Below are positions 1-64,000 of a DNA stretch of 64,000 bases, one piece after another. Numbering within the stretch: the first letter of the stretch is position 1; each line of letters begins with the position of its first letter. The notes beneath the pieces are model-generated. The model saw only the letters and a list, made by a program, of their open reading frames with translations, was not told where the DNA came from and searched no databases. The translations under genes and the position numbers were made by a program. Source of the DNA: Peptoniphilus pacaensis (GTDB lineage: Bacteria; Bacillota; Clostridia; Tissierellales; Peptoniphilaceae); the NCBI RefSeq assembly GCF_900088125.1, contig NZ_FLQT01000003.1, positions 248,001 to 312,000 of the forward strand, written 5' to 3'.

Positions 1-641
1 AGGACCAGGCCGTCGGCCATGGCATCTCCCACCACTTCCTTCAGCTCCGTGTTCCAAAGCACGGAAATATTTTCGTGGGCCAAGGCTTTCTTCGCCAGGA
101 AGCTTTCGGCGCGGAAGCTGTCTCTGCGGTGAACGATGGTCACCTTCGCCCCTAAATTGGCAAGGTAGAGGGCCTCTTCCACGGCGGAATTGCCGCCGCC
201 GATGACATAGACGTCGCCGTTTTGGTAAAAGGCGCCGTCGCAGGTGGCGCAGTAGCTGATGCCTCGAGAGACGAACTCCTCTTCACCGGGCACGCCCAGG
301 CGATTGGGCTTGGAGCCCGTGGCGGCGATGACGTACTTGCCCTCGTAGCTTCCGCCTTCCGTCTTCACGATTTTCTTGTCGCCCATATCTTCCACGGAAA
401 GCACACGCTCCCGAATGGTGACCGCACCGAATGATGCCGCCTGCTTCGCCATGCGCATGGCGATAGCCATGCCCGTGTCCTCAGTAAGTGCCCCGGGAAA
501 ATTTTCCAAAGACATGGTGAGGGCCATTTGCCCGCCTTCCAGCTCCGGCTCGAAGATCACCGTGCTTAAATGGGCGCGGCTCGCGTAAATAGCGGCGGTA
601 AGCCCCGCCGGGCCGCCGCCGATAATCATCAGATCGTACAT
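1..641 (-). CDS. trxB: Thioredoxin reductase (N-terminal part, cut by window edge)
   Basis: This flavoprotein passes electrons from NADPH to thioredoxin in the cytoplasm. About 213 codons are visible and the C-terminus lies outside the window. The FAD-binding loop IIGGGPAG is at residues 6-13, the redox pair CATC at 131-134, and the second nucleotide-binding loop VIGGGNSA near 146-153. The spacing fits the short, low-molecular-weight bacterial TrxB type. The ATG is preceded by a good AGAGGG ribosome site and lies 9 bases after the fni stop, so the two genes probably share a transcript. The redox pair makes a generic oxidoreductase unlikely. Confidence 0.93.
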   Translation of the reverse strand, partial: MYDLMIIGGGPAGLTAAIYASRAHLSTVIFEPELEGGQMALTMSLENFPGALTEDTGMAIAMRMAKQAASFGAVTIRERVLSVEDMGDKKIVKTEGGSYEGKYVIAATGSKPNRLGVPGEEEFVSRGISYCATCDGAFYQNGDVYVIGGGNSAVEEALYLANLGAKVTIVHRRDSFRAESFLAKKALAHENISVLWNTELKEVVGDAMADGLV

Positions 642-650
642 AATTCCCTC

Positions 651-1673
651 TTATTTCAATAATTCCAAGAGACGGCCCGTGGCCTTCCACTTCACCTGTC
701 TCAGTTCCTCTAAATTTTTCGCTCCCACGAGGACCATGACGATCCTCGTCTTTTCCATCAGGTCGTTTAAATAGACCGAGGCGTAATCCACGCCGCCGTG
801 AACGATGTATTTTAAAATTTCGCCGCTGATGGCACACATGTCGGCACCGAGGATCAAACACTTCACCAGATCCAGGCCGCTGCGAATGCCGCCGGATGCC
901 GTAATGTGCAGGTCCTTCTTGCCCAATGCCACGGCTTCGTGAAGGGCGTAGGCCGTGGGAATCCCCCAGCCGTAAAGCTCCGTCATATCCGAATTAAAGT
1001 AGCGAAGATTTTCCACCTCGAAGAAATTCGTGCCGCCGTAGCCGGAAATGTCCACGTGGCGAATGCCCAGGTCGTAAAGCTTTTCCACCACGGAAGCATC
1101 CATGCCGAAGCCCACTTCCTTGACCAAAACGGGCACGTCCAGGGCCTCGTTCACGGCGCGGATCCGCTCCGCCGTGCCGCGAAAATCACGGTCCCCCTCT
1201 TCCATGGCCAGCTCCTGTGCCGGATTCAAATGAATCTGCAAGGCGTCGGCACGAATAATATCCACGGCCTTCTTCGCCTCGTCCACGGTTAAATTACCGT
1301 TCATATTCCCGAGGACGATGCCATTCTCGCCGACGATCTCCCGCACCACCTCAAAACTTTCCATGGCCTCGTCGTCTTCCATGGCGATGGTTTCGCTCCC
1401 CACGGCCATGGGCAGATCGAAGCGCTTGGCCAGCTCCGCCAAGTCGGAATTAATATTTTCCGCAAACTCCGTGCCCCCGGTAATGGCGTTGATCATCAGG
1501 GGGAAGTGAACCTCCCTGCCCAAATAGGTGGTGGAGGTGTCGATTTCATCTACCGAAAGCTCCGGCAGAGAAATATGGGGCAGATACATATCGTTAAACA
1601 GCGGATCGCCGCGGTAATCCGTCTTTAAATAATTTTCTACATGCTCTCTTTTTCTATATTTTCTCATGTGCAT
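651..1673 (-). CDS. fni: Isopentenyl-diphosphate delta-isomerase, type II (FMN-dependent)
   Basis: The enzyme interconverts IPP and DMAPP for isoprenoid synthesis, using FMN and NADPH; it is unrelated to the type I enzyme. The 340 residues match the family's usual length. The N-terminal RKREHVENYL segment, the NAITGGT segment near residue 63, the ALQIHLNPAQE stretch, the YGGTNF phosphate-binding segment and the TASGGIRSG loop are all characteristic. A second ATG two codons in (1667) could also be used, and neither has a strong ribosome site. An 18-base perfect palindrome lies just upstream over the likely -10 region. It is followed closely by trxB. Confidence 0.93.
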   Translation of the reverse strand: MHMRKYRKREHVENYLKTDYRGDPLFNDMYLPHISLPELSVDEIDTSTTYLGREVHFPLMINAITGGTEFAENINSDLAELAKRFDLPMAVGSETIAMEDDEAMESFEVVREIVGENGIVLGNMNGNLTVDEAKKAVDIIRADALQIHLNPAQELAMEEGDRDFRGTAERIRAVNEALDVPVLVKEVGFGMDASVVEKLYDLGIRHVDISGYGGTNFFEVENLRYFNSDMTELYGWGIPTAYALHEAVALGKKDLHITASGGIRSGLDLVKCLILGADMCAISGEILKYIVHGGVDYASVYLNDLMEKTRIVMVLVGAKNLEELRQVKWKATGRLLELLK

Positions 1674-1689
1674 CCCAGCCTTTACTTAC

Positions 1690-1707
1690 TATGATAGATC
1701 TATCATA
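1690..1707. promoter_or_regulatory. 18-bp perfect palindrome over the fni promoter (putative operator)
   Basis: TATGATAGA is followed directly by its reverse complement, ending 17 bases before the fni ATG. On the minus strand the first arm reads TATGAT and can serve as a -10 box, with a weak TTTAGG 17 bases upstream. A repressor bound here would block fni-trxB transcription. No regulator gene for it is adjacent, so its identity is unknown. Confidence 0.45.
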
Positions 1708-1782
1708 CCATCAAACGGCCTCCGCCTAAAGAAGTTTATAGTATTTATCAGCTGAAATTCTCCCCTAACCTCCTATTACTTA

Positions 1783-1831
1783 AATGTAAAATCTCCCTTC
1801 AATAAACTATATTGTTTACCGTAGGGAGATT
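1783..1831 (-). terminator. Terminator after the XRE regulator gene
   Basis: The arms AATCTCCCT and AGGGAGATT pair perfectly (1790-1798 with 1823-1831) around a 24-base loop, and on the minus strand are followed by a short T-rich stretch. The hairpin lies about 20 bases past the stop of the XRE gene. Confidence 0.6.
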
Positions 1832-1851
1832 CTTAGTTTAACTATGTTTGT

Positions 1852-2058
1852 CTAAAAATAGAAAAGATCCTCAAATTTCTTTTCCAAAGCAATGCAAAGT
1901 ATCAAAGCTAACTTCGCGGTTGGGTTAAATTGACCAGTTTCAATTGAGCTGATTGTATTTCTTGAAACACCGACCTCGTCCGCTAACTGTTGTTGTGAAT
2001 AACCTTTTTCTTTCCTGACTTCTTTTAAATGATTTTTGAGAATTAGTTTATCATCCAT
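1852..2058 (-). CDS. Small XRE-family HTH transcriptional regulator
   Basis: This 68-residue protein is almost entirely one Cro/CI-type helix-turn-helix: YSQQQLADEVGVSRNTISSIETG spans about residues 19-41 (first part YSQQQLADEVGVSRNT). Such stand-alone proteins usually bind and repress their own promoter. It lies 9 bases after a small membrane-protein gene, in an operon arrangement often seen in Firmicutes. The upstream promoter is flanked by two copies of AAACTTGGCA, the likely binding sites. The region is AT-rich compared with the neighbouring housekeeping genes, which suggests acquisition. The target beyond its own operon is unknown. Confidence 0.85.
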   Translation of the reverse strand: MDDKLILKNHLKEVRKEKGYSQQQLADEVGVSRNTISSIETGQFNPTAKLALILCIALEKKFEDLFYF

Positions 2059-2067
2059 TGTCCATCA

Positions 2068-2391
2068 CTACTTTAATGTTATAAGGTTAGCTACAAATAA
2101 GGCGATTCCTATAATTGCCATAAGCGTCCCCATTAACAATTGCTTTCTTTCTTTTAATTTTGCATATTTTACAAGTTCTTTTGTTGCTTCAATACTAAAA
2201 TAAATACTTAGTATTCCATAATTAAAAGAATTGAAGAAAAAAGCTTCAATTCCAAATAAGGTTGCAGCAACTGCCAATCCCATTTGGCTGGAAACCTCAC
2301 CTGCTTTGTTAAAAATATCAACCATCATCTCATCGTGATGTTTATACTCCTCGCGGCTTCTTTCTAAAACTTCCTCTCTCTTCATATTCAT
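2068..2391 (-). CDS. Small membrane protein of the DUF6442 type
   Basis: This 107-residue protein has a charged N-terminal segment rich in Arg, Glu and His (about residues 1-26) followed by three hydrophobic segments near 34-55, 57-68 and 86-104. No catalytic motif is visible. The composition and the pairing with a small XRE regulator resemble proteins listed as DUF6442, a family of unknown function; I make this match from memory of the pattern. It is the first gene of the two-gene operon, with a good AAAGGAG ribosome site. Its role may be linked to sensing for the regulator, but this is a guess. Confidence 0.6.
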   Translation of the reverse strand: MNMKREEVLERSREEYKHHDEMMVDIFNKAGEVSSQMGLAVAATLFGIEAFFFNSFNYGILSIYFSIEATKELVKYAKLKERKQLLMGTLMAIIGIALFVANLITLK

Positions 2392-2407
2392 TCTCCTTTA
2401 TTCTTTT

Positions 2408-2458
2408 TGCCAAGTTTACTTGATATTTGTATTATATCGTGCCAAGTTTTATTGTCAA
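2408..2458 (-). promoter_or_regulatory. Promoter of the XRE operon with paired direct-repeat operator sites
   Basis: On the minus strand TTGACA (2453-2458) and TATAAT (2431-2436) are separated by 16 bases. The 10-base word AAACTTGGCA occurs twice, at 2440-2449 inside the spacer and at 2408-2417 downstream, 32 bases apart. This is a natural layout for autoregulation by the XRE protein encoded downstream. Confidence 0.65.
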
Positions 2459-2639
2459 TACATTAGAATAAATATTTCAGCTTTTTAAAGATTGTCAATG
2501 ATACCCCCCTTGAACCCGTTTTTTATCCGTGAGAGGGCAGCACCGTTGGTGGGGAAATCAGTCGTAGAGATTAAAACTCCCCTTAAAAATTTATTGTACT
2601 AAAACTGCTTACGCTCATTCTATCAACTTTAATCTCCAC

Positions 2640-2696
2640 TTGACTTTTTTCTTAGAAAAAATATAATTTAGTTAGAAAGTATGATTTTCTAACTAA
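2640..2696 (+). promoter_or_regulatory. Promoter and inverted-repeat operator of the toxin-antitoxin module
   Basis: TTGACT (2640-2645) and TATAAT (2662-2667) are 16 bases apart. Directly after the -10 box lies an inverted repeat with perfect 11-base arms, TTAGTTAGAAA and its complement (2668-2678 and 2686-2696), separated by 7 bases. Antitoxins of the AbrB/MazE fold usually repress their own operon through such a site. The stretch 2460-2639 upstream holds nothing else recognisable. Confidence 0.7.
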
Positions 2697-2708
2697 GGAG
2701 GTGTTGTT

Positions 2709-2966
2709 GTGTTAGTTGAACTAAAAGCTAAATCACAAGTTACTATCCCAAAAGACATCGTAAATTCCATGGAATTAAATCAAGGCGATCAATTTGAAGT
2801 CATAGAAGATAACGGTAGGATTGTACTTGTTCCGGTTGCAATCTATCCGGAACACGTCATAAAAAATTTAAAAGCTGAAGTAAAAGAAATTAAAAAATCT
2901 ATAAAAAATGGAGAAAGGCCAATCTTTGATTCCATTGACTCTCTATTCGAGGAGTTAGATAAATAA
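2709..2966 (+). CDS. AbrB/SpoVT-fold antitoxin
   Basis: This 85-residue protein starts with a swapped-hairpin DNA-binding domain: LKAKSQVTIPKDIVNSM (about residues 5-21), a GDQFEV turn and the strand IVLVPV. The C-terminal half is charged and helical and is likely to bind and neutralise the toxin. The start is GTG, chosen because an AAGGAG site ends 8 bases upstream. Its stop codon overlaps the toxin start by one base (TAATG), so the two are translationally coupled. An inverted repeat in the promoter is the expected autorepression site. Confidence 0.85.
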   Translation: MLVELKAKSQVTIPKDIVNSMELNQGDQFEVIEDNGRIVLVPVAIYPEHVIKNLKAEVKEIKKSIKNGERPIFDSIDSLFEELDK

Positions 2967-3232
2967 TGTCCTATAAAATTACTTATTCGAAAGCCTTTAA
3001 AAAACATTACAAAAAACTATCCGATACTGAAAAGAAGCAAACGAAAAAGAAACTTAAATTTTTCGTAGAAAATCCCACCCATCCATCTTTAAGAACTAAG
3101 AAAATACAAGGTACAGATGGCATATGGGAATCTTCCATGAATATGGATATTCGCATTATTTGGTTCTATGAAAATAATGAAATAGTGTTTCTTTTAGATA
3201 TTGGACACCATGATATCCTAGACAAGTTTTAA
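2966..3232 (+). CDS. RelE/YafQ-like toxin (type II toxin-antitoxin)
   Basis: This 88-residue basic protein has the RelE/ParE layout: an N-terminal helix rich in Lys (SKAFKKHYKKL), a second helix, then beta strands containing WESSMNMDIRIIWFY and a final LLDIGHHDIL. Proteins of this type cleave mRNA at the ribosome or, in the ParE branch, poison gyrase; which applies cannot be told from sequence alone. It overlaps the antitoxin stop by one base and is followed by a strong terminator, so the module is compact and complete. No frame damage is seen. Confidence 0.82.
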   Translation: MSYKITYSKAFKKHYKKLSDTEKKQTKKKLKFFVENPTHPSLRTKKIQGTDGIWESSMNMDIRIIWFYENNEIVFLLDIGHHDILDKF

Positions 3233-3276
3233 AAATATTACTATACTAAAAACGCGAATTGAAAACGAAAGTTTTG

Positions 3277-3308
3277 CGGGTGATGCATGTATGCGTCACC
3301 CGTTTTTT
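3277..3308 (+). terminator. Terminator of the toxin-antitoxin operon
   Basis: CGGGTGATGCAT pairs with ATGCGTCACCCG (3277-3288 with 3291-3302) with one G-T wobble, followed by six Ts. It lies 45 bases after the toxin stop. Confidence 0.85.
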
Positions 3309-3683
3309 ATATCTCTATATTTTTTAAAGCCCTACTATGAAGTCTAAAGATAGGCTGAATTGAGTAATTCATCTCAACGACAATCTTCTCCCAAGATTCA
3401 AAACAAAGATATCTTTTTTCTAATACTGCTTGAAGTTCTTTATCTTCAATCTTTTTTATTGTTCTTACGATCTCTTTCTTTAAATCCACCAACTTTCTGT
3501 ATTCTTATTGATTTCTCCTTGATCGTCTACAATCTTAATCATAGTATCCTCAAGTTTATATGATCTCTACTAGGACTCTTAGGCATATCTGATAAGGTCG
3601 ATGTCGCTTTTGTTGCGAGCGAATTGAGTGATTTAACTTACGCCAATGTACTGTTAATTGTTTTATCTCTTGACTTGTCAATT
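3307..3683 (-). pseudogene. Decayed phage regulator of the DUF1492/sigma-region-4-like type
   Basis: Read on the minus strand, pieces in different frames line up as one protein. A start-like LTSQEIKQL lies near 3680-3655, then LATKATSTLSDMPKSPSRDH in another frame, then IKIVDDQGEIN, and finally VDLKKEIVRTIKKIEDKELQ leading into RYLCFESWEKIVVEMNYS, with the last piece an open 61-codon frame (3307-3492). The word order (SDMPKSPSRD, then a LVDLK.EI helix, then RYL...SWE.I...M.YS) is that of small phage transcription regulators of the DUF1492 group. At least two frameshifts separate the pieces, so the gene is dead. It marks former prophage DNA next to the toxin-antitoxin module. Confidence 0.6.
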
Positions 3684-3689
3684 CAAGGC

Positions 3690-3714
3690 AAAAAAACCGC
3701 CCGAAGGCGGCTTT
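3690..3714 (-). terminator. Terminator-like hairpin, left copy of a 25-bp direct repeat
   Basis: On the minus strand CCGCC-TTCG-GGCGG is followed by a T run, a strong intrinsic terminator. The same 25 bases occur at 9951-9975, where they end the P-type ATPase gene. The two copies are in the same orientation and bracket about 6.2 kb of AT-rich DNA. Confidence 0.7.
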
Positions 3715-3758
3715 GGATTGGCGGTTTAGAAAAACTGATTCAGAAAATCTTTAGACAA

Positions 3759-3794
3759 TGAAAAAGGCTATGAGTTTGAGTGCTCATGGCCTTT
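3759..3794 (-). terminator. Terminator downstream of the transporter operon and hsdR remnant
   Basis: AAAGGCTATGAG (3763-3774) pairs with CTCATGGCCTTT (3783-3794) with one mismatch; the minus strand continues with TTTTT. It lies just past the hsdR-like remnant and probably was the terminator of the lost restriction operon. Confidence 0.65.
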
Positions 3795-3812
3795 TATTTA
3801 ATTTTTATAATT

Positions 3813-3902
3813 TTCTGTCTGTTCTAAAACCATATCAAAAATTTCTTCGCTCCATTGAGGAGGATATCCGTTTTTATAAAGCGGGAAAATGATCGGCTCA
3901 TC
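3813..3902 (-). pseudogene. Probable 3' end of a type I restriction gene (hsdR remnant)
   Basis: Immediately after the stop of the MptD-like gene the minus strand stays open for about 29 codons, reading EPIIFPLYKNGYPPQW and then SEEIFDMVLEQTENYKN before a stop. The pattern YPP..S.E.F..V.EQ.EN.K resembles the extreme C-terminus of type I restriction HsdR subunits; the match is from memory and the piece is short. It has no start or ribosome site of its own. With the hsdM remnant at 8961-9614 on the same strand, it suggests the transporter operon replaced the middle of an hsdM-S-R operon. Confidence 0.45.
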
Positions 3903-4511
3903 TTATTTGAGCTTGCTCTGCTGAGTGCTTTTCTCAAAGAACTTATTGTTGATGAATACTCCGTAAAATCCGGCTAACAAGCACAGCACAACATTAACGG
4001 CAGCAGCTATCAAAATCACTTCATTTGTATAGGCGGCAACCATTTGTGCTGCTTGTTCTGGAGAAAAGGTAGATGACATATATTTTACTAAACCTTCGAC
4101 GCCTAAAATTTTTGTTAAAAGAATGCTGTGCATCGAATCGGTAAACATGGCAGCGCTAAAAGCAATGGCGATGCGTCTGCTATTATCGTACTTTCCGATA
4201 ATCAGCTCGTAGACAATCCCTGCAATCAGAGTAATCGGAATCATGATCCCATAACCTAAAATTGCATATACCAACCCAAGCACAGCCCAAAAGAGAAGCG
4301 CTGTGCCACGCTTTTGTACTTTTCGAGCCGCAATCACAAAGGTCGGTCCGATCATAAAAGCGGCAAACCCGGCTGAAATGTAGAGGGCAGCCATGCCTAA
4401 AAGTCCCGTCAGCATACTGATTCCAAAGGAAACAACACAGCCAATTACTGCCAATACGGCGATCTGTACAATATTTTTTAGTTTTTCATCATAAAATTTC
4501 TTTCTGAACAT
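3903..4511 (-). CDS. MptD-family putative ECF transporter S component
   Basis: This 202-residue integral membrane protein has about six hydrophobic segments, near residues 16-36, 38-58, 72-92, 94-110, 118-134 and 164-186, as expected for the substrate-binding S subunit of an energy-coupling-factor transporter. The overall pattern fits proteins annotated as the MptD-family S component; its ligand is unknown. It is the last gene of an operon with two ABC half-transporters and a TetR regulator, and no ECF T subunit is nearby. It may supply substrate to the ABC pair or use a distant shared ECF module. The gap of 65 bases from the upstream gene is AT-rich. Confidence 0.7.
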   Translation of the reverse strand: MFRKKFYDEKLKNIVQIAVLAVIGCVVSFGISMLTGLLGMAALYISAGFAAFMIGPTFVIAARKVQKRGTALLFWAVLGLVYAILGYGIMIPITLIAGIVYELIIGKYDNSRRIAIAFSAAMFTDSMHSILLTKILGVEGLVKYMSSTFSPEQAAQMVAAYTNEVILIAAAVNVVLCLLAGFYGVFINNKFFEKSTQQSKLK

Positions 4512-4576
4512 TTAATTTTCGACAACATCAGGTACAATCATTTTTTTGTCGAAGATGTTGTTGTTAGTTCCAAACT

Positions 4577-6313
4577 CTAATTTGCGAATCTCCAGCTTTC
4601 CGCCTTGCTTCTCGATTCGATAAGATCTCGATAAAGACCTCCTTGCAGCATCAATTCATCATGTGTACCGCACTGCTCAATCCCTGCTTTGTTCAGTACC
4701 AAAATCCGGTTTGCATTACGGATCGTCTTCAAGCGGTGCGCGATCATGATGACGGTTTTGTTTTGAGTAAGGGCTTCAATAGCTGCTTTCAGCTTGTCTT
4801 CGTTTTCCGGATCAACATTTGCAGTAGCTTCATCAAAGATGATAATCGGTGCATCTTTCAGCATTGCCCTGGCAATGGAAATGCGCTGTTTTTCTCCGCC
4901 GGAAAGACTTATTCCACCTTCTCCGATCATGCTCTGATAGCCATCGGGCAAGGCGGAAATAAAGTCATGGCACTGAGCCTTTTTTGCCGCCGCAATCACA
5001 TCATTGCGGGTAGCATTTGGGCATCCGAATTTAATGTTGTTTTCAATCGTATCGGCAAAAAGATAGACATCTTGGAAGACCATCGAAATATGATTCATGA
5101 GATTTTCGAGGGAGTAATCTTTTATGTTCTTTCCTCCAAGACGAATCTCTCCTGAATTGACATCCCAAAAGCGAGAGATCAAATTGCAAAAAGTTGTTTT
5201 CCCTGAACCAGACGGCCCTACGATAGCCGTCATTGATCTTTCGGGGATATAGCAAGACACATTATTTAAGATTGGCTTTTCGCCATAGGCAAAGGAAACA
5301 TTTTTAAATTCAATATCGTGTTGCTGAAGTGCATCATTGATATGACCTTCCGGCATATCTTGCATTTGATTGACGTAATCATAAGAATCCATCGCATTGT
5401 CAATGGTTCTAAGCATGGCCATAGCACTACCAGAAGCCAATAAACTGTTAAAAATCACAAAACTGGCAACCAGCGTCATGATGGTATAGTCCAAAGCAAG
5501 CTCTCCCGAAAAGTAGCATGAAAGTGCTGTGGCAATCATAACCGAAATCGTGATCGCAATGATGATTTTCAGCAGTACCGTGTAAGGTGTAACGGCCTTT
5601 TCAAGGCTCAACGTCGATTTTTTTGTTTCTTCAAAACTTTGATCCAACTTGTTGTTATTTTGTCCGCCCAAGTTATAGGACTTGATGATCTGCATACCTT
5701 GCAAGGTTGCCAGCACTTCTTTCGTGAGATCATTTTGTACAACAGAAACTCGATCCGAACTCTTTTTAGATCTTTGCTGCATTAAAGCGGCCGCCGCCAA
5801 GAAAATCAAAGACCCAGCGATAGCAATGAGTGCAATTTTCCAATGCAGCATAAAAAGGGACAGGATAAATACCACGGTTACAAGCAGACCGCCGAATACC
5901 ATAATAAAAAGTGTGGGCACCCAAGTTTCGAGACTGTCCAACTTTGTCGTCGCAATGGCCGTTAAATTTCCTAAGCTAAAATCATTGAAAAAGCCCATTG
6001 GCACTTTTTTGATTTTTTCTCCCATAGCGATACGTTTATTTGCGGCTGTAAAATAGCCGGCATGCGTTTGCTTAAGCATGGAATTTTTCTTAGAAATAAT
6101 GATGCCCAGTAAGGAAAGCAATAAGAATGCGCTGCACATACCAATCGTCTGCCACGTAATTTCCTGCTTTATAATCGCCGCAATGACCAAATAGATGGCC
6201 ATAAATTGAAAAACGTTAAAAATCGCGCCCAAAAAACTCCAGATCACCGAGGAGCGAATCATTCCTTGCTCACGCTCTGCAAATTTCCATAACTTCTTAA
6301 ATGTATTAATCAT
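4577..6313 (-). CDS. ABC half-transporter, fused membrane and ATPase domains (second subunit)
   Basis: This protein of 578 residues has an N-terminal six-helix exporter-type membrane domain (about residues 15-310) and a C-terminal ATPase with VGPSGSGKTT, LSGGEKQR and IIIFDEATANVDPE followed by the IAHRL switch. All catalytic motifs are intact. The ATG at 6313 is preferred over an upstream in-frame ATG at 6337 because GAGGTG lies 6 bases before it. It overlaps the preceding ABC gene by 8 bases, so the two are almost certainly co-translated as a heterodimer. Half-transporters of this fold include exporters and siderophore importers (IrtAB, YbtPQ), so direction is not decided. Confidence 0.88.
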   Translation of the reverse strand: MINTFKKLWKFAEREQGMIRSSVIWSFLGAIFNVFQFMAIYLVIAAIIKQEITWQTIGMCSAFLLLSLLGIIISKKNSMLKQTHAGYFTAANKRIAMGEKIKKVPMGFFNDFSLGNLTAIATTKLDSLETWVPTLFIMVFGGLLVTVVFILSLFMLHWKIALIAIAGSLIFLAAAALMQQRSKKSSDRVSVVQNDLTKEVLATLQGMQIIKSYNLGGQNNNKLDQSFEETKKSTLSLEKAVTPYTVLLKIIIAITISVMIATALSCYFSGELALDYTIMTLVASFVIFNSLLASGSAMAMLRTIDNAMDSYDYVNQMQDMPEGHINDALQQHDIEFKNVSFAYGEKPILNNVSCYIPERSMTAIVGPSGSGKTTFCNLISRFWDVNSGEIRLGGKNIKDYSLENLMNHISMVFQDVYLFADTIENNIKFGCPNATRNDVIAAAKKAQCHDFISALPDGYQSMIGEGGISLSGGEKQRISIARAMLKDAPIIIFDEATANVDPENEDKLKAAIEALTQNKTVIMIAHRLKTIRNANRILVLNKAGIEQCGTHDELMLQGGLYRDLIESRSKAESWRFAN

Positions 6314-8024
6314 TTTCTTCACCTCGCATGGCCGCACTCCACAATTCTTGGTAAACCGGAGAATCTTTTAATAGTTCATCGTGTGTTCCGTGATTTTCAA
6401 CATATCCATCATGGATTACAAATATTTGATCCACATCTGCAATGGTTTTCAGTCGATGGGCGATAATAATGAGCGTTTTGCCTTTTACCAATGTGGCGAT
6501 GGCATCTTGCAAAATAGCTTCATTTTCTGGATCGATATAGGAAGTGGCTTCATCCAAAATGACAATCGGTGCATCTTTGAGCATGGCGCGTGCAATAGAG
6601 ATGCGTTGGCGCTCACCGCCGGAGAGATGCCCGCCACCTTCTCCGGCAACCGTTTCATAGCCTTGTGAGAGCTTCATAATGAAATCGTGGCAGCCCGATT
6701 TTTTAGCGATTTCTATAATTTCCTCATCCGTTGCATTTTTTTTGCCGATGCGAATATTATCTTTGATGGAAATATCAAACAAATAATTGTCTTGAGATAC
6801 ATAAGAAATAGCATCCGAAAGCTGTTCTAAAGGCATATCCTTGAGAGCTATGCCACCAATTGTTATGGTGCCACTATCGGTATCCCAAAATCCGGCGAGG
6901 AGCTTTGCAACGGTCGATTTCCCTGAGCCAGAATACCCGACGAGTGCATTGACACTACCTTCATTGATGTGCAGATTGACATCCTTGATAACCTGTTTGT
7001 TGTCATCGTAAGAGAAATTCACGTGATCGAAAGTGATGTCACAGCGTGAAATGTTTTGTGTACCGGTTGCGTGGGATAACTCTTTTGAGTTGAGAACTTT
7101 TTCAATTTCACCGGCAATGGTTTTGATGCGACCCATATCGTCCTCATAAGACATCACCTGCATGATATTTGAGATTGTGCCAAACGATAAAATAATCAAC
7201 ATCAAAAGATGAGCGCCGCTTAGGCTACCTTGCATACAGAAGAAAAGGCCAAACGGAATGATGGTTAAAATACCCATCGGTGCAAGCGACATGCTCACCG
7301 CATAATCGTTGTTGTTCAAGCCCATCCACTTGCAGTAATAATCTGCTTTGGCATAAACATTATCGCTGTATTTTTTATAGGATGTATCGCCTTGATTAAA
7401 AGACTTAATGACTTCGATGCCGTTGATATATTCCACAATTGAGTTGTTCATGTCTTGACCAATTTTGACTGCTTTGGGAAACATTTTAGGCATGCGCTTC
7501 ATCGGGCCGGCCATAAAAAACATGCCGATCACAAGAGGAACCAGTGCCAAGAGCGAAACGCGCCAATCGAGTACAAACATGTAAACAAGAAGTAAAACCG
7601 GGCCAACAATATTAGCGGTCATTTCAGGAATCAGGTGAGCCAGGGTTGTCTCCATGCTGTCAACTTGATTCACGATGACATCTTTTAGCTTTCCTGTGCT
7701 TAAATTCAAAATGTTTCCTAACGGCATTTTGAAAAGTTTGTCCATGATATCTCGCCTGATTTCACACAAAGCACCATAGGTCGCCGTATGAGAAATCGTG
7801 GTGGAAATACCCATAAAAACTTCTTTTGCGCACAGCAGCGCGAGAATACTGAGGACTCCTTTAGTATAAAAAGCAAAATCTGTATTCCCTGCAATGAGGG
7901 CAATGATCATTTTGCTCAAGAGCACATAGGTAAAAAGTCCTGCCAGTACACCCAAAACGGCAAAAAGAACCGAGAAAAAGTAGCCGGTCTTATTTTTGGC
8001 GATGTACTTTTTCAATAAGTTCAT
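6306..8024 (-). CDS. ABC half-transporter, fused membrane and ATPase domains (first subunit)
   Basis: This 572-residue protein has the same order as its partner: six-helix membrane domain, then an ATPase with VGYSGSGKST, LSGGERQR, VILDEATSYIDPE and IAHRL. Both nucleotide sites of the pair look competent. The start at 8024 (MNLLKKYIAKN) is chosen over an ATG 36 codons upstream because AAGGAGG lies just before it and the extra residues look non-coding. It is the second gene after the TetR regulator and overlaps the downstream ABC gene by 8 bases. The substrate is unknown; the S component downstream hints at a small vitamin- or metal-ligand-like molecule. Confidence 0.88.
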   Translation of the reverse strand: MNLLKKYIAKNKTGYFFSVLFAVLGVLAGLFTYVLLSKMIIALIAGNTDFAFYTKGVLSILALLCAKEVFMGISTTISHTATYGALCEIRRDIMDKLFKMPLGNILNLSTGKLKDVIVNQVDSMETTLAHLIPEMTANIVGPVLLLVYMFVLDWRVSLLALVPLVIGMFFMAGPMKRMPKMFPKAVKIGQDMNNSIVEYINGIEVIKSFNQGDTSYKKYSDNVYAKADYYCKWMGLNNNDYAVSMSLAPMGILTIIPFGLFFCMQGSLSGAHLLMLIILSFGTISNIMQVMSYEDDMGRIKTIAGEIEKVLNSKELSHATGTQNISRCDITFDHVNFSYDDNKQVIKDVNLHINEGSVNALVGYSGSGKSTVAKLLAGFWDTDSGTITIGGIALKDMPLEQLSDAISYVSQDNYLFDISIKDNIRIGKKNATDEEIIEIAKKSGCHDFIMKLSQGYETVAGEGGGHLSGGERQRISIARAMLKDAPIVILDEATSYIDPENEAILQDAIATLVKGKTLIIIAHRLKTIADVDQIFVIHDGYVENHGTHDELLKDSPVYQELWSAAMRGEEND

Positions 8025-8097
8025 ATCAAAAAACCTCCTTAGTAAATGAATGAAATGCGGAAATTGATGGAAGATTTTAGAGTCCGGAAACTTCCGC

Positions 8098-8709
8098 TTA
8101 CTGAGAAGTCGAACGAGTAAAATAACCTTCAAGCATGGATACCAAGTGCTGTCTGTTCTTTAGAAAATTTTCACGCGTATCTAAAATTTCACAGGATAAC
8201 AAGCTTGCATTGATGAGATTCGTTACAAATTCATAGTCATCATCAGTAAGCAATCCGCAGTCGTACCCATTCATAAAATGCTTAAAGTAAGTAATCGAAT
8301 CCCTCTTGAGTTTTTCATATAATGCGTTAAGCTGTTCATTTTTCTTAATCTCACCAAGAAACATGACATAGATAGGCGTAAAAGGATTATTCGCCAACAT
8401 TTTATCGACGACAACTTCAGCCAAGATATGTGGTGTAAGCTTGTTCCCCATATGTTGAACCGTGTTTGTTACCGTCGCTTCACGCATCCTGCTTCCTCTG
8501 TCCATAATGTCGTAGAGGATTTCTGCCGTATTTTTGTAGTAGTAGTATAATCCGCCGGCTGATAAACCGGATTTTTCACGAACATCATCCATCGTCGTAT
8601 TGTTAAAGCCCTTAGAAGAAAAGAGTGCCATAGCAGCCTTTTGAATGTCTTCTTTACGCATTTCCGGATCTAATCGTTCTCTGACCATCATTTTCCTCTC
8701 CTTGACCAT
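8098..8709 (-). CDS. TetR-family transcriptional repressor
   Basis: The N-terminal helix-turn-helix domain (about residues 15-65) contains KAAMALFSSKGFNNTTMDDV and SAGGLYYYYKNTAEIL, typical of TetR. The remaining 140 residues form the variable ligand domain. Starts at 8709, 8691 and 8688 are all possible; the latter two follow AGGAGAGG closely. A 32-base perfect palindrome lies between the promoter and the gene, so it most likely represses its own transcription and that of the ABC and S-component genes that follow about 70 bases downstream on the same strand. The inducer is probably the transported compound. Confidence 0.9.
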   Translation of the reverse strand: MVKERKMMVRERLDPEMRKEDIQKAAMALFSSKGFNNTTMDDVREKSGLSAGGLYYYYKNTAEILYDIMDRGSRMREATVTNTVQHMGNKLTPHILAEVVVDKMLANNPFTPIYVMFLGEIKKNEQLNALYEKLKRDSITYFKHFMNGYDCGLLTDDDYEFVTNLINASLLSCEILDTRENFLKNRQHLVSMLEGYFTRSTSQ

Positions 8710-8717
8710 TATCTTCC

Positions 8718-8777
8718 TCTCATTACCGAGATTAATCTCGGTAATGAGAAATTACCATAGACTAACTTATTTGTCAA
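8718..8777 (-). promoter_or_regulatory. TetR operon promoter with a 32-bp perfect palindromic operator
   Basis: On the minus strand TTGACA (8772-8777) and TAATTT (8749-8754) are 17 bases apart. Immediately downstream, 8718-8749 form an uninterrupted perfect palindrome whose centre reads CCGAGATTAATCTCGG. It covers the expected start of transcription, so a bound TetR dimer would block initiation. Confidence 0.85.
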
Positions 8778-8816
8778 GAATTTTATGCGGTAATGGCAAT
8801 TCACCTAATGTTGCAT

Positions 8817-8862
8817 AAAAAAAGAACCCTGCCAGATAGAACAAGATTCTTTTAACGCGTAA
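8817..8862 (-). terminator. Weak terminator upstream of the TetR promoter
   Basis: On the minus strand AAGAATC and GGGTTCTT can pair across a 17-base loop, followed by seven Ts. It would stop read-through from the hsdM remnant into the transporter operon. Confidence 0.35.
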
Positions 8863-8911
8863 TGCTTCTTAGTTTAATTTTAGGATGAACATCGCTGTGA
8901 GCTTATTGATT

Positions 8912-8960
8912 TTCGTACCACATACTCAATTTTCGTACCCCTTAGTATTAGGTTCGTACC
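8912..8960. repeat. Three TTCGTACC repeats spaced 20-21 bp at the hsdM break point
   Basis: TTCGTACC occurs at 8912-8919, 8932-8939 and 8953-8960, starting 20 and 21 bases apart. Multiple short direct repeats with helical spacing are typical of transposase-binding ends, for example in the IS21 family. They directly abut the point where the hsdM reading frame ends, so they may be the end of a lost insertion element. Confidence 0.45.
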
Positions 8961-9614
8961 CTAAGCGGCGATGCCGTTAAAATGTATCAAATATGGTGTT
9001 TTGTTCTCATATACAACTCCGTCATATGGTTCGATTAGCTCAGTCAATAGTCTTACAACGCTTGAAGGTGTATAAAATTCACCATCTTCCTTTGTTCCTG
9101 ATGCTGCATATATTTGTAAAAAATATTCGTAGACTCTTCCGATCAAATCTTCTTCATGGAATCTATCTCCGTTTATCTTATTTATCTCATCGATTAGACT
9201 TTTAATTTTACTTGCCGGAGCTCCTAAAGTAGCGTACAAATTTTGAGGCAAAGTTCCTTTTAGGGAAGGATTGTCCTCCTATATGTCTTTCATTGCTGTA
9301 TCTATTTTTATTGCTATATCATCTGCCGATGCATTTTTAACTATGTAACTCCATCTGGATGTTTCATTTAGATAATAAACACTGTCAGCATGATAAGTGG
9401 CCGGCATCTCTCTTAGCATGAATAAATCAGGATGTTCTTCTTCAATTTGTTTTCTTCTTGTTTCAAACTTATCTCCTGCAAACTTTAAGAAAACTAATCC
9501 TATTACAGCGTCTCTATTTTTTTCAGTACTTCCATATTCTCTTAATGATACTCTGCAATTCCATAGAACTGATTCTAAGGATAATTCCTTAGTTTTATCT
9601 TTATTTTTTGCTAT
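8961..9614 (-). pseudogene. hsdM: Truncated hsdM, type I DNA methyltransferase subunit
   Basis: The minus-strand frame reads as the N-terminal half of HsdM: SLESVLWNCRVSLREYG, then DAVIGLVFLKFAGDKFE, a stop, then SLKGTLPQNLYATL, GRVYEYFLQIYAASG and GEFYTPSSVVRLLTELIEPY. It is broken three ways. The expected ATG is ATA (9612-9614) behind a good AAAGGAG site, an in-frame TAG lies at 9279-9281, and the frame leaves the family after GVVY, just before the expected SAM-binding DPxCGSGG and NPPF motifs. The last 14 codons are unrelated sequence running into TTCGTACC repeats. A working methylase cannot be made. Confidence 0.8.
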
Positions 9615-9619
9615 TTCAC

Positions 9620-9950
9620 ATCTCCTTTAATTAATTATCCAGCACTGATATTCCTAAATCTCCAGTACATCAGATTTAAACTACCTACAAATTTTGCCCG
9701 GTACTTCTATGCCTATACTCTCATCCCATCCTACTTTGTCATGACATGTAGAGTTATATTTATGGCATTTTGTAGGCCCGGTTTATTCTTTCTTCATCTT
9801 TTATTTTTTCCATAATCTATCATTGGAAAGACTTCATCCATCTCAAGTAATGCATCTACTATGTACAGTCCTTCGACAGTATTATACCAAATTTTATAAC
9901 TCTATCTTTGTAGCATGAAAGAAGGTTTTTAAGTTCGGGAGATAAGCATT
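9620..9950 (-). pseudogene. Decayed coding remnants of unknown identity
   Basis: The stretch between the hsdM remnant and the ATPase terminator has no intact gene. On the minus strand short protein-like pieces appear in shifting frames: LSPELKNLLSCYKDR, then YKIWYNTVEGLYIVDALLEM running into DEVFPMIDYGKNKR, then KCHKYNSTCHDKVGWDES and IGIEVPGKICR. Stops and frameshifts interrupt them. I do not recognise the family. The Cys/His pattern in the third piece may be a metal site. They appear to be upstream genes of the ruined restriction locus. Confidence 0.35.
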
Positions 9951-9975
9951 AAAAAAACCGCCCGAAGGCGGCTTT
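9951..9975 (-). terminator. Terminator of the P-type ATPase, right copy of the 25-bp repeat
   Basis: CCGCC-TTCG-GGCGG plus a T run on the minus strand, directly after the ATPase stop. It is identical over 25 bases to 3690-3714. Confidence 0.9.
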
Positions 9976-9977
9976 TC

Positions 9978-12698
9978 TTATTTGTTCTTTAAATCCCCCA
10001 CGTGGGTTTGTTTGAAGCGAATCATTTTTTGAATTTCGCCGATGACCAAGGGGATCAGGGCGGAGACGAGGACGATGGCCCAGTCGATCACGTTCAGGTC
10101 CGTCATGTGGAACAGCTCTTCCAGGAAGGGAATGTAGAGAACCACGAGGACCATGGCCAATGACAGGAGCACGGCTTGGTTCAGGCGCTTGTTGGTGAAG
10201 AAACCCATTTTAAAGAGGGTGTCGTCGATGCTTCTCGAGGAGAAGGAGCGGAACAGTTCGCTGAAGACCAAGGTGGAGAAGGCCATGGTGCGGGAGTAGA
10301 CGAGGCCGTCGCCGTCCATGCCGTGGGTGGTGAGGGCGTAGTAGTACACGCCCAGGGTGGCCGCCGTAATGGCAAGGGATTGAATGATCAAGGTGATGGT
10401 GACGTTCTTGTCCAAAATCGGTTCCTTGGGATCCCGCGGCGGTTCAAACATGGTTTCCTCTTCGCCTTTTTCCACGCCGAGAGCCAATGCCGGGAAGGAG
10501 TCCGTGACTAAGTTGAGCCACAGGAGCTGAATGGGCAAAAAGGGCGTGGGCAGGTTCATGATGATGGAGAGGAAGACCACCAGCACTTCCCCGATGTTAC
10601 AGCTTAAGAGGAAGGTGACGAATTTTTTAATATTGGCGTAGATAATTCGCCCTTCTTCCACGGCATTGACGATGGTGGCGAAGTTGTCGTCGGTTAAGAT
10701 GACATCCGCCGTGTTTTTCGCTACGTCGGTGCCGGTAATACCCATGGCGATGCCGATGTCCGCCTTTTTAATGGCCGGAGCGTCGTTGACGCCGTCGCCG
10801 GTCATGGCGGCGATCTCGCCGTTTTCTTTCAGGGCCGTGACGATCTGTACTTTATTTTCAGGGGACACGCGGGCGAAGACCCGGGTGGTCTTGACGATTT
10901 CCCGAATTTCTTCCGGGGTCTTGTCGTTTAGCTCTTCCCCCATCATGGCCGCATCGCCTTCCCGCAAAATGCCCAGCTCTTCGGCGATGGCCTTGGCGGT
11001 GAGAAGGTAGTCCCCGGTAATCATGACGGGGACGATGCCGGCGTTTCGGCATTCTTTAATGGCGGCCTTTACTTCCGGACGGGCCGGGTCGATCATGCCG
11101 GTGAGGCCGACGAAGACCATGTCCCGTTCGTTTTCTTCCGTGGAAGGATCCTCGGGCATGGCGTCGTAATTTCTAAAGGCAAAGGCCAACACGCGCAGCG
11201 CCTCTTGAGCAAAGGCGTTGTTTTGTTCCAGTATGGCCTTTCTGTCGGCTTCGGTAAGCTCCACAATGTCCCCGTCTTTAAACAGGTACTTGCAGTTTTT
11301 CAAAACCACGTCCGGCGCGCCCTTGGTAAAGGAGGACACCTTGTTTTCGAAGAAATTTTCGTGGAAAGTGGACATCATCTTGCGATCGGAATCGAAGGGA
11401 ATTTCGCCGATGCGGGGGAACTCCCCTTCCAGCTCTTCTTCCTTGATGCCCAGCTTGCCCGCCAGAGTAATGAGGGCGCCTTCCGTGGGATCGCCTAAAA
11501 TGCTGTGGCTGCCGTTCTCCTCGATAAGGTCGGCATCGTTGGTCAAGGTGGCGATGGAAGACAGGGTCTTCAGCCCGTTGACGTCGTCGAGGGTAATGGG
11601 CTTGCCGTCCAGGGACAGCTCCCCTTCCGGCGCATAGCCCGTGCCGGAGACGTCCATAATCTTGCCGTCAAGATAGACTTTGGTGACGGTCATTTCGTTT
11701 TGGGTCAAGGTGCCCGTCTTATCGGAGCAGATATAGGTGGTGGTCCCCAAGGTTTCCACGGCCAAGAGCCGCTTCACGATGGCGTGGCGCTTCGCCATAT
11801 TGCCCATGCCCATGGAAAGGACGATGGTGACGATGGCGGGCAGGCCTTCGGGAATGGCGGCCACGGCGAGGGACACCGAGGTCATAAACATGCGCAGGGT
11901 GTCGTGGCCGTAGAGCTTGCCGACGATAAAGACCACGGCGCAGACGGCGACGACGAGAATGCCCAAGGTCTTGGACAGGCCCGCCAACTTCTTTTGCAGC
12001 GGCGTCTGCTCTTCTTCCATGGTGGAGAGGGTGGTGGCGATTTTGCCGATTTCCGTCTCTTCTCCCGTGGCGGTGACGATGCCCTTGCCCCGACCGTAGG
12101 TAACTATGGAGGCGGAGTAGGCGTAGTTTTCTCTGTCGCCGATGCCCGCATCTTCTTCCAAAGTGACGCGAGCGTCCTTTTCAACGGAGACGGATTCCCC
12201 GGTTAAAGACGACTCGTCGATCTTTAAATTGGTGCTTTCGATAAGGCGCATGTCCGCCGGCACGATGTCGCCGGTTTCTAAAACCACCAGGTCCCCGGGC
12301 ACTACGTAGACGGAGTCGATTTCCACGGGACGGCCCCCGCGAATCACCTTCACCGTGGGGGAACTCATTTTCTTTAAGGCGGCAATGGCTTCTTCCGCCT
12401 TGCCTTCCTGCACGATACTCAACACGGCGTTCACGATGACGATGGCGAGTATGATGATGGAATCCACCATCTCGCCGACGACGCCGGAAATCACTGCGGC
12501 GATCAACAGAATAATGATCATGGGGTCGAGGAATTGTTCCGCCAGCTTCTTGGCGAAGGGCTTTCCTTTCTCTTCCTGCAGTTCATTGCCCCCGTACTTT
12601 TCCAGACGTTTTTCCGCATCTTCCGGGGCGAGCCCCGTGGTGTCGTTGGCGGATAGCTCCTCCAACACTTCCCGGGCACTCATTTTGTACCAATCCAT
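9978..12698 (-). CDS. P2-type cation-transporting ATPase (calcium/manganese type)
   Basis: This 906-residue membrane pump has the complete P-type order: N-terminal actuator segment, LTGES (actuator loop), PEGLPAIVT in helix M4 (ion binding), the phosphorylation site SDKTGTLTQNE, a nucleotide-binding domain, TGDGVNDAPAIKKAD hinge, and a C-terminal block of hydrophobic helices. It resembles the SERCA/PMCA branch. A yybP-ykoY leader lies upstream; members of that riboswitch class sense manganese, so Mn2+ export is as likely as Ca2+ transport. It is a single-gene unit ending in a strong terminator. The start has an AGGAGG site. Confidence 0.92.
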   Translation of the reverse strand: MDWYKMSAREVLEELSANDTTGLAPEDAEKRLEKYGGNELQEEKGKPFAKKLAEQFLDPMIIILLIAAVISGVVGEMVDSIIILAIVIVNAVLSIVQEGKAEEAIAALKKMSSPTVKVIRGGRPVEIDSVYVVPGDLVVLETGDIVPADMRLIESTNLKIDESSLTGESVSVEKDARVTLEEDAGIGDRENYAYSASIVTYGRGKGIVTATGEETEIGKIATTLSTMEEEQTPLQKKLAGLSKTLGILVVAVCAVVFIVGKLYGHDTLRMFMTSVSLAVAAIPEGLPAIVTIVLSMGMGNMAKRHAIVKRLLAVETLGTTTYICSDKTGTLTQNEMTVTKVYLDGKIMDVSGTGYAPEGELSLDGKPITLDDVNGLKTLSSIATLTNDADLIEENGSHSILGDPTEGALITLAGKLGIKEEELEGEFPRIGEIPFDSDRKMMSTFHENFFENKVSSFTKGAPDVVLKNCKYLFKDGDIVELTEADRKAILEQNNAFAQEALRVLAFAFRNYDAMPEDPSTEENERDMVFVGLTGMIDPARPEVKAAIKECRNAGIVPVMITGDYLLTAKAIAEELGILREGDAAMMGEELNDKTPEEIREIVKTTRVFARVSPENKVQIVTALKENGEIAAMTGDGVNDAPAIKKADIGIAMGITGTDVAKNTADVILTDDNFATIVNAVEEGRIIYANIKKFVTFLLSCNIGEVLVVFLSIIMNLPTPFLPIQLLWLNLVTDSFPALALGVEKGEEETMFEPPRDPKEPILDKNVTITLIIQSLAITAATLGVYYYALTTHGMDGDGLVYSRTMAFSTLVFSELFRSFSSRSIDDTLFKMGFFTNKRLNQAVLLSLAMVLVVLYIPFLEELFHMTDLNVIDWAIVLVSALIPLVIGEIQKMIRFKQTHVGDLKNK

Positions 12699-12713
12699 AA
12701 ATACCTCCTCATT

Positions 12714-12822
12714 GTAAAAAAAGACTCCTGTCCCACGGACAAAAGTCTCACAGCCTGTTTAGGATCCTTGGCCGGGCGTTAGCCGAATTGACGACCAAAG
12801 AATAATAGTTACTCCCCTTTGT
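12714..12822 (-). ncRNA. yybP-ykoY (manganese) riboswitch with terminator
   Basis: On the minus strand the leader opens with AAAGGGGAGTAAC, followed by GGTCGTCAATTCGG, CGCCCGGCCAAGG and CTGTGAGACTTTTG, which match conserved blocks of the yybP-ykoY aptamer. The last block pairs into a terminator stem, AGACTTTTGTCC with GGACAGGAGTCT (12722-12748), followed by eight Ts just before the ribosome site. Mn2+ binding in this class favours read-through, so the pump would be made when manganese is high. Confidence 0.85.
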
Positions 12823-12832
12823 TTCGACAAGT

Positions 12833-12862
12833 AGTATAACAAATAAAAACAGGTGAGGTCAA
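12833..12862 (-). promoter_or_regulatory. Promoter of the riboswitch-ATPase unit
   Basis: TTGACC (12857-12862) and TATACT (12833-12838) on the minus strand, 18 bases apart, ending about 10 bases before the aptamer. Confidence 0.65.
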
Positions 12863-13030
12863 CGGATATAGGAGAATTTAACGAGGATTCAAAGAATGAC
12901 GAACGACCTCTATAGGCCATGGGCTTTAGCCGTGGCATTTCCTTCCGAAACATAATATAATGAATACAAGATAGCGCATTAGGACAGGATAAAAAAGCCG
13001 TTCGCTAATATTTAGAAAGGATATGATGAA

Positions 13031-14164
13031 ATGAAACGATGGTCTCTTTTGCTTCTGGTTTTTATACTTTTCATTCCCTCGAAAAGCTTCGCTCAACGGA
13101 ATGTAAAGATCTTTACATTAGGCGATTATATTTACGGTGACGTGGCACCGACAATCGAAAACGACCGCGTCCTCGTTCCGTTGCGCCTTATTGGGGAAAG
13201 CTTAGACTCAAATGTTAAGTGGATTCCCACAACACAAAAAGTCATTCTCAAAAGATACACTCAAAAAGGAACCGATGCGATTATTGAATTGCAAATCAAT
13301 CGACGGCAAGCCACTGTAAAAGAAAATGGCATGACCAGGCACATTACATTGGATGTGCCCGCAAAGATTATGAATGGTCGTACCTTTGTCCCCATTCGTT
13401 TTATATCCGAAGCTTTCGGCGAAATTGTCAGCTGGGACGATGCCAATTCTACGGTAGTTATCGGCAAGACCTACTATCCTCCTCGTGACCATAAGCTTCT
13501 GTCGATTCACTACGAGGGAAAAGAGTTTAAGGTTCACTCTTTTCAAATCGGCGATCGCCGCATGATATCAGTGAAGGATTTTACGAAAGCAATGGGATGG
13601 ATCTACAGCATCGATCGTAACAATTACGTATGGGCCGGAAATAATCCACCCGAAATCGGCGTTCTTGTAACGGAACCCACGACGAAACGTGAAGTTATCT
13701 TTCACGGCCGCGGCATCCAATGTGACGGCATCTATCTGGATCAAGACACGAGTATGGAATATGTTAACAGCTACCTTACCGTTGACGGCGATTATTACAT
13801 CCCTCTACGTGAGCTGGCGATCGGTCTTCACTGGGCCGGTGATTTTAAGGACGAAGATAGCGACGTCTATTTTAATGAAGATCGAGTCAATACGCGATAT
13901 GACATTGTCTACCGGTTCGACACTGAGTCCTACGATCCCGATCAAGAACCCATTTATGTTACAAGAACGTCTACTGTTAACAGGCTTGAGTACATTAACT
14001 ACCATTATCGGATCATGCCCATGAATAAAACGCCTGCAGAATTTGACCTCCGGAAGGACGATGCGTTTTATAATAGTCCCGAAGACGAAACCACCCTTTT
14101 CCATATGAACCTTTTCCAGCTACATCCTAAAACTCATTCGGTTCTCTTATTCATAGGAGAGTAA
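13031..14164 (+). CDS. Secreted protein with copper-amine-oxidase N-terminal-like domain
   Basis: This 377-residue protein begins with a clear signal peptide (hydrophobic residues 4-16, cleavage probably after SFAQ). Residues about 30-150 contain two copies of the strand-rich pattern VLVPLRLIGESL...VKW and TFVPIRFISEAFG...VSWD, typical of the copper-amine-oxidase N-terminal domain. Despite the name this domain binds no copper in such proteins and is usually a wall- or surface-linked structural unit. The rest is unrecognised, with a third related segment YYIPLRELAIGL near 257. Its codon use is more AT-rich than the flanking genes. It stands alone; a TATAAT at 12956-12961 may be its promoter. 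Confidence 0.75.
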   Translation: MKRWSLLLLVFILFIPSKSFAQRNVKIFTLGDYIYGDVAPTIENDRVLVPLRLIGESLDSNVKWIPTTQKVILKRYTQKGTDAIIELQINRRQATVKENGMTRHITLDVPAKIMNGRTFVPIRFISEAFGEIVSWDDANSTVVIGKTYYPPRDHKLLSIHYEGKEFKVHSFQIGDRRMISVKDFTKAMGWIYSIDRNNYVWAGNNPPEIGVLVTEPTTKREVIFHGRGIQCDGIYLDQDTSMEYVNSYLTVDGDYYIPLRELAIGLHWAGDFKDEDSDVYFNEDRVNTRYDIVYRFDTESYDPDQEPIYVTRTSTVNRLEYINYHYRIMPMNKTPAEFDLRKDDAFYNSPEDETTLFHMNLFQLHPKTHSVLLFIGE

Positions 14165-14191
14165 GGTTATTTCCATCCACTCGTTCCCGCA

Positions 14192-14238
14192 AAAAAAGGC
14201 TCTAAAGAATCCATTGAGGGTCAGTGTGTTTTAGAGAG
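14192..14238 (-). terminator. Possible second terminator between serS and the secreted-protein gene
   Basis: CTCTAAA and TTTAGAG pair across a long loop, and the minus strand continues CC then seven Ts. It lies 40 bases past the main serS terminator and may be a back-up. Confidence 0.35.
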
Positions 14239-14279
14239 ATGCGCCTATTCCCTTCCCTTCAAATTTTCAAAGGATCATA

Positions 14280-14311
14280 TAAAAAACCGCCATGGCGATC
14301 CACGGCGGTTT
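14280..14311 (-). terminator. serS terminator
   Basis: ACCGCC (14286-14291) pairs with GGCGGT (14304-14309), with further pairing inside; the minus strand ends in six Ts. It follows the serS stop within 15 bases. Confidence 0.8.
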
Positions 14312-14322
14312 CTCTTTTGCCT

Positions 14323-15612
14323 TTAGTCGGCCTTTTCGATTTTTTCCTTAAAGCCCATGTAGGGGCGCAGCACTTCGGGGATGAAGATGCTTCCGTCTTC
14401 TCGGTAGTGGTTTTCCAAAAAGGCGATGAGCATACGAGGCGGTGCCACCACGGTGTTGTTCAGGGTGTGAGCCAAGTAGAGCTTGCCGTCTTCGCCGCGG
14501 ACGCGGATGTTTAAGCGGCGGGCTTGGGCGTCGCCTAAATTGGAGCAGCTGCCCACTTCGAAGTATTTTTGTTGACGGGGAGACCAAGCTTCCACATCGC
14601 AGCTCTTGACCTTCAGATCGGCCAGATCGCCGGAGCAGCATTCCAAGGTGCGCACGGGAATGTCCATGGTGCGGAAAAATTCCACGGTGTTTTGCCAGAG
14701 CTCGTTGTAAAAGTCTTTGCTGTCTTCGGGCTTGCAGATGATGATCATCTCTTGCTTTTCGAATTGGTGAATCCGATAGACGCCGCGCTCTTCGATACCG
14801 TGGGCGCCCACTTCTTTTCTGAAGCAGGGGGAATAGCTGGTAAGCTTGTGGGGCAGGGTGGCTTCGTCGGTAATGGAGTCAATGTACTTGCCGATCATGG
14901 AGTGTTCGCTGGTGCCGATCAGGTACAGGTCTTCTCCTTCGATTTTATACATCATGTTTTCCATTTCGGCAAAACTCATGACGCCGCTGACCACGTCGCT
15001 GCGAATCATAAAGGGCGGGATGTGATAGATATAGCCCTTGTCGATCATGAAATCCCGTGCATAGGAAAGAATGGCGGAGTGCAGACGAGCGATGTCGCCG
15101 CGCAGGTAATAAAAGCCGCTGCCCGAGGTTTTTCTCGAGCTTTCCAAATCGATGCCCGCCACGGCTTCCATTATGTCCACGTGGTAAGGCACTTCGTAAT
15201 CGGGAACCACGGGCTCGCCGAAGCGTTCCAGTTCCACGTTTTCCGTGTCGTCCTTGCCGATGGGCACGGTGTCGTCCATAATTTGCGGAATCACCAACAT
15301 GATTTCGCGAATGCGATCGGACTTCTTGCCCTCTTCTTCTTCCAATTCTTCGATGCGGTCGTTAATGGCCTTCACCTCGGCCTTCACTTCTTCCGCTTCG
15401 TCCTTCTTGCCTTCTTTCATCAGGCCGCCGATGGATTTCGACAGAGCATTGCGCTTGGCACGAAGGTCGTCGCCTTCGGTCTTTGCCGCGCGATTGGCCA
15501 CGTCCAGTTCCAAGACCTCGTCCACGAGAGCGAGCTTGTCGTCCTGGAATTTCTTTTTAATATTTTCCTTCACCAGTTCGGGGTTTTCACGAATCATGCG
15601 AATGTCTAACAT
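14323..15612 (-). CDS. serS: Seryl-tRNA synthetase
   Basis: The enzyme charges tRNA-Ser in the cytoplasm. The 429 residues fit the family. The N-terminal MLDIRMIRENPELVKENI begins the long antiparallel coiled-coil arm (to about residue 100) that grips the tRNA. The class II motifs follow: a motif 2 region with FRKEVGAHG...RVHQFEK-like VYRIHQFEKQE, and motif 3 LNNTVVAPPRMLIAFLEN. The ATG at 15612 follows GGAGGTAAAT; an upstream in-frame ATG belongs to the leader. A T-box leader precedes it, so expression should rise when serine tRNA is uncharged. Confidence 0.96.
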   Translation of the reverse strand: MLDIRMIRENPELVKENIKKKFQDDKLALVDEVLELDVANRAAKTEGDDLRAKRNALSKSIGGLMKEGKKDEAEEVKAEVKAINDRIEELEEEEGKKSDRIREIMLVIPQIMDDTVPIGKDDTENVELERFGEPVVPDYEVPYHVDIMEAVAGIDLESSRKTSGSGFYYLRGDIARLHSAILSYARDFMIDKGYIYHIPPFMIRSDVVSGVMSFAEMENMMYKIEGEDLYLIGTSEHSMIGKYIDSITDEATLPHKLTSYSPCFRKEVGAHGIEERGVYRIHQFEKQEMIIICKPEDSKDFYNELWQNTVEFFRTMDIPVRTLECCSGDLADLKVKSCDVEAWSPRQQKYFEVGSCSNLGDAQARRLNIRVRGEDGKLYLAHTLNNTVVAPPRMLIAFLENHYREDGSIFIPEVLRPYMGFKEKIEKAD

Positions 15613-15619
15613 ATTTACC

Positions 15620-15825
15620 TCCATAAAAAAAGCCGCCACATCCCCTATGGGACGAGACGGACCCGCGTTGCCACCCAAATTAACCGTTGCCGGTTCACTT
15701 CATTGTCGGGCTCAAAGACGGATTCAAAAACTGCTCCCGCCGGCTCGCACCGCCCGCCGGCTCTCTGTGGGGTTACATTTTTTACTGCTTCTTATCGTCG
15801 CCCTATGCTATTGTTGGTAGTATAT
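15620..15825 (-). ncRNA. T-box leader of serS
   Basis: The minus strand contains the diagnostic antiterminator core AATTTGGGTGGCAACGCGGG (about 15665-15685), which pairs with the free end of uncharged tRNA. It is followed by a GC-rich hairpin and seven Ts just before the ribosome site. A GC-rich stem region and an AGAAGCAGTA-type segment upstream fit stem I. I could not fix the specifier codon by eye; serine is inferred from the gene. Confidence 0.85.
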
Positions 15826-15849
15826 CACAGCTGTCGAATAAAGGGCAAA

Positions 15850-15872
15850 TAAAAAAGAGCCCGCAGGCTCTG
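15850..15872 (-). terminator. Terminator after the VWA gene
   Basis: AGAGCC (15856-15861) pairs with GGCTCT (15866-15871) around a four-base loop; six Ts follow on the minus strand. It ends the long operon that starts near 25.2 kb or near 18.5 kb. Confidence 0.85.
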
Positions 15873-15875
15873 ATT

Positions 15876-17606
15876 TTATTGCAGGCGTTCCACCACGCTC
15901 TTTAAATATTTTCCCACCACCACGGAGAAACGTTCCAAATCTTTGATCCGCACGAAGTCCGTGCCGAAGATGAGTTTTTCCTGATCCAGCTCCTTGTCTT
16001 CCCCGGTAAAGACGCCGAGGACGGCCCGCTGCTTCAGCTTGCCTTGCAGCACTTCCGCCGCCGTGTCGTACACCGCCGCTTCCCCTTCGTAGTCGGGGAC
16101 GGCACCTTTATTGGCGTCGAGGCCGATGGAGAGCAGGTCGTTGGGCATGCCGTCGGAAAGGACGATGAGCACCTTCGTGTCCGATTCGATCTCGTCCATG
16201 GTTTCAAAGACGTAGCGCAGGGCGAAGCCGTCGCGATTGGAGCCGCCGGCCTTGTAGGAAAAGATCTCGCGATTTTCCTTAGGCTCGTCTTTGTAGTCGC
16301 GGAAGATGCGAATGATTTGGTAGTGAAAGAGATTGCAAAAGCCCATGACCCTCGTGGGGATGCGAAGTTGGGTGAGGGCTTCGGCGATGAGAAAGCCTTG
16401 GATGGCCACTTCCGCCTGGCGATCTTGCTGAGAGCCGCTCATGTCCAGGAGAATATCCACGGCAAAAGAATTTTCCTGCTCGAAGGAATTTTTCTTAAAG
16501 ATGCGGTCGTCGCCGAGGACCACATGGCGCCACAAGAGCCCCGTGTCGATGGCGCCGTTGGCGGCGTGAACCGATTCCTGAGAGGAGTCGTCCAGCAGAT
16601 TTTTTCGAATGATCTCCCGAAGCTCGAAGATGGACCGCTCGTAGATGTGGCGGTCTTTTTCGTAGACGGCTTCCGTTTCTTGCCTTTGGGCGAGGATTTG
16701 GTCTTCGAAAAATTTCGCCCCGATGTCGTTTTCGAAGCGGCCTTTGGTGACGTGGAGCCGCATGCCGTGGTGCATGCCCGTGGCGATGGCGGCTTCGATT
16801 TTTTTCGCCTTGGCCGGGGACAGGGCTTCCTTGCCGTAGTGTTTGCGCACCCGGCTCAAGGTACGGGCTTCGTTGTCGGCCCTGCCCTTGGAGATGGTGG
16901 CGTCGGATTCCACTACCTTGGAGGTGTCCCGAATGACGCCGGAAAATTCCGCCGACTCGATGATTTCCGTTTCGCTGTCTTCGATGAGCACCGCTTCTTT
17001 CTCCACGATTTGGCGGCGCTTCTTTTTCGGCTCCGGCTGATCCGTCGGCGGAGGCGGCGCGTCTTTGTCTTCGATCTTTTTTTCCACCTCGAAGGTCAAG
17101 GTGGGGTTCACGTGGAAATGCTCCCGCCACAAGCGGGCCAGGAAGTCGTAAAATTCCCCTTCGTTTTTTATTTTTTCCCCGGCGATAAGTTTGCGCATGA
17201 GTGGTTCCAAGAAGGTGCCGGCACTCATGGGCTTGCCCATGCGATAGGCGGCGTATTGCATCTCCATTTCCTGTGCCAGGTCCCGCTTGTTTAAAAAGTC
17301 CAGGGCGCGGAAGCGTTCGGCATAGGTGCCCTTTGCCATGGCTTTAATGCCGGGTCGCTCCCTGTAGAGGGTGTCCCTCGTGTATTGCAGGGCAAGGATT
17401 CGCGCCACGGCGGCCATGTCTCTGCCGTTGGATACGTGGGCCGTATTCTTCGCCACGAAATTAGCCAGACGATTTTTCGGAAAGGCCCGATCGATCATCC
17501 CCGCTTCCGCCGCGTCAAAGCCGTCGCCTTCGCCGCTGTAGCGTCGCTGGTAATTGCCGCCGACGGTCCAGTACACATTTTGCCGACGCTTGTCCGTCCA
17601 ATTCAT
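15876..17606 (-). CDS. VWA-domain protein partnered with a MoxR-type ATPase
   Basis: This 576-residue protein has a C-terminal von Willebrand A domain (about 390-575) with the metal-site motif DILLDMSGSQQD and a later VLSDGMPND loop, as in NorD/CobT-type proteins. The middle has an acidic and Pro/Lys-rich linker (PPPPTDQPEPKKKRR near 195). Its start overlaps the upstream AAA+ gene stop (ATGA), so the pair is co-translated. MoxR/VWA pairs act as chaperone machines that insert cofactors or remodel protein complexes; the client here is unknown. No denitrification or cobalamin genes are nearby to name one. Confidence 0.82.
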   Translation of the reverse strand: MNWTDKRRQNVYWTVGGNYQRRYSGEGDGFDAAEAGMIDRAFPKNRLANFVAKNTAHVSNGRDMAAVARILALQYTRDTLYRERPGIKAMAKGTYAERFRALDFLNKRDLAQEMEMQYAAYRMGKPMSAGTFLEPLMRKLIAGEKIKNEGEFYDFLARLWREHFHVNPTLTFEVEKKIEDKDAPPPPTDQPEPKKKRRQIVEKEAVLIEDSETEIIESAEFSGVIRDTSKVVESDATISKGRADNEARTLSRVRKHYGKEALSPAKAKKIEAAIATGMHHGMRLHVTKGRFENDIGAKFFEDQILAQRQETEAVYEKDRHIYERSIFELREIIRKNLLDDSSQESVHAANGAIDTGLLWRHVVLGDDRIFKKNSFEQENSFAVDILLDMSGSQQDRQAEVAIQGFLIAEALTQLRIPTRVMGFCNLFHYQIIRIFRDYKDEPKENREIFSYKAGGSNRDGFALRYVFETMDEIESDTKVLIVLSDGMPNDLLSIGLDANKGAVPDYEGEAAVYDTAAEVLQGKLKQRAVLGVFTGEDKELDQEKLIFGTDFVRIKDLERFSVVVGKYLKSVVERLQ

Positions 17607-18526
17607 CGGAACAGTTCACCTTTCGTCACGTCTTTTGCAAATAGGGTGTCGATGACATCGTCCACCACTTCTTTTTCGAAGCGGTCGAAGGATTTATTCA
17701 CGATGCCCATGTTCAGAGCGTCTTTCACGGCCAGGCCCCGCTCGATCATGCTTAGGGCGCCGAAAAGACCGCGCATGTCCACGGCCTTGGAGGAAATTTC
17801 TCCTTCCAGGCTCTTGTTTTGCAGATCCGTAAAGAGGCGGGCGAAGAGGAGCATGCCCTCTTCGTTTAAATTAGTTTCTTCACGCAAAATCTGCTTCAGC
17901 CCTTCCCCTTCCAGTATGGGCATGTCGATAACCATAAAGCGGCTGATGAGGGCTTCGTTTAATTCGCGGGTGCCCATGTAGCCGTAGTTCATGGTGCCGA
18001 TAAAGCGGGTGGCGTCGTCAAGAGGAATGCGGTCGTAGCCCGCCACGTCGATCATGCGGCGAAAGTCCAGTGCCGAGTGCACCACGGAAAGGGATTCGTT
18101 TTTCGCCATATTGATTTCGTCGAAGATGGCGAAGCCGCCCTTTTCCGCCGCCAAGGTGACGGGACCCTTCTTCAGAACCACTTCCCCGTTTCGGAAAGTG
18201 TCCACGCCGATTAAGGAGGCGCTGTCCACATTGACGTTTAAGGACATATTCCACATGGGGCGGTTAAACAGCTGGGCCAGGTTTTCGGAAAAGACGTTTT
18301 TCCCCGTGGCCTTGGGGCCCGAAAGCAAAATGTGGTAGCCGGAGAGGATGGCGTAAATGGCCTTCTCCCAAATGTCCTTGCCGTAGTAGCGGTAAATGGA
18401 TTCCGGCACCCGGTCCGCCACCTGGGGATCCACCGGGTGTTCGCGGACGAAGTCTTCCACTTCCTTCAGCAGCATTTTATTGATGGTTTGCTTGTGTAAA
18501 AAATCGACCAGTTCTTCTCTCTTCAT
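17603..18526 (-). CDS. MoxR-type AAA+ ATPase
   Basis: This 307-residue protein has Walker A SGPKATGKN (about residues 68-76), Walker B FAIFDEIN (about 132-139), a sensor segment FIGTMNYGYMGTRELNEAL and the arginine-bearing ISRF. Such ATPases form hexameric rings and work with a VWA partner to remodel or activate other proteins. The partner gene follows with a 4-base ATGA overlap. It lies 48 bases after murJ on the same strand and may be part of the envelope gene string. It is cytoplasmic, with no signal or membrane segment. Confidence 0.88.
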   Translation of the reverse strand: MKREELVDFLHKQTINKMLLKEVEDFVREHPVDPQVADRVPESIYRYYGKDIWEKAIYAILSGYHILLSGPKATGKNVFSENLAQLFNRPMWNMSLNVNVDSASLIGVDTFRNGEVVLKKGPVTLAAEKGGFAIFDEINMAKNESLSVVHSALDFRRMIDVAGYDRIPLDDATRFIGTMNYGYMGTRELNEALISRFMVIDMPILEGEGLKQILREETNLNEEGMLLFARLFTDLQNKSLEGEISSKAVDMRGLFGALSMIERGLAVKDALNMGIVNKSFDRFEKEVVDDVIDTLFAKDVTKGELFR

Positions 18527-18574
18527 GTCTTCCCTTCTCTATATCAATGGTTTTGTTTTTAGTCTCGAATTGAT

Positions 18575-20092
18575 TTATACCTTATTTTTCTTTTCGTAAA
18601 GCAATTTTTTTATTTGCTCGATCTCGTCGAATTTCATCATAACGGCTAGGAGCAAATAGCTCGCTCCCGCCACGGCCATGGCAACCAGTAGAGCCAAGTT
18701 CGGCGAAAGAAGGCCGAGGAGGATCTTCTCCGCCCCTTTGGCGACGATTCCCATGAGAGCAGATGCCAGGGCGATCTTCGCCATGTTCTTCATGCCGCGG
18801 CCGAGTTTCAGCCCCATGTCCGCACGCTTTAAGTGGATCAACATGCCAATAGCCCCCACCCACAAAGAGACGGAGGTCCCCAGGGCCAGGCCGGGCAGGC
18901 CGAAGTATTTGCCGAAGAGAAAGCTCAGAGCCACATTGACCACGGCCATGTAGGCGGCGTTTAAGAGGGGCACCCGGGCGTCTTTGCGGCTGTAGAAAAT
19001 CCTGACGCCGATTTCGCGAATGCCGATGGCAAAGAGGCCCAGGGCGTAAAAGAGAAGCACTTCCCCGGTGGCACGCACGTCTTCCGCGGAAAAGGCGCCG
19101 CTTAAAAACAAAAGCCGCACGATTTCTCCGTGGAAACACATGACGCCGACGGTGGCGGGCAAGACGAAGGCCGCCATCAAAGACAGGCTTTCACGCAGGA
19201 CCTCGGAGAGCTCATCGCTGCTTTCACTTTCCACCAGCTTCGCCATCCGAGGGTAGGTGACGGTGACGATGCTGGTCACCACGATGCCCGTGACGAAGCC
19301 TTGAATCTTCGTGGCGTAGTTGATTACCGCCACGCCGGTGGGGGCGATGGTGGATGCCAGAGCCTTGCTGACGATATTGTTTAATTCCAGCACCGAGGTG
19401 GAAATCAAAATGGGCAGAACCAGAAGCCACATTTTTTTCATGGCCTCGCTCTTCACGGCGTAGCCGCGATGCAAGTGAAGGCCACTTTTTTTCAAATAGG
19501 GCAAAAAGATCACGTATTGAACGCAAAAGGCAAAGAGGATGCCCAGTGCCAAGAGGCCCATGTTGCCTGCCCGGCCGAAAAACATGGCGGCGATTAAGAC
19601 GGAGTTCATGACCACGGAGTGGAACATGGACACGATAAAGTGTTCGTAAATTTGCAAATAGGCTTTGAATATGGAAAAGACGGCGGTCACCGTCATGCTC
19701 AGCGCCGTAATGCGGCTCATGTAGACGGTTTTTTCGAAAACCGCGCCGTGAAAGCCCGGCGCCATGAGATGCACCAGTTGCGGGGCAAACAGAATGGCGA
19801 GGAGGCTTAATATCAATGCCGCTGCCGCCACGACCACAGACAGGGTGGTGGTGAAGCCGTCGGCCTTTTCTCTTCCCTCTCGATGGGCGAGCTCCGTGTA
19901 GACGGGAATAAAGCCCCCGGCAATAAAACCCGAAAACAAATTGGACAGGACCATAGGCAGGGTGAAGGCGATAAGAAAAATATTCGCCACATCCGATGTA
20001 CCAAAAAAATGGGCTAGGGCTTTTTCCCTAGCCAATCCAAAAAATTTGGTCCCTATGGTGATGAGCATTAAAAGTAGGGATGTGTGTTGCAT
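18575..20092 (-). CDS. murJ: Lipid II flippase MurJ/MviN family
   Basis: This protein of about 505 residues consists of 13-14 hydrophobic segments across its length. Family marks include the N-terminal GTKFFGLAREKALAHFFG and FLIAFTLPMVLSNLFSGF. MurJ carries the peptidoglycan precursor lipid II across the cytoplasmic membrane. The ATG at 20092 is chosen because AGTAGGTGG precedes it; a GTG two codons upstream directly abuts the previous stop and is possible. The preceding polysaccharide deacetylase gene ends at 20099, so the two are coupled, consistent with a role in wall building. The C-terminus is short and charged (YEKKNKV). Confidence 0.9.
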   Translation of the reverse strand: MQHTSLLLMLITIGTKFFGLAREKALAHFFGTSDVANIFLIAFTLPMVLSNLFSGFIAGGFIPVYTELAHREGREKADGFTTTLSVVVAAAALILSLLAILFAPQLVHLMAPGFHGAVFEKTVYMSRITALSMTVTAVFSIFKAYLQIYEHFIVSMFHSVVMNSVLIAAMFFGRAGNMGLLALGILFAFCVQYVIFLPYLKKSGLHLHRGYAVKSEAMKKMWLLVLPILISTSVLELNNIVSKALASTIAPTGVAVINYATKIQGFVTGIVVTSIVTVTYPRMAKLVESESSDELSEVLRESLSLMAAFVLPATVGVMCFHGEIVRLLFLSGAFSAEDVRATGEVLLFYALGLFAIGIREIGVRIFYSRKDARVPLLNAAYMAVVNVALSFLFGKYFGLPGLALGTSVSLWVGAIGMLIHLKRADMGLKLGRGMKNMAKIALASALMGIVAKGAEKILLGLLSPNLALLVAMAVAGASYLLLAVMMKFDEIEQIKKLLYEKKNKV

Positions 20093-20098
20093 GGCCAC

Positions 20099-21115
20099 CT
20101 ACTTTAAAATACCGAAGCTGTAGCCGTCGGCGCGCAGGGCGTCGATGACGTGAGGCAAAGCGTCGGCGGAAAGTTGTTTCGTTTCCGCATCGTGCATTAG
20201 GATGACGATCACCGACGCATCGTCGTTTTTCGGCATGGATTTCTTTAAAAATTCAACCAGACCTTCAGATGTAGTGGGGCGGCGGCTCGCCGGCTCCGCA
20301 TCCCCGGTGAGAGCGTTCCAGTCGATCCAGGAAATGCCCATGTCCTTTAATTTTTGATCCGCCGTATCCAGGCCCTTCCAACTCATGTGGCCGCCGGGGT
20401 AGCGCCACGCGCCGGAATGGAAGTTTTTGCCCAAAATATCCTGCAGGGCTTTTTGCGTCTTGGCAGCTTCGCCTTCGATAGCCGCCGCATTGGCGACGCG
20501 ACCGGGATAAAGCGTGTGGTAGTCGTGACTAAAGGAGTGTAGGGCGATGGCGTGGCCTTCGTTGAGTTCACGAAGCAGCACGTCGCGATTTTTCTCTTGC
20601 ACGCTTTTCCCCACGACAAAGAAGGTGCCGTGGGCGTCTTTTTCCTTCAGTATGTCTAAAATCTGCGGGGAGATCTTTTGATTGGGGCCGTCGTCGAAGG
20701 TTAAGAAGGCGATTTTTTTATTGCCCTTGTACTCCCGCTTGCCTTCGATAATGTCGGAAATTTCGCCGGCATCGTAGGCGTAGCTCGACGCCCGAGTAAT
20801 GTGGTTTTGGCCCTTGGCCAGATGGATGTCGATGCGGTCGTTGATGATGTTGTTGGTTAAATTGCCTACTTCCTCAGGGGTATAGGCCCGGGCGGAATTT
20901 AGGGCGCCCATATTTTTCAGGACAAACCATTCCACCTGATTGCCGCCGCCTGAGTCGCCTCTCGACGCCATGGATTTTAATTTATGAAAGACGCCGCCGA
21001 ATACGACGAATATGGCCACGAGAAGCACGAGGCCTCTAATCCGAGCTCTGCGCTTTCTCTTCTTTATACGGGCGATCCTTCGCCGCCTTTGTCTTTCCAT
21101 TTCGTGTTTATCCAT
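20099..21115 (-). CDS. Membrane-anchored polysaccharide deacetylase (NodB family)
   Basis: After a very basic start (RQRRRRIARIKKRKRRAR) a single membrane helix lies at about residues 27-43, so the catalytic domain should be outside. The NodB domain (about 130-335) shows the metal and catalytic motifs TFDDGP, HSFSHDYH, RYPGG and LMHDA. Enzymes of this type remove acetyl groups from peptidoglycan GlcNAc or related glycans and often protect from lysozyme. The gene lies 9 bases after a secreted-protein gene and abuts murJ, supporting a wall role. The exact substrate cannot be read from the sequence. Confidence 0.9.
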   Translation of the reverse strand: MDKHEMERQRRRRIARIKKRKRRARIRGLVLLVAIFVVFGGVFHKLKSMASRGDSGGGNQVEWFVLKNMGALNSARAYTPEEVGNLTNNIINDRIDIHLAKGQNHITRASSYAYDAGEISDIIEGKREYKGNKKIAFLTFDDGPNQKISPQILDILKEKDAHGTFFVVGKSVQEKNRDVLLRELNEGHAIALHSFSHDYHTLYPGRVANAAAIEGEAAKTQKALQDILGKNFHSGAWRYPGGHMSWKGLDTADQKLKDMGISWIDWNALTGDAEPASRRPTTSEGLVEFLKKSMPKNDDASVIVILMHDAETKQLSADALPHVIDALRADGYSFGILK

Positions 21116-21124
21116 AATTCCTCC

Positions 21125-22519
21125 TTAAGGACGTATCGTCACACATTGGGCGATTTTCACGCCGTCGCCGTAGACATAGCCCTTCACGATGTTTCCGTTG
21201 TACAGCCACAGGACGCGGCGTCCCTTTAATGTATCGTCGATATTCACCAGGTCCAAGACGTAGTGGGTATCGGAATCCAAATCTTTTAATTTTAATAAAT
21301 TGCCCTGACCCAGAGCCAGGTAGCGATCGTTCATCAGCTTGACGCTGTGGTTCTTACCGGCGTCGTAGGTCAAAGAATACACGACCTTTAAATCCTCCGC
21401 CGATAGAATGCTCACCAGACCCAGCTCCTCGTCGTCCAGGACGATGTAAGAGTCGCTGAGCTTAAAGCTGACGCCGCTTCTCGTATCGATGCTTCGGGGA
21501 AGGTCGTCTGCATCCTGCAGAAACAATTGCCCCTCGGCTTTAAAGAGCACCCGATTCCCCTGCACGTCGAAATCTTCCACGGCCCGGTCAACGACGCGCT
21601 TCAATGTCTTCGTCTTGGGATAGAAGACGTAAATGCCGTCATCTTTTTGGAAGTAGATGCCGCCTTCGTCGTAGCGAAATCTTTTCGCCTCTCTCATGGC
21701 ATAGGGCATGGCATAGATCTGCCGACGCCCCTTATCCAGGGGATAGATATAAATTCTATAGCCATCCGCCGCAAGAGCCGACTTGCTGTTCTCGTCGTAA
21801 TCCTCCGGGCTTTCCAAGGCCAAATCGCCGACAAAGTCCACGGTCTGTTTTTCGTTCAGATGAAACAAGCTTCCCATGCCCCGAGGCACCTTTTCGCCCC
21901 AGGCCCACAGCTCCGTGCCGTTCATATCGAGGACGGTGGTATCCATGGTGCCGTCTCGATAGGGATGGATACTCCTCACCTTCACGGCCCGCTCGGGCAC
22001 GACCTTTACCTTCTCCGGCGGCGGCACGATCAAAAGAGCGGATCCGTCGTCGGTTAAATTCGCGGTATAGCCCATGTGCTCTAAACAAAAAAACAAAGGC
22101 ACGTAAAGCTCGTCGTCTACATAGGTGGGATAGGTGCGGACCTCCGTCGGGCCGGACCCGCCGATGACCGCCGCTTTGTCCACGGCCATGTAGATGCGAT
22201 CGATTTGATTCATGGTCATGATCCCTTCATCGGGCAAATAGCTGATGCGCTTTTCCCCAACAAGATGAACCAGGTCTCTGTAGGCCATGGCCCACTGCCC
22301 GTTCACCATTTTTAAGGGATGGGTATAATAGACCGGCAGCACTTGATCGCTCGCCGGTTCAAAACGTAAAATTTCAGGAACGGTTTCAGGCGAGGTCACC
22401 TCTGGCTTCGCCTTTTTCATTTCGCTAAAAAATTGGGTTTCCGGCGGAAGGGGCTTCGCCGCCACAAGGAAAAGGGCGAGAAAAACGCCTAATGCCCAAA
22501 GGGCTCTTCGTCTCTTCAT
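21125..22519 (-). CDS. Secreted protein, copper-amine-oxidase-like domain plus beta-rich region
   Basis: This 464-residue protein has an N-terminal signal or anchor helix (residues 7-21, LWALGVFLALFLVAA). Residues about 60-170 resemble the copper-amine-oxidase N-terminal fold, with ELYVPLFFCLEHMGY. From about 200 to the end, short repeated strands with YRIYIYPLD, GIYFQKDDGIYVFYP and VLFKAEGQLFLQD suggest a propeller-like region. No catalytic motif is visible. It is followed at 9 bases by the polysaccharide deacetylase and probably works with it at the cell wall. I do not recognise a specific family. Confidence 0.65.
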   Translation of the reverse strand: MKRRRALWALGVFLALFLVAAKPLPPETQFFSEMKKAKPEVTSPETVPEILRFEPASDQVLPVYYTHPLKMVNGQWAMAYRDLVHLVGEKRISYLPDEGIMTMNQIDRIYMAVDKAAVIGGSGPTEVRTYPTYVDDELYVPLFFCLEHMGYTANLTDDGSALLIVPPPEKVKVVPERAVKVRSIHPYRDGTMDTTVLDMNGTELWAWGEKVPRGMGSLFHLNEKQTVDFVGDLALESPEDYDENSKSALAADGYRIYIYPLDKGRRQIYAMPYAMREAKRFRYDEGGIYFQKDDGIYVFYPKTKTLKRVVDRAVEDFDVQGNRVLFKAEGQLFLQDADDLPRSIDTRSGVSFKLSDSYIVLDDEELGLVSILSAEDLKVVYSLTYDAGKNHSVKLMNDRYLALGQGNLLKLKDLDSDTHYVLDLVNIDDTLKGRRVLWLYNGNIVKGYVYGDGVKIAQCVTIRP

Positions 22520-22590
22520 CTCCTCGCCTCCATCTTTTATTTTACCACAGCTTACCGCCTCGAAATTCTAAATTTAGACAATCCCTATCA

Positions 22591-24261
22591 TCAAAAAGGA
22601 GAGATCACATTGTCCTTCTCCAACAGACCCATGTAGGCGAAGGCCGCTTCGCCGAAGGCCGTAGGAATAAAGCGGTACTTTTGCCCCGCTTCCAAGGCGA
22701 TGTCGTAGAGATCCAATTCCCTGCCCATTTCCACGATGCGCCAACGAATCTTCTCTTCCTTCTTCTCCAAATTCTCTTTCGACAAGAGATCGTCCAAGGC
22801 ACCGGGTGTCGCCACCTGCCGCAAGATGTCCTGCACGGGCCACTGACGGAAGTAGGGATCCGACGCGGCGAATTTTTTATTGAGCAAGGTGCTGACCCAG
22901 AGCACCACTTTTTCCTCGTCGTCCAGCTGTAGGTACTGCTCCATGCGAATGGTGGGAAGCAGCATGCCTCCTTCCACGTGGACCATGCTCTTCAAAAGGG
23001 CGAACTTTCTGAAAAACACCAGCTCCGGATAGCTGCCTTCCCGATTAGCCGTGCCGGTCTGTATGAGGGTCGGCACATGTTCCCGCACCGCGGCCAGACT
23101 CTTTTGGTTTAAGGCGCCGCTTTGGGTCACCGCCAAATTTTCGTCCAGCAACATTTCCAGATAGCGGTCGAATTGATCGATCCATTGAGAGGGCCGGGTG
23201 AGCTCGTCCCGGGCATCGTCCAAGCTTTTGATCCGAAAGAGCCCGGTCACCGACTCATTCAAACGGCGCTTGTAGTCCAGGATTTTTTCGTCGGCGGGCT
23301 CCAAGGAGGCGCGGCCGGCGTCGTTTTTCTGAATGATACACCAGCGATGCAGGATCTCGTAGATACGGGCCATTTGCTCGTCGGTGCCGAAGTCGCCTTC
23401 TTCCGCCGCCGCTTCCATGAGCTCGTCGTAGTGAGTGAAGCGGTTGTCGTCCAAATTCACGCCGTCCACCATAAGGACCATGGTCTCCATTTGCTCCAAA
23501 ATATACATATCGGAGACCACGTCGTCGTCATTTTCGGCGAATCGGGGCGCCAGGGCCAGTATGCCGTCTTCCCCTATATCCAAATCAAAGGCCGCCTCTT
23601 CATCTTCAAAGGAAAAGGGCTCGTCATCCCGTGCGTCTTCCTCCGCCTGGGTGTAGGCGATGGCGAAGAGAAAGAGGACTTCGGGATTTCCGTTTTTTAA
23701 CGTGGTCTGATAGACCTTCGTGTTCTCCCGCATCATGGGCTGGCGCTTGCCCAGGTCCGAGACATTGGCATAAAAGTCCTCCCGCAAATGCTCGGGCACC
23801 ACATTGGGCTCGTGAAAGAGAAAATAGCCCGCATTGGTACAAAGAATGCGGCCGAGGAACAGATCCCCTTCCTTTAATTTCTTTGTGCCCTCGTTGGGAC
23901 AGAGAATCACGGCGGGCTCGGGAAACAGGATGCTCTGTACATAGATTCCTTCGTCGGAAATGTGATTGACCCGGTACATGGCCAGGTAGGAATCGAAAAT
24001 GCGCTCCAAAAAAGGCGCCACGCCGCGCATTTTGTGGATGTGGTGCCAAAGCTGGCTCACCAACTGGCCGGTGGTGGCGCGATTTTCTTCCGTATCGAAC
24101 ATGAGCCAGGAGGCCAGATCGAAATGGGGTATGGACAGGCGCATGGGCTCGTACATTTCCTCGTCTTTGAACAGTTCGTCCATGGGAATGCTTTGCCGCG
24201 CCGAATCCACAATGTAGACGATGTCGTCGAGGGCTTTCTGCCAAAGCTGTCTGTTAGACAT
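22591..24261 (-). CDS. Unknown 556-residue protein coupled to a FUSC-type membrane protein
   Basis: I do not recognise this family. The protein is soluble-looking, acidic and mostly helical, with no signal peptide, membrane helix or obvious catalytic motif. Residues about 205-250 form a very acidic stretch with repeated Asp and Glu (EEDARDDEPFSFEDEEAAFD). The C-terminal part carries a Trp/Arg-rich helical segment and ends in FGEAAFAYMGLLEKDNVISPF. The ATG follows GGAG and overlaps the stop of the upstream FUSC-type gene by 8 bases, so the two are co-translated. Downstream genes act on the cell wall. A role as cytoplasmic partner of the membrane protein is a guess. Confidence 0.7.
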   Translation of the reverse strand: MSNRQLWQKALDDIVYIVDSARQSIPMDELFKDEEMYEPMRLSIPHFDLASWLMFDTEENRATTGQLVSQLWHHIHKMRGVAPFLERIFDSYLAMYRVNHISDEGIYVQSILFPEPAVILCPNEGTKKLKEGDLFLGRILCTNAGYFLFHEPNVVPEHLREDFYANVSDLGKRQPMMRENTKVYQTTLKNGNPEVLFLFAIAYTQAEEDARDDEPFSFEDEEAAFDLDIGEDGILALAPRFAENDDDVVSDMYILEQMETMVLMVDGVNLDDNRFTHYDELMEAAAEEGDFGTDEQMARIYEILHRWCIIQKNDAGRASLEPADEKILDYKRRLNESVTGLFRIKSLDDARDELTRPSQWIDQFDRYLEMLLDENLAVTQSGALNQKSLAAVREHVPTLIQTGTANREGSYPELVFFRKFALLKSMVHVEGGMLLPTIRMEQYLQLDDEEKVVLWVSTLLNKKFAASDPYFRQWPVQDILRQVATPGALDDLLSKENLEKKEEKIRWRIVEMGRELDLYDIALEAGQKYRFIPTAFGEAAFAYMGLLEKDNVISPF

Positions 24262-25195
24262 GGGTTACTCCTTCGTCATAGAGAATTTGAATGGCCTGAA
24301 GCTTTTCCAGAACCACGTGGACGTGAAAGTTCACGATGGGATCGGGGATCACTTCGTCCATTCCTTCGAACAGTTCCGTGTAGTGAAACAGTTCCTGAAT
24401 AATTAATTTATTTTCCATGGTTAATTTGCTTCCCATAATGTCCATTTGGGACAGGACCCGCAGGGAAATAAAGGTCTCGGTAAACAAATCCAAGAGCCGG
24501 TCCACCCCTTTAAGGTCCAGTTCACGGGCGAAGGGCTCGGAAATTTCTTTTTTGATCAGCTCGAAGGAATCCTGGGTTTGCGTCAATTCCTTTTGCAAGG
24601 CGTCCAGCTTCGGCTTTTCGTCGGCGAGGATAATCGCCTCGGACAAGCGGAAGATGTCTTCGTAGGTGCGTTCCAAAAGGGACTCGAAGCTGAGTTTCGG
24701 CGTGGGCCGCGCGATAAGGTAGTTGATGGCCACGGAGACGAAAATGCCCAGAAAGGTCCCGATAAGGCGGTTGACGCCGTAGACCAATTGGGATTGATGG
24801 GAAGAAAAGCTCGCCACGAAAATAATGTTCGTGAGATTGATGAAGCGGTTCATTTTAAATTTCAGCAGGGTTAAAATAATAATCACAATGCCCACGCCGG
24901 CGATCAAAGGCCTGAGGTAGATATTGTCGGTAATGAGCGCCAAAACATAACCCAGAACCACGCCCATGACGCAGGTAAACATTCTGAGCCGGATGGCCTT
25001 ATGGGTTTCGTGAACCGTCGGTTGCATGGTGGTCATGGCGGCGATGGCCACGAACAAAGGCGTATGAAGACCTAGTATATTCGATAAAAATAAACCGATG
25101 ACGACGGCGAGGGCCGTCTTAAATGTGCGCATGCCTACGTGAGGCAAATAATTTTTCAGTGGCGGAATATCCAAATTTTCCTCTCCTTCTTGCAC
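24254..25195 (-). CDS. FUSC/aromatic-acid-exporter-type membrane protein
   Basis: This 313-residue protein has an N-terminal block of about five to six hydrophobic segments (residues 20-165) with the conserved GMRTFKTALAVVIGLFLS start and the AAMTTMQPTVHET turn seen in aromatic acid exporter and FUSC-like proteins (DUF939 type). A charged helical cytoplasmic domain follows (about 170-313). Family members export hydroxylated aromatic acids or are of unknown role. It is first in a string of minus-strand envelope genes and overlaps the next gene by 8 bases, which implies a close functional link with that unknown protein. Confidence 0.8.
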   Translation of the reverse strand: MQEGEENLDIPPLKNYLPHVGMRTFKTALAVVIGLFLSNILGLHTPLFVAIAAMTTMQPTVHETHKAIRLRMFTCVMGVVLGYVLALITDNIYLRPLIAGVGIVIIILTLLKFKMNRFINLTNIIFVASFSSHQSQLVYGVNRLIGTFLGIFVSVAINYLIARPTPKLSFESLLERTYEDIFRLSEAIILADEKPKLDALQKELTQTQDSFELIKKEISEPFARELDLKGVDRLLDLFTETFISLRVLSQMDIMGSKLTMENKLIIQELFHYTELFEGMDEVIPDPIVNFHVHVVLEKLQAIQILYDEGVTHV

Positions 25196-25302
25196 TTATA
25201 GCAAAAGTATAGCAAACTGAAAAAAAACTGCAAGGGCGGATGCCGTTTCAATTCCGCGATTCGGGGTATGATTATAAAAAGTTAGTGAGAGGAGATATGA
25301 CT

Positions 25303-25842
25303 ATGCGTATTGAATTTTACGGAAAAAACATTGAACTGACGTCGGCTTTGAAAAATCAAGCGGAAAAGAAACTGTCGAAACTGGACAAGTACTTTACCGA
25401 AGAGGTTAAAGCAAAGGCCAACTTTTCTTCCACCAAGGGCAATCACACCACAGAGGTCACGGTGTTCTTGCCGGGCAGCATCATCCGCGCGGAAGAAACG
25501 ACACAGGACATGTACGCCTCAATCGATTTAGCTGTGGACGCACTGGAAAGACAGGTCCGCAAGTACAAGACCCGCCTGAAAAAGCGCCACCAAAACTCCG
25601 ACACCATTCGCTTCGAAAATTTCGAACAAGCCATGCCTGAAAAGGAAGAAGACGAGCAGGGCAAGATCATTTCCAAGAGAAAGCAATTTAAGCTTCTGCC
25701 CATGCACGAAGAAGAAGCCATGCTTCAAATGGAATTGTTGAACCACAATTTCTTCGTCTTCCTGGACGGCGAAGACAACGAACCCGCCCTTCTCTACAAA
25801 CGGCGCGACGGCAACTTCGGCCGTATCGACTTCGAAATTTAA
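25303..25842 (+). CDS. hpf: Ribosome hibernation promoting factor, long form
   Basis: The protein binds the 30S decoding region and pairs 70S ribosomes into inactive 100S dimers in slow growth. Residues 1-95 form the S30AE domain, starting MRIEFYGKNIELTSALKN. A charged linker leads to the C-terminal dimerisation domain with EEAMLQMELLNHNFFVF and YKRRDGNFGRIDFEI, the mark of the long form. The total of 179 residues fits. The ATG at 25303 lies 8 bases from GAGAGGAG, better than the ATG two codons earlier, which would be only 2 bases away. Its downstream terminator has been split by an insertion element. Confidence 0.94.
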   Translation: MRIEFYGKNIELTSALKNQAEKKLSKLDKYFTEEVKAKANFSSTKGNHTTEVTVFLPGSIIRAEETTQDMYASIDLAVDALERQVRKYKTRLKKRHQNSDTIRFENFEQAMPEKEEDEQGKIISKRKQFKLLPMHEEEAMLQMELLNHNFFVFLDGEDNEPALLYKRRDGNFGRIDFEI

Positions 25843-25926
25843 TGATTCCCTTGCATAAAGAAACCGGACCCTGTGCACTGACCCCCAAAAGTTGGACCAA
25901 GAAATCCAACCTTTGGGGGTCTTTTA

Positions 25927-26511
25927 ATGGCAAAATACAGTTATGAATTAAAAAGGAAAATCGTCGAAGAATGCCTGTTCGGAGAGTCAAGCTATCCCAT
26001 CTTAGAAGATAAATATCAAATTGATGAATCACTGATCAGACGTTGGGTCAATAATTACAAACAATTTGGCGATGAAGGGTTAATGCGCTCTAGAAATAAA
26101 CGTGAGTACAGTGTAGAGTTTAAGTTAGAAGCCATTACACGTTACGAAACGAGCGAATGCAGTTACCAACAATTGGCCCTTGAACTTGGTTTGACGAATC
26201 CGTCCATGATCGCCAAATGGCACAGTCAGTATCGAAAGGAGGGCATGGAGGGGCTGCGAACACATAAGCGAGGGAGACCTGTGACGAAGAAAGACGCCTG
26301 CAATCAACCACCGAAGTCTGCAACTAAGAAGGAGCCTCTTGATGCATCCTCGCGTGAGGCATTGGAAAACCGCATCAAAGAATCAGAGGCGGAGAACCGG
26401 AAACTCACCATTCAAAAGCTATACCTGGAGGAGCTAAGGAGTTTGGTGAGGGAAGAAAAAATGAGAAAAAGGCGAGGATCGTCGCCAAACTCCGAGAACA
26501 ATTCCAACTAA
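25927..26511 (+). CDS. IS150-type transposase orfA (DNA-binding part)
   Basis: This 194-residue frame contains two helix-turn-helix units: residues about 8-45 (YELKRKIVEECLFGESSY then LIRRWVNNYKQFG) and about 60-100 (KLEAITRYETSECSYQQLAL). A coiled-coil/leucine-zipper-like segment follows near 150-175. It binds the inverted ends and regulates transposition. It is followed by orfB in the -1 frame, and A-rich stretches at 26456-26461 and 26466-26470 could serve for the frameshift that makes the fused transposase. The frame is intact, and the left inverted end lies 53 bases upstream. Confidence 0.9.
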   Translation: MAKYSYELKRKIVEECLFGESSYPILEDKYQIDESLIRRWVNNYKQFGDEGLMRSRNKREYSVEFKLEAITRYETSECSYQQLALELGLTNPSMIAKWHSQYRKEGMEGLRTHKRGRPVTKKDACNQPPKSATKKEPLDASSREALENRIKESEAENRKLTIQKLYLEELRSLVREEKMRKRRGSSPNSENNSN

Positions 26512-27353
26512 CAGAGATACTCGCTGCCATCAACTTTCCCAAATCCACCTTTATGTATTGGCAGAAAAAGTGGAGCGAAGAAGACAAAGACCAAGCGTTA
26601 AAAGACGAGATCCTCGCCATTCGGCGCGAACACAAAGACTACGGCTACCGCCGGATCCATCTGGAGCTGAAGAACCGGGGTTGGGCGGTAAACAAAAAGA
26701 AAGTTCAACGACTGGTTCAAGACATGGGCCTTCAAGTCCGTGCCTATGGCAGGAAATACAAGAAGTACAACTCTTACAAAGGCGTCGTCGGTAAGAACAA
26801 GAAGAATCGAATCAATCGACGCTTCAACACCTGTATCCCCTACCAAAAAATTACCACCGACACTACAGAATTCAAATACTACGTCGAAGATAAAGCGGGG
26901 AAACTTCAAACAAAGAAACTCTACCTCGATCCATACATGGACATGTACAATCTGGAAATCATTAGCTACGTCCTATCCGATCAGCCCAACGGCGTCACCA
27001 TGCTACGAGGCTTAGAAAAAGCCATCGAACGAACCAACACCTGTCCCTATCGCCGCACCTTCCACTCCGATCGCGGTTGGGGCTACCAAATGACCGCCTA
27101 TCAAGCCATGTTAGAAGAACACCACATCTTTCAAAGCATGTCGAGAAAAGGTAACTGCTACGACAACGCACCCATGGAAAACTTCTTCAGTGTACTGAAA
27201 AGAGAAATCTACGACGGTTACGTCTACCGAAGCCGGCAGAAACTTGTGCGGGCGATCGAAGACTTTATCCACTACTATAACAACGACCGAATCAAAGAAA
27301 AATTAGGAGGGCTAAGTCCAAAGCAATACCGTGAACGAATGAAAACCGCTTAG
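26454..27353 (+). CDS. IS150-type transposase orfB (DDE integrase domain, -1 frame)
   Basis: The -1 frame is open from before 26454, overlapping the end of orfA, so it is likely made as an OrfAB fusion; an ATG at 26553 also exists. The N-terminal part has an HTH_21-like segment (RREHKDYGYRRIHLEL). The rve integrase core shows the catalytic triad: Asp in TDTTEFKY, Asp in FHSDRGWGYQ, and Glu in CYDNAPMENFF about 35 residues later. The protein cuts and joins DNA at the element ends. The C-terminus has YYNNDRIKEKLGGLSPKQYR, typical of the family. No damage is seen. Confidence 0.92.
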   Translation, partial: RKNEKKARIVAKLREQFQLTEILAAINFPKSTFMYWQKKWSEEDKDQALKDEILAIRREHKDYGYRRIHLELKNRGWAVNKKKVQRLVQDMGLQVRAYGRKYKKYNSYKGVVGKNKKNRINRRFNTCIPYQKITTDTTEFKYYVEDKAGKLQTKKLYLDPYMDMYNLEIISYVLSDQPNGVTMLRGLEKAIERTNTCPYRRTFHSDRGWGYQMTAYQAMLEEHHIFQSMSRKGNCYDNAPMENFFSVLKREIYDGYVYRSRQKLVRAIEDFIHYYNNDRIKEKLGGLSPKQYRERMKTA

Positions 27354-27443
27354 AAAATAAGTTATGTAAAACAAAATCGAGCAAGCGAAATGCTTACTCG
27401 ATTAAGTCCAACTTTATGGGGTCACTCTACTGTGTCCGGTTTT

Positions 27444-28715
27444 TTATTTCGATTCAATTTCTTTCGGCAGCTCGATAAAGACTTGGAAATAGTCACCGTC
27501 GATGACCATACGAAATTCGCCGCCTAAAATTTCCACCAGGTTCTTTGCGATGTAAAGACCCAATCCGCTGCCTTCCGTGGTGCGGCTCTTGTCGCCGCGA
27601 ATAAATTGATTGGAAAGCTCCACCGTGGACTGGCTGATCTTGTTCTTCGATTGGTTTTTCATATTGAAAAAGACCTTGTCACCCACCACCGAGGTGTGGG
27701 CGGTGACGGTGGTGCCCTCTTTCGCATACTTGTAGCAGTTGCTGAAGAGGTTTTGAATGACGCGGCTCAAGACATTGCCGTCGGTGTAAATGGGAATGTC
27801 CTCCACGTCGGATTCATAGGCGAAATTTAAATCTCTCGATTCGTAATCGGCGGCGGCATCGCCGTAAATTTGGCCGATCAATTCGTTGAAGTCGATGATC
27901 GCAGGCTCCAATGTAATATTGCCGCTCCCCGTCTTGGAGGCTTCGATTAAATTAATGATCATGCTCTTGAGCCGCTCGGAATTGCGGCCCAAAATATGGA
28001 CGTAATTTTTCGCCTCTTCGTCCATGACGTCTTTCTTGCTTAAAATATCGGCGTAGTTGATGATGCTGGTCAAGGGCGTCTTCAGGTCGTGACTGATATT
28101 GGTGATGAGCTCGGTCTTCATCTTCTGCGACTTCACCTGAGCCTGTGCCGCCTGATACATACTGTCTTTGATACGCGTCAGATCCATTAAGGATTCGTAG
28201 GTGGACTCTTTCATCATGGGAGAGAAAGTCGTAATGTCCACATAGCTTTGGGTTTCCGAAATGGCGGCGCGGAGGATGCGGTTTTGAACCACCTCGTCTT
28301 CTCCCATGAGCATGAGCCGCAGAACCGGCATGATGATCATGCCGTAGAGGACGGGAAAGCCCGTGAGCACCATAAGGAAGTGAATGATCAGAAAGCTGTT
28401 GACGACACAAAAAAAGCCGTAGATGGCTTCTTTTTTTATTTCCTTGGCCAGATTCACCGTGAGCCAGGTCCTGGTCTTTGCCCGCATAAAAAGTTTAATG
28501 CACCAAAAGACGATGAGCAGGGCCACCGACATGAGGGCATAGAGCAGGGAGAGGGACGGATCGTAGGCCGTGCCGCCGAAAAGGGAGGACAAAAGATTCA
28601 AACATCCCATGACGAACCACAGATCCACCCATATAATCTCCAGGTAATTGCCCCGGCAGTATTTGTAGGCCCGCACCTTGAGCCCTTCGAAAAACCGTCG
28701 TCCCTTATCGGACAT
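27444..28715 (-). CDS. Sensor histidine kinase
   Basis: This 423-residue membrane kinase has hydrophobic segments near residues 28-47, 55-73 and 100-130. The dimerisation/phosphoacceptor helix NISHDLKTPLTSIINYADIL follows at about 207-226, with the catalytic ATPase domain containing NLFSNCYKYA (N box) and GSGLGLYIAKNLVEILGG (G box). No extracellular sensor domain of note exists, so it may sense within the membrane, as in intramembrane-sensing kinases. Its start overlaps the response-regulator stop (TAATG). The signal is unknown. Its terminator was split by the IS150-type element downstream. Confidence 0.9.
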   Translation of the reverse strand: MSDKGRRFFEGLKVRAYKYCRGNYLEIIWVDLWFVMGCLNLLSSLFGGTAYDPSLSLLYALMSVALLIVFWCIKLFMRAKTRTWLTVNLAKEIKKEAIYGFFCVVNSFLIIHFLMVLTGFPVLYGMIIMPVLRLMLMGEDEVVQNRILRAAISETQSYVDITTFSPMMKESTYESLMDLTRIKDSMYQAAQAQVKSQKMKTELITNISHDLKTPLTSIINYADILSKKDVMDEEAKNYVHILGRNSERLKSMIINLIEASKTGSGNITLEPAIIDFNELIGQIYGDAAADYESRDLNFAYESDVEDIPIYTDGNVLSRVIQNLFSNCYKYAKEGTTVTAHTSVVGDKVFFNMKNQSKNKISQSTVELSNQFIRGDKSRTTEGSGLGLYIAKNLVEILGGEFRMVIDGDYFQVFIELPKEIESK

Positions 28716-29410
28716 TAGTCCACGTCCTCGAATTTATAGCCCATGCCGTAGACGGACTTAATGTAGTCGGGCTTTCTCGGATTGATTTCCACCTTGTCCC
28801 GTAAATGGGAAATGTGAACGGAGATTACTTTTTTCACGTCGTGAGCCGCTTCTTCCCAGACGATTTCGTAGATTTCGTCGCTGGAAAAAACCCGTCCCTT
28901 GTTTTTCATAAGAAGGCGCAAAATTTTGTACTCGTGAGGCGTCAGATTCGCCACCTCTCCGTCCACCCGCACTTCCTTGGCATTGTCGTCCAAGCTGATG
29001 CGTCCCACGGTGTAATTGCCGTCGTCGATTTCCGCCGCACCCAGAGAGGTGTAGCGGCGAATGCCGGAGTTGACCCGGGCGATGAGTTCCACGGCGTTAA
29101 AGGGCTTGATGATGTAATCGTCGGCGCCCATGTTCAGGCCGATGATCTTGTCGGTGATTTCGCTCTTTGCACTGAGGATAATGATGGGGATATTGCTGGT
29201 CTCGCGTATTTTTAAAATGGCGGACATGCCGTCCATATTGGGCATCATTAAATCCATCAGGACCAAATGAATGTCCTCGGTCTTCATAATCTCTAAAGCT
29301 TCCAAACCGTCGTAAGCGGGAAAGACCCGGTAGCCTTCCGCTTCTAAGTAAATTTTTATTGCGGAGACGATGTCCTTTTCGTCGTCGCAAACCAAAATGT
29401 TGTATTGCAT
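28715..29410 (-). CDS. OmpR/PhoB-family response regulator
   Basis: This 231-residue protein has a receiver domain (residues 1-118) with the acidic pocket CDDE, the phosphoacceptor Asp in VLMDLMMPNMDG and the conserved Lys in DDYIIKPF. The C-terminal winged-helix DNA-binding domain (about 130-230) includes LTPHEYKILRLLMKNKGRVF and VHISHLRDKVE. It is the first gene of a two-component operon with the adjacent kinase (1-base overlap), transcribed divergently from the YihY gene. Its target genes cannot be told from this window, but the divergent gene is a natural candidate. Confidence 0.93.
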   Translation of the reverse strand: MQYNILVCDDEKDIVSAIKIYLEAEGYRVFPAYDGLEALEIMKTEDIHLVLMDLMMPNMDGMSAILKIRETSNIPIIILSAKSEITDKIIGLNMGADDYIIKPFNAVELIARVNSGIRRYTSLGAAEIDDGNYTVGRISLDDNAKEVRVDGEVANLTPHEYKILRLLMKNKGRVFSSDEIYEIVWEEAAHDVKKVISVHISHLRDKVEINPRKPDYIKSVYGMGYKFEDVD

Positions 29411-29445
29411 AAATCCTCCTCCATCTTGAGTCTATTCTATCATAT

Positions 29446-29460
29446 CTATGATATAATCGC
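29446..29460 (+). promoter_or_regulatory. Extended -10 promoter element of the yihY-type gene
   Basis: TGATATAAT (29449-29457) matches an extended -10 box; no good -35 box lies at 17 bases. It sits 25 bases before the ribosome site in the short divergent region with the response-regulator gene. Confidence 0.45.
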
Positions 29461-29482
29461 TGTAGGAGGGAAGAAGGAATCT

Positions 29483-30415
29483 ATGAATAAGTGGAAAAGG
29501 AAACTCAAAGGATTCGTTACAAAAAAGCCTTTTGCTTTTATCGACATCTTTTTGTACCACATATTAAAAAACGATCTGATACAAAAAGCGGCGAGCCTGT
29601 CTTACTTTTTCGTCTTGGCCATCTTCCCCTTTTTTATCGCACTGTTGAATATTTTAAATGTGGTAAACCGAAGCTATCTGCCGCGCATGGCAAAGATTTT
29701 AGAAAACTTGCCGCCGGAAGTTCAAACCATCGCCACGGGCTTTTTCAGAGACTTGCAGCTGAACTCGTCCTCGGCCCTTTTGTCTATTTCGTTGATCGGG
29801 TCGATCTACGTGGCGAGCAAGGGGATCAAACAGTTGATCAAAAGCATTAACGACGGCCTCTACATCGCCGAGGAGCGGAGCTTTTTTTCTTTAACGGTGC
29901 TTTCCCTCATCATTACCGTGGCCCTCTTCGCCCTGGTGATTTTGCTTTTCGTGACCCAGGTCATCGGCAACAATCTGTTGCACTTTATTGCTCATTATCT
30001 GCAGCTACCCAAAGAGGCCTACATTTTTATTCGACGGGCCGGCACCTTTATCCCCCTGATCTATATGTTTTTAAGTTTCTACGGCCTCTACCGCTTCTCG
30101 CCCAAGTGGCCCGAAGGCACCAAGCCGCCGGCTTCCATTAATTTGGCCAGCGCCCTTTTTTCCACGGTGGGCATTCTGCTTTCCAATGCGGTATTCAGTT
30201 ACTACGTGGCAAACTTTTCAAACTACTCGAACACCTACGGTTCTTTGGCGGGGATGATTATCTTCCTGGTCTGGCTCTATCTCTTCGGCTTGATCCTGCT
30301 CTTCGGCAGCTCCGTTCAGGCGAGCCTTTATCTTCTGCACAATAAAGGCGTTCAATGGCCTAGAAAGGAAACTCTCTTCGGCACCTTCGTCTCGTCCCAC
30401 ACGCGAATATCATAA
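29483..30415 (+). CDS. YihY/BrkB-family membrane protein
   Basis: This 310-residue protein has about six hydrophobic segments (near residues 38-62, 85-102, 132-158, 175-200, 210-236, 245-275). The family marks are the N-terminal KAASLSYFFVLAIFPFFIAL, the YVASKGIKQLI stretch after the second helix, and the YGSLAGMIIFLVWLYLFGLI helix near the end. The family was once thought to be RNase BN, which is not correct; its role in the inner membrane is unknown. The ATG at 29483 follows GAAGGAAT; the reading frame upstream is open but has no better start. It is divergent from the two-component operon. Confidence 0.9.
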   Translation: MNKWKRKLKGFVTKKPFAFIDIFLYHILKNDLIQKAASLSYFFVLAIFPFFIALLNILNVVNRSYLPRMAKILENLPPEVQTIATGFFRDLQLNSSSALLSISLIGSIYVASKGIKQLIKSINDGLYIAEERSFFSLTVLSLIITVALFALVILLFVTQVIGNNLLHFIAHYLQLPKEAYIFIRRAGTFIPLIYMFLSFYGLYRFSPKWPEGTKPPASINLASALFSTVGILLSNAVFSYYVANFSNYSNTYGSLAGMIIFLVWLYLFGLILLFGSSVQASLYLLHNKGVQWPRKETLFGTFVSSHTRIS

Positions 30416-30435
30416 GTATTACTCAGGAGTCATTT

Positions 30436-31212
30436 ATGAAACAATTTATCGTCGATACCTTTACGCAAAAAGTTTTTAAAGGCAATCCCGCGGCGGTTTG
30501 TCTTCCCGATCGCATTCTCACCGACGAGCTTATGCTCGCCATTGCCGATGAAAATAATCTTTCGGAAACGGTCTTCGTCGTAAAAGACGGTGACAATTAC
30601 AATCTGCGCTCCTTTACGCCGGCGGGTGAAGTGGAATTTTGCGGCCACGCCACCTTTGCCGCCGCCTACATCGTCTTTCACATTTTAGAACGGGTGAAGG
30701 ACACGGTTCATTTCGACACGAAAGTCGGCACCCTCACCGTTTCGCGGAAGGGCGAGCTCTTTACCATGGACCTCCCCTCTTTCGAGCTGAAGGAAGTGCC
30801 CGTGACCGAGGCCATGGCTCAAGCCGTGGGCGCCCGCCCCAAGGAAGCTTATATGGGCAGGGACCTGCTCCTGGTTATGGAGGACGACTTCGACATAAGG
30901 AATTACGAGCCCGACGTCTTGAAGATCAAGGCCCTGGATGGAACCATGCTTCACGTGACCAAGGCCGGCGAAGGCGAATACGACTGCATCTCTCGCACCT
31001 TTGCGCCGAAGCTGGGCGTGGTGGAAGACCCGGTCAGCGGCTCTGGCCACTGCCACATCTGCGTCTATTGGGCGGAGAAATTAAACAAGCCAGACATTCT
31101 CGCCTATCAAGCCAGTCGCCGCGGCGGCATTTTAGAAACCCGCGTCACCCCGGGCCACGTGAACTTATCGGGCCACGCCGTGCTCTTTTACCGAGGGGAC
31201 ATTCATATTTAA
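30436..31212 (+). CDS. PhzF-family isomerase/epimerase-like protein
   Basis: This 258-residue protein is made of two similar halves, as in PhzF. Conserved segments are the N-terminal FIVDTFTQKVFKGNPAAVC, the Glu-bearing NLSETVFV (the family's catalytic acid), FTPAGEVEFCGHAT, and EDPVSGSGHCHICVYW in the second half. Known members catalyse proton shifts on small metabolites; most, like this one, have no assigned substrate. It lies 20 bases after the YihY-type gene with a clear AGGAG site, so the two may share a transcript, and ends at a strong terminator. Confidence 0.9.
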   Translation: MKQFIVDTFTQKVFKGNPAAVCLPDRILTDELMLAIADENNLSETVFVVKDGDNYNLRSFTPAGEVEFCGHATFAAAYIVFHILERVKDTVHFDTKVGTLTVSRKGELFTMDLPSFELKEVPVTEAMAQAVGARPKEAYMGRDLLLVMEDDFDIRNYEPDVLKIKALDGTMLHVTKAGEGEYDCISRTFAPKLGVVEDPVSGSGHCHICVYWAEKLNKPDILAYQASRRGGILETRVTPGHVNLSGHAVLFYRGDIHI

Positions 31213-31217
31213 TCCGC

Positions 31218-31257
31218 AAAAAAAGCGGTCACTCTAATGGAGTGGCCGCTTATTTTT
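31218..31257. terminator. Bidirectional terminator after the PhzF gene
   Basis: AAGCGGTCACT pairs with AGTGGCCGCTT around a short loop, with an A run before and a T run after. Confidence 0.85.
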
Positions 31258-31269
31258 GTGCGCTTTAGC

Positions 31270-31995
31270 ATGAATAAACCACCAGCTATGCTGGTGGTAG
31301 GCATAAAAAGCTTTAGCTTCAAGTAAAAAAAGAACCTCCTATGATAAAATTATTGTGTTATCGGCAATAAAATATCAAGGAGGTATCCATATGGATAAGA
31401 ACAGCTTAGCACATACAAGTTGGAATTGTAAGTATCATATCGTGTTTGCGCCAAAATATAGGCGGTAGGTTATATACGGGAAATTGAAACAAGACATAGG
31501 AAAAACATTAAGAGACCTATGCGAGAGAAAAGGAATAAATATAATCGAAGCGGAATGTTGTCCGGATCATATACATATGCTGGTGGAAATTCCACCGAAA
31601 TATAGTGTGTCTCAAATCATGGGATACTTAAAAGGGAAAAGTAGCTTAATCATTTTTGATAGACACGCAAATCTGAAGTACAAATATGGAAATAGGCATT
31701 TCTGGTGTAGAGGATACTACGTCGATACTGCGGGAAAAAATGCGAAAAAAATTCAAGAATACATCAAAAACCAATTGGAAGAAGATTATATGGCGGATCA
31801 GATAAGCATGAAGGAATTCATCGATCCGTTTACTGGTCAGCAGGTCAAATAAAGTATGAGAACAGGCGCTTTAGCGCCAACTGGGGAATTGTTGCAAGAG
31901 GAAGAAATTCAGAGCACGAGAGTGCTGCCGGTAACAGCCCCTTATAGGGGAATAACAAACCACCGGCTAAGCCGGTGGTTCTGATTTTGCTAATC
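31270..31995 (+). mobile_element. IS200/IS605-group element, inactivated
   Basis: About 0.7 kb with subterminal perfect hairpins instead of inverted ends: ACCACCAGC-TAT-GCTGGTGGT at 31278-31298 and ACCACCGGC-TAA-GCCGGTGGT at 31959-31979. A tnpA-only coding region lies between, with a long non-coding right part. Such elements move as single strands through these hairpins. The exact ends cannot be fixed by eye. The tnpA frame carries a stop codon, so the copy is probably dead. Confidence 0.8.
31391..31852 (+). pseudogene. tnpA: IS200-type transposase tnpA with an in-frame TAG
   Basis: Starting at the ATG behind AAGGAGG, the frame reads MDKNSLAHTSWNCKYHIVFA, then PKYRR, then TAG (31466-31468), then continues in the same frame with VIYGKLKQDIGKTL. 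Related proteins usually have a Gln or other residue at this point. The rest is complete: HUH-type metal site in CCPDHIHMLVEIPP and the catalytic Tyr region CRGYYVDTAGKN. A restart at an internal codon would lack the first beta strand. The single base change suggests recent inactivation. Confidence 0.85.
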
Positions 31996-32014
31996 GTTAT
32001 TCACGTTTATTTTT

Positions 32015-32644
32015 TTAGTCGATATTCACGTCCCGGGCCTTAATACAGACGAGCCCCGTCACCGATGCCGCGCCTGCCTCCCTGAGAGCTTTCTCGCAGG
32101 CCTTCATGGTGGCGCCGGTGGTGTAGGTGTCGTCGATTAAGAGAAGGTGCTTCCCAATGACTTTGTGGGCGATAAAGGCGTCGTGCACATTCCGCGCCCG
32201 CTCCCGTGCACCGAGGCCGATTTGATCCCGCACCTTTCGCTTGAAGACCAACACGTCTTCATAGGGCACGCCGATGGCCTCTGCCAGCTCCTGCGCGATT
32301 AGCTCCGGGGGATTGTAGCCGCGGATGCGCCGCTTCTTTGCCGAAGTGGGCACGCAGATGACGGCATCGAAGGGGCTGAGGTCCATGTGGCGATAAAAAT
32401 CCGCCGCCATCTCGCCGAAGACATGAGCCCAGAAGCGCTCTTCGCGAAATTTTAATCCCTGAATCATGTAGGAGGACAGCTTGTTTTCACGGAGCAAAGC
32501 GTAAATGGGAAAGGCCTTTTCGGTAAAGATCTCTTCTCCGGAAAAGGAGAGATTGTCTACACAGCTTTCGCATAGCCCGAACCTCTCCGCCGGTTCCTTC
32601 TTGCAAAGGGGGCAGCCGCCCGCGGAAAAAAAGCCCCTTACCAT
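32015..32644 (-). CDS. ComF-family phosphoribosyltransferase-like protein
   Basis: This 209-residue protein begins with a zinc-binding-like segment: C11 and C14 in GGCPLCKKE and two more in GLCESCVDN. It ends in a phosphoribosyltransferase fold with the PRPP loop HLLLIDDTYTTGATM. In competent bacteria ComF helps bring single-stranded DNA into the cell; elsewhere its role is uncertain. The conserved SAKKRRIRGYNPPELIA segment is typical. It overlaps the end of the upstream recD2 gene by 7 bases, so both DNA-processing genes are co-translated. No other competence gene is visible here. Confidence 0.9.
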   Translation of the reverse strand: MVRGFFSAGGCPLCKKEPAERFGLCESCVDNLSFSGEEIFTEKAFPIYALLRENKLSSYMIQGLKFREERFWAHVFGEMAADFYRHMDLSPFDAVICVPTSAKKRRIRGYNPPELIAQELAEAIGVPYEDVLVFKRKVRDQIGLGARERARNVHDAFIAHKVIGKHLLLIDDTYTTGATMKACEKALREAGAASVTGLVCIKARDVNID

Positions 32645-34824
32645 TCTCTCTTCTCCTTTAAAATCTTATCCAGATCAGAATAGCGCCAGCGAATACGATT
32701 GTTTTGCACCATGCGCTCCAGGGCCTGAAAGCTCCCGACGATGACCACCAGCTTCCGCGCCCGGGTCACGCCGGTGTAGAGGAGATTCCGCGTATAGAGC
32801 ATGGGCGGGCCGCTTAGAATGGGCATGACTACCACGGGAAATTCCGAGCCCTGGGACTTGTGCACGGTGCTGGCGTAGGCGGGCATCAGCTCCGGCAAGT
32901 ATTCGCTCGTGTAGGTGCAGAGCTTGTCGTCGTAAAGGACCTTGATCCACTCCCCGGCGGGATCCACTGCCGTGACCCGGCCCAGGTCCCCGTTAAAAAC
33001 GCCCTCGCCCTCGTTGTCGAAGACTTTGTTTTGCGACTTCCATGGCATTTGGTAATTGTTTTTTGTCTGCATCACCTTGTCCCCGACACAATAGGTGAAG
33101 CCGCGGCTGTTCAGGCCCTTCTTCCCCGGGTTCAAGGTCTTTTGCAGGGCCTCGTTTAAATGCTCGATGCCGCAAATGCCCTTCTTCATCGGCGCCAAGA
33201 CTTGTATATCTTCCATGGCGTCCACGCCGTAGTAATCGGGAAGACGATTTTTCACCAGATCACAAATGAGCTCCATGGCCTTGTTGGGATCGCTCTCTTC
33301 CATAAAAAAGAAGTCCGTGCCCTTTTCGTTCACCCGAGGCAACTCGCCGTGATTGATGCGGTGGGCATTTTTTACGATATAAGACGTTTCCGCCTGGCGA
33401 AACACTTCGTCCAGTTGCACCGAGGGCACTTCCCCGGAATCCAAAATGTCCTTCAAGACATTCCCCGCCCCCACGGGGGGCAACTGATCCACATCGCCGA
33501 CGAGGATGAGGCGCGTCTTGTCCTTTAAAGAGGTGAGCACGTCTCGCATCAAGAGCAGATCGATCATGCTGGCCTCGTCGATAATCAAGACGTCGGCGTC
33601 GATGTCGTCGCCGGAGACGATGGAACCCGTGCCGTCTTCGTCGATGTAGTCGTATTTTAAGAGGCGGTGAATGGTGGAGGCGCTTCTGCCCGTGGCCTCT
33701 TCCATGCGCTTCGCCGCACGGCCCGTAGGCGCCGCCAAGGCGATGGACAGATTGAGCCGCTCCATGGCTTCCACGATGGCCCGAAGAGTGGTAGTCTTCC
33801 CCGTGCCGGGGCCGCCGGTAATGACGAGGAGATGGGAATCCACCGCCCGCATGAGGGCTTCTTTTTGCTTCTCGGCCAAGGTCATTTCAAGCTTTTCGCA
33901 GACGGCGGCCACCATGTCCTCGGCCATGTGCTCGGCGAGATCCACCTTGCCCCGCTTTTTAATCTCCCGCGCCACCAATTGCTCGGCGCGGAAATAATTG
34001 AGGAAGTAAATCTTCAGCATGCCTTCCCGCTGCGCCAGATAGATCTCCGGATCCACGGCCAAGGTCTGCAGAAATTCCCCGACGAAATCCACGTCCAGAT
34101 TCAAGACCCGGGCCGCTTCTTCCATTAACAGATCCTTGGGCAGATAGCAGTTGCCGTCCAGGACCCCGTTGGTCAATACATATTTCATGGCGGCGACGAC
34201 GCGCTTCGGATCGTCTTCTTCGATACCTACTTTTCTCGCAATGGCATCGGCCTTTAAAAAGCCGAAGCCACGCACCTTCCCCGCCAGGGCGTAGGGATCC
34301 TTTTCGATCATGGCCGGGGCGTCCTTGCCGAAGACCTTGTAGACGGCCATGGCCTGTTTGTTGGTGAGATCAAAGGACGCCGCGTCCAGGAGAAATTCCC
34401 GCATGTCCTTCTGCTCGTTTAAGGCGTCGAGAATCACGGCGAGCTTCTTCTTGCCGATGCCTTCCACTTCCCTCAAACGCTCCGGCGTCTCCTCGATGAC
34501 TTGTATCGTGTCCTCGCCGAAAGTGTCCACGATTCTTTTCGCCGTCACTTTCCCCACATGGGGAATAAGGCCGCCGGAAAGGTAAGCCGTCATCGCTTCC
34601 TTTCCCCGCGGCCTTATTTTTTCCACCCGCTCGAAGGCGAACTGCTCTCCATACTTGGGATGGTAGATCAGTTCCCCTTCCAGGCGCAAATGTTCTTTTT
34701 CATGGAAGGCGATGGAGGTCCCCACAATGACGATGTCCGAATCCGCCGTAATAAATTGGGCCACGGTATAGCCATTGCTTTCGTTTCGAAAGATAATATG
34801 ATCCAAAACGCCTTCGATGATCAC
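32638..34824 (-). CDS. recD2: RecD2/RecD-like DNA helicase
   Basis: This 728-residue protein is a 5'-3' superfamily 1B helicase of the RecD2 (YrrC) type, which works without RecBC. The N-terminal OB-like part (1-75) and helix-hairpin-helix region (about 85-200) precede the motor, with Walker A TGGPGTGKTTT at about 337-347, Walker B LIIDEASMID, VGDVDQLPPVG and a late YTGVTRARKLVVIVG. Its length and order match the family. It lies 7 bases after metK and overlaps comF, so the three may be one transcript under the SAM riboswitch. Confidence 0.92.
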   Translation of the reverse strand: MIIEGVLDHIIFRNESNGYTVAQFITADSDIVIVGTSIAFHEKEHLRLEGELIYHPKYGEQFAFERVEKIRPRGKEAMTAYLSGGLIPHVGKVTAKRIVDTFGEDTIQVIEETPERLREVEGIGKKKLAVILDALNEQKDMREFLLDAASFDLTNKQAMAVYKVFGKDAPAMIEKDPYALAGKVRGFGFLKADAIARKVGIEEDDPKRVVAAMKYVLTNGVLDGNCYLPKDLLMEEAARVLNLDVDFVGEFLQTLAVDPEIYLAQREGMLKIYFLNYFRAEQLVAREIKKRGKVDLAEHMAEDMVAAVCEKLEMTLAEKQKEALMRAVDSHLLVITGGPGTGKTTTLRAIVEAMERLNLSIALAAPTGRAAKRMEEATGRSASTIHRLLKYDYIDEDGTGSIVSGDDIDADVLIIDEASMIDLLLMRDVLTSLKDKTRLILVGDVDQLPPVGAGNVLKDILDSGEVPSVQLDEVFRQAETSYIVKNAHRINHGELPRVNEKGTDFFFMEESDPNKAMELICDLVKNRLPDYYGVDAMEDIQVLAPMKKGICGIEHLNEALQKTLNPGKKGLNSRGFTYCVGDKVMQTKNNYQMPWKSQNKVFDNEGEGVFNGDLGRVTAVDPAGEWIKVLYDDKLCTYTSEYLPELMPAYASTVHKSQGSEFPVVVMPILSGPPMLYTRNLLYTGVTRARKLVVIVGSFQALERMVQNNRIRWRYSDLDKILKEKREW

Positions 34825-34831
34825 AAAGTCC

Positions 34832-36016
34832 CTACTTTCTGTTTTTTAATGCCTCGCGAATTTCATCCACCTTATTCGTTTCTTCCCAAGGCGCCTTCAC
34901 GTCTTCCCGTCCGAAGTGACCGTAGGCGGCCACGTCTTTGTAAATGGGACGGAGGAGATCCAAATCGCGAATAATGGCGGCGGGACGCAGGTCGAATACC
35001 TCGTGGACCAAATCTTCGATTTCGTTATCGGATAGATCCGATGTGCCGTAGCTTTCCACATAGACGGACAGGGGCTTGGCGATGCCGATGGCGTAGCTCA
35101 AGCCGATTTCGCATTTGTCGCAGACGCCGGCCGCCACCAAGTTCTTTGCCACGTAGCGTGCGGCGTAAGCGGCGGAGCGGTCCACCTTTGTCGGGTCTTT
35201 GCCGCTGAAGCAGCCGCCGCCGTGACGGGCGTATCCGCCGTAGGTATCCACGATGATCTTGCGGCCGGTGAGGCCCGCATCGGCCACGGGACCGCCTTCC
35301 ACGAATCGTCCCGTGGGATTGATGTAGATCTTCGTGTTTTCATCCATCCACTTGTCGGCCACCACGGGATCGATGACGTATTTTTCGATGTCTTTACGAA
35401 TGGTGTCCAGATCCGCGTTGGCGTCGTGCTGAGTGCTTACCACGATGTTTTCCAAACGCACCGGCGCGCCGTCTTGGTATTCCACCGTAACTTGGGTCTT
35501 GCCGTCGGGGCGAAGATAGGTCAAGGTGCCATCTTTGCGCACGTCGGAAAGCTTTTTCGATAATCTGTGAGCCAAGGAAATAGGCAAGGGCATGAGCTCC
35601 TTGGTTTCGTTGCAGGCATAGCCGAACATAATCCCTTGGTCCCCGGCGCCGAATGCGTCCAATTCCTCGGTGCCCGCTTCCTTAAAGCGGTCCACGCCCA
35701 TGGCGATGTCCGGGCTTTGTTCCTTAATGGCGGAAATAACCGCTACGGAGTCCGCTTCAAAACCTACTTGCACGCCTTGCACATAGCCGATGTCCTTCAG
35801 CGTTTCTCGTACCACTTGGGTAAAGTCCACGTATGCGTCGGTGGAAATTTCACCGGTGATAACTACCATGCCCGTGGAAACCAAGCTTTCACAAGCCACG
35901 CGGGCGTTCTTGTCTTTTGCTAAAATCGCATCTAAAATGCCGTCGGAAATTTGGTCGCACACCTTGTCCGGGTGGCCTTCGGTAACCGATTCCGAAGAGA
36001 ATAACCATCTATCCAT
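34832..36016 (-). CDS. metK: S-adenosylmethionine synthetase
   Basis: The enzyme makes SAM from methionine and ATP. The 394 residues match the family. It has the N-terminal [19 protein letters not shown] (ATP and metal site), [12 protein letters not shown], the phosphate loop [18 protein letters not shown] and a C-terminal [13 protein letters not shown] riboswitch with terminator lies directly upstream, which should lower expression when SAM is plentiful. The ATG follows AGGAGGTTACA. recD2 follows after 7 bases, an unusual companion. Confidence 0.97.
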
Positions 36017-36039
36017 TGTAACCTCCTAAATAAAATCAT

Positions 36040-36167
36040 AAAAAAAGCCTGCACGCGGCAGGCATCATTCTTATCTTTCAGACCTGTCGCGTCTGTAGGA
36101 TTTAGCACCTTTTAAAGGTTGCCGGGTTTCACAGTGCCTAGTCACTCCACCGCTCTTAATAAGAATG
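36040..36167 (-). ncRNA. SAM-I riboswitch (S-box) of metK
   Basis: The minus strand begins TTCTTATTAAGAGCGGTGG, then GAAACCCGGCAACC, GGTGCTAAATCCTAC and CTGAAAGATAAGAA, which are the conserved blocks of the S-box aptamer in order. It ends in the terminator GCCTGCCGCGTGCAGGC plus seven Ts (36040-36064). SAM binding favours the terminator. Confidence 0.96.
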
Positions 36168-36182
36168 TTTAACAGTGTTTAT

Positions 36183-36211
36183 AGTATAGTCGAAGAAGAA
36201 CAAAAATGCAA
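36183..36211 (-). promoter_or_regulatory. metK promoter
   Basis: TTGCAT (36206-36211) and TATACT (36183-36188) on the minus strand are separated by exactly 17 bases and sit just upstream of the S-box leader. Confidence 0.75.
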
Positions 36212-36214
36212 GAC

Positions 36215-37528
36215 CTAGTCCTTCCAAAAGCCCTTCGCCATGGCGGCTTTGATCAGTTCGTCGCGAAAATCCGGATGAGCGATACTGATTAAAGCCTTAG
36301 CCCGCTCGTACAGGCTCTTGCCCTTTAAATTGCAGATGCCGTATTCCGTCACCACGTAATGGGTCACCGGGGCGGGCAAGGTGACGATGGTGCCCGCGGA
36401 AAAATCGGGGACGATATTGGAATGACGAATGCCGTTTTTGTCGACCCGAGAAGAGCGCAGGCAGATAAAGCCCTTGCCCTCCGGGGCCAAATAGCTTCCC
36501 ACGGCGAAATCGAATTGACCGCCGGCGCCGGAAATCTGACGCATCCCCACACTTTCCGAGCTCACTTCTCCCCTGAGGTTCACCTGAATCGCCGTGTTGA
36601 TACTCGTCATTTTGTGTTGAGCGGCAATGGTGGATGCGGCGTTGACGTAATCCACGGGCCCCACCATGATGGCCGGATTGTCGTCGACGAAGTCGTAAAG
36701 GGCTTCCGTTCCCGCCAAAAACACGGTGACCTGACGGCCCCGGTCCAAGGTCTTCTTCGCCCCGGTGATCTTTCCCGCCAAAGTCATCTTCATAAAGCTG
36801 TCCACATACATTTCCGTGTGCACGCCCAAGTCCTTTAAGCTGCTCTGAGCGATGACATCGCCCACGGCATTGGGCAAGGCGCCGATCCCCAGCTGCACCG
36901 TGGCGCCGTCTTCCATGCGCTCAACCACGGTCTCGGCGATCCTGCGGTCCAAGTCGTCGTAGGGACGATTGGGAAGCACGGCCATGGCGTGGGGCTCGGC
37001 CTCGATGATGCCGTCCACCTCGTCGATGTGGATTTCGCTTTCGCCCCTGCCGTAAACCTTGGGCTGCTTTTCATTGACCTCCACGATCACCGTCTTTGCC
37101 TTTTTCGCGAGACGCAGAAAGTGGCTGCCCTCGATGCCGAAATTAAAATAGCCGTGAGCGTCCATAGGCGCCGTGGAAAAGACCAGTATATCCGTGTCCC
37201 TGTTTTCCGTGACGTAGCGAATGAGCTCCGAATAGCGCACGGGAATGTGAATGGCCTTGCCCTCATCCATGGCGCGGCGCACATCCCCCGTGGCGTGCCA
37301 GCTCTGCCACTCGAAGGGCGCGCCCTGCGCCAAAATCTTGGAGCGGTCGAAGAGCACGCCGTTTCGCACGGCCACGTGGGTGAGCTCATGAGCACGGGCG
37401 GCCAATGCCTCGTCGAAAGCCACGGGAAAATCCGCGCCGAAGCCGATTTCGATTTCGTCGCCGTCTTTCACCAACGCCGCCGCTTCTTCCTTCGTCATTA
37501 ATTTTTCTCTGTAAATCGTCTCGTACAT
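36215..37528 (-). CDS. Acetyl-CoA hydrolase/transferase-family CoA-transferase (copy 2)
   Basis: This 437-residue enzyme belongs to the family of 4-hydroxybutyrate and butyryl-CoA:acetate CoA-transferases. Family segments include LGIGALPNAVGDVIA, the NTAIQVNLRGEVSSES stretch, SGAGGQFDFAVGSY and the C-terminal [14 protein letters not shown]. The reaction swaps CoA between acyl groups in fermentation; substrate choice cannot be read here. It lies downstream of a paralogue of almost equal length, with a terminator between them. It has the AATTTTT-type weak ribosome site, so expression is probably lower than the first copy. Confidence 0.85.
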   Translation of the reverse strand: MYETIYREKLMTKEEAAALVKDGDEIEIGFGADFPVAFDEALAARAHELTHVAVRNGVLFDRSKILAQGAPFEWQSWHATGDVRRAMDEGKAIHIPVRYSELIRYVTENRDTDILVFSTAPMDAHGYFNFGIEGSHFLRLAKKAKTVIVEVNEKQPKVYGRGESEIHIDEVDGIIEAEPHAMAVLPNRPYDDLDRRIAETVVERMEDGATVQLGIGALPNAVGDVIAQSSLKDLGVHTEMYVDSFMKMTLAGKITGAKKTLDRGRQVTVFLAGTEALYDFVDDNPAIMVGPVDYVNAASTIAAQHKMTSINTAIQVNLRGEVSSESVGMRQISGAGGQFDFAVGSYLAPEGKGFICLRSSRVDKNGIRHSNIVPDFSAGTIVTLPAPVTHYVVTEYGICNLKGKSLYERAKALISIAHPDFRDELIKAAMAKGFWKD

Positions 37529-37542
37529 AAAAATTCCTCACG

Positions 37543-37566
37543 AAAAAAGCCGACCGATGTCGGCTC
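37543..37566 (-). terminator. Terminator between the two CoA-transferase genes
   Basis: GCCGAC-CGAT-GTCGGC (37549-37564) followed on the minus strand by six Ts. It lies within the 42-base gap between the paralogues and would limit read-through to the second copy. Confidence 0.85.
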
Positions 37567-37570
37567 TTTC

Positions 37571-38911
37571 TTATCGTTTGTTGCTTCTGCGCCAAATGCC
37601 CATTTCTTCGGCATTGTTAATGAGCTCGTCTCTGAAGTCGGGATGAGCCAGATTGATAATGCCTTCGGCTCTTTCCCAAGTGCTGCGACCCTTGGCGTTA
37701 AAGAGGCCGTATTCCGTGCAAATCATATGGGTGTTAGGGCGTGCCACGGTAATGGCCGAGCCCGTCTTGAAATTCGGGAGAATCCGAGACACGGTTTCGC
37801 CTTTTTTATTGGTAAAGGTGGAGCTGAGGCAGATAATGCTCTTACCGCCCTTAGCCAGGTATGCGCCCAAGGCGAAGTCCAATTGCCCGCCGGCGCCGGA
37901 AATATGGCGAAGGCCCGTGGATTCGGAGGACACTTGGCCCCACAGGTCCACGTTCAGCGCGTTGTTAATGGAAATGAAATTGTCGATTTCCTTGACCACA
38001 TCGGCACTGTTGGTGTAGTCGACCGGTGCCGCCATACATTCCGGGTTTTGATCCAGGAATTCATACAATTCCTTGCTGCCTGCGGCAAAGGCGTAAACTT
38101 GGCGATACTTGTCGATGGTCTTTTTCGAGCCGTTGACCTTGCCCTTCTTGCTCATTTCGACGAAGGCATCCACATACATTTCCGAGTGAATCCCCAGATC
38201 CTTTAAGTCGCTGTCTGCGATCAATGCGCCGACGGCATTGGGCATGCCGCCGATCCCTAATTGCAAGGTGGCGCCGTTGGGAATTTCATCTACGATAAAT
38301 TCAGCTACCTTCTTATCCACGTCGCCGAAGCCCGACACGGGAATTTCGAAGGGATGAATGGAGCCCGCTTCCACAATGTAGTCCACATTGTCGATGTGAA
38401 TTTCCGATTCACATTTGCCGTAGCAATAGGGGAAGGCGTCGTTGACTTCCACGATGACCGTCTTGGCCTTTTCCAAAATCGCCATTTGGTGAGATGTATT
38501 TAAACCGAAATTAAAGTAGCCGTGTTTGTCCATGGGCGTAGTCATGACGATGGCCACGTCGATGTCCACTTCGTCTCTGTAATACTTCGGCAGTTCCGAA
38601 TAGCGAAGAGGAATATAGAAGGCGCCGGCACCGGCATTGACTGCCTTTCTTTCCGGTCCCCCGGCATGCCAGGTGTTCCAAGTAAAGTGCTTACCTTCCG
38701 GATCCGCCTTCATAACCTCCGGCGTTTCGAAGGCCAAGCCTCCGTAAAATATTACATCGTCCAGCTCGTCTACGCGCTTGGCCAGTTCCTTGTCCACGGC
38801 CTTGCTGACGCCTGCCGCCCATCCCATTTCCACGCGGTCGCCGGATTTAATCACTGCGGCTGCTTCTTTTGCGGACACTAATTTTTCACTGTATTTCTTC
38901 GAAAAGTCCAT
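37571..38911 (-). CDS. Acetyl-CoA hydrolase/transferase-family CoA-transferase (copy 1)
   Basis: This 446-residue paralogue of the next gene shows the same segments: [66 protein letters not shown]. The resemblance is to butyryl-CoA:acetate or 4-hydroxybutyrate CoA-transferases used in energy metabolism of clostridia. It is first in order, has a good GGAGG site and an AT-rich promoter region upstream with TTGAAA and TATTAT-like boxes. The two copies differ throughout, so the duplication is old and they may have different acyl partners. Confidence 0.87.
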
Positions 38912-39036
38912 GAGAATCCTCCACGTCTATTCATATTAAAACTGCTTACCTGATTTATAATATACACGATATACTATTTGTTTTCAATTTCCAATTGGTT
39001 TCGGCCATTTATTTTTTAAAAATTTTTCGGCAGACA

Positions 39037-39074
39037 AAAGAAAAAGCCTCCTTGCCAAAGGGCAGGAAGGCTTT
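39037..39074 (-). terminator. Terminator of the SLH-protein gene
   Basis: AAAAGCCTCCTTGCC pairs with GGGCAGGAAGGCTTTT with minor mismatches around AAA; T-rich on the minus strand. It follows the gene stop within 10 bases. Confidence 0.8.
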
Positions 39075-39080
39075 TCATCT

Positions 39081-41423
39081 TTACTTATTCTTGTCCGACC
39101 ATTGAATCAGTTGATTTAATGTTTCGGCGAGATCGGCTCTGGAATATTCCCCTTTCGGTTGAACCTTTCCGTTGCCGTCGGTCTTCATCAAACCGAGCTC
39201 GATCATGTGCACGACGCTGTCGCGGCTCCAGTCGTTGACATAGTCGAAGTCCGCCTTGTTCACGGTCTTTACCTTGGGCAAATCCAATTTGTATTCCTTC
39301 AACAGATTGTCCAACATCACGGCGAACTCTTCGTAGGAAACTTTTTTATTGGGCTTGAAGGAGCCGTCTTCATAACCTTTGATCAAGCCGTTGGTGGATG
39401 CCCATTTCACGGAGCGTTCGTACCACGCCTTGTCCTTCACGTCGGTAAAAGCGGCGGGGCTTTTAATCGTTTGATCCATGGAGATGCGCATAAACACTGC
39501 CGTTACCATGGCTCTGGAGATCGTCGTTTTCGGCTCAAACTTGTCGTTGCCCATGCCGACTAAAATGCCTCTTTCGACCATGGTGCGAATGGCATCGCCC
39601 TTTTCATTGGCGGGAATGTCCGTCAAGGTCACGGGGAGATTGCGATAGGGTACGGCAATTTTGTTCTTGGCCTCAACACTTGCCTTCTTATCCTCTTTCT
39701 TTTCCGTTGCAGCGGATGCGGAAGGAACGAAATAGTGGCGACCTTCATCCTTTGCCTTCGGCGTGGAAGGATTGGGATTCGGCTTCGGATCCGGTTTGGA
39801 AGGATTGGGTTTGCTTTCTTCTTTCAAAACCAATTTTTCCATGGCTTTCTTAATATTGTCCATATGACCTTGTACATAATAAGGAATCGTTTCGGCCTTT
39901 GCCAATTCGGCGACGCCGCCTTGTGCCGCGACCTTTAAGTCCTTCATAGAAGCATCGGTGTACTTGCCGCTGTCCAACATTCCTTGGGCCTTATCGACCA
40001 GAACTTTCAGGTCCTCTCTCAAATAGCTGCGGTCGTTGGATGTGACGCGCATGATATTTTCAGCATTGAGATTGTCTTTGGTCTCTAAAATATCGTAACC
40101 ATCCTTAAATACCTTTACTTCGATTAATTCGGGCTCGAAGTCCCAGAAGAATTGATGGTTCTTCGAAACGGTCATGGCATAAACTTTGCCTTCATCGTTG
40201 CCGGACAGTTTAAAACGAAGGACACCATTTTTATCGGATTTGACGTCCTTGTAAGAACGAAGTCTCGGCGTAATGATGTTGGCCGTTACTTCCACGCCTT
40301 CTTGCGGTTTGCCCGTCTTCTTGTCTACTACCTTTAATTCGACTTCTACATTATCCATAGCCGAACTGGAACGATCGACCCCTTCGATAACCAAGCCGTC
40401 TTTATATTCCGATGCGGGGTGGCCGGCGACGGATACGATTTTACCGTTCTTGTCGGTGAGCACCTCAAAGGTGTCTTGACTGAAGTTGTAAACGGAATTA
40501 TACATGACTACCGTGTACTTGGCATTGGGCTTCAAATCTTTTAATACATAGCTGCCGTTGGCATCCGTCTTGGGCTGGGCGATGATCGTGGGAATGATTC
40601 TGTCCCAGTAGTTGATTCTGAGGCCGATGCCTTCTTTAAGCTCGCCGTCAATTTTTACTTTAATGTCCAGTTGATCCAGGCCTTCCGATACTTGAGGCGT
40701 GTCGGCGGACTTCGCTTTAATGCAAAGATTGATTGCATTGGCCTTAGAGGGTGTTTCATCGGCCGTCTTCAAGAAGTGGGTGCCGGCGCTGTCGCCGCCG
40801 GAAACAATGGTCATATACTTGGTTACGAGTTCGTAATTGCTATTGACTTTGATGTGTAGGGCATAAACCTTACCGATTTCGTACTTTGTCGCGGATCCCA
40901 CACCGTTATCATAGTGGATGGTGTCGATGACTTGACCATTGTCTAAGACCTCGACTGATAAAGGAGCGGTCGCAAGTTGATTGTCTTGAGAAAGAAAGGT
41001 AGGCAACGGAGTTTTCGGTTGCACTAGGGTCGTTTTCTCTTTTATTTTTAAAAGGGGTTGCGCTTCAGAGATAGCCTCATCCTCTGTCTGTGTAAAACAA
41101 GGAGCCGCCATCCCTTCAAAGTCAATGACCTTAAAAAATTTCGTTTCCGCTTCATACTTAGCGGGGCTGGACACGCGTACGGTATAGGTCTTGCCAATTT
41201 CGCAGTTGTTGACGAAACCCATGCCGTTTTCTAAACTTACTTCTTCGACGACGCTGTTTCCGTCTAAAATTTCAAAAGTTACATTCTCTTGAAGTACGTC
41301 ACCGTCTTTGGAAAGCATCACCATCAACGGTGCTTTCATCTGTCCACCCGATTGCGCCAAGGCCACGGGTACATTGCCGAGCAGCATCACTACTGCCAGC
41401 ATAAGTGCTATGATTTTTTTCAT
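39081..41423 (-). CDS. Surface protein with SLH domains
   Basis: This 780-residue protein has a classic signal peptide (MKKIIALMLAVVMLLGNVPV, cleavage probably after ALAQ). The body holds several beta-sandwich-like segments with recurring NGxG...YEIGK(V/T)Y(A/T)(L/V) patterns near residues 65-100 and 160-190, and carboxypeptidase-regulatory-like segments near 250-420. A Pro/Lys-rich linker (PKPNPNPSTPK) precedes three S-layer-homology domains at about 595-780 with ISRAMVTAVFMRI, VSYEEFAVMLDNLL and YSRADLAETLNQL. SLH domains bind pyruvylated wall polymers, so it is displayed on the cell surface. The ATG at 41423 follows AGGAGGAAAG; the open frame further upstream is leader. Confidence 0.88.
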   Translation of the reverse strand: MKKIIALMLAVVMLLGNVPVALAQSGGQMKAPLMVMLSKDGDVLQENVTFEILDGNSVVEEVSLENGMGFVNNCEIGKTYTVRVSSPAKYEAETKFFKVIDFEGMAAPCFTQTEDEAISEAQPLLKIKEKTTLVQPKTPLPTFLSQDNQLATAPLSVEVLDNGQVIDTIHYDNGVGSATKYEIGKVYALHIKVNSNYELVTKYMTIVSGGDSAGTHFLKTADETPSKANAINLCIKAKSADTPQVSEGLDQLDIKVKIDGELKEGIGLRINYWDRIIPTIIAQPKTDANGSYVLKDLKPNAKYTVVMYNSVYNFSQDTFEVLTDKNGKIVSVAGHPASEYKDGLVIEGVDRSSSAMDNVEVELKVVDKKTGKPQEGVEVTANIITPRLRSYKDVKSDKNGVLRFKLSGNDEGKVYAMTVSKNHQFFWDFEPELIEVKVFKDGYDILETKDNLNAENIMRVTSNDRSYLREDLKVLVDKAQGMLDSGKYTDASMKDLKVAAQGGVAELAKAETIPYYVQGHMDNIKKAMEKLVLKEESKPNPSKPDPKPNPNPSTPKAKDEGRHYFVPSASAATEKKEDKKASVEAKNKIAVPYRNLPVTLTDIPANEKGDAIRTMVERGILVGMGNDKFEPKTTISRAMVTAVFMRISMDQTIKSPAAFTDVKDKAWYERSVKWASTNGLIKGYEDGSFKPNKKVSYEEFAVMLDNLLKEYKLDLPKVKTVNKADFDYVNDWSRDSVVHMIELGLMKTDGNGKVQPKGEYSRADLAETLNQLIQWSDKNK

Positions 41424-41609
41424 CTTTCCTCCTAATATTGATTGAATCTTTATATAAAGACGTTCGATATATTCTACATGCTCCCTATTTAAAAAATCCA
41501 ATAGGAATTGACATATTTTCATAGGATTTTTCTATATTCAATCACAGTTCTTCTTATTATAAATAAGCTTGCTCCGTTATGAAATTTGGATTGGAACAAT
41601 CATTCCAAC

Positions 41610-41645
41610 AAAAAAGAGGACCGGCCTTTATAGCTGATCCTCTTT
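41610..41645 (-). terminator. lysS terminator
   Basis: AAAGAGGA pairs with TCCTCTTT with an inner imperfect stem; the minus strand ends in a T run 30 bases past the lysS stop. Confidence 0.8.
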
Positions 41646-41676
41646 CGTTTATATGTGCCTTGCTCCTGCAAGGTCT

Positions 41677-43182
41677 TTATTCTTCGTCTTCGTCCCAGGA
41701 TTCGGTTTCGCCTTCTCCCAGGGGTTTCATGGTGGGGAAGAAGAGTACGTCGCGAATGCTGGATTGGTCGGTTAGGAGCATGATCATGCGGTCCACGCCG
41801 ATGCCCAAGCCGCCGGTGGGGGGCAGCCCCACTTCGATGGCGTTAATGAAGTCATAGTCCATGGGGTGAGCTTCGTCGTCGCCTTTTTCCTGATCCGCCA
41901 CTTGCTCTTCGAAACGGGCCCGTTGGTCGATGGGGTCGTTTAACTCGCTGAAGGCGTTGGCAAATTCCCAGGTGTTGATGAAGGCTTCGAAACGGCGGGT
42001 AATGCGGGGATCTTTGGGGTCCCGCTTGGCCAAGGGGCTCACTTCCACCGGATGGCCGGTGACGAAGGTGGGCTGTACTAATTTTTCTTCGCAGAATTCT
42101 TCAAAGAGCTCGCTGATGACGTGGCCGCGGGTCCAGAAGGGTTGGACGTCCAGGCCCTTTTCTTTTGCGACGGCCAGGGCTTCTTCGTCGGTGGTAATGG
42201 TGGAAAAGTCCACGCCGGCATGTTCTTTTACGGCATCTTCCATAACCACGCGGTTCCACGGCGGCGTCAGGTCGATTTCCGTGCCTTGGTAGTTGATGAC
42301 GGCGGAGCCCAGCACTTTTTCAGCCGCGTAGGCAAACATGTGCTCGGTAATGCGCATCATTTCGTCCATGTCCACATAGGCTTGGTACAGCTCGATATTG
42401 GTAAATTCCGGATTGTGACGGGTGTCCATGCCTTCGTTTCTGAACATTTTGCCCATTTCGTAAACTTTGTCGAAGCCGCCGACGATGAGGCGCTTCAGGA
42501 AAAGCTCGTTGGCGATACGCATTTGCAGATCGATGTCCAGGGCGTTGTGGTGGGTGAGGAAGGGACGGGCGTTGGCACCGCCGGCCACATTGCCCAAGAT
42601 GGGCGTTTCCACTTCCAAAAAGCCTTTGTCGTCTAAAAATTCCCGAATGGCTTTAATGATGGCGGAGCGTTTAAAGAACACCTCTTTCACGTCGGGATTG
42701 ACGATGAGGTCTACATAGCGTTGGCGGTATCTCAGGTCCATGTCCTTTAAGCCGTGGTATTTTTCCGGCAGGACTTGGATGCTCTTGGAGAGGAGGGCCA
42801 CTTCCCGGGCTTCCACGGAAATGGCGCCGGCTTCGGTTTTAATGACCACGCCCTTGACGCCAAAGAAGTCGCCCACATCGGCGGCCTTCACTATTTCGTA
42901 GGCGTCTTCCAAAATGTTTTTCTTGGCGAAAATTTGGATTTGGCCGTAGGTGTCCTGCACGTCTAAGAAGGCGATTTTGCCGTGACGACGCTTGCTGACG
43001 ATGCGGCCCGCCACGGAGACGGTCTTGCCTTCCATGGCGTCGAAATTTTCCACAATGTCTTTGGTGTAAGTGTCCACGTCGTATTTTTCGACGAGATAGG
43101 GGCTGTTACCTTCGTCGATTAAATTTTGAACCTTCTTCAGCTTTTGATCTCTTACTTCACTGCTCTTTTGTGCCTTCGCCAT
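41677..43182 (-). CDS. lysS: Lysyl-tRNA synthetase, class II
   Basis: The enzyme charges tRNA-Lys. The 501 residues match the class II form. The N-terminal OB-fold anticodon domain (about 50-155) contains [20 protein letters not shown]. The catalytic core has [20 protein letters not shown], motif 2 [20 protein letters not shown] and motif 3 [15 protein letters not shown]. The C-terminus ends in an acidic tail ESWDEDEE. It follows greA by 12 bases; greA-lysS is a common arrangement in Firmicutes. No T-box is seen upstream. Confidence 0.97.
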
Positions 43183-43194
43183 GGTCTACCTCCC

Positions 43195-43674
43195 TTATGC
43201 TATGGATATCTTTAATATCTTGAGTCTGACTTTGCCTTGGGGCACGTCGATTTCCGCGACGTCGCCGATGCCCATGCCCATGAGGCCGGCACCGATGGGG
43301 CTTTCGTTGGAAATCTTGCCTTCCAGAGGATCGGCTTCGGCGCTGCCCACGATGCGATAGACGTCTTCTTCCTCCGTGTCTTCGTCCACGACGGTGACGG
43401 CGCTTCCTACATTGACGATGCGGTCGCTGAGGTCGTTGCCCTTGACCACTTTCGCGTTTCGCGCCATGTATTCCAATTTGGCAATGCGCTCTTCCACTTG
43501 ACCCTGTTCGTTTTTCGCCTCGTCGTACTCGGAGTTTTCCGACAGGTCGCCGTAGCCCAGAGCGACTTTAATACGCTCGGCCACTTCTTTTCTGCGGACG
43601 GTTTTTAAGTAATCGATCTCTTCTTCGATTTTCTCCAAGCCTTCTTCTGTTATTAATACTTCATTATCTACCAT
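43195..43674 (-). CDS. greA: Transcription elongation factor GreA
   Basis: GreA enters the RNA polymerase secondary channel and stimulates cleavage of backtracked RNA. Of the 159 residues, 1-75 form the long coiled coil with the acidic tip residues in LSENSEYDEAKNEQGQ, and 85-159 the globular domain with VGSAVTVVDEDTEEE, ISNESPIGAGLMG and VPQGKVRLKILKI. The length is typical. It is preceded by a terminator that ends the dus operon and is followed directly by lysS. Confidence 0.96.
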   Translation of the reverse strand: MVDNEVLITEEGLEKIEEEIDYLKTVRRKEVAERIKVALGYGDLSENSEYDEAKNEQGQVEERIAKLEYMARNAKVVKGNDLSDRIVNVGSAVTVVDEDTEEEDVYRIVGSAEADPLEGKISNESPIGAGLMGMGIGDVAEIDVPQGKVRLKILKISIA

Positions 43675-43707
43675 GGTATCACTCCTGTTATATTAATCGT
43701 CGTTTAT

Positions 43708-43732
43708 GAAGAAAGGACCCGACGCCGGGTCC
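43708..43732 (-). terminator. Terminator between dus and greA
   Basis: GGACCCG pairs with CGGGTCC (43715-43732), followed on the minus strand by TTTCTTC. Confidence 0.7.
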
Positions 43733-43779
43733 ATGTAATCAAGTCGCCCTATTATAATAAAAATTTGTCCGTCTGTCAA

Positions 43780-44724
43780 TTATAGGCTTTCTTTCGTCAA
43801 GTGATCCAGGTAGCGAAGGATGTCCTCTTCCCGCTTCAGGGTGAGGATTTCGTTGCGGTGCTTCTTCGCCTGCTCGAAGCCTTTCAGATAGCCGATAAAG
43901 TGCTTGCGCATTTCGATGACGCCCAGGTGCTCGCCCTTTTCGGCAACGCTCAGGGCCAAATGCTTTTTCGCCGTGGCGATGATTTCGTCCTTCGACGGCA
44001 GCTGCACCTCTTCGCCGCGGAGGACCTGCTGAATTTCTCTGAAGATAAAGGGATGGCCCACGGCGCCTCGGCCCAGGGCCACGCCGGCCAGGGCATCGGC
44101 TCTGTGCTTGAGCACGTCTTCTGCCTGTAATATGTCGCCGTTTCCCATGACCGGCACGGACACGGCACCTGCCACGCGCAAAATAAAATCCCAATCCGCC
44201 TTACCGCTGTAGTAGGCTTCCCGGGTTCTTCCGTGGACGGTGATTTCACTTGCGCCGGCGGCTTCGGCGATTTTTGCGATTTCCATGCCCTCTTCCCCGC
44301 CTTCGGCAAAGCCCTTGCGGATCTTGACGGTGACCGGAATGGGCGAAGCTTCCACGCAGGCTTTAATAATGGCCTCGGCTTTTTCCGGCGTCTTCAACAG
44401 GGCGCTCCCCGCCCCGGTCTTTACGATCTTCGGTGCCGGGCAGCCCATGTTAATGTCCAGGGCGCGAAAGGGCGCAAGCTCCTCGCCCAAGTCTTCCACG
44501 ACCCGCCGAAAGATGTCGGCATCGTCGCCGAAAAGCTGCAGGCTCACCGGCGCCTCGTCCTCGGCCACGGCCATAAGCCGCCGTGTTTTTTTATCCTTAT
44601 AATAGAGGGCCTTGGTGCTCACCATTTCCGTGGTGGCGTAATCCATGCCGTATGCCGTGCAGATGCGGCGAAAGCTCTGATCCGTGTAGCCCGCCATGGG
44701 GGCCAGTGCAATGGTAAAGGCCAT
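43780..44724 (-). CDS. dus: tRNA-dihydrouridine synthase
   Basis: This FMN enzyme of 314 residues reduces uridines in tRNA. The TIM barrel opens with ALAPMAGYTDQSFRRIC, followed by LQLFGDD, DINMGCPAPKIVKTGAGSAL (with the catalytic Cys) and TVHGRTREAYYSGKADW, then MGNGDI and GRGAVGHPFIF. The segment order is that of the DusB group. The start overlaps the coaX stop by one base (TAATG). It is the last gene of an operon with the pantothenate kinase and probably the pantothenate transporter. Confidence 0.95.
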   Translation of the reverse strand: MAFTIALAPMAGYTDQSFRRICTAYGMDYATTEMVSTKALYYKDKKTRRLMAVAEDEAPVSLQLFGDDADIFRRVVEDLGEELAPFRALDINMGCPAPKIVKTGAGSALLKTPEKAEAIIKACVEASPIPVTVKIRKGFAEGGEEGMEIAKIAEAAGASEITVHGRTREAYYSGKADWDFILRVAGAVSVPVMGNGDILQAEDVLKHRADALAGVALGRGAVGHPFIFREIQQVLRGEEVQLPSKDEIIATAKKHLALSVAEKGEHLGVIEMRKHFIGYLKGFEQAKKHRNEILTLKREEDILRYLDHLTKESL

Positions 44725-45497
44725 TAGTTGTTCAACTCGTACAGAATCCGGAGCCCGTCCATGGTCAGATCCCGATCGATCATAATATCGTACGCGCTGT
44801 CGGAAACCAGCAAATTGGAAAAGCCCCCGGTGGCGATGATGTTCAGCTCACGGGCATCCATCCCCAGCTCGTCGCAAATGTGTTTGACGATGCCGTCGAT
44901 CATGGAGGAAAAGCCATAGTACAAGCCGTTTTGCATGCTGGTCACCGTGCTCTTGCCGATGACTTTTTCGGGCTTAATGATTTCGATCTTCGGCAGCTTC
45001 GACGTGCGGGAGACCAAGGCGTCGGCGGAAATGGAAATGCCCGGCAGGATCAAACCGCCCATGTAATTTTTCTTGGCATCCACGACGCAAAAGGTAATGG
45101 CCGTGCCCAGGTCGATGATGACGCAGGGCCCGCCGTATTTTTCCACGGCGGCCACGGCGTTGACGATGCGGTCGGCTCCCACCTCTTTGGGATTGTCGTA
45201 GCGAATGTTGATCCCCGTCTTCATGCCCGCGCCGACGACGAGGGGGTATTGATGAAAGTATTTCACGATCATGTTCTGCATGGTGTGCATAATATTGGGC
45301 ACCACGGAGGAAAGAATCACCGCTTCAAAATTCACCGGCTTCAGCTGCACATTGCTCAACATTTCCGTGACCAGCATGCCGAATTCATCGCTGGTCTTCT
45401 CTTTGTCCGAGGAAATCCGCCAGTCGTGGATCAGTTCTTTTCCTTTAAATGCCCCGAAGACGATATTTGTATTGCCTACATCGATTGCTAATAACAT
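44724..45497 (-). CDS. coaX: Type III pantothenate kinase
   Basis: The enzyme phosphorylates pantothenate, the first step of coenzyme A synthesis. The 257 residues match the type III family. The N-terminal phosphate loop is LLAIDVGNTNIVFG, followed by GADRIVNAVAA and VIIDLGTAITFCVVD and a late ATGGFSNLL. It belongs to the ASKHA fold and needs a monovalent cation in known cases. Upstream by 17 bases is an ECF S component, which fits pantothenate uptake. Downstream is dus, with a one-base overlap. Confidence 0.96.
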   Translation of the reverse strand: MLLAIDVGNTNIVFGAFKGKELIHDWRISSDKEKTSDEFGMLVTEMLSNVQLKPVNFEAVILSSVVPNIMHTMQNMIVKYFHQYPLVVGAGMKTGINIRYDNPKEVGADRIVNAVAAVEKYGGPCVIIDLGTAITFCVVDAKKNYMGGLILPGISISADALVSRTSKLPKIEIIKPEKVIGKSTVTSMQNGLYYGFSSMIDGIVKHICDELGMDARELNIIATGGFSNLLVSDSAYDIMIDRDLTMDGLRILYELNN

Positions 45498-45514
45498 AAT
45501 GCACCTGCTCGATT

Positions 45515-46276
45515 CTATTTATTCTTGCTCGCCGTCCAAGCCGTGACGACACCGGTCGCGACGATGCCGGCGAGGATCCCCTCGGGCACGCCCGATGTAA
45601 TAATCGTACCGAATATAACCGTGTTCACCAAAGTTTGCGGCGCCCCCATGGCGCGGACGAAGTCTTCGGCGAAGAAAATATAAATGCCGCCCATAACCAT
45701 GGCGGAGTGTAAAATCGTGGAGAGGAAAGCGGAAAGGGCCACGGCACTTCCCTGTACCTGCTTCTTGCGAATCCATAGGAGAAGGACCACAGAGCCGATT
45801 AAAAAGACGCCGTTTAAGAGGGCGGATGCTCCATAGGTTTTCGCGGCGATATTTTTATAAAGCCCGTAGGCCAAAAAGCCCACGACGCCGATCCATGCCA
45901 CGAGACCCAATGCCCTCAGTTTCTTTCCGTCCACGGTTTTAAAAAAGCGGAAGATATAGGCAGAGATGACGCCTAAAAGCACCCTCGGCAATATAGAGAT
46001 GAGGGGATTGTAAAAGACGAAGGAGATGGGCGTGGGGCGGGTGACGGCGTTAAATAGCGAACTCAGCCCGAAAATCAGCCCCACGAAGCCCCCGACCACC
46101 GGCCCTTCGATAAAGGCGGCGATGAGAACGGGGATGTGCATGGTGGTGGCGTTTAAGGGCCCGATGGGCACAAAACCCAATGGCGTCAATGCCAGGACCG
46201 CGGTAATGGCGCCCAAAATGCCCACGATGACGATCTGCCGCGTGGTGAGCAAGGGCTTTTTATTTTCTTTTTTCAT
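45515..46276 (-). CDS. ECF transporter S component, likely for pantothenate
   Basis: This 253-residue membrane protein has about six to seven hydrophobic segments (near residues 12-30, 40-62, 85-110, 122-140, 150-170, 178-200, 215-245) and the S-component pattern TTMHIPVLIAAFIEGPVVGGFVG near 45-67. It carries no ATPase; S components use a shared ECF motor encoded elsewhere. The adjacent coaX gene makes pantothenate the best guess (PanT-like), resting on context, not on a binding motif. An AGGTTTTATG-type ribosome site precedes the ATG. Confidence 0.85.
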   Translation of the reverse strand: MKKENKKPLLTTRQIVIVGILGAITAVLALTPLGFVPIGPLNATTMHIPVLIAAFIEGPVVGGFVGLIFGLSSLFNAVTRPTPISFVFYNPLISILPRVLLGVISAYIFRFFKTVDGKKLRALGLVAWIGVVGFLAYGLYKNIAAKTYGASALLNGVFLIGSVVLLLWIRKKQVQGSAVALSAFLSTILHSAMVMGGIYIFFAEDFVRAMGAPQTLVNTVIFGTIITSGVPEGILAGIVATGVVTAWTASKNK

Positions 46277-46328
46277 AAAACCTCCGATCCGGCTCGCGAG
46301 GATGCCGGTCTGTTTTTACATTAGGAAA

Positions 46329-47246
46329 CTATAAACTGTAGATGCTGTTGGCCACGGCCCGGGCCACGACTTTCGGGAAGTAATATTCGGCAAGCTGCAT
46401 GGAGCAGTCCACCTGATTGGTCGCCAGGGAAAAAACCGTGTCCCCGTCCAATCCCGTGTGCACCGGCGTAATGCTTTTTGCATAGCCGTTGTGGGCCACA
46501 GAGGCCAGCTTGCAAAGCTCGGTCTTCGTGAAGCGGCCGTTGGTCGCCACGACGCCTAAAGTCGTGTTTTGATGCTTGCCCTTTTCAAAATCCACGGCGC
46601 CTTTTAACAGGGCTTCTTCCACGGAAAGCCTGCGGCCCTCCACTTCCGGTGCCGCCAACACGTCGCCCGTTTCCGCATCACAAATGTGGCCGAAGGCATT
46701 GACGGCGACGAGGGCGGAAAAAACCACGTCCCCCACGGCGATGGATGCGCTTCCGATGCCGGATTTTTTCGCGTAGGTAAAGCCCATGGTCTTTGCCACG
46801 GTGGCGCCGCAGCCAGCTCCCACAGATCCCTGACGCCGATCCGATGCACTTGCGGCTTCATAGGCGGCCCGTCCCATGGCCTTGTCCGGCCGGGCGTCGC
46901 TCGCCTTATAAGCTAAATCAAACAACACGGCGGCGGGCACGATGGGCACCACGCCGACGCCTACGTCAAAGCCTATGCCGTCGTCTCTTAAGCCTTCCAT
47001 GACGCCCGTGGCGCTTTCCAAGCCGAAGGCGGATCCCCCGCTTAAGACGATGGCGTGTACCTGATCCACGGCATAGGTGGGCTGAAGCAGGATGCACTCC
47101 CGTGTGCCGGGCGCGCCGCCTCTGACGTCTGCGCCGGCGGTGCTTCCCTCGGGCGGCAGGATCACCGTCACGCCGGTACCCTTCGCCTCATCCTCTTGAT
47201 GGCCGACGGCCATGCCCGCAACATCATTTAAATGACCCGAATACAT
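46329..47246 (-). CDS. P1-family (DmpA/BapA-like) aminopeptidase
   Basis: This 305-residue protein belongs to the self-cleaving Ntn-hydrolase peptidase family. The N-terminal GMAVGHQEDEAKGTGVTVI and VRGGAPGTRE match it. The GSAFGLESATGVMEGL segment is conserved, and TLGVVATNGRFTKTELCKLA carries the region of self-cleavage, although the usual Ser/Thr nucleophile after Asn should be checked by alignment; TNGRFTK is the candidate. Members cut N-terminal residues from peptides or beta-peptides. The ATG at 47246 follows AAGGAGGGAC. It seems to be a single-gene unit divergent from the PBP gene. Confidence 0.85.
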   Translation of the reverse strand: MYSGHLNDVAGMAVGHQEDEAKGTGVTVILPPEGSTAGADVRGGAPGTRECILLQPTYAVDQVHAIVLSGGSAFGLESATGVMEGLRDDGIGFDVGVGVVPIVPAAVLFDLAYKASDARPDKAMGRAAYEAASASDRRQGSVGAGCGATVAKTMGFTYAKKSGIGSASIAVGDVVFSALVAVNAFGHICDAETGDVLAAPEVEGRRLSVEEALLKGAVDFEKGKHQNTTLGVVATNGRFTKTELCKLASVAHNGYAKSITPVHTGLDGDTVFSLATNQVDCSMQLAEYYFPKVVARAVANSIYSL

Positions 47247-47376
47247 AGTCCCTCCTTTTTTAATGAAACGATTATACCACAACTTTCCCCCTTCTCTTGA
47301 GCGGCTTTTCTACGGGCGAATATCAAGCTTTTTGTTAAGATGGTGAAATTCACGGAATTGCTGTTCCTTAGGCGGG

Positions 47377-47391
47377 AGCATTTGATATAAT
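47377..47391 (+). promoter_or_regulatory. Extended -10 promoter element of the PBP gene
   Basis: TGATATAAT (47383-47391) is an extended -10 box, 10 bases before the AAGGAGG site region. No -35 box at the usual distance is convincing. Confidence 0.45.
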
Positions 47392-47414
47392 AGACAAATA
47401 TGAAGGAGGTTTCT

Positions 47415-49811
47415 ATGGGTAACAGATCCGGCCGGGACCGACGAGAGGGAAATTCCCTGCGTTGGAGCTCCGCCTTTAAAATCCTATTCTTATTAATCGT
47501 CATCGCCGGCATTACCTTGGCGGGCATCGCCGTGGCTTATGCCGTGACGGCCATCAGCCAGTCCCCCGCCATCGATCCGAAAAACATTCGCTCGGCTATT
47601 TCGGAAACGTCGGTGGTAAAGGACAAAAACGGCGACACCGTCGAGCAATTGGTACAAAATGAATTCAGCGAGTGGGTGCCCATTAAGCGCATGCCCGATT
47701 ACTTGCTCGATGCCGCCGTGGCCATTGAAGACCAACGGTTTTACGAGCACCACGGCGTGGATTTCCGCCGCCTGGTCTCCGCCACTTTGCGCAATCTGCA
47801 AAGCATGGACTTCAGCCAAGGGGGCTCCACCATTACCATGCAGGTGGCAAAGAACCTGTACACCTCGCCGGTAAAGAGCTACGCGAGAAAGTTCCAGGAT
47901 ATTTACTACGCCTTCCAATTGGAAAGCAATTTAAGCAAGAAACAGATTTTGGAAGCCTATCTAAACTCCGCCGCCTTCTCTAAAGGGACGAAAGGTGTAG
48001 AGGCCGCATCCAAAACATTTTTCGACAAGGACGTAGAGGATCTCACCTTGGCGGAAGCCGCCATGATCGTGGGCATTACCAATCGCCCGTCGGAATACAC
48101 GCCCTTTAACGCCGTTCCCATCGAAGCGGACGACGATTTAGACAATATCGAGTTCAGCCTGATTCCCGCCGAATCCATCGGCGCGGAAGTCACCGATGAA
48201 GACAAGGAATTGGGCGACGCCTTGGCGGAAAAAGAATTGATCGACCCCTTCGAACACAGCCAAATCGAATCGGGTGTTCTCGTGGCGAGAAAGGCCGTGG
48301 CCAATCCCGCCAGCAAGAAGCGCCAAGAGCTCATTCTTCACAAGATGCACGAGCTGGGCATGATCGACGAATCCACCATGAAAGACGCCATTAACGAAGA
48401 GATCCATCTGGACTTGGGCTCCCACACCACCAAGGGCATTTCGTCCTACTACGTGGACGCGGTGAAAGACGAAGTCCTGGATATCTTAAAGGAAAAGGGC
48501 TACAAGAAAGACGAAGCCCAAGAGATTCTCTACAACGGCGGCCTCGTCATCGAAACGCCTCTCGACCTCGACATCCAAAAGATTTTGGAAGAAAAAGTGG
48601 CACAAAACAGCTTCTTCCCCGGTCGTCACACCGATGAAAAGGGCATTATTCAGCCGCAAGTGGGCATTACCATTATGGATCACCACACCGGCGAAGTGGT
48701 GGCCATCGTCGGCGGCCGCGGCATCGGCGGCAACAATATTTTGAACCGGGCGAAAAACCCCCGTCAACCGGGCTCGTCCATTAAGCCCATCGGCCCCTAT
48801 CTGGCCCTGTTAAACGAAGGCGGCACCGCCGGCGACGTTTACCGCGACCTTCCCCAACCGGGGGGCTGGCCGAAAAACTCCACGGGCTACCAAGGTTGGG
48901 CCACGGTTCGCAATCTGATTCGCAATTCTTCCAATGTGGGCGCCTATTTAGTCGGCAAGGGCCTGGCCCCCGGCGAAGATGAGGCGGCACAAAAAATGAT
49001 CGACAATCTGGAAAAGATGAAGATTTCGAGTCTCGTCCTTCCCGGCGATCAGGAAAAGTATCCCAATATCGATACGGCGAAATACAACGACGTGAACTTG
49101 GCTGCCCTCACCTTAGGCGGCATGACACGAGGCATCAGCCCTCTGGAAATGGCGGGGGCATTCAGCACCTTCCCCAACCAAGGCAAGTTTATCGAGCCTA
49201 CCTTTATCGACAAGATTACGGACAAAAGCGGCAAGGTGATTTACGAAAATCCCAAGGAAGAAGTGGAAATCACTTCCCCGCAAAACGCCTATATTATGAC
49301 CTCTATGTTGGAAACCGTGGTCAAGAGCGGTACCGGTACCTACGCCAATTTCAGCGGCATGCACATCGCGGGCAAGACCGGGACCACCAACCGCAAGCGG
49401 GACAGCTGGTTCGTCGGCTTTACGCCCTATTACACCGGCGCCGTTTGGATCGGCAACGACGACAACACGCCTCTGTGGGACTACTCCCGTATGGCGGCCA
49501 ATTTGTGGCGCTCCATTATGCGCGACGTCCACAAGGATTTAGATAACAAGGATTTCGAAGAACCGGAAGACGGCCTGTACAAGAAGTACATCCCCGTTTC
49601 GGGCTACACGGAAATCTTTGCCGAAGGCACATCGCCTAAGGGTCTGAAGAATCTTTATCGCAACATTCCTCCGAAACCGAAGAAGACCGAAGAAGACGAG
49701 GATAAAGATAAGGACAAGGACCAAAACGGCAATTCCGGCAATTCCAAATCTTCCCAAAGCGGCAAAGGCCAAGGCGGCCAAGGGCAGCAAGGCGGAAACG
49801 GCGGAAACTAA
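47415..49811 (+). CDS. Class A penicillin-binding protein (PBP1A type)
   Basis: This 798-residue bifunctional wall enzyme has one membrane helix (about residues 20-47). The GT51 glycosyltransferase domain follows, with AIEDQRFYEHHGVDFRR, GGSTITMQVAKNLY and KKQILEAYLNSAAF. The transpeptidase domain has the active-site SSIK in RQPGSSIKPIG, an SSN motif (RNSSNVGAYL) and KTGT in AGKTGTTN. Both activities look intact. The tail from about 745 is a low-complexity Lys/Asp then Gly/Gln/Ser/Asn-rich stretch. The ATG at 47415 has AAGGAGG 5 bases upstream. A strong terminator follows. Confidence 0.95.
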   Translation: MGNRSGRDRREGNSLRWSSAFKILFLLIVIAGITLAGIAVAYAVTAISQSPAIDPKNIRSAISETSVVKDKNGDTVEQLVQNEFSEWVPIKRMPDYLLDAAVAIEDQRFYEHHGVDFRRLVSATLRNLQSMDFSQGGSTITMQVAKNLYTSPVKSYARKFQDIYYAFQLESNLSKKQILEAYLNSAAFSKGTKGVEAASKTFFDKDVEDLTLAEAAMIVGITNRPSEYTPFNAVPIEADDDLDNIEFSLIPAESIGAEVTDEDKELGDALAEKELIDPFEHSQIESGVLVARKAVANPASKKRQELILHKMHELGMIDESTMKDAINEEIHLDLGSHTTKGISSYYVDAVKDEVLDILKEKGYKKDEAQEILYNGGLVIETPLDLDIQKILEEKVAQNSFFPGRHTDEKGIIQPQVGITIMDHHTGEVVAIVGGRGIGGNNILNRAKNPRQPGSSIKPIGPYLALLNEGGTAGDVYRDLPQPGGWPKNSTGYQGWATVRNLIRNSSNVGAYLVGKGLAPGEDEAAQKMIDNLEKMKISSLVLPGDQEKYPNIDTAKYNDVNLAALTLGGMTRGISPLEMAGAFSTFPNQGKFIEPTFIDKITDKSGKVIYENPKEEVEITSPQNAYIMTSMLETVVKSGTGTYANFSGMHIAGKTGTTNRKRDSWFVGFTPYYTGAVWIGNDDNTPLWDYSRMAANLWRSIMRDVHKDLDNKDFEEPEDGLYKKYIPVSGYTEIFAEGTSPKGLKNLYRNIPPKPKKTEEDEDKDKDKDQNGNSGNSKSSQSGKGQGGQGQQGGNGGN

Positions 49812-49817
49812 AGCAAG

Positions 49818-49857
49818 CAAAAAGAGCAAGACTCTGCAAAGGGTCTTGCTCTTTTTA
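49818..49857. terminator. Bidirectional terminator between the PBP and cyclase genes
   Basis: AAAGAGCAAGAC pairs with GTCTTGCTCTTT around a short loop, with As before and five Ts after; it serves both convergent genes. Confidence 0.9.
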
Positions 49858-49872
49858 TATGCTCGTCGCGAT

Positions 49873-50607
49873 TTATTTTTCGTAAAAGCCGAAGCAGCGG
49901 GCGGAAAATCCGGGGCCGTCCACCAAATTGGGATAGCCCACGGAAATGACGCCGCCGGTGGCGGGCATTTTGTCCAGATTCCGCATGAGTTCCACTTGGT
50001 AAATGTCCTGTGCCAGGACATAGGTTTCCACGGGAAGGGCACCGGCTTCGTTGGAAATAATCGAGGCGTCGGTGTCCGAGGTTTCGTGGCCGATAGCCTT
50101 CACCTTCCGCTCTTTAATCAAAAACTCGCAGGCGGGAATGGACCAGCCCGGGTAGTGGCTCACGCCGCTTTCATCGATGTTGTCGAAATTTTCCGTGCGC
50201 TTGGACCAATCGGTTCTCAGTGCCACAAAGCAGCCTTCGGGAATGGTGCCGTGGATTTCTTCGTGGGCGAGAATATCTTTTTCCGTCACCACGTAATCGG
50301 CATTTTCTTTCACCTTGTCCACCACGTCCACGACGACCAGGGGCAGGATCGTGTCTTTCGGATCCAGCTTATCCAGCATGCGGCCCCCTTCGGTGAAGTG
50401 GCCCGGCGCGTCGATGTGGGTGCCGTATTGGCTCACGATGTGGTAGCGTCTGGAGGTGAAATTGTGTTCTTTAAAGTTATAGATCTCTTCCGATTCCAGA
50501 GCGGAAAAGCCTGCCCAGTGGGGCGTCTTTGCACTCACCGGGTGGGACAGTTCCACCATTTCTACGCGAGATTTAAATGCCTTTAAGTCTTCCCATAAAT
50601 TTCCCAT
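49873..50607 (-). CDS. Cyclase-family protein (kynurenine formamidase-like)
   Basis: This 244-residue metal-dependent hydrolase-like protein carries the family signature in YGTHIDAPGHF (variant of HxGTHxDxPxH), where Tyr takes the place of the first His-containing position. It also has WSKRTENFD, HYPGWSIPACEFLI, a GHETSDTDAS segment and a C-terminal PATGGVISVGYPNLVDGPG. Family members include bacterial kynurenine formamidase and isatin hydrolase; no tryptophan-degradation genes are nearby, so the substrate is open. It stands alone, with a poor AGGTGTTTTATT-type ribosome site. Confidence 0.85.
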   Translation of the reverse strand: MGNLWEDLKAFKSRVEMVELSHPVSAKTPHWAGFSALESEEIYNFKEHNFTSRRYHIVSQYGTHIDAPGHFTEGGRMLDKLDPKDTILPLVVVDVVDKVKENADYVVTEKDILAHEEIHGTIPEGCFVALRTDWSKRTENFDNIDESGVSHYPGWSIPACEFLIKERKVKAIGHETSDTDASIISNEAGALPVETYVLAQDIYQVELMRNLDKMPATGGVISVGYPNLVDGPGFSARCFGFYEK

Positions 50608-50669
50608 AATAAAACACCTCTCTTTTTCTCCATTGTAGCACAGAGTGAAAGAAAGGTGTTTTTTGTTTC

Positions 50670-51971
50670 TTACAGGATGTCCACTTCTTCGCCGGCCAGG
50701 GCTTTGTTCATGCTCCGTACGGCGCAGAATTTACCGCACATGGAGCAGGTCTCTTCCACTTCCGGGGAGCGGTCGTCGCGAACGGCCTTGGCGTGTTCGG
50801 GGTCCATGGCTTCTTTAAACATGGCGTCCCAATCTAGTTCACGACGGGCCTTGCCCATGCGGTCATCGGCGTCTCTGGCACCGGGAATGCCTTTGGCGAT
50901 GTCGGCAGCGTGAGCGGCGATTTTCGATGCCATAATCCCCTCCTTCACGTCGTCGGCATTGGGCAGGGCCAAGTGTTCCGCCGGGGTGACGTAGCAGAGG
51001 AAGGCGGCGCCGCTCATGGCGGCTACGGCACCTCCTATGGCGGCGGTAATGTGGTCGTAGCCCGGGGCGATGTCGGTGACGAGGGGCCCGAGGACGTAGA
51101 AGGGCGCCCCCTTACAGAGGCTTTGTTGAATTTCCATATTGGCCTTCACTTGATTCAAGGGCACGTGACCCGGTCCTTCCACCATGACCTGTACGTCCTT
51201 GTCCCAGGCCCGTTGGGTCAGCTCGCCCAAGCGAACCAGCTCTTCGATTTGAAGCAAGTCGCCTGCATCGGCCAAGCAGCCCGGGCGAGCGCCGTCGCCG
51301 AGGGAAATGGTCATGTCGTATTCGCGGCAGATGTCCAAGATTTCGTCGTAGTATTCGTAGAAGGGGTTTTCATTGCCGGTCATGCTCATCCAGGCGAAGA
51401 CCAGGGAGCCGCCGCGGCTGACGATATTGGTGGTGCGGCCGAAGCGCTTCAGCTGTTCCACGGTGCGGCGGGTCAGGCCGCAGTGCAGGGTGACGAAGTC
51501 CACGCCGTCTTCCCCGTGGGCGCGAATGACTTCCAGGAAATCTTCCGCCGTCAATTGACCCAGATCCTTTTGGTGATAGATCACCGAGTCGTAAATGGGC
51601 ACGGTGCCGATCATGGCAGGGCATTCCGAGGTGAGCTTCCGTCTGAAAATTTTCGTGTCGCCGTGGGTGGACAAATCCATTATGGCGTCGCCGCCGAGCT
51701 TGACGGCGTGATTGACTTTTTCAAGCTCCTCGTCTAAATTTTCCACGTCCTTGGATACGCCCAGGTTCACATTGATCTTGGTCCGCAACATGGAGCCGAT
51801 ACCCGTGGGATCCAAACTCTTGTGATTAATATTGGCGGGAATGGCCACCTTGCCTTCCGCCACCCATTTCCGGATCTCTTCTTCCGAGCGGTGTTCCTTT
51901 TCGGCGACGATCTTCATTTCCTTCGTAATAATACCTTGACGTGCAGCGTCCATTTGTGTTGCGTATGCCAT
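50670..51971 (-). CDS. thiC: Phosphomethylpyrimidine synthase
   Basis: ThiC converts aminoimidazole ribotide to hydroxymethylpyrimidine phosphate using a 4Fe-4S cluster and SAM. At 433 residues it is the short form found in clostridia and archaea. Family marks include [55 protein letters not shown] and [11 protein letters not shown]. The C-terminal cluster motif reads [11 protein letters not shown], that is CxxCxxxC, one residue shorter than the CxxCxxxxC of longer ThiCs. It is last in the thiM-thiE-thiD-thiC operon with a one-base overlap to thiD. Confidence 0.97.
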
Positions 51972-52750
51972 TATTTATTTCTCCTAACCATGTGGTTGAT
52001 CGGACCCCGTCCCCTTCCCAGGTCGAGTCCGTCAGCGATTGCGTCGTACACGTAATTTTTTGCTTCTTCCACGGCCTTCGCTTCCCCGAGCCCCAGCGCC
52101 AAAAAGGATGCGATGGCGGAAGACAGGGTGCAGCCCGTGCCGTGGGTGTTGGGATTGTCGAGCATGGGCTTTTCGTAGTGATGGATCTTTCCGTCGTAAA
52201 AGACGTCCACCGCCCGTCCCGTGCCGTGGCCCCCTTTCACCAAAACCGATGCGCCGTAAGCATCATACAGGGCTTTGGCCGCCTCTTCCTGAGCTTCCAC
52301 CGATGGAATGTTCATGCCCGTCAAGAGTTCCGCTTCGGGAATATTGGGCGTAAGCAGGGTGGCACAGGGAAAGAGGAGGGACTTTAGGCTGTCCATGGCC
52401 TCTTCCTTTAAGAGAGGCGATCCCGAGGTGGACACCATGACGGGATCCAGCACCACGGGCCCCTCGTAGCCTTTTAGTTCTTCGGCGATGGTCTTTATAA
52501 TCTCCGGCGCCGACACCATACCGATCTTCACGGCATCCGGGGGAATGTCCGACAGAATGGAGCGGAGCTCTTCCCTGACGACTTCAGCGTCCAAATCGAA
52601 AATGGCCTCAACGCCGGTGGTGTTTTGCGCCGTAATGGATGTAATGGCCGAGGTGGCGAAGACCCCCAGAGCCGTGGCGGTTTTTATATCCGCCTGAATC
52701 CCCGCGCCGCCGGAAGAGTCGCTGCCCGCGACGGTCATCATAGTCTTCAT
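51971..52750 (-). CDS. thiD: Hydroxymethylpyrimidine (phosphate) kinase
   Basis: ThiD phosphorylates HMP and HMP-P in thiamin synthesis. The 259 residues match the ribokinase-like family. The N-terminal [20 protein letters not shown] is diagnostic, with [18 protein letters not shown] and the catalytic [15 protein letters not shown] near the end. The ATG at 52750 overlaps the thiE stop (ATGA) and follows GGAGGCGG, so the longer open frame is not used. Its own stop overlaps the thiC start. Confidence 0.96.
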
Positions 52751-53433
52751 TTGGCCGCCTCCCATTTCTCTACTAATTCTTTCGCCGCCGCCTTGGGATC
52801 TTCCGCCGAGGCGATGGCGGAGACGACGAAAAAACCGTCTACGCCGGTTTCGGCCAAGGCCTTCATGTCCTCGGCCTTGACGCCGCCGCCGATGGTAATG
52901 GGCAGAGGCGAAATGGCCACCAGCTTTTTGATTTCGTCCAAAGTGCGGTAGATAATATTGCCTTCCTCGTCCAAGCCGCAGTCTCTCTTCGTCTCCGTTT
53001 CGTGAAAGGGGCCGGCGCCGAAGTAATCCACGTCCTTAAAATTTCCCTCCTGCACGTAGCGGGTCAAATCCCCCGTGGGCGCGGAGAGGCCGATGACCGC
53101 ATCGGGCCCTAAGTATTTTCGGCAGACGGACACGGGGATATCCGTTTGGCCCACGTGGATGCCGTCCACCTTCGCCCCCGCTTCCCTCGCCGCCAAAGCC
53201 ACGTCGAGGCGGTCGTTGATGAGAAGGGTGACCTCATTTTCTTTCTTCATGGAGGCGATGAGATCGCTCACCTCCCGAGCCAGGGCGATGATTTCTCTCG
53301 CCGAGGCGGTCTTCGAGCGCAGCTGAATGCAGGTGAAGCCCGCTTCGATGGCGTCTTTCACGATGGGCGCCACCGGTCGGTTCCATGTGTTTTCCGGACC
53401 GACGACGAAGTATTTTTCTATGCTGAATTTCAT
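52747..53433 (-). CDS. thiE: Thiamin-phosphate synthase (first copy)
   Basis: ThiE joins HMP diphosphate to thiazole phosphate. The 228-residue TIM barrel has IQLRSKTASAREII, LLINDRLDVALAA, GIHVGQTDIPV, GLSAPT, YFGAGPFHETETKRD and ITIGGGV. The order and motifs match ThiE. The Q-R-K segment, which binds the pyrophosphate, is kept. It directly abuts thiM and overlaps thiD by four bases. A second, different ThiE lies at 55806-56420, so this genome has one per operon. Confidence 0.93.
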   Translation of the reverse strand: MKFSIEKYFVVGPENTWNRPVAPIVKDAIEAGFTCIQLRSKTASAREIIALAREVSDLIASMKKENEVTLLINDRLDVALAAREAGAKVDGIHVGQTDIPVSVCRKYLGPDAVIGLSAPTGDLTRYVQEGNFKDVDYFGAGPFHETETKRDCGLDEEGNIIYRTLDEIKKLVAISPLPITIGGGVKAEDMKALAETGVDGFFVVSAIASAEDPKAAAKELVEKWEAAK

Positions 53434-54249
53434 TTAAAGCTCCTTCATGGGGCAGGCGGCCAAATCGTCTCCCGTTAAATTGGACAGGGCGTCCAAGAAA
53501 GCCACCTTAAAGCTCGCCGTGCCCTCGGCTTTCTTTTCGGCCATGGCCCCCGCCACATTGTAGGCATTGGTGGCCGCCACCGCCGCCGTAAAGGGATCGG
53601 CGACCGAATGATAGACGGCACAGACGCCGCCTAAGGAGCAGCCGCTTCCCGTAATACGGGCGAAGTATTCGCTGCCGCCATAGGACAGGACGGTGCGCTC
53701 ACCGTCGGTGATCAAATCCTCTTTGCCGGATACGCAGACGGCGCCTTTAATGAAGCGTGCCAGGGCCTCCGCCGCTTCCCGCGCCGATTCCACGCTCTCC
53801 GTGGAATCCACGCCCCGGACCTTGCCTTCGTCGGTGTCGATTAAGCCCCACATCTTCGCCAGGGTAATCACTTCCGAGGCGTTGGCCCGGACGATGGCCG
53901 GGGGATAATCTTTCATATCCGTCAAAAGCGTCGTCCTCAATTCCCCCAAGCCCGCCGCCACGGGATCCAAGACATAGGCGCTTTTTTCATACGCCGCCTT
54001 CGCCGCAGCGGGAATGGTTTCGGCTTGTACGGGAATCAAGGTGCCCACATTGATGTAGAGGCATTTGGCGATTTCCCCCATGGTGCGCCCTTCGTCGGGC
54101 ATAAAGACCATGGCCGCCGAGCCGCCCACGGCGATTTGCGCGTTGGCGACGAAATCGATGGTGACGAAATTGGTAATGGAAGGCGCCATGGGACAGATCT
54201 TGCGGACGTCTTCCTGGGCGCGCTTCAAGGCGCTTTGTAAATCCTTCAT
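53434..54249 (-). CDS. thiM: Hydroxyethylthiazole kinase
   Basis: ThiM phosphorylates hydroxyethylthiazole, a salvage step. The 271 residues match the family: APSITNFVTIDFVANAQIAVGG at the N-terminus (substrate site), then KMWGLI..., a GVDSTES segment, KEDLITDGERTVLSYGG and the catalytic loop ITGSGCSLGGVCAVY. It is first in the operon under the TPP riboswitch. The ribosome site AAGGAAAATGAA is followed by ATG at 54249. Its presence shows thiazole salvage alongside the de novo thiazole genes at 56-59 kb. Confidence 0.96.
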   Translation of the reverse strand: MKDLQSALKRAQEDVRKICPMAPSITNFVTIDFVANAQIAVGGSAAMVFMPDEGRTMGEIAKCLYINVGTLIPVQAETIPAAAKAAYEKSAYVLDPVAAGLGELRTTLLTDMKDYPPAIVRANASEVITLAKMWGLIDTDEGKVRGVDSTESVESAREAAEALARFIKGAVCVSGKEDLITDGERTVLSYGGSEYFARITGSGCSLGGVCAVYHSVADPFTAAVAATNAYNVAGAMAEKKAEGTASFKVAFLDALSNLTGDDLAACPMKEL

Positions 54250-54266
54250 TTCATTTTCCTTTCCGG

Positions 54267-54410
54267 ATAAAAAAAGGTATCTTCCCGCGAGAAGATACCT
54301 TTAAAGGCCGCCTATATAAGGCGTCGTGCATTCCTACGCGAGTATTAGCTCACAGGTTCAAAGGGTCAGGTTTTACCTTCTCAACTACAAAGTTCCCCTT
54401 GCGTTATTCA
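54267..54410 (-). ncRNA. TPP riboswitch of the thiM operon, with terminator
   Basis: The minus strand reads AAGGGGAACTTTG, GAGAAGGTAAAACCTGACCC, TTTGAACCTG and CTAATACTCGCGTAGGAA, matching the conserved thi-box blocks in order. Past the aptamer a perfect 12-base terminator stem, AAAGGTATCTTC with GAAGATACCTTT (54273-54302), is followed by seven Ts and then the thiM ribosome site. TPP binding should favour termination. Confidence 0.96.
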
Positions 54411-54414
54411 TTTA

Positions 54415-54442
54415 AAAAGACCTTACCACTAGGCAAGGTCTT
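54415..54442 (-). terminator. Terminator downstream of the thiS-to-flavoprotein genes
   Basis: AAAGACCTT pairs with AAGGTCTTT (54416-54442), with Ts on the minus strand. The sequence TTGACA (54443-54448) sits at its upstream edge, so the promoter of the TPP leader may overlap it. The gap 54443-54553 holds no convincing gene. Confidence 0.75.
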
Positions 54443-54553
54443 TGTCAAATAAAAGCCACGACGAATAAGCCGTCCCTTTCTCCTCGAAAGTCGACAGGCG
54501 GCTTATTTCACGCCCGAAGGCGCCCATGATTTTCATATTTTCTTTGTCAATTC

Positions 54554-55036
54554 TTACGGGCGAGGGGTGAGTCGCCCCGCTTTCCCCGAAAGATGATGAA
54601 CGACGAGGCGAAACACGTCTGCGCCGTCGCAATGATTCACCGTTTTTTCATTTACTTCCCGGCTCACATGAGGCGCCAGGGCGTCGGTCATCTGTTGAAA
54701 GGCACAAAGCCGAGCCTCCCCTTCCAAGCGCTCCACGGAACCGAAGGCGATAACGGATCCGTAGGCCGTGGTGTACTCTTCTTCCACGATGTCCGATGCG
54801 TCCACCACGGTGAAGGATGCCTTTTCATTGGCCTCTATGGCTTCCCATTTGTGGCCGCTTTTCGCGCTGTGAAAGACGATGGCGCCGTCTACATAGGTGT
54901 AGTTTACGGGCACGCCGTAGGGATAGCCTTCCTTGCCGTAAAGGGACAGGACGCCCCAAGTATTTCTTTTGAGCAGGGCCTTGATTTCTTCCGGGCTCAA
55001 GCTTTGCTTTTCACGCTTAACGGGACGAAACATCAT
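54554..55036 (-). CDS. Pyridoxamine 5'-phosphate oxidase-like flavin-binding protein (NimA type)
   Basis: This 160-residue protein has the split-barrel flavin-binding fold: WGVLSLYGKEGYPYGVPVNY, VFHSAKSGHKWEAI and SFTVVD, which match the NimA/pyridoxamine-oxidase-like group. Such proteins bind FMN or F420 and reduce nitro-compounds or others; the substrate is unknown. Its start lies inside the 3' end of the EFR1-type gene (20-base overlap), so both are probably co-translated, and a ferredoxin partner for a flavin reductase makes sense. It is last before the terminator. Confidence 0.85.
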   Translation of the reverse strand: MMFRPVKREKQSLSPEEIKALLKRNTWGVLSLYGKEGYPYGVPVNYTYVDGAIVFHSAKSGHKWEAIEANEKASFTVVDASDIVEEEYTTAYGSVIAFGSVERLEGEARLCAFQQMTDALAPHVSREVNEKTVNHCDGADVFRLVVHHLSGKAGRLTPRP

Positions 55037-55775
55037 CCACCACCTTTTCCAATGTGTAGCGGAATTTTCCCGCCGTCTTCTTTCCGTACTCGATGGCCTC
55101 CACGGGGCAGTAATTGATGCATGCCATGCAGTGGGTGCAGCGGTCGTACCACACGGGCCGCCCCTCTTCCATCTTCACATTGCCCAGGGCACAGCGCTTT
55201 TCGCATTGGCCGCAGGAGATGCAGTTGTCCTTGGCGTAAAAGGGCCGGGCCTTGATGAAGAGAGCGTAGTAGCCGCCGTTAACGGAAGTGAGCAGGCGGC
55301 CCAAGAGCCCCGCCTTCTTTTCCCCCGCACCCTTCGATGCGATGGCGGCGGCAATTCTCGAGATCGCCTTATCGGCCTTGGCCACAATGCGCCTGCACGC
55401 ATCGGCGCCGGGCACGTCGAACATGGCGATGTAGTTTTCCGGCATGATCACGTGGAAGGTGCCGCCGTAGGCCATGCCTTTGTCCTTCGCCAGTCTCTCT
55501 TCGTAGGCGGGCGCACCGCCGATGCCGGAGCCGCAGGTCATGACCAGATAGAGCTTCTCCGCCTTCACTTCCAGCTGCTCCCAATAGTTTTCGACCACTC
55601 GAGGCACCCGCCAGCAGTAGGTGGGCGTCACCAGAACCACGGTATCGTCTTCGATGGCATCCATGACCCCGTTTTTTATTCTCTCGCCGAGATCCACGGC
55701 CTTGGTCTGTAATTTTTCCGCCAACTTCCGCGCCACATAGGCGCTGTTGCCCGTGCCGCTGTAAAAATAAATCAT
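55017..55775 (-). CDS. EFR1-type ferredoxin: flavodoxin-like domain plus two 4Fe-4S clusters
   Basis: This 252-residue protein begins with a flavodoxin-like domain (MIYFYSGTGNSAYVARKLAE, FMN phosphate loop SGTGNS, then VLVTPTYCWRVPRVVE). Its C-terminal part (about 185-230) has two cluster motifs: CISCGQCEKRCALG and CTHCMACINYCPV. This is the EFR1 arrangement, an electron carrier in anaerobes. It lies 30 bases after the second thiE and overlaps the next flavin-binding gene by 20 bases. It may feed electrons to the radical enzyme ThiH upstream or to the flavin protein, which is an inference from position. Confidence 0.9.
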   Translation of the reverse strand: MIYFYSGTGNSAYVARKLAEKLQTKAVDLGERIKNGVMDAIEDDTVVLVTPTYCWRVPRVVENYWEQLEVKAEKLYLVMTCGSGIGGAPAYEERLAKDKGMAYGGTFHVIMPENYIAMFDVPGADACRRIVAKADKAISRIAAAIASKGAGEKKAGLLGRLLTSVNGGYYALFIKARPFYAKDNCISCGQCEKRCALGNVKMEEGRPVWYDRCTHCMACINYCPVEAIEYGKKTAGKFRYTLEKVVDDVSSR

Positions 55776-55805
55776 AAACCCCTCCTATAGGAGCAGTATA
55801 GCATA

Positions 55806-56420
55806 TTACAGGCGGTTCAAAATGGCGCGAAGCTTTTTCACCGCCGCCTCGGGATCTTCGGCGTATTGAATGGCGGAGACCACGCAGATGCCGTCGAAAT
55901 CTTCGCCCGCCAGTTCGGGGAGGGTCCTTTCGTTAATGCCGCCGATGGCATAGACCGGCAGGGACACGCTTTTTTTCACGGCGCGGAAGGTTTCTAAAGA
56001 GGTGTGGCGGGTAATGACCTTGGTTTGCGTGGGAAAGAGGGCGCCGGTACCGAAGTAGCTCGCCCCTTCCGCCTCCGCTTCGTAGGCGCGGTCCACGGTC
56101 TTTACCGATGCGCCGATGATGGTCTCCTCGCCTAAAATGGCGCGGGCATCCTTCACCGCCATGTCCTCATCTCCCAGATGGACGCCGACGCCAAGCTCCT
56201 TGGCCACGTCAATGCGGTCGTCGATAATCAGAGGCGTGGCGTATTTGTCCGCTTCTTTTTTTATCTTAAGGGCCCGTTCGTAAACCTCTTCGTCGGAAAG
56301 GTCCTTTTCCCGCAGCTGAATCATGTCCACGCCGCCTCTTAATGCGGCGAAGACGTCTGCAAGAAATTCTTCCTCGTCGTCGTACTTCGTGGAGTCCGTA
56401 ATAAAATAAAGCTTTTTCAT
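55806..56420 (-). CDS. thiE: Thiamin-phosphate synthase (second copy)
   Basis: This 204-residue ThiE homologue has LYFITDSTKYDDEEEFLA, IQLREKDLSDEEVYERAL, LIIDDRIDVAKELGVGVHLG, IGASVKT, YFGTGALFPTQTKVI and YAIGGI. The segments match thiamin-phosphate synthase better than the TenI branch because the R-E-K and pyrophosphate-binding residues are kept. It overlaps thiH by 4 bases, ending the thiazole operon. It differs strongly from the copy at 52747-53433. Being in the thiazole cluster, it may be the copy for de novo synthesis. Confidence 0.88.
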   Translation of the reverse strand: MKKLYFITDSTKYDDEEEFLADVFAALRGGVDMIQLREKDLSDEEVYERALKIKKEADKYATPLIIDDRIDVAKELGVGVHLGDEDMAVKDARAILGEETIIGASVKTVDRAYEAEAEGASYFGTGALFPTQTKVITRHTSLETFRAVKKSVSLPVYAIGGINERTLPELAGEDFDGICVVSAIQYAEDPEAAVKKLRAILNRL

Positions 56421-57574
56421 AGGCGAATGTAGTCGTTTCTCAGGACGTAAAGGCCTTCTTTTTTCAGATCCTTTTCGATTTCGTCCAAGGTGCGGGTGTC
56501 GGCGATGACGAATTGTTCTTCCCCTTCGTCTTCTTCCGGCTCTTCGCCCCGGCGGCCGATGCCCGTGTCCACGGAGGCGGAAATTTTCGTCGCCCCGTAG
56601 AGCATGGCCTGGTCTCTGAATTCCTTCCGCTCCCGAGTGGAAATGGTGATGGATGCAAAGGGCATAAAGATCCGCATGGCCGTAATAAATTGCATGAGCT
56701 TCCGCTCGCCGATGCGATTGGTATTGTCCACATCTTCCGCCCCGTGAGTGGGACGAATCCGCGGGAAGGAGATGGCAATTTCCACATGGGGGTATTTCCG
56801 TTGAACCAAATAGGCGTGAAGGCCCAGTCGGAAGGCGTCGGCTACGGGATCGGCCAGGCCGAAGAGCACGCCGAAACCTACGCCCCGCATGCCGCCCATG
56901 GCCGCCCGTTCCTGGGTGCCCATGCGGTAGATCATGCTGCGCTTGTTGCCCCGGGGATGGTAGTAGTCGTAGGTCTCGGGATCGTAGCTTTCCTGAAAGA
57001 CGGTGACGAAATCGGCGCCGGCCTTTTGCAGGCGTTCGTAGTCCGCCACATTGGCGGGATAGATTTCAAGGCTCACGACGCGGAAATACTTTCTCGCCAG
57101 CTTCACCGCTTCTTCGATGTATTCCACCGGGGAGTAATGGGTGCTTTCCCCGGTTAAGATCAGCACGTCTTCGATGCCTTCCTTGGCCAAAGCCCGCATT
57201 TCCACTTCGATTTCATCGGGATTCAGCGCCGCCCGCTTTATGTCGCTCTTGGCGTTAAAGCCGCAGTAGCGACAGCCGTTTTCGCAGTAATTGGCGATGT
57301 AGAGGGGCGAGAAGGAATAGACATTGTCGCCGAAATATTGGCGGCGCAGGCCGCGGGCCTTTTCCATCATCAGTTCCAAGTAAGGCTCCGCCGCGGGAGA
57401 AAGCAGGGTGTAATAATCATCCGGCGTCAGCCGATCCTTCCGCAAGACCTCTGCCACCTCGGCACCGGTGACGGTCCGTTCTTTTTCGCGTTCGTAGGTC
57501 GCCGCGATTTCTTCGGGAATGGCTTCGGAGATTTGATCCATTCCCGGGGCGTAATCGAAAACCGTTTTAATCAT
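56417..57574 (-). CDS. thiH: 2-iminoacetate synthase (tyrosine lyase)
   Basis: ThiH is a radical SAM enzyme that splits tyrosine to give dehydroglycine for the thiazole ring; it is the anaerobic alternative to ThiO. The cluster motif is CENGCRYCGF (CxxxCxxC), residues about 95-104. YIANYCE, LTGESTHYSPVEYI and VSLEIYPANV follow. The 385 residues match the family. The ATG at 57574 has GAGGTG 6 bases upstream, better than a GTG at 57583. Its stop overlaps the following thiE by 4 bases. Confidence 0.96.
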   Translation of the reverse strand: MIKTVFDYAPGMDQISEAIPEEIAATYEREKERTVTGAEVAEVLRKDRLTPDDYYTLLSPAAEPYLELMMEKARGLRRQYFGDNVYSFSPLYIANYCENGCRYCGFNAKSDIKRAALNPDEIEVEMRALAKEGIEDVLILTGESTHYSPVEYIEEAVKLARKYFRVVSLEIYPANVADYERLQKAGADFVTVFQESYDPETYDYYHPRGNKRSMIYRMGTQERAAMGGMRGVGFGVLFGLADPVADAFRLGLHAYLVQRKYPHVEIAISFPRIRPTHGAEDVDNTNRIGERKLMQFITAMRIFMPFASITISTRERKEFRDQAMLYGATKISASVDTGIGRRGEEPEEDEGEEQFVIADTRTLDEIEKDLKKEGLYVLRNDYIRL

Positions 57575-57584
57575 GGCGCCCACC

Positions 57585-58349
57585 TCAATCGAAGAAGTCT
57601 CTCAAGGGAGAGGAAGGATCGGCGCCCTTGTCCAAAATGCGGCCCGGTTTTGCCAAATAACCCATGCGGCCCCCTTCGATGGCCAGCTTAAAGGCCCTCG
57701 CCATCATTGGAATGTCTCCCGCCGTGGCGATACCCGTGTTGGCCATAATGGCGGCGGCGCCCATTTCCATGGCTTCGGCGGCTTGAGAAGGACGACCGAT
57801 GCCGGCATCGACGATAATGGGCAAATCGATTTCGTCGATTAAAATTTGAATGAAGGCCTTCGTAGCCAATCCCTTATTGCTTCCGATAGGCGAGGCCAAA
57901 GGCATAATGGCAGCGGCACCGGCACTTGCCATGTCCCGGGCGTAGTTTAAGTCGGGATACATATAGGGCATGACGACAAAGCCTTCGTCGGCCAAAATTT
58001 TCGTGGCCACCAAAGTCTGTTCGTTGTCCGGCAGTAAGTATTTCGAGTCCCGCATAATTTCGATCTTGACGAAATTGCCGCAGCCCATTTCCTTTGCCAG
58101 GCGGGCGATTCGAACGGCCTCGTCGGCATTGCGGGCGCCGCTGGTATTGGGGATCAGAGTGATGTTTTTCGGAATGAATTCCAAAATATTCGTCACATCC
58201 GCCGTGTTCGCCCGGCGAAGAGCCACGGTAATCATTTCGGCGCCGGCGTGGGTAATGGCGGCGTCGATTAATTCCGGCGCGTACTTGCCGGATCCTAAAA
58301 TAAAGCGGGATTCAAAGGTCTTGTCCCCTAATGTCCACGTATCTTTCAC
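57585..58349 (-). CDS. thiG: Thiazole synthase
   Basis: ThiG builds the thiazole phosphate ring from deoxyxylulose phosphate, dehydroglycine and ThiS thiocarboxylate. The 254-residue TIM barrel has FILGSGKYAPELIDAAI, ITVALRR (with neighbouring catalytic region), LIPNTSGARNADEAVRIARL, VKIEIMRD, MPLASPIGSNKGL and PIIVDAGIGRPSQAAEAMEMG. The start is GTG at 58349, chosen because AGGAGG lies 6 bases upstream; it overlaps the thiF stop (GTGA). ThiH follows after 10 bases. The cluster is the usual anaerobic thiazole set. Confidence 0.96.
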   Translation of the reverse strand: MKDTWTLGDKTFESRFILGSGKYAPELIDAAITHAGAEMITVALRRANTADVTNILEFIPKNITLIPNTSGARNADEAVRIARLAKEMGCGNFVKIEIMRDSKYLLPDNEQTLVATKILADEGFVVMPYMYPDLNYARDMASAGAAAIMPLASPIGSNKGLATKAFIQILIDEIDLPIIVDAGIGRPSQAAEAMEMGAAAIMANTGIATAGDIPMMARAFKLAIEGGRMGYLAKPGRILDKGADPSSPLRDFFD

Positions 58350-58945
58350 TTCAATCCTCCTAAAATCAGTTCTAAAACAACTTGGCACTCCATGGCGGCG
58401 ATGGTCATGACCTTGGGCAGGTAACAATCCTTGCGGTCCTCGCCCTGAAAGTCACCTACCATGTGGATATGGCCGAAATCTTTACGCCCCAGGGCGCCCA
58501 CAGGCCCCGCCACGCCCGTCGTACATACATAGGGCGTGTCATGGTCCTGAAAGAAATCGAAGGCCTCTATTTTCGATGCTACGCCGTCATATGCCTCCAC
58601 CACGATGTCGGCCTCCGCCGCAATGGCTTCGAGCATAGAGGCGTCCACGAATGCATCTAGCGCCTCTACCCGGGCGTAGGGGAGCCAATCCGCGATCCGC
58701 TCCGCCGTGGCCTTCGCCTTCTTTTTTCCTATATCCGAAACGCCGTAGTTTTGGCGGTTTAAATTGGACGCCTCCACCACGTCGAAATCATACAAAATTA
58801 ATTTCCCCACGCCCAGCCGTGCCAAGATCCACGCCACCTGGGATCCCAAACCACCGCAGCCTAAGACGGCGACGGTAGTATCCCCTACAGCTTCGTTAAT
58901 CTCCGGCAGCTGCCGGGCCAGGGCATCCGATCGTTTAACCTCCAC
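58346..58945 (-). CDS. thiF: ThiS adenylyltransferase
   Basis: ThiF activates the C-terminal glycine of ThiS by adenylation. The 199-residue E1-like protein has the nucleotide loop AVLGCGGLGSQVAWILARLG, LYDFDVVEASNLNRQNYG and VVEAYDGVASK, followed by TGVAGP. It lacks the C-terminal zinc Cys pairs of larger E1 proteins, as in the short clostridial form. The start is uncertain: GTG at 58945 and ATG at 58972 are candidates; both lie inside the end of thiS, so the genes overlap and are coupled. The stop overlaps thiG. Confidence 0.9.
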   Translation of the reverse strand: MEVKRSDALARQLPEINEAVGDTTVAVLGCGGLGSQVAWILARLGVGKLILYDFDVVEASNLNRQNYGVSDIGKKKAKATAERIADWLPYARVEALDAFVDASMLEAIAAEADIVVEAYDGVASKIEAFDFFQDHDTPYVCTTGVAGPVGALGRKDFGHIHMVGDFQGEDRKDCYLPKVMTIAAMECQVVLELILGGLK

Positions 58946-59129
58946 CGGTAAAAGAAAACACCTCCAACACATCCTCGTCGTAGACCATCGTCTTCGCCAT
59001 GTCCGCCCGCTTCACCAGGGCGCCGTTTATTTCAAGCGCCACGCGGTCAGCGTCGTAACCTGCGGAAATCAAGACGTCCACTAAAGGTTCCGGGCCGTTT
59101 AATTTCACGACCTTGCCGTTAATCTTCAC
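58935..59129 (-). CDS. thiS: Sulfur carrier protein ThiS
   Basis: ThiS carries sulfur as a thiocarboxylate on its C-terminal glycine for thiazole formation. The 64-residue beta-grasp protein begins VKINGKVVKLNG and ends VLEVFSFTGGG, so the required Gly-Gly terminus is present. The start is GTG at 59129, which follows GGAGGTG closely; the longer open frame upstream is part of the hairpin leader and is unlikely. It is first in the thiS-F-G-H-E operon, just past a strong leader terminator. Confidence 0.92.
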   Translation of the reverse strand: MKINGKVVKLNGPEPLVDVLISAGYDADRVALEINGALVKRADMAKTMVYDEDVLEVFSFTGGG

Positions 59130-59142
59130 AGTCACCTCCCAT

Positions 59143-59193
59143 GAAAAAAGGCACGAAGAAACCACACCCGCGGTGGTGTGCCCCTTCGTGCCT
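59143..59193 (-). terminator. Strong hairpin plus T run in the thiS leader (attenuator candidate)
   Basis: AAGGCACGAAG pairs with CTTCGTGCCTT, with an inner stem of ACCACACC against GGTGTGGT-type bases (59149-59193). On the minus strand six Ts follow at 59143-59148, and the thiS ribosome site GGGAGG begins within 8 bases. Transcription starting near 59201 would meet it at once. No thi-box or other aptamer blocks are visible before it. Confidence 0.8.
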
Positions 59194-59207
59194 TGCACTC
59201 TGATTAA

Positions 59208-59236
59208 AGTATAACATGGACGAACTTTCGCGGCAA
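59208..59236 (-). promoter_or_regulatory. Promoter of the thiS operon
   Basis: TTGCCG (59231-59236) and TATACT (59208-59213) on the minus strand, 17 bases apart. The leader to the thiS start is only about 70 bases. The rest of the gap up to 59560 has an isolated TTGACA at 59342 and 59499 without good partners, and no gene. Confidence 0.7.
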
Positions 59237-59569
59237 GGGATGTGCGCGGAAAAATATACCTTCTCTCTTTTAAAAAACAGAAAAACCCGCGGGCAAACAG
59301 ACGAAATTTTCGGGGAATTAACCGAGAGCTCTTTCATTATGTTGACACGGTCGGCATAACACCGTGCTTATACGCCCTTTTTGACGCGGGCTCCTTGTCT
59401 CCTTCCTCGAATCAAGGCGACGGCCATGAAATCCTTCTCAATTAAAATTTTATATCAAAATAACGGCTTGCGTGCCAGATTTTTACAACCGTCCTTTCTT
59501 GACAAAAAAATGTTTTACGAAAAAGGCGACTTTTTATAAAAAGAGACTTTAATTTTTTAAAAAACCGTG

Positions 59570-59575
59570 TATAAT
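59570..59575 (+). promoter_or_regulatory. -10 box of the AGCS symporter gene
   Basis: TATAAT in a very AT-rich stretch, 33 bases before the AGGAGGTG-type ribosome site TCGGAGGTG. A clear -35 box is not seen. Confidence 0.5.
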
Positions 59576-59618
59576 GTATTTACAAGCAGTTATTCTTACT
59601 TATTTTCGGAGGTGACTT

Positions 59619-61001
59619 ATGAGTTTTGCAGATGTATTAGGTAAGATTGATGCGTTTTTATGGGGCGTTCCCCTTATGGTATTGCTCGTCGGAGCAGGCA
59701 TCATCTTATCTGTACGTACAGGTTTTGTGCAAGCAAGACATTTCGGGTATATCCTGAAAAATACCATGGGTAGAATGTTTGAAAAGCACGACCTTGAAGA
59801 AGGGGCTATTACTCCTTTCCAAGCACTGTCCACGGCACTGGCCGCAACAGTCGGTACCGGTAATATCGTCGGCGTATCGGTCGCTATTTTAGGCGGTGGT
59901 CCCGGCGCCGTATTCTGGATGTGGGTTGCCGCATTCTTCGGTATGTGTACCAAGTATTCGGAAGTTAACTTGTCCGTGGCTTATCGTGTAAAGACCCCGG
60001 ACGGCTACGCCGGCGGCCCCATGTACTACTTGGACCGCGGTTTGAAGAAACCCTGGCTCGGTAAATGCTTCGCTTTCTTAGCAGGCGTCGCCTGCTTCGG
60101 TATCGGCTGCTCCGTTCAATCCAACGCCATCGCCGGTACATTGAAATCGTCCTTTAACATTCCCCCGATGATCACCGCAGTGGTCATTACCGTTCTCGCC
60201 ACCATCGTTATTATCGGCGGGATCCAATCCATTTCCAAGGTAACCGAAAAGCTCGTTCCCTTTATGGCAGCTTTCTACATCGTAGGCGGTTTAATCGTTA
60301 TTATTTCCAACGCCAGTATGCTTCCCTTCGCCATCCGTGCTATCTTCGTCGGCGCATTTAATCCGTCGGCAGTGGGCGGCGGCGTCATCGGTTACACCAT
60401 TATGTTGGCTATGCGCAACGGCGTCAGCCGCGGCGTCTTCACCAACGAAGCCGGTTTAGGTTCTTCGCCTATCGCCCACGCATCGGCATCCACCGACCAC
60501 CCCACCCGTCAAGGGATGTGGGGCGTCACGGAAGTCTTCTTGGATACCTTCGTCGTATGTACCATTACCGCTTTGGTTATTATTACATCCGGCGTTTTGG
60601 ATGATGGCGTTACCGACGCATCGGCTCTCGTCGCTACGGCATTCTCCATGCACTTGAGCTTAGGTAAATACATCGTATCCTTAGGCTTGTTGCTCTTCGC
60701 ATTCTCCACCATCCTCGGTTGGGAATACTACGGCGAAACTTCCGCCCGCTACCTCTTGGGCGCAGGCATCGGCAAACCCTACAAACTCGTCTATATCATC
60801 ATGATCTTCGTCGGTTGTGTTATTAACTTAGACTTGGTATGGACCGTTGCCAATATCCTAAACGCATTAATGGCCATCCCGAACTTGATCGGCCTCATCG
60901 GACTTTCCAGCGTCGTCGTCGCATTGGGCAAAGACTTCTTTGCCGACGACCGCAAACGGACGGGTCCTGAAGAATACGAACACTTATTGAAATTGAAATA
61001 A
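59619..61001 (+). CDS. AGCS-family sodium/alanine (amino acid) symporter
   Basis: This 460-residue transporter has about eleven hydrophobic segments. Family marks are FQALSTALAATVGTGNIVGV (the AGCS signature with Gly-Thr-Gly-Asn), GAVFWMWVAAFFGM, YRVKTPDGYAGGPMYYL, VFTNEAGLGSSPIAHASA and FAFSTILGWEYYGE. Such proteins import alanine or glycine with Na+ or H+. An amino-acid fermenter would use it for uptake. Codon use is skewed to a few codons (GGT, TTA, TTG and ATC-like choices), different from the neighbours and consistent with strong expression. It is a single-gene unit between two terminators. Confidence 0.94.
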   Translation: MSFADVLGKIDAFLWGVPLMVLLVGAGIILSVRTGFVQARHFGYILKNTMGRMFEKHDLEEGAITPFQALSTALAATVGTGNIVGVSVAILGGGPGAVFWMWVAAFFGMCTKYSEVNLSVAYRVKTPDGYAGGPMYYLDRGLKKPWLGKCFAFLAGVACFGIGCSVQSNAIAGTLKSSFNIPPMITAVVITVLATIVIIGGIQSISKVTEKLVPFMAAFYIVGGLIVIISNASMLPFAIRAIFVGAFNPSAVGGGVIGYTIMLAMRNGVSRGVFTNEAGLGSSPIAHASASTDHPTRQGMWGVTEVFLDTFVVCTITALVIITSGVLDDGVTDASALVATAFSMHLSLGKYIVSLGLLLFAFSTILGWEYYGETSARYLLGAGIGKPYKLVYIIMIFVGCVINLDLVWTVANILNALMAIPNLIGLIGLSSVVVALGKDFFADDRKRTGPEEYEHLLKLK

Positions 61002-61023
61002 CTCATTTCGAACTGCTAAAGAT

Positions 61024-61050
61024 ACCCTCGGCGCGGCCGGGGGTTTTCTT
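61024..61050 (+). terminator. Terminator of the AGCS symporter gene
   Basis: ACCCTCGGC-GCG-GCCGGGGGT followed by TTTTCTTTTT. Confidence 0.85.
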
Positions 61051-61073
61051 TTTGCCTTTTTAAGGAAGGACAT

Positions 61074-61108
61074 AAAAAAAAATCGAGAAAGCCTCCGCTC
61101 TCTCGATT
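61074..61108 (-). terminator. Terminator of the LysR regulator gene
   Basis: AATCGAGA (61081-61088) pairs with TCTCGATT (61101-61108) with further inner pairing; the minus strand continues with Ts. Confidence 0.85.
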
Positions 61109-61131
61109 CGTTTTATCTTCATCTCGTCGAT

Positions 61132-61992
61132 TTACAGTTCCACTGCCCCTTCCTTCAGGCGCCGGTAGAGTTCCATGCCGCCGGTACCCTTTAACGCCAC
61201 CAGGGAAAATTCGTGGCGGTCCGTAATTCCCTCCACGTGAAAGGTCGCCAGGCGGGGATCGTCTTTCGCGATGCTCTCGTAGCCGAAGGAGATGCCCACC
61301 CCCGCCGCCACGAAATTGGAGATCAAAGTCAGGCTCGACGAGGTGATGAGCCGCTTAAAGTCCCGCACCTCATAGCCCTTGTAGCGCAGCTTGTCTTCTA
61401 AAATTTCCCGGGAGCCGCTCCCCCTCTCCCGCACCACCAAGCAACCCTCCGCCACATCCTCCACGGAAAGGCTACAGCCCGCATAGGGATGATGGGCGCT
61501 GCAGATCCCCGTAAAGGTTTCTTCCTTCAAGACGGCGAAGTCGAATTCGTTTTTCGCAAACTGTCCCTCCACCATGAGAAAATCTAAGCGGGCGTTGCGT
61601 AGCAGGTCTAAGAGGGCCTCCGTATTGTCCACGGTGAGAACGAAGTCGTTGGCTCTGCCCCGAAGAAAGCCCACCAGCTTTTGTGCATAGGCGTATTCTC
61701 CCAAGGTCTTCGTGAGGCCGATGCGCACGGTGCGGGCCTTTTCTTTCTGCAGGGCGTCCCTAGTGTCTCGGTAGCTCTTCTGTTGGCTGCGGGCGTAGTG
61801 CTCCAAGAGGCGGGCGTCGTCGGTGGGGATCATTTTCTTGCCGTCGTAGCGAAAAAACACGCCGCCGAATTCCTCTTCCAATGAGCGAATGTGTTTGGTC
61901 ACCGCCGGTTGGGTGATGTGCAAATTTTCCGCCGCCTTCGTATAGTTTTCCGTTTGCAAAACTTCCAAAAAGGTAGTCAATCGAATATCCAC
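61132..61992 (-). CDS. LysR-family transcriptional regulator
   Basis: This 286-residue protein has the winged HTH at residues 1-62 (FLEVLQTENYTKAAENLHIT, then QPAVTKHIRSLEEEFG) and a periplasmic-binding-fold ligand domain from about 90. The ligand domain carries RERGSGSREILE, common in CysL/CbbR-type members. It is divergent from the YeiH-type transporter gene 100 bases away and most likely controls it, as seen for other YeiH-LysR pairs. A 14-base palindrome in the shared gap is the likely binding site. The effector is unknown. Confidence 0.93.
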   Translation of the reverse strand: MDIRLTTFLEVLQTENYTKAAENLHITQPAVTKHIRSLEEEFGGVFFRYDGKKMIPTDDARLLEHYARSQQKSYRDTRDALQKEKARTVRIGLTKTLGEYAYAQKLVGFLRGRANDFVLTVDNTEALLDLLRNARLDFLMVEGQFAKNEFDFAVLKEETFTGICSAHHPYAGCSLSVEDVAEGCLVVRERGSGSREILEDKLRYKGYEVRDFKRLITSSSLTLISNFVAAGVGISFGYESIAKDDPRLATFHVEGITDRHEFSLVALKGTGGMELYRRLKEGAVEL

Positions 61993-62021
61993 GGCTCCTC
62001 CATATCGTTTCGTTATTGCTC

Positions 62022-62035
62022 TATAATTAATTATA
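62022..62035. promoter_or_regulatory. 14-bp palindrome in the lysR-yeiH gap (putative LysR site)
   Basis: TATAATTAATTATA is a perfect palindrome with the T-N11-A spacing usual for LysR sites. It lies between the divergent starts, 29 bases from the LysR start and 57 from the transporter start. It also contains TATAAT on both strands, so it may double as a -10 box. Confidence 0.6.
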
Positions 62036-62092
62036 ATTTTATTTTATCTTAGATTTATGAGATGATCAATACACGAAGAAAGGAGCAATCAT

Positions 62093-63106
62093 TTGAAAAC
62101 CATCCAAGCAATTATTCCCGGGGTGCTTTTAACTGCGGCCATCGCCGCCGCCTCGAAATTTATCGAAAGTCAACTACCTATGCCTTTGATCAGTGCGTCG
62201 GTCATCGCCCTGTTTATCGGCATGATCATCAATCATTTCCTGCAATCGGACAATCCCGTGACCAAGGGCGCTACCTTCGCTTCGAAGAAATTATTGAAGC
62301 TGGGCATTATTTTACTGGGGGCCTCTCTGAACATGGCCACGGTCTTTCAAGTGGGCCGCCTGTCCCTTTCCGTCATGGTCTTTACCCTGCTGACCTGCTT
62401 CGGTTTGGGCCACTTCTCCGGCAAGTTTTTCGGACTGAACTGGAAGATGTCCAATCTCATCTCCGCCGGCACGGGGATTTGCGGCGGCAGCGCCATCGCA
62501 TCCATCGCCCCGGTCATTGAAGCCGACGATTTGGACATCGCCTATGCCATGAGCGCCACCTTTATTTTCGACATGGTCATGATCGTCGCCTTCCCCCTTA
62601 TGGGACACGCGCTCGGCCTTTCCGACATGGCCTATGGCCTGTGGGCGGGCACGGCAGTCAACGATACCTCGTCGGTGGTAGCGGCGGGCTACGCCTTCTC
62701 CGACGGCGCCGGGGACTTCGCCACCATGGTAAAGCTCACCCGTACCTTGGTCATCATTCCCACGGTCATTACCTTCGCTTTGATCAGTGCCCATTTGAAA
62801 TCCAAAGAGGAACACAAACACGAAAAGGCGAAGTTCTCCCTGACTCACGTCATTCCCTGGTTTATCCTGGGCTTCTTGGCTCTTACGATTATTAATACCG
62901 CCGGCTTTATTCCCGAAGCCGTAGGTCAAAGCTTTAAGCTCATCAGCAAATTCCTTATGGTCATGGCTCTCGCCGGCATCGGCCTGAAGACGTCCTTAAA
63001 GGACATGAAAAATTCCGGCACCGGCCCCATGCTCCACGGCTTTGTGATTTCCGCCCTGGTAGTCATCGTGGCCATCGGCGTTGAATATTTCATGGGCCTC
63101 GTATAA
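62093..63106 (+). CDS. YeiH/UPF0324-family putative sulfate-type exporter
   Basis: This 337-residue membrane protein has about ten hydrophobic segments. Family marks are KLLKLGIILLGASLN, the GTGICGGSAIASIAPVI turn, LWAGTAVNDTSSVVAAGY and a C-terminal LAGIGLKTSLKDM. It is annotated in databases as a putative sulfate exporter family, though a proven substrate is lacking. The start is TTG at 62093, chosen because AAGGAG lies 7 bases upstream and the family N-terminus fits. It is divergent from a LysR regulator and ends at a clear terminator. Confidence 0.9.
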   Translation: MKTIQAIIPGVLLTAAIAAASKFIESQLPMPLISASVIALFIGMIINHFLQSDNPVTKGATFASKKLLKLGIILLGASLNMATVFQVGRLSLSVMVFTLLTCFGLGHFSGKFFGLNWKMSNLISAGTGICGGSAIASIAPVIEADDLDIAYAMSATFIFDMVMIVAFPLMGHALGLSDMAYGLWAGTAVNDTSSVVAAGYAFSDGAGDFATMVKLTRTLVIIPTVITFALISAHLKSKEEHKHEKAKFSLTHVIPWFILGFLALTIINTAGFIPEAVGQSFKLISKFLMVMALAGIGLKTSLKDMKNSGTGPMLHGFVISALVVIVAIGVEYFMGLV

Positions 63107-63120
63107 AATGGGTATAGTGA

Positions 63121-63148
63121 AAGAGGATCATCGTATCCTCTTTTTTTC
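63121..63148 (+). terminator. Terminator of the YeiH-type gene
   Basis: AAAGAGGAT-CATCGT-ATCCTCTTT followed by Ts, 15 bases past the stop codon. Confidence 0.9.
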
Positions 63149-63181
63149 ATACACTATTTTATCTGTGAAAGGAGTTTATCT

Positions 63182-64000
63182 TGTCCAATAAATTTGATTA
63201 TATCGTCATCGGCGGCGGCAGCGGCGGCAGCGCCACGGCCAATCGGGCGGCGCAATACGGCGCCAAGGTCGCCATTGTGGAAGAAAAAGATTACGGCGGC
63301 ACCTGCGTGAACCGGGGCTGCGTGCCGAAAAAAATCCTCTGGTACGCCTCGGGCATTCGCCGTACCCTGGAAAAGGAATCGGGCAATTACGGCTACAAGG
63401 TCGGCGACTGGGATTTTGATTTTAAAAAATTGCGGGAATCTCAAATGGGCTATGTAAGCCGTGCACGAAACAGTTTCGAATCGGGCCTGGAAAACAACGG
63501 CGTCGCCAAGCTCTTCGGCAAGGCCCGGTTTAAAGACGCTCACACCGTCGTCGTGGGCGGCGAAGAATATACCGCCGATCACATAACCATCGCCACCGGC
63601 GCCCACCCGAACCCCTGCAAGCTTCCCGGGGCGGAGCTGGTGGACTATTCCGACGATTTCTTTACATGGGACGAGCTGCCCAAAACCATCGCCATTATCG
63701 GCGGCGGCTACATCGGCACGGAGCTTTCCGGATTTTTGGCCGGCATGGGCGTGGAAACCCATCTTCTCGTAAGAAAAAATCGAATCCTCAGAAAATTCGA
63801 TCCTTTTATTACCGACGCCGTCACGGAAGAGCTGGAAAAGGGCGGCGTGAACATCCACTTCGAAACCTCGTCGAAAAGCTTTAAAAAAGTGGAGGGCGGC
63901 ATCGAAATCACCTTCCAAGACGACAGCACCGCCGTCTTTGAAAAAGTCCTTTGGGTGGCCGGCGTCACGCCGAACATCGAAGGCCTGGGCCTGGAAAACA
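63182..64000 (+). CDS. Glutathione-reductase-like pyridine nucleotide-disulfide oxidoreductase (5' part)
   Basis: The first 273 codons are visible. The FAD loop VIGGGSGGSATANRAA is near residues 9-24, the redox pair GGTCVNRGCVPKK (CxxxxC) near 41-53, and the NADPH loop IAIIGGGYIGTELSGFLAG near 168-186, matching glutathione reductase and related class I flavoproteins. The NRGCVPKKILWYAS run is closest to glutathione reductases. An anaerobe may use it on glutathione or another low-weight thiol. The start is TTG at 63182 with AAGGAG 7 bases before it. The C-terminal dimer domain is cut off by the window edge. Confidence 0.9.

Follow-up and report, generated by a model that had tools for sequence, protein, structure and literature searches.

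The restriction locus described here, in a 64,000-nucleotide stretch of the Peptoniphilus pacaensis genome (the window), very probably arose by insertion of a phage at the GA that opens motif I of an hsdM gene, followed by deletion, separate decay of the remnants and exchange between species; the recombinases involved would belong to a subfamily that recognises motif I DNA. The initial annotation had proposed that the core of a type I operon was swapped for a transporter operon. The TetR-ABC-ABC-MptD genes that it placed between the hsd remnants were all four recovered by profile matches. The swap itself did not hold: the right junction is that of a site-specific insertion, and the left one stems from a deletion that cuts the transporter operon. 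The features are listed in Table 1.

Table 1. Features of the locus, in window coordinates.
Feature	Position	Strand	Evidence
25-bp direct repeat, right border of dead hsd block	9951..9975	.	exact copy of 3690..3714
hsdM remnant, N-terminal ~200 codons	9009..9614	-	PF12161, PF02384 matches
GA crossover core, bases 1-2 of HsdM motif I Asp codon	9007..9008	-	same GA at attL and attR of G012 and G049 prophages
Element end, 107 nt, putative attL arm	8902..9008	-	24 copies, 14/130 family genomes; host flanks vary
32-nt perfect inverted repeat, upstream of tetR	8718..8749	.	self-match, opposite strand
TetR-family regulator, cargo gene 1	8098..8709	-	PF00440, E 1e-11
ABC half-transporter 1, cargo gene 2	6306..8132	-	PF00664/PF00005
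ABC half-transporter 2, cargo gene 3	4577..6337	-	PF00664/PF00005
MptD/Trep_Strep ECF S component, cargo gene 4	3903..4511	-	TIGR02185, above its cut-off
ecfT codons 1-7 (MSRSFSR), cargo gene 5 cut short	3881..3901	-	full gene in G012, G041, G049
Deletion junction ecfT'/'hsdR	3880..3881	.	homology of cassette to G012, G041, G049 ends here; junction also in G002, G005, G006
hsdR tail, final 27 codons	3801..3881	-	PF11867 C-terminus; matches in 15/130 family genomes
hsdR stop codon	3798-3800	-	ends hsdR tail
25-bp direct repeat (terminator), left border of dead hsd block	3690..3714	.	exact copy at 9951-9975

As the initial annotation had stated, the remnants lie on one strand in the order hsdM, cassette, hsdR. 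An inverted repeat is found downstream of the hsdR tail. The segment 9282-9614 (-) matches HsdM_N (PF12161) with an E-value of 1.2e-10, and 8964-9278 (-) corresponds to the beginning of N6_Mtase (PF02384; positions 2-52 of 311, E 3.5e-13). The truncated hsdM with an ATA start and an internal TAG was confirmed: the ATA at 9612-9614 is ATG in G006, and where the window has TAG (9279-9281), G002, G005 and G006 have a sense codon (E); a TGA occurs at another position in two of these three genomes. The remnant ends with ..EPYDGVVY, directly before motif I, and the nearest intact relative (G144:C330, 60% identity) goes on as DPCCGSGGMF.

At the other end, a 34-residue piece corresponds to positions 299-327 of 329 in T1RH-like_C (PF11867), with an E-value of 4.3e-5 that is under the curated cut-off of the family. 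The same 27 residues close long HsdR frames of 1057 residues in G035, 1143 in G057, 1111 in G002:C26 and 1073 in G144:C330. The hsdR end had been read as 29 codons; a search returned HsdR and the tail is real, but it has 27 codons only, and the first residues of the earlier reading are cassette DNA, that is, the first 7 ecfT codons in another frame. The tail and the cassette side have one base in common at the junction. The ORF list contains no frame for HsdM motif I and the catalytic part, HsdS or the helicase part of HsdR between 3801 and 9614. The middle of the type I operon, which served as entry site, is gone. A fixed hsdR breakpoint used by a second integrase was rejected, as lone hsdR tails elsewhere begin at varied points.

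G002, G005 and G006 have the same remnants and both junctions, 98-99% identical, which are therefore not due to chance. The scar is common to four species of the genus, and in each of the genomes with this locus (4/4) the cassette lies between restriction remnants, as the initial annotation expected. Empty loci have a single copy of the 25-bp repeat between the genes; the entire block is missing between the same flanking genes in G001 and G004.

The cassette begins exactly at the GA core. Its end, which holds GAGAACAAAACACC..TATTTGATACATTTTAACGGC and three GGTACGAA repeats, terminates at the same base in all 24 copies, from 18 distinct contexts. Judged by sequence, it is an attachment-site arm for a serine integrase. 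With the second arm it makes up an inverted repeat centred on GA; in G012 and G049 the 2-bp core of this attP, with its inverted arms, is found at both element ends, and in G006 the arms are rejoined between two tandem elements (L062). IS or Tn7-like ends, which were suspected from the GGTACGAA repeats, were rejected, since the inverted attP arms and the recombinases account for the end. In the plasmid and phage records searched, similarity was restricted to the ABC transporters.

A prophage in Kallipyga gabonensis (G012) begins with this end and cargo. It carries two large serine recombinases and interrupts an MmeI-like methyltransferase within motif I, and the two gene halves are retained along with both GA cores: attL reads ..KFL/GA-END and attR reads ..GGAATA-GA/TCCTGCTGCTGGAAGTGG, encoding DPAAGSGNFL, with 54.6 kb between them. 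The element has genes for a terminase, portal, major capsid, tape measure, holin and endolysin, as in a temperate phage with a siphovirus-type tail. The recombinases (P0002 and P0003) each comprise Resolvase, Recombinase and zinc-ribbon domains and, together with the attP, have the predicted make-up of large serine recombinases, or serine integrases. The same two ends occur in G049 at a site that is not a methyltransferase. Two recombinases each are present in G012, G049, G145 and G043, the last with an additional partial copy. As the window copy contains no recombinase genes, none of these phage genes and no attR, its prophage origin rests on comparison.

On that comparison, a temperate phage with two large serine recombinases and a six-gene cargo integrated at the GA of hsdM motif I, cutting the methyltransferase in two. 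The two junctions suggest that one or several deletions then joined ecfT codon 7 to a point 27 codons short of the hsdR end, with loss of the remaining cargo, the recombinases, the phage, attR, the 3' part of hsdM, hsdS and almost all of hsdR. The hsd remnants decayed independently in each species (ATA, TAG or TGA), and the TetR-ABC-ABC-MptD frames are still open in the window. The block was probably also passed between species, since it is 98-99% identical among them versus 87-96% for its flanks. An odd junction in the window would thus become a dated chain of insertion, deletion, decay and exchange among species.

The final structure, taken alone, would fit a single event of homologous recombination or direct swap, in which a circular transporter fragment replaced hsdM3'-hsdS-hsdR5', and the travel of the block between species as a unit agrees with it. 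Such a one-step swap is very improbable and was rejected: the right junction is a recombinase core used elsewhere, placed precisely at GA, and the left junction cuts ecfT, which is whole in G012, G041 and G049. The cassette could instead be the mobile unit itself, similar to a transposon or gene cassette, with one fixed and one variable end and a secondary link to the prophage. Most copies do consist of the end, the cargo and a piece of a recombinase gene, both recombinases being intact in 4 of 18 copies (excluding window-type copies and those cut by a contig end), and three cargo types have the same element end. However, the far side of the shortened copies falls at varied points in one recombinase gene, as deletions predict, neither a transposase nor a second fixed end was seen in the copies, and the end is half of a large serine recombinase attP, which makes an autonomous cassette quite unlikely. 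Phage insertion followed by deletion remains the preferred reading.

The choice of target was surveyed at 159 loci with related recombinases (54-100% identity), which have 41 distinct attL flanks. Scanning covered 36 of them, the others being L130, L131, L142, L167 and L261 (two without a long frame, three too short). Methyltransferases were recognised in 24 of the 36 by HMM (E ≤ 0.01) and in 7 more by motif, a fraction that is biased because the arm profile was trained partly on methyltransferase sites (13); outside the training set, the figures are 11 by HMM and 7 by motif among 23 scanned flanks. The HMM matches divide into N6_Mtase (17), MmeI (2), type III (2), RlmL-type (2) and PglX (1). 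The Pfam and PADLOC tallies name no members; to judge from the sequences and the related outputs, the type III matches are L168 and L246 and the second MmeI match is L140. Type I, IIG, III, BREX PglX and RlmL methyltransferases are represented. Seven of the 41 flanks are not methyltransferases (L130, L131, L132, L137, L159, L283, L285), and three are too short for a call. A methyltransferase regex applied to the 159 loci, excluding one spurious match (L267, not a methyltransferase), found 14 N-halves, all broken at the motif I codon, none intact, and 7 C-halves, each beginning at the Asp behind a non-methyltransferase leader. On the attR side, 11 of 12 flanks start with D/E-x-x-C-G when matches above E 0.1, which removes the non-methyltransferase L180, are left out.

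Arm matches were excluded if they did not start at GA, if E exceeded 0.25 or if the model start was past position 4; L176, L219 and L233 (flank too short) and the duplicates L215, L217 and L262 were also excluded. The logo of other sites includes two methyltransferase sites, L041 and L057, which duplicate L129 and L133, so that 22 are true other sites.

The targeting of methyltransferases might be merely apparent, restriction genes being tolerated hits of a low-specificity recombinase with a TnT../GA preference. A multi-targeting clade of large serine recombinases is described in the available text of Durrant et al. (PMC10083194), and many non-methyltransferase sites have just weak bases in common. 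In the element's own family, methyltransferases cut at the motif I codon account for 5 of 17 distinct chromosomal flanks, and the other 12 are not methyltransferases (attP-type L062 excluded, G169 assigned by motif only). This explanation is nonetheless unlikely, as one codon is hit, in phase, across unrelated methyltransferase families, and the attR bases CC, TGY, GG and GG are strong. The pattern is not accidental, to judge from the aligned sites, and the subfamily would recognise the DNA of the SAM-binding motif, T-n-T-W-Y / GA / YCC-n-K-C-n-TGY-GG-n-n-n-GG. One common docking site would then be offered by restriction, BREX and RNA methyltransferase genes that are otherwise unrelated. The initial annotation was right that a type I operon had been entered; the element is not tied to that locus, since many methyltransferase genes have been entered at this codon by it or by a relative.

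The case is evenly balanced for a wider proposal, that a clade of serine integrases, carried mostly by temperate phages, evolved to read motif I (D/E-P-x-C-G) DNA rather than one host gene. Nearly all bacteria would then offer such a clade a place to dock, one lineage would have lysogenised two phyla, and cargo would be kept as the phage decays. In systems where cutting depends on the methyltransferase itself, restriction or BREX would be disarmed on integration, so that self-restriction would not follow. In the available text of Durrant et al. (PMC10083194), large serine recombinase targets overall show no enrichment within or near anti-phage genes. If recognition of motif I is true, a conserved protein motif would be, via its DNA, a universal attachment site for an integrase subfamily, and every integration would inactivate a defence-related methyltransferase. 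A single testable event would connect phage integration, restriction loss and broad host range, and genome engineering would gain a collection of ready-made att sites. This origin could account for many 'orphan' hsdM halves and isolated hsdR tails; a truncated hsdM beside unrelated cargo can be a phage scar.

Known serine-integrase prophages (PHROG 95), such as A118 in comK, resemble the element in their recombinase domains, inverted attP arms, 2-bp core and insertion within a gene. They mostly have one target gene, whereas the subfamily described here would use a codon common to unrelated methyltransferases. SCC elements, with CcrA and CcrB, likewise have two neighbouring large serine recombinases, and CcrB is the best NCBIfam match of the pair (E 3.5e-40 and 8.4e-46); however, the bit scores of 138 and 157 are well below the cut-off of 900, and the target and att sites are different. 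Tn1806-like streptococcal ICEs (ICESag16, 57, 139, 167 and 220; Tn1806 in hsdM of S. pneumoniae) also have serine integrases that split methyltransferase genes, of the hsdM/YeeA, snf2 and Eco57I types, according to the passages available (PMC12942858, PMC3055811, PMC4701971). In those passages, three serine integrases and conjugation genes are described, in contrast to two recombinases and a phage here, and the border repeats are TGGG-GGGA/GGGT or GGG instead of a GA core. A literature search of the accessible papers for motif I as integration target returned these ICE papers, whose passages name no protein motif, whereas one motif I codon is used here. As such ICEs already target methyltransferase genes, the present system would be a sharper and broader variant.

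In relatives, the full cargo consists of six genes, located between the recombinases and the attachment site. The operon goes on in G012, G041 and G049 with a 244-residue CbiQ-like protein (ecfT) and a 482-residue ATPase (ecfA, gene 6). The window copy retains the ECF S component and has lost the T and A components found in G012, ecfT being cut short and ecfA gone. For both ABC half-transporters, YbtP (6p6i_A) is the best bacterial half-size PDB match, with MsbA/Sav1866 close behind; the best NCBIfam match is MsbA, under its cut-off. Siderophore synthesis genes were not seen beside the cargo in the ORF lists. In the available text, the equibactin locus of ICESe2 (eqbH-L; PMC3672683) similarly combines a YbtPQ-like ABC pair with a three-part importer; its regulator is DtxR, whereas that of the cargo is TetR or AraC. 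These resemblances faintly suggest that the cargo probably imports a metal-siderophore complex. We infer that the 32-nt inverted repeat upstream of tetR is likely the operator.

The initial annotation proposed that a transporter cassette had been swapped for the core of a type I restriction operon, leaving the hsdM 5' half and the end of hsdR as remnants. The hsdM half is borne out, as HsdM_N and the start of N6_Mtase (its first 51 positions) are both matched. The hsdR end is retained at 27 codons rather than 29: it aligns with the extreme end of T1RH-like_C (E 4.3e-5, below the curated cut-off) and with the termini of four long HsdR frames. The best intact relatives of both remnants lie on one strand of a single contig (G144:C330), with identities of 60% for HsdM and 58% for the HsdR tail. 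Lone HsdR 3' tails without a long frame upstream, and with varying start points, were also seen in other genomes (L292, L293, L298, L299, L301, L302).

Features of the locus (window positions)
Feature	Position	Strand	Remark
P-type ATPase gene	9978-12698		bounds the locus on one side
25-bp terminator repeat, exact copies	3690-3714 and 9951-9975		brackets the dead hsd block
hsdM 5' part, broken	9009-9614	minus	HsdM_N and N6_Mtase matches
END, 107 nt	8902-9008	minus	between hsdM part and tetR
tetR, two ABC half-transporter genes, MptD-like ECF S gene		minus	in this order after END
seven ecfT codons, last 27 hsdR codons		minus	in this order after the ECF S gene
segment of ~1.9 kb	1760-3690		missing from G002, G005 and G006
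AbrB/RelE-like pair	2709-3232		within the 1.9-kb segment
fni	651-1673		bounds the locus on the other side

The element end (END) was found in 24 copies in 14 of 130 family genomes, in 18 distinct contexts, and every copy begins at the crossover core GA or one base off. Downstream of the operon, Kallipyga gabonensis (G012) and G049 carry two large serine recombinases (541 and 588 aa) and phage genes; comparison of these genomes gave the other element border, ..TTAAATTGTATCAAATACAGTGTCGGAATA-GA. Around GA the arms are inverted repeats of each other. Judged from these comparisons, END is an attachment site. The same-genus genome G006 holds a rejoined attP (L062) between two tandem elements; on its contig C3 (L072-L073), decayed C and B elements stand in tandem around an intact attP. 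The window's own genome has two more END copies, decayed and carrying cargo of types B and C; beside none of its three copies was a complete recombinase seen. It encodes one further HsdM, which matches N6_Mtase in full.

Because the left host half in G012, of MmeI type (MmeI_N, MmeI_hel), ends in MASLKFL and the right half begins with DPAAGSGNFL, the junctions place the phage in the motif I Asp codon. In the window clade, the break in HsdM falls on this codon too. Among 17 distinct chromosomal flanks of the element's family, 5 belong to methyltransferases broken at that point (hsdM of the window clade, an MmeI-like gene in G012/G041, HsdM in G049:C2 and in G145:C2, and, assigned by motif only, an HsdM-like frame of G169) and 12 are non-methyltransferase. 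Another HsdM (L118, G144:C374) is cut at this codon with a related but different arm (GACCAAACAACTACAAATATGATACA), and a second HsdM in G002 (L114, contig C26) stops just past DPCCG, a few bases beyond the motif I Asp.

A scan with recombinase a, one of the two prophage recombinases, returned at least 79 genome loci and at least 80 viral contigs, 54-100% identical, some contigs deriving from the same genomes as the loci. Among the loci listed, a regular expression for the region preceding motif I gave 15 matches, 14 true N-halves and one spurious; all 14 (13 distinct) are broken at [VI][YC]/GA, and none is intact. The motif I expression gave 7 matches, all with a non-methyltransferase leader with TTGTATCA, ending in GA. 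An arm profile yielded 41 distinct attL flanks among the loci listed. A methyltransferase model was matched (E ≤ 0.01) in 24 of 36 scanned flanks (N6_Mtase 17, MmeI 2, type III 2 by PADLOC, RlmL-type 2, BREX-1 PglX 1) and 7 more are methyltransferases by motif only (L275, with E 0.1, L143, L213, L231, L218, L247, L156); the profile was trained on 13 sites, outside which the counts are 11 by model and 7 by motif of 23. Five scanned flanks had no methyltransferase match (L132; L137; L159, attP-like; L283, VirB4-like; L285), L130 and L131 lack a methyltransferase frame, and three more flanks were too short. At attR, 11 of 12 distinct flanks, 7 of the 12 being training sites, show D/E-x-x-C-G; the remaining flank resembles attP. 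In type III Mod genes the hit falls on DPPY rather than motif I, with the DNA alike. RlmL, BREX PglX and type III Mod genes house related recombinases (L248, L229, L168, L246).

On the left flank of methyltransferase sites, T occurs at -5 in 32/34 and at -3 in 26/34; CC, TG and GG-GG are preferred on the right. At other sites T at -5 alone stands out. These preferences fit a recombinase that would read a short degenerate DNA signal, supplied by motif I codons.

Methyltransferase genes are already known as a kind of serine-integrase target. According to the respective reports, hsdM, snf2 and Eco57I-type methyltransferase genes are split by Tn1806-like ICEs, which carry three serine integrases (PMC12942858), streptococcal triplet elements insert into hsdM, mutT and traG (PMC4701971), and targets of large serine recombinases are not enriched in or near anti-phage genes (Durrant et al., PMC10083194). 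Motif I was not found named as an integration target in the portions of the literature searched; a codon-level target across several methyltransferase classes appears to be new within that literature.

In three genomes of other genera (G012, G041, G049), only 3881 to ~9008 is shared with the window, at 98%, and the flanks diverge at the tetR end. At the far end their operon continues into ecfT (244 aa) and ecfA (482 aa), which indicates that the window operon is cut within its fifth gene, ecfT. The 24 END copies comprise 4 of window type, 2 cut by contig ends and 18 with all six genes, the MptD gene being frameshifted in G012. Because these 18 keep six genes while only 4 of them have both recombinases whole, usefulness of the cargo to the host is suggested, bearing in mind that the cargo also adjoins the END used as query. 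One layout, an ABC pair with ECF S, T and A, is common to three types of cargo (TetR, a second TetR-type, AraC). The best bacterial half-size PDB match of the window ABC proteins is YbtP, with IrtA, Sav1866 or MsbA close behind. The layout, with no transport direction implied, resembles eqbH-L of the equibactin locus, where eqbHIJ are assigned to iron import and eqbKL possibly to export (PMC3672683).

The block from 3691 to ~9980 lies between the same genes in G002, G005 and G006, all of the window's genus. As it is 98-99% identical to the window over most parts (hsdR tail 98.2-98.8, hsdM remnant 97.7-98.5, ABC1 99.3-99.5; tetR/END of G006, 95.3%) while the flanks are lower (fni 86.8-95.7, ATPase 89.4-94.9), exchange of the block between species is the simplest reading. 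The hsdM lesions (start codon, TAG, TGA) vary from species to species. The locus is empty in G001 and G004, where ATPase is followed directly by fni with a single terminator copy; G003 and G007, the two remaining members of the genus, have a different neighbourhood. The 25-bp repeat, doubled in the window and single in empty loci, suggests how the restriction operon itself arrived. The 1.9-kb segment also contains a small HTH gene and a membrane protein, and a portion of it recurs in other genera at ~90% identity.

Recombinase a (94-97%) and the whole cargo were also found in Atopobium minutum and Actinotignum urinale, both Actinomycetota and both drafts in which contamination is possible; Kallipyga belongs to Bacillota. 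The Atopobium minutum genome has three recombinase loci, and at one (L137) a type C element end sits within ecfT of a type A cargo.
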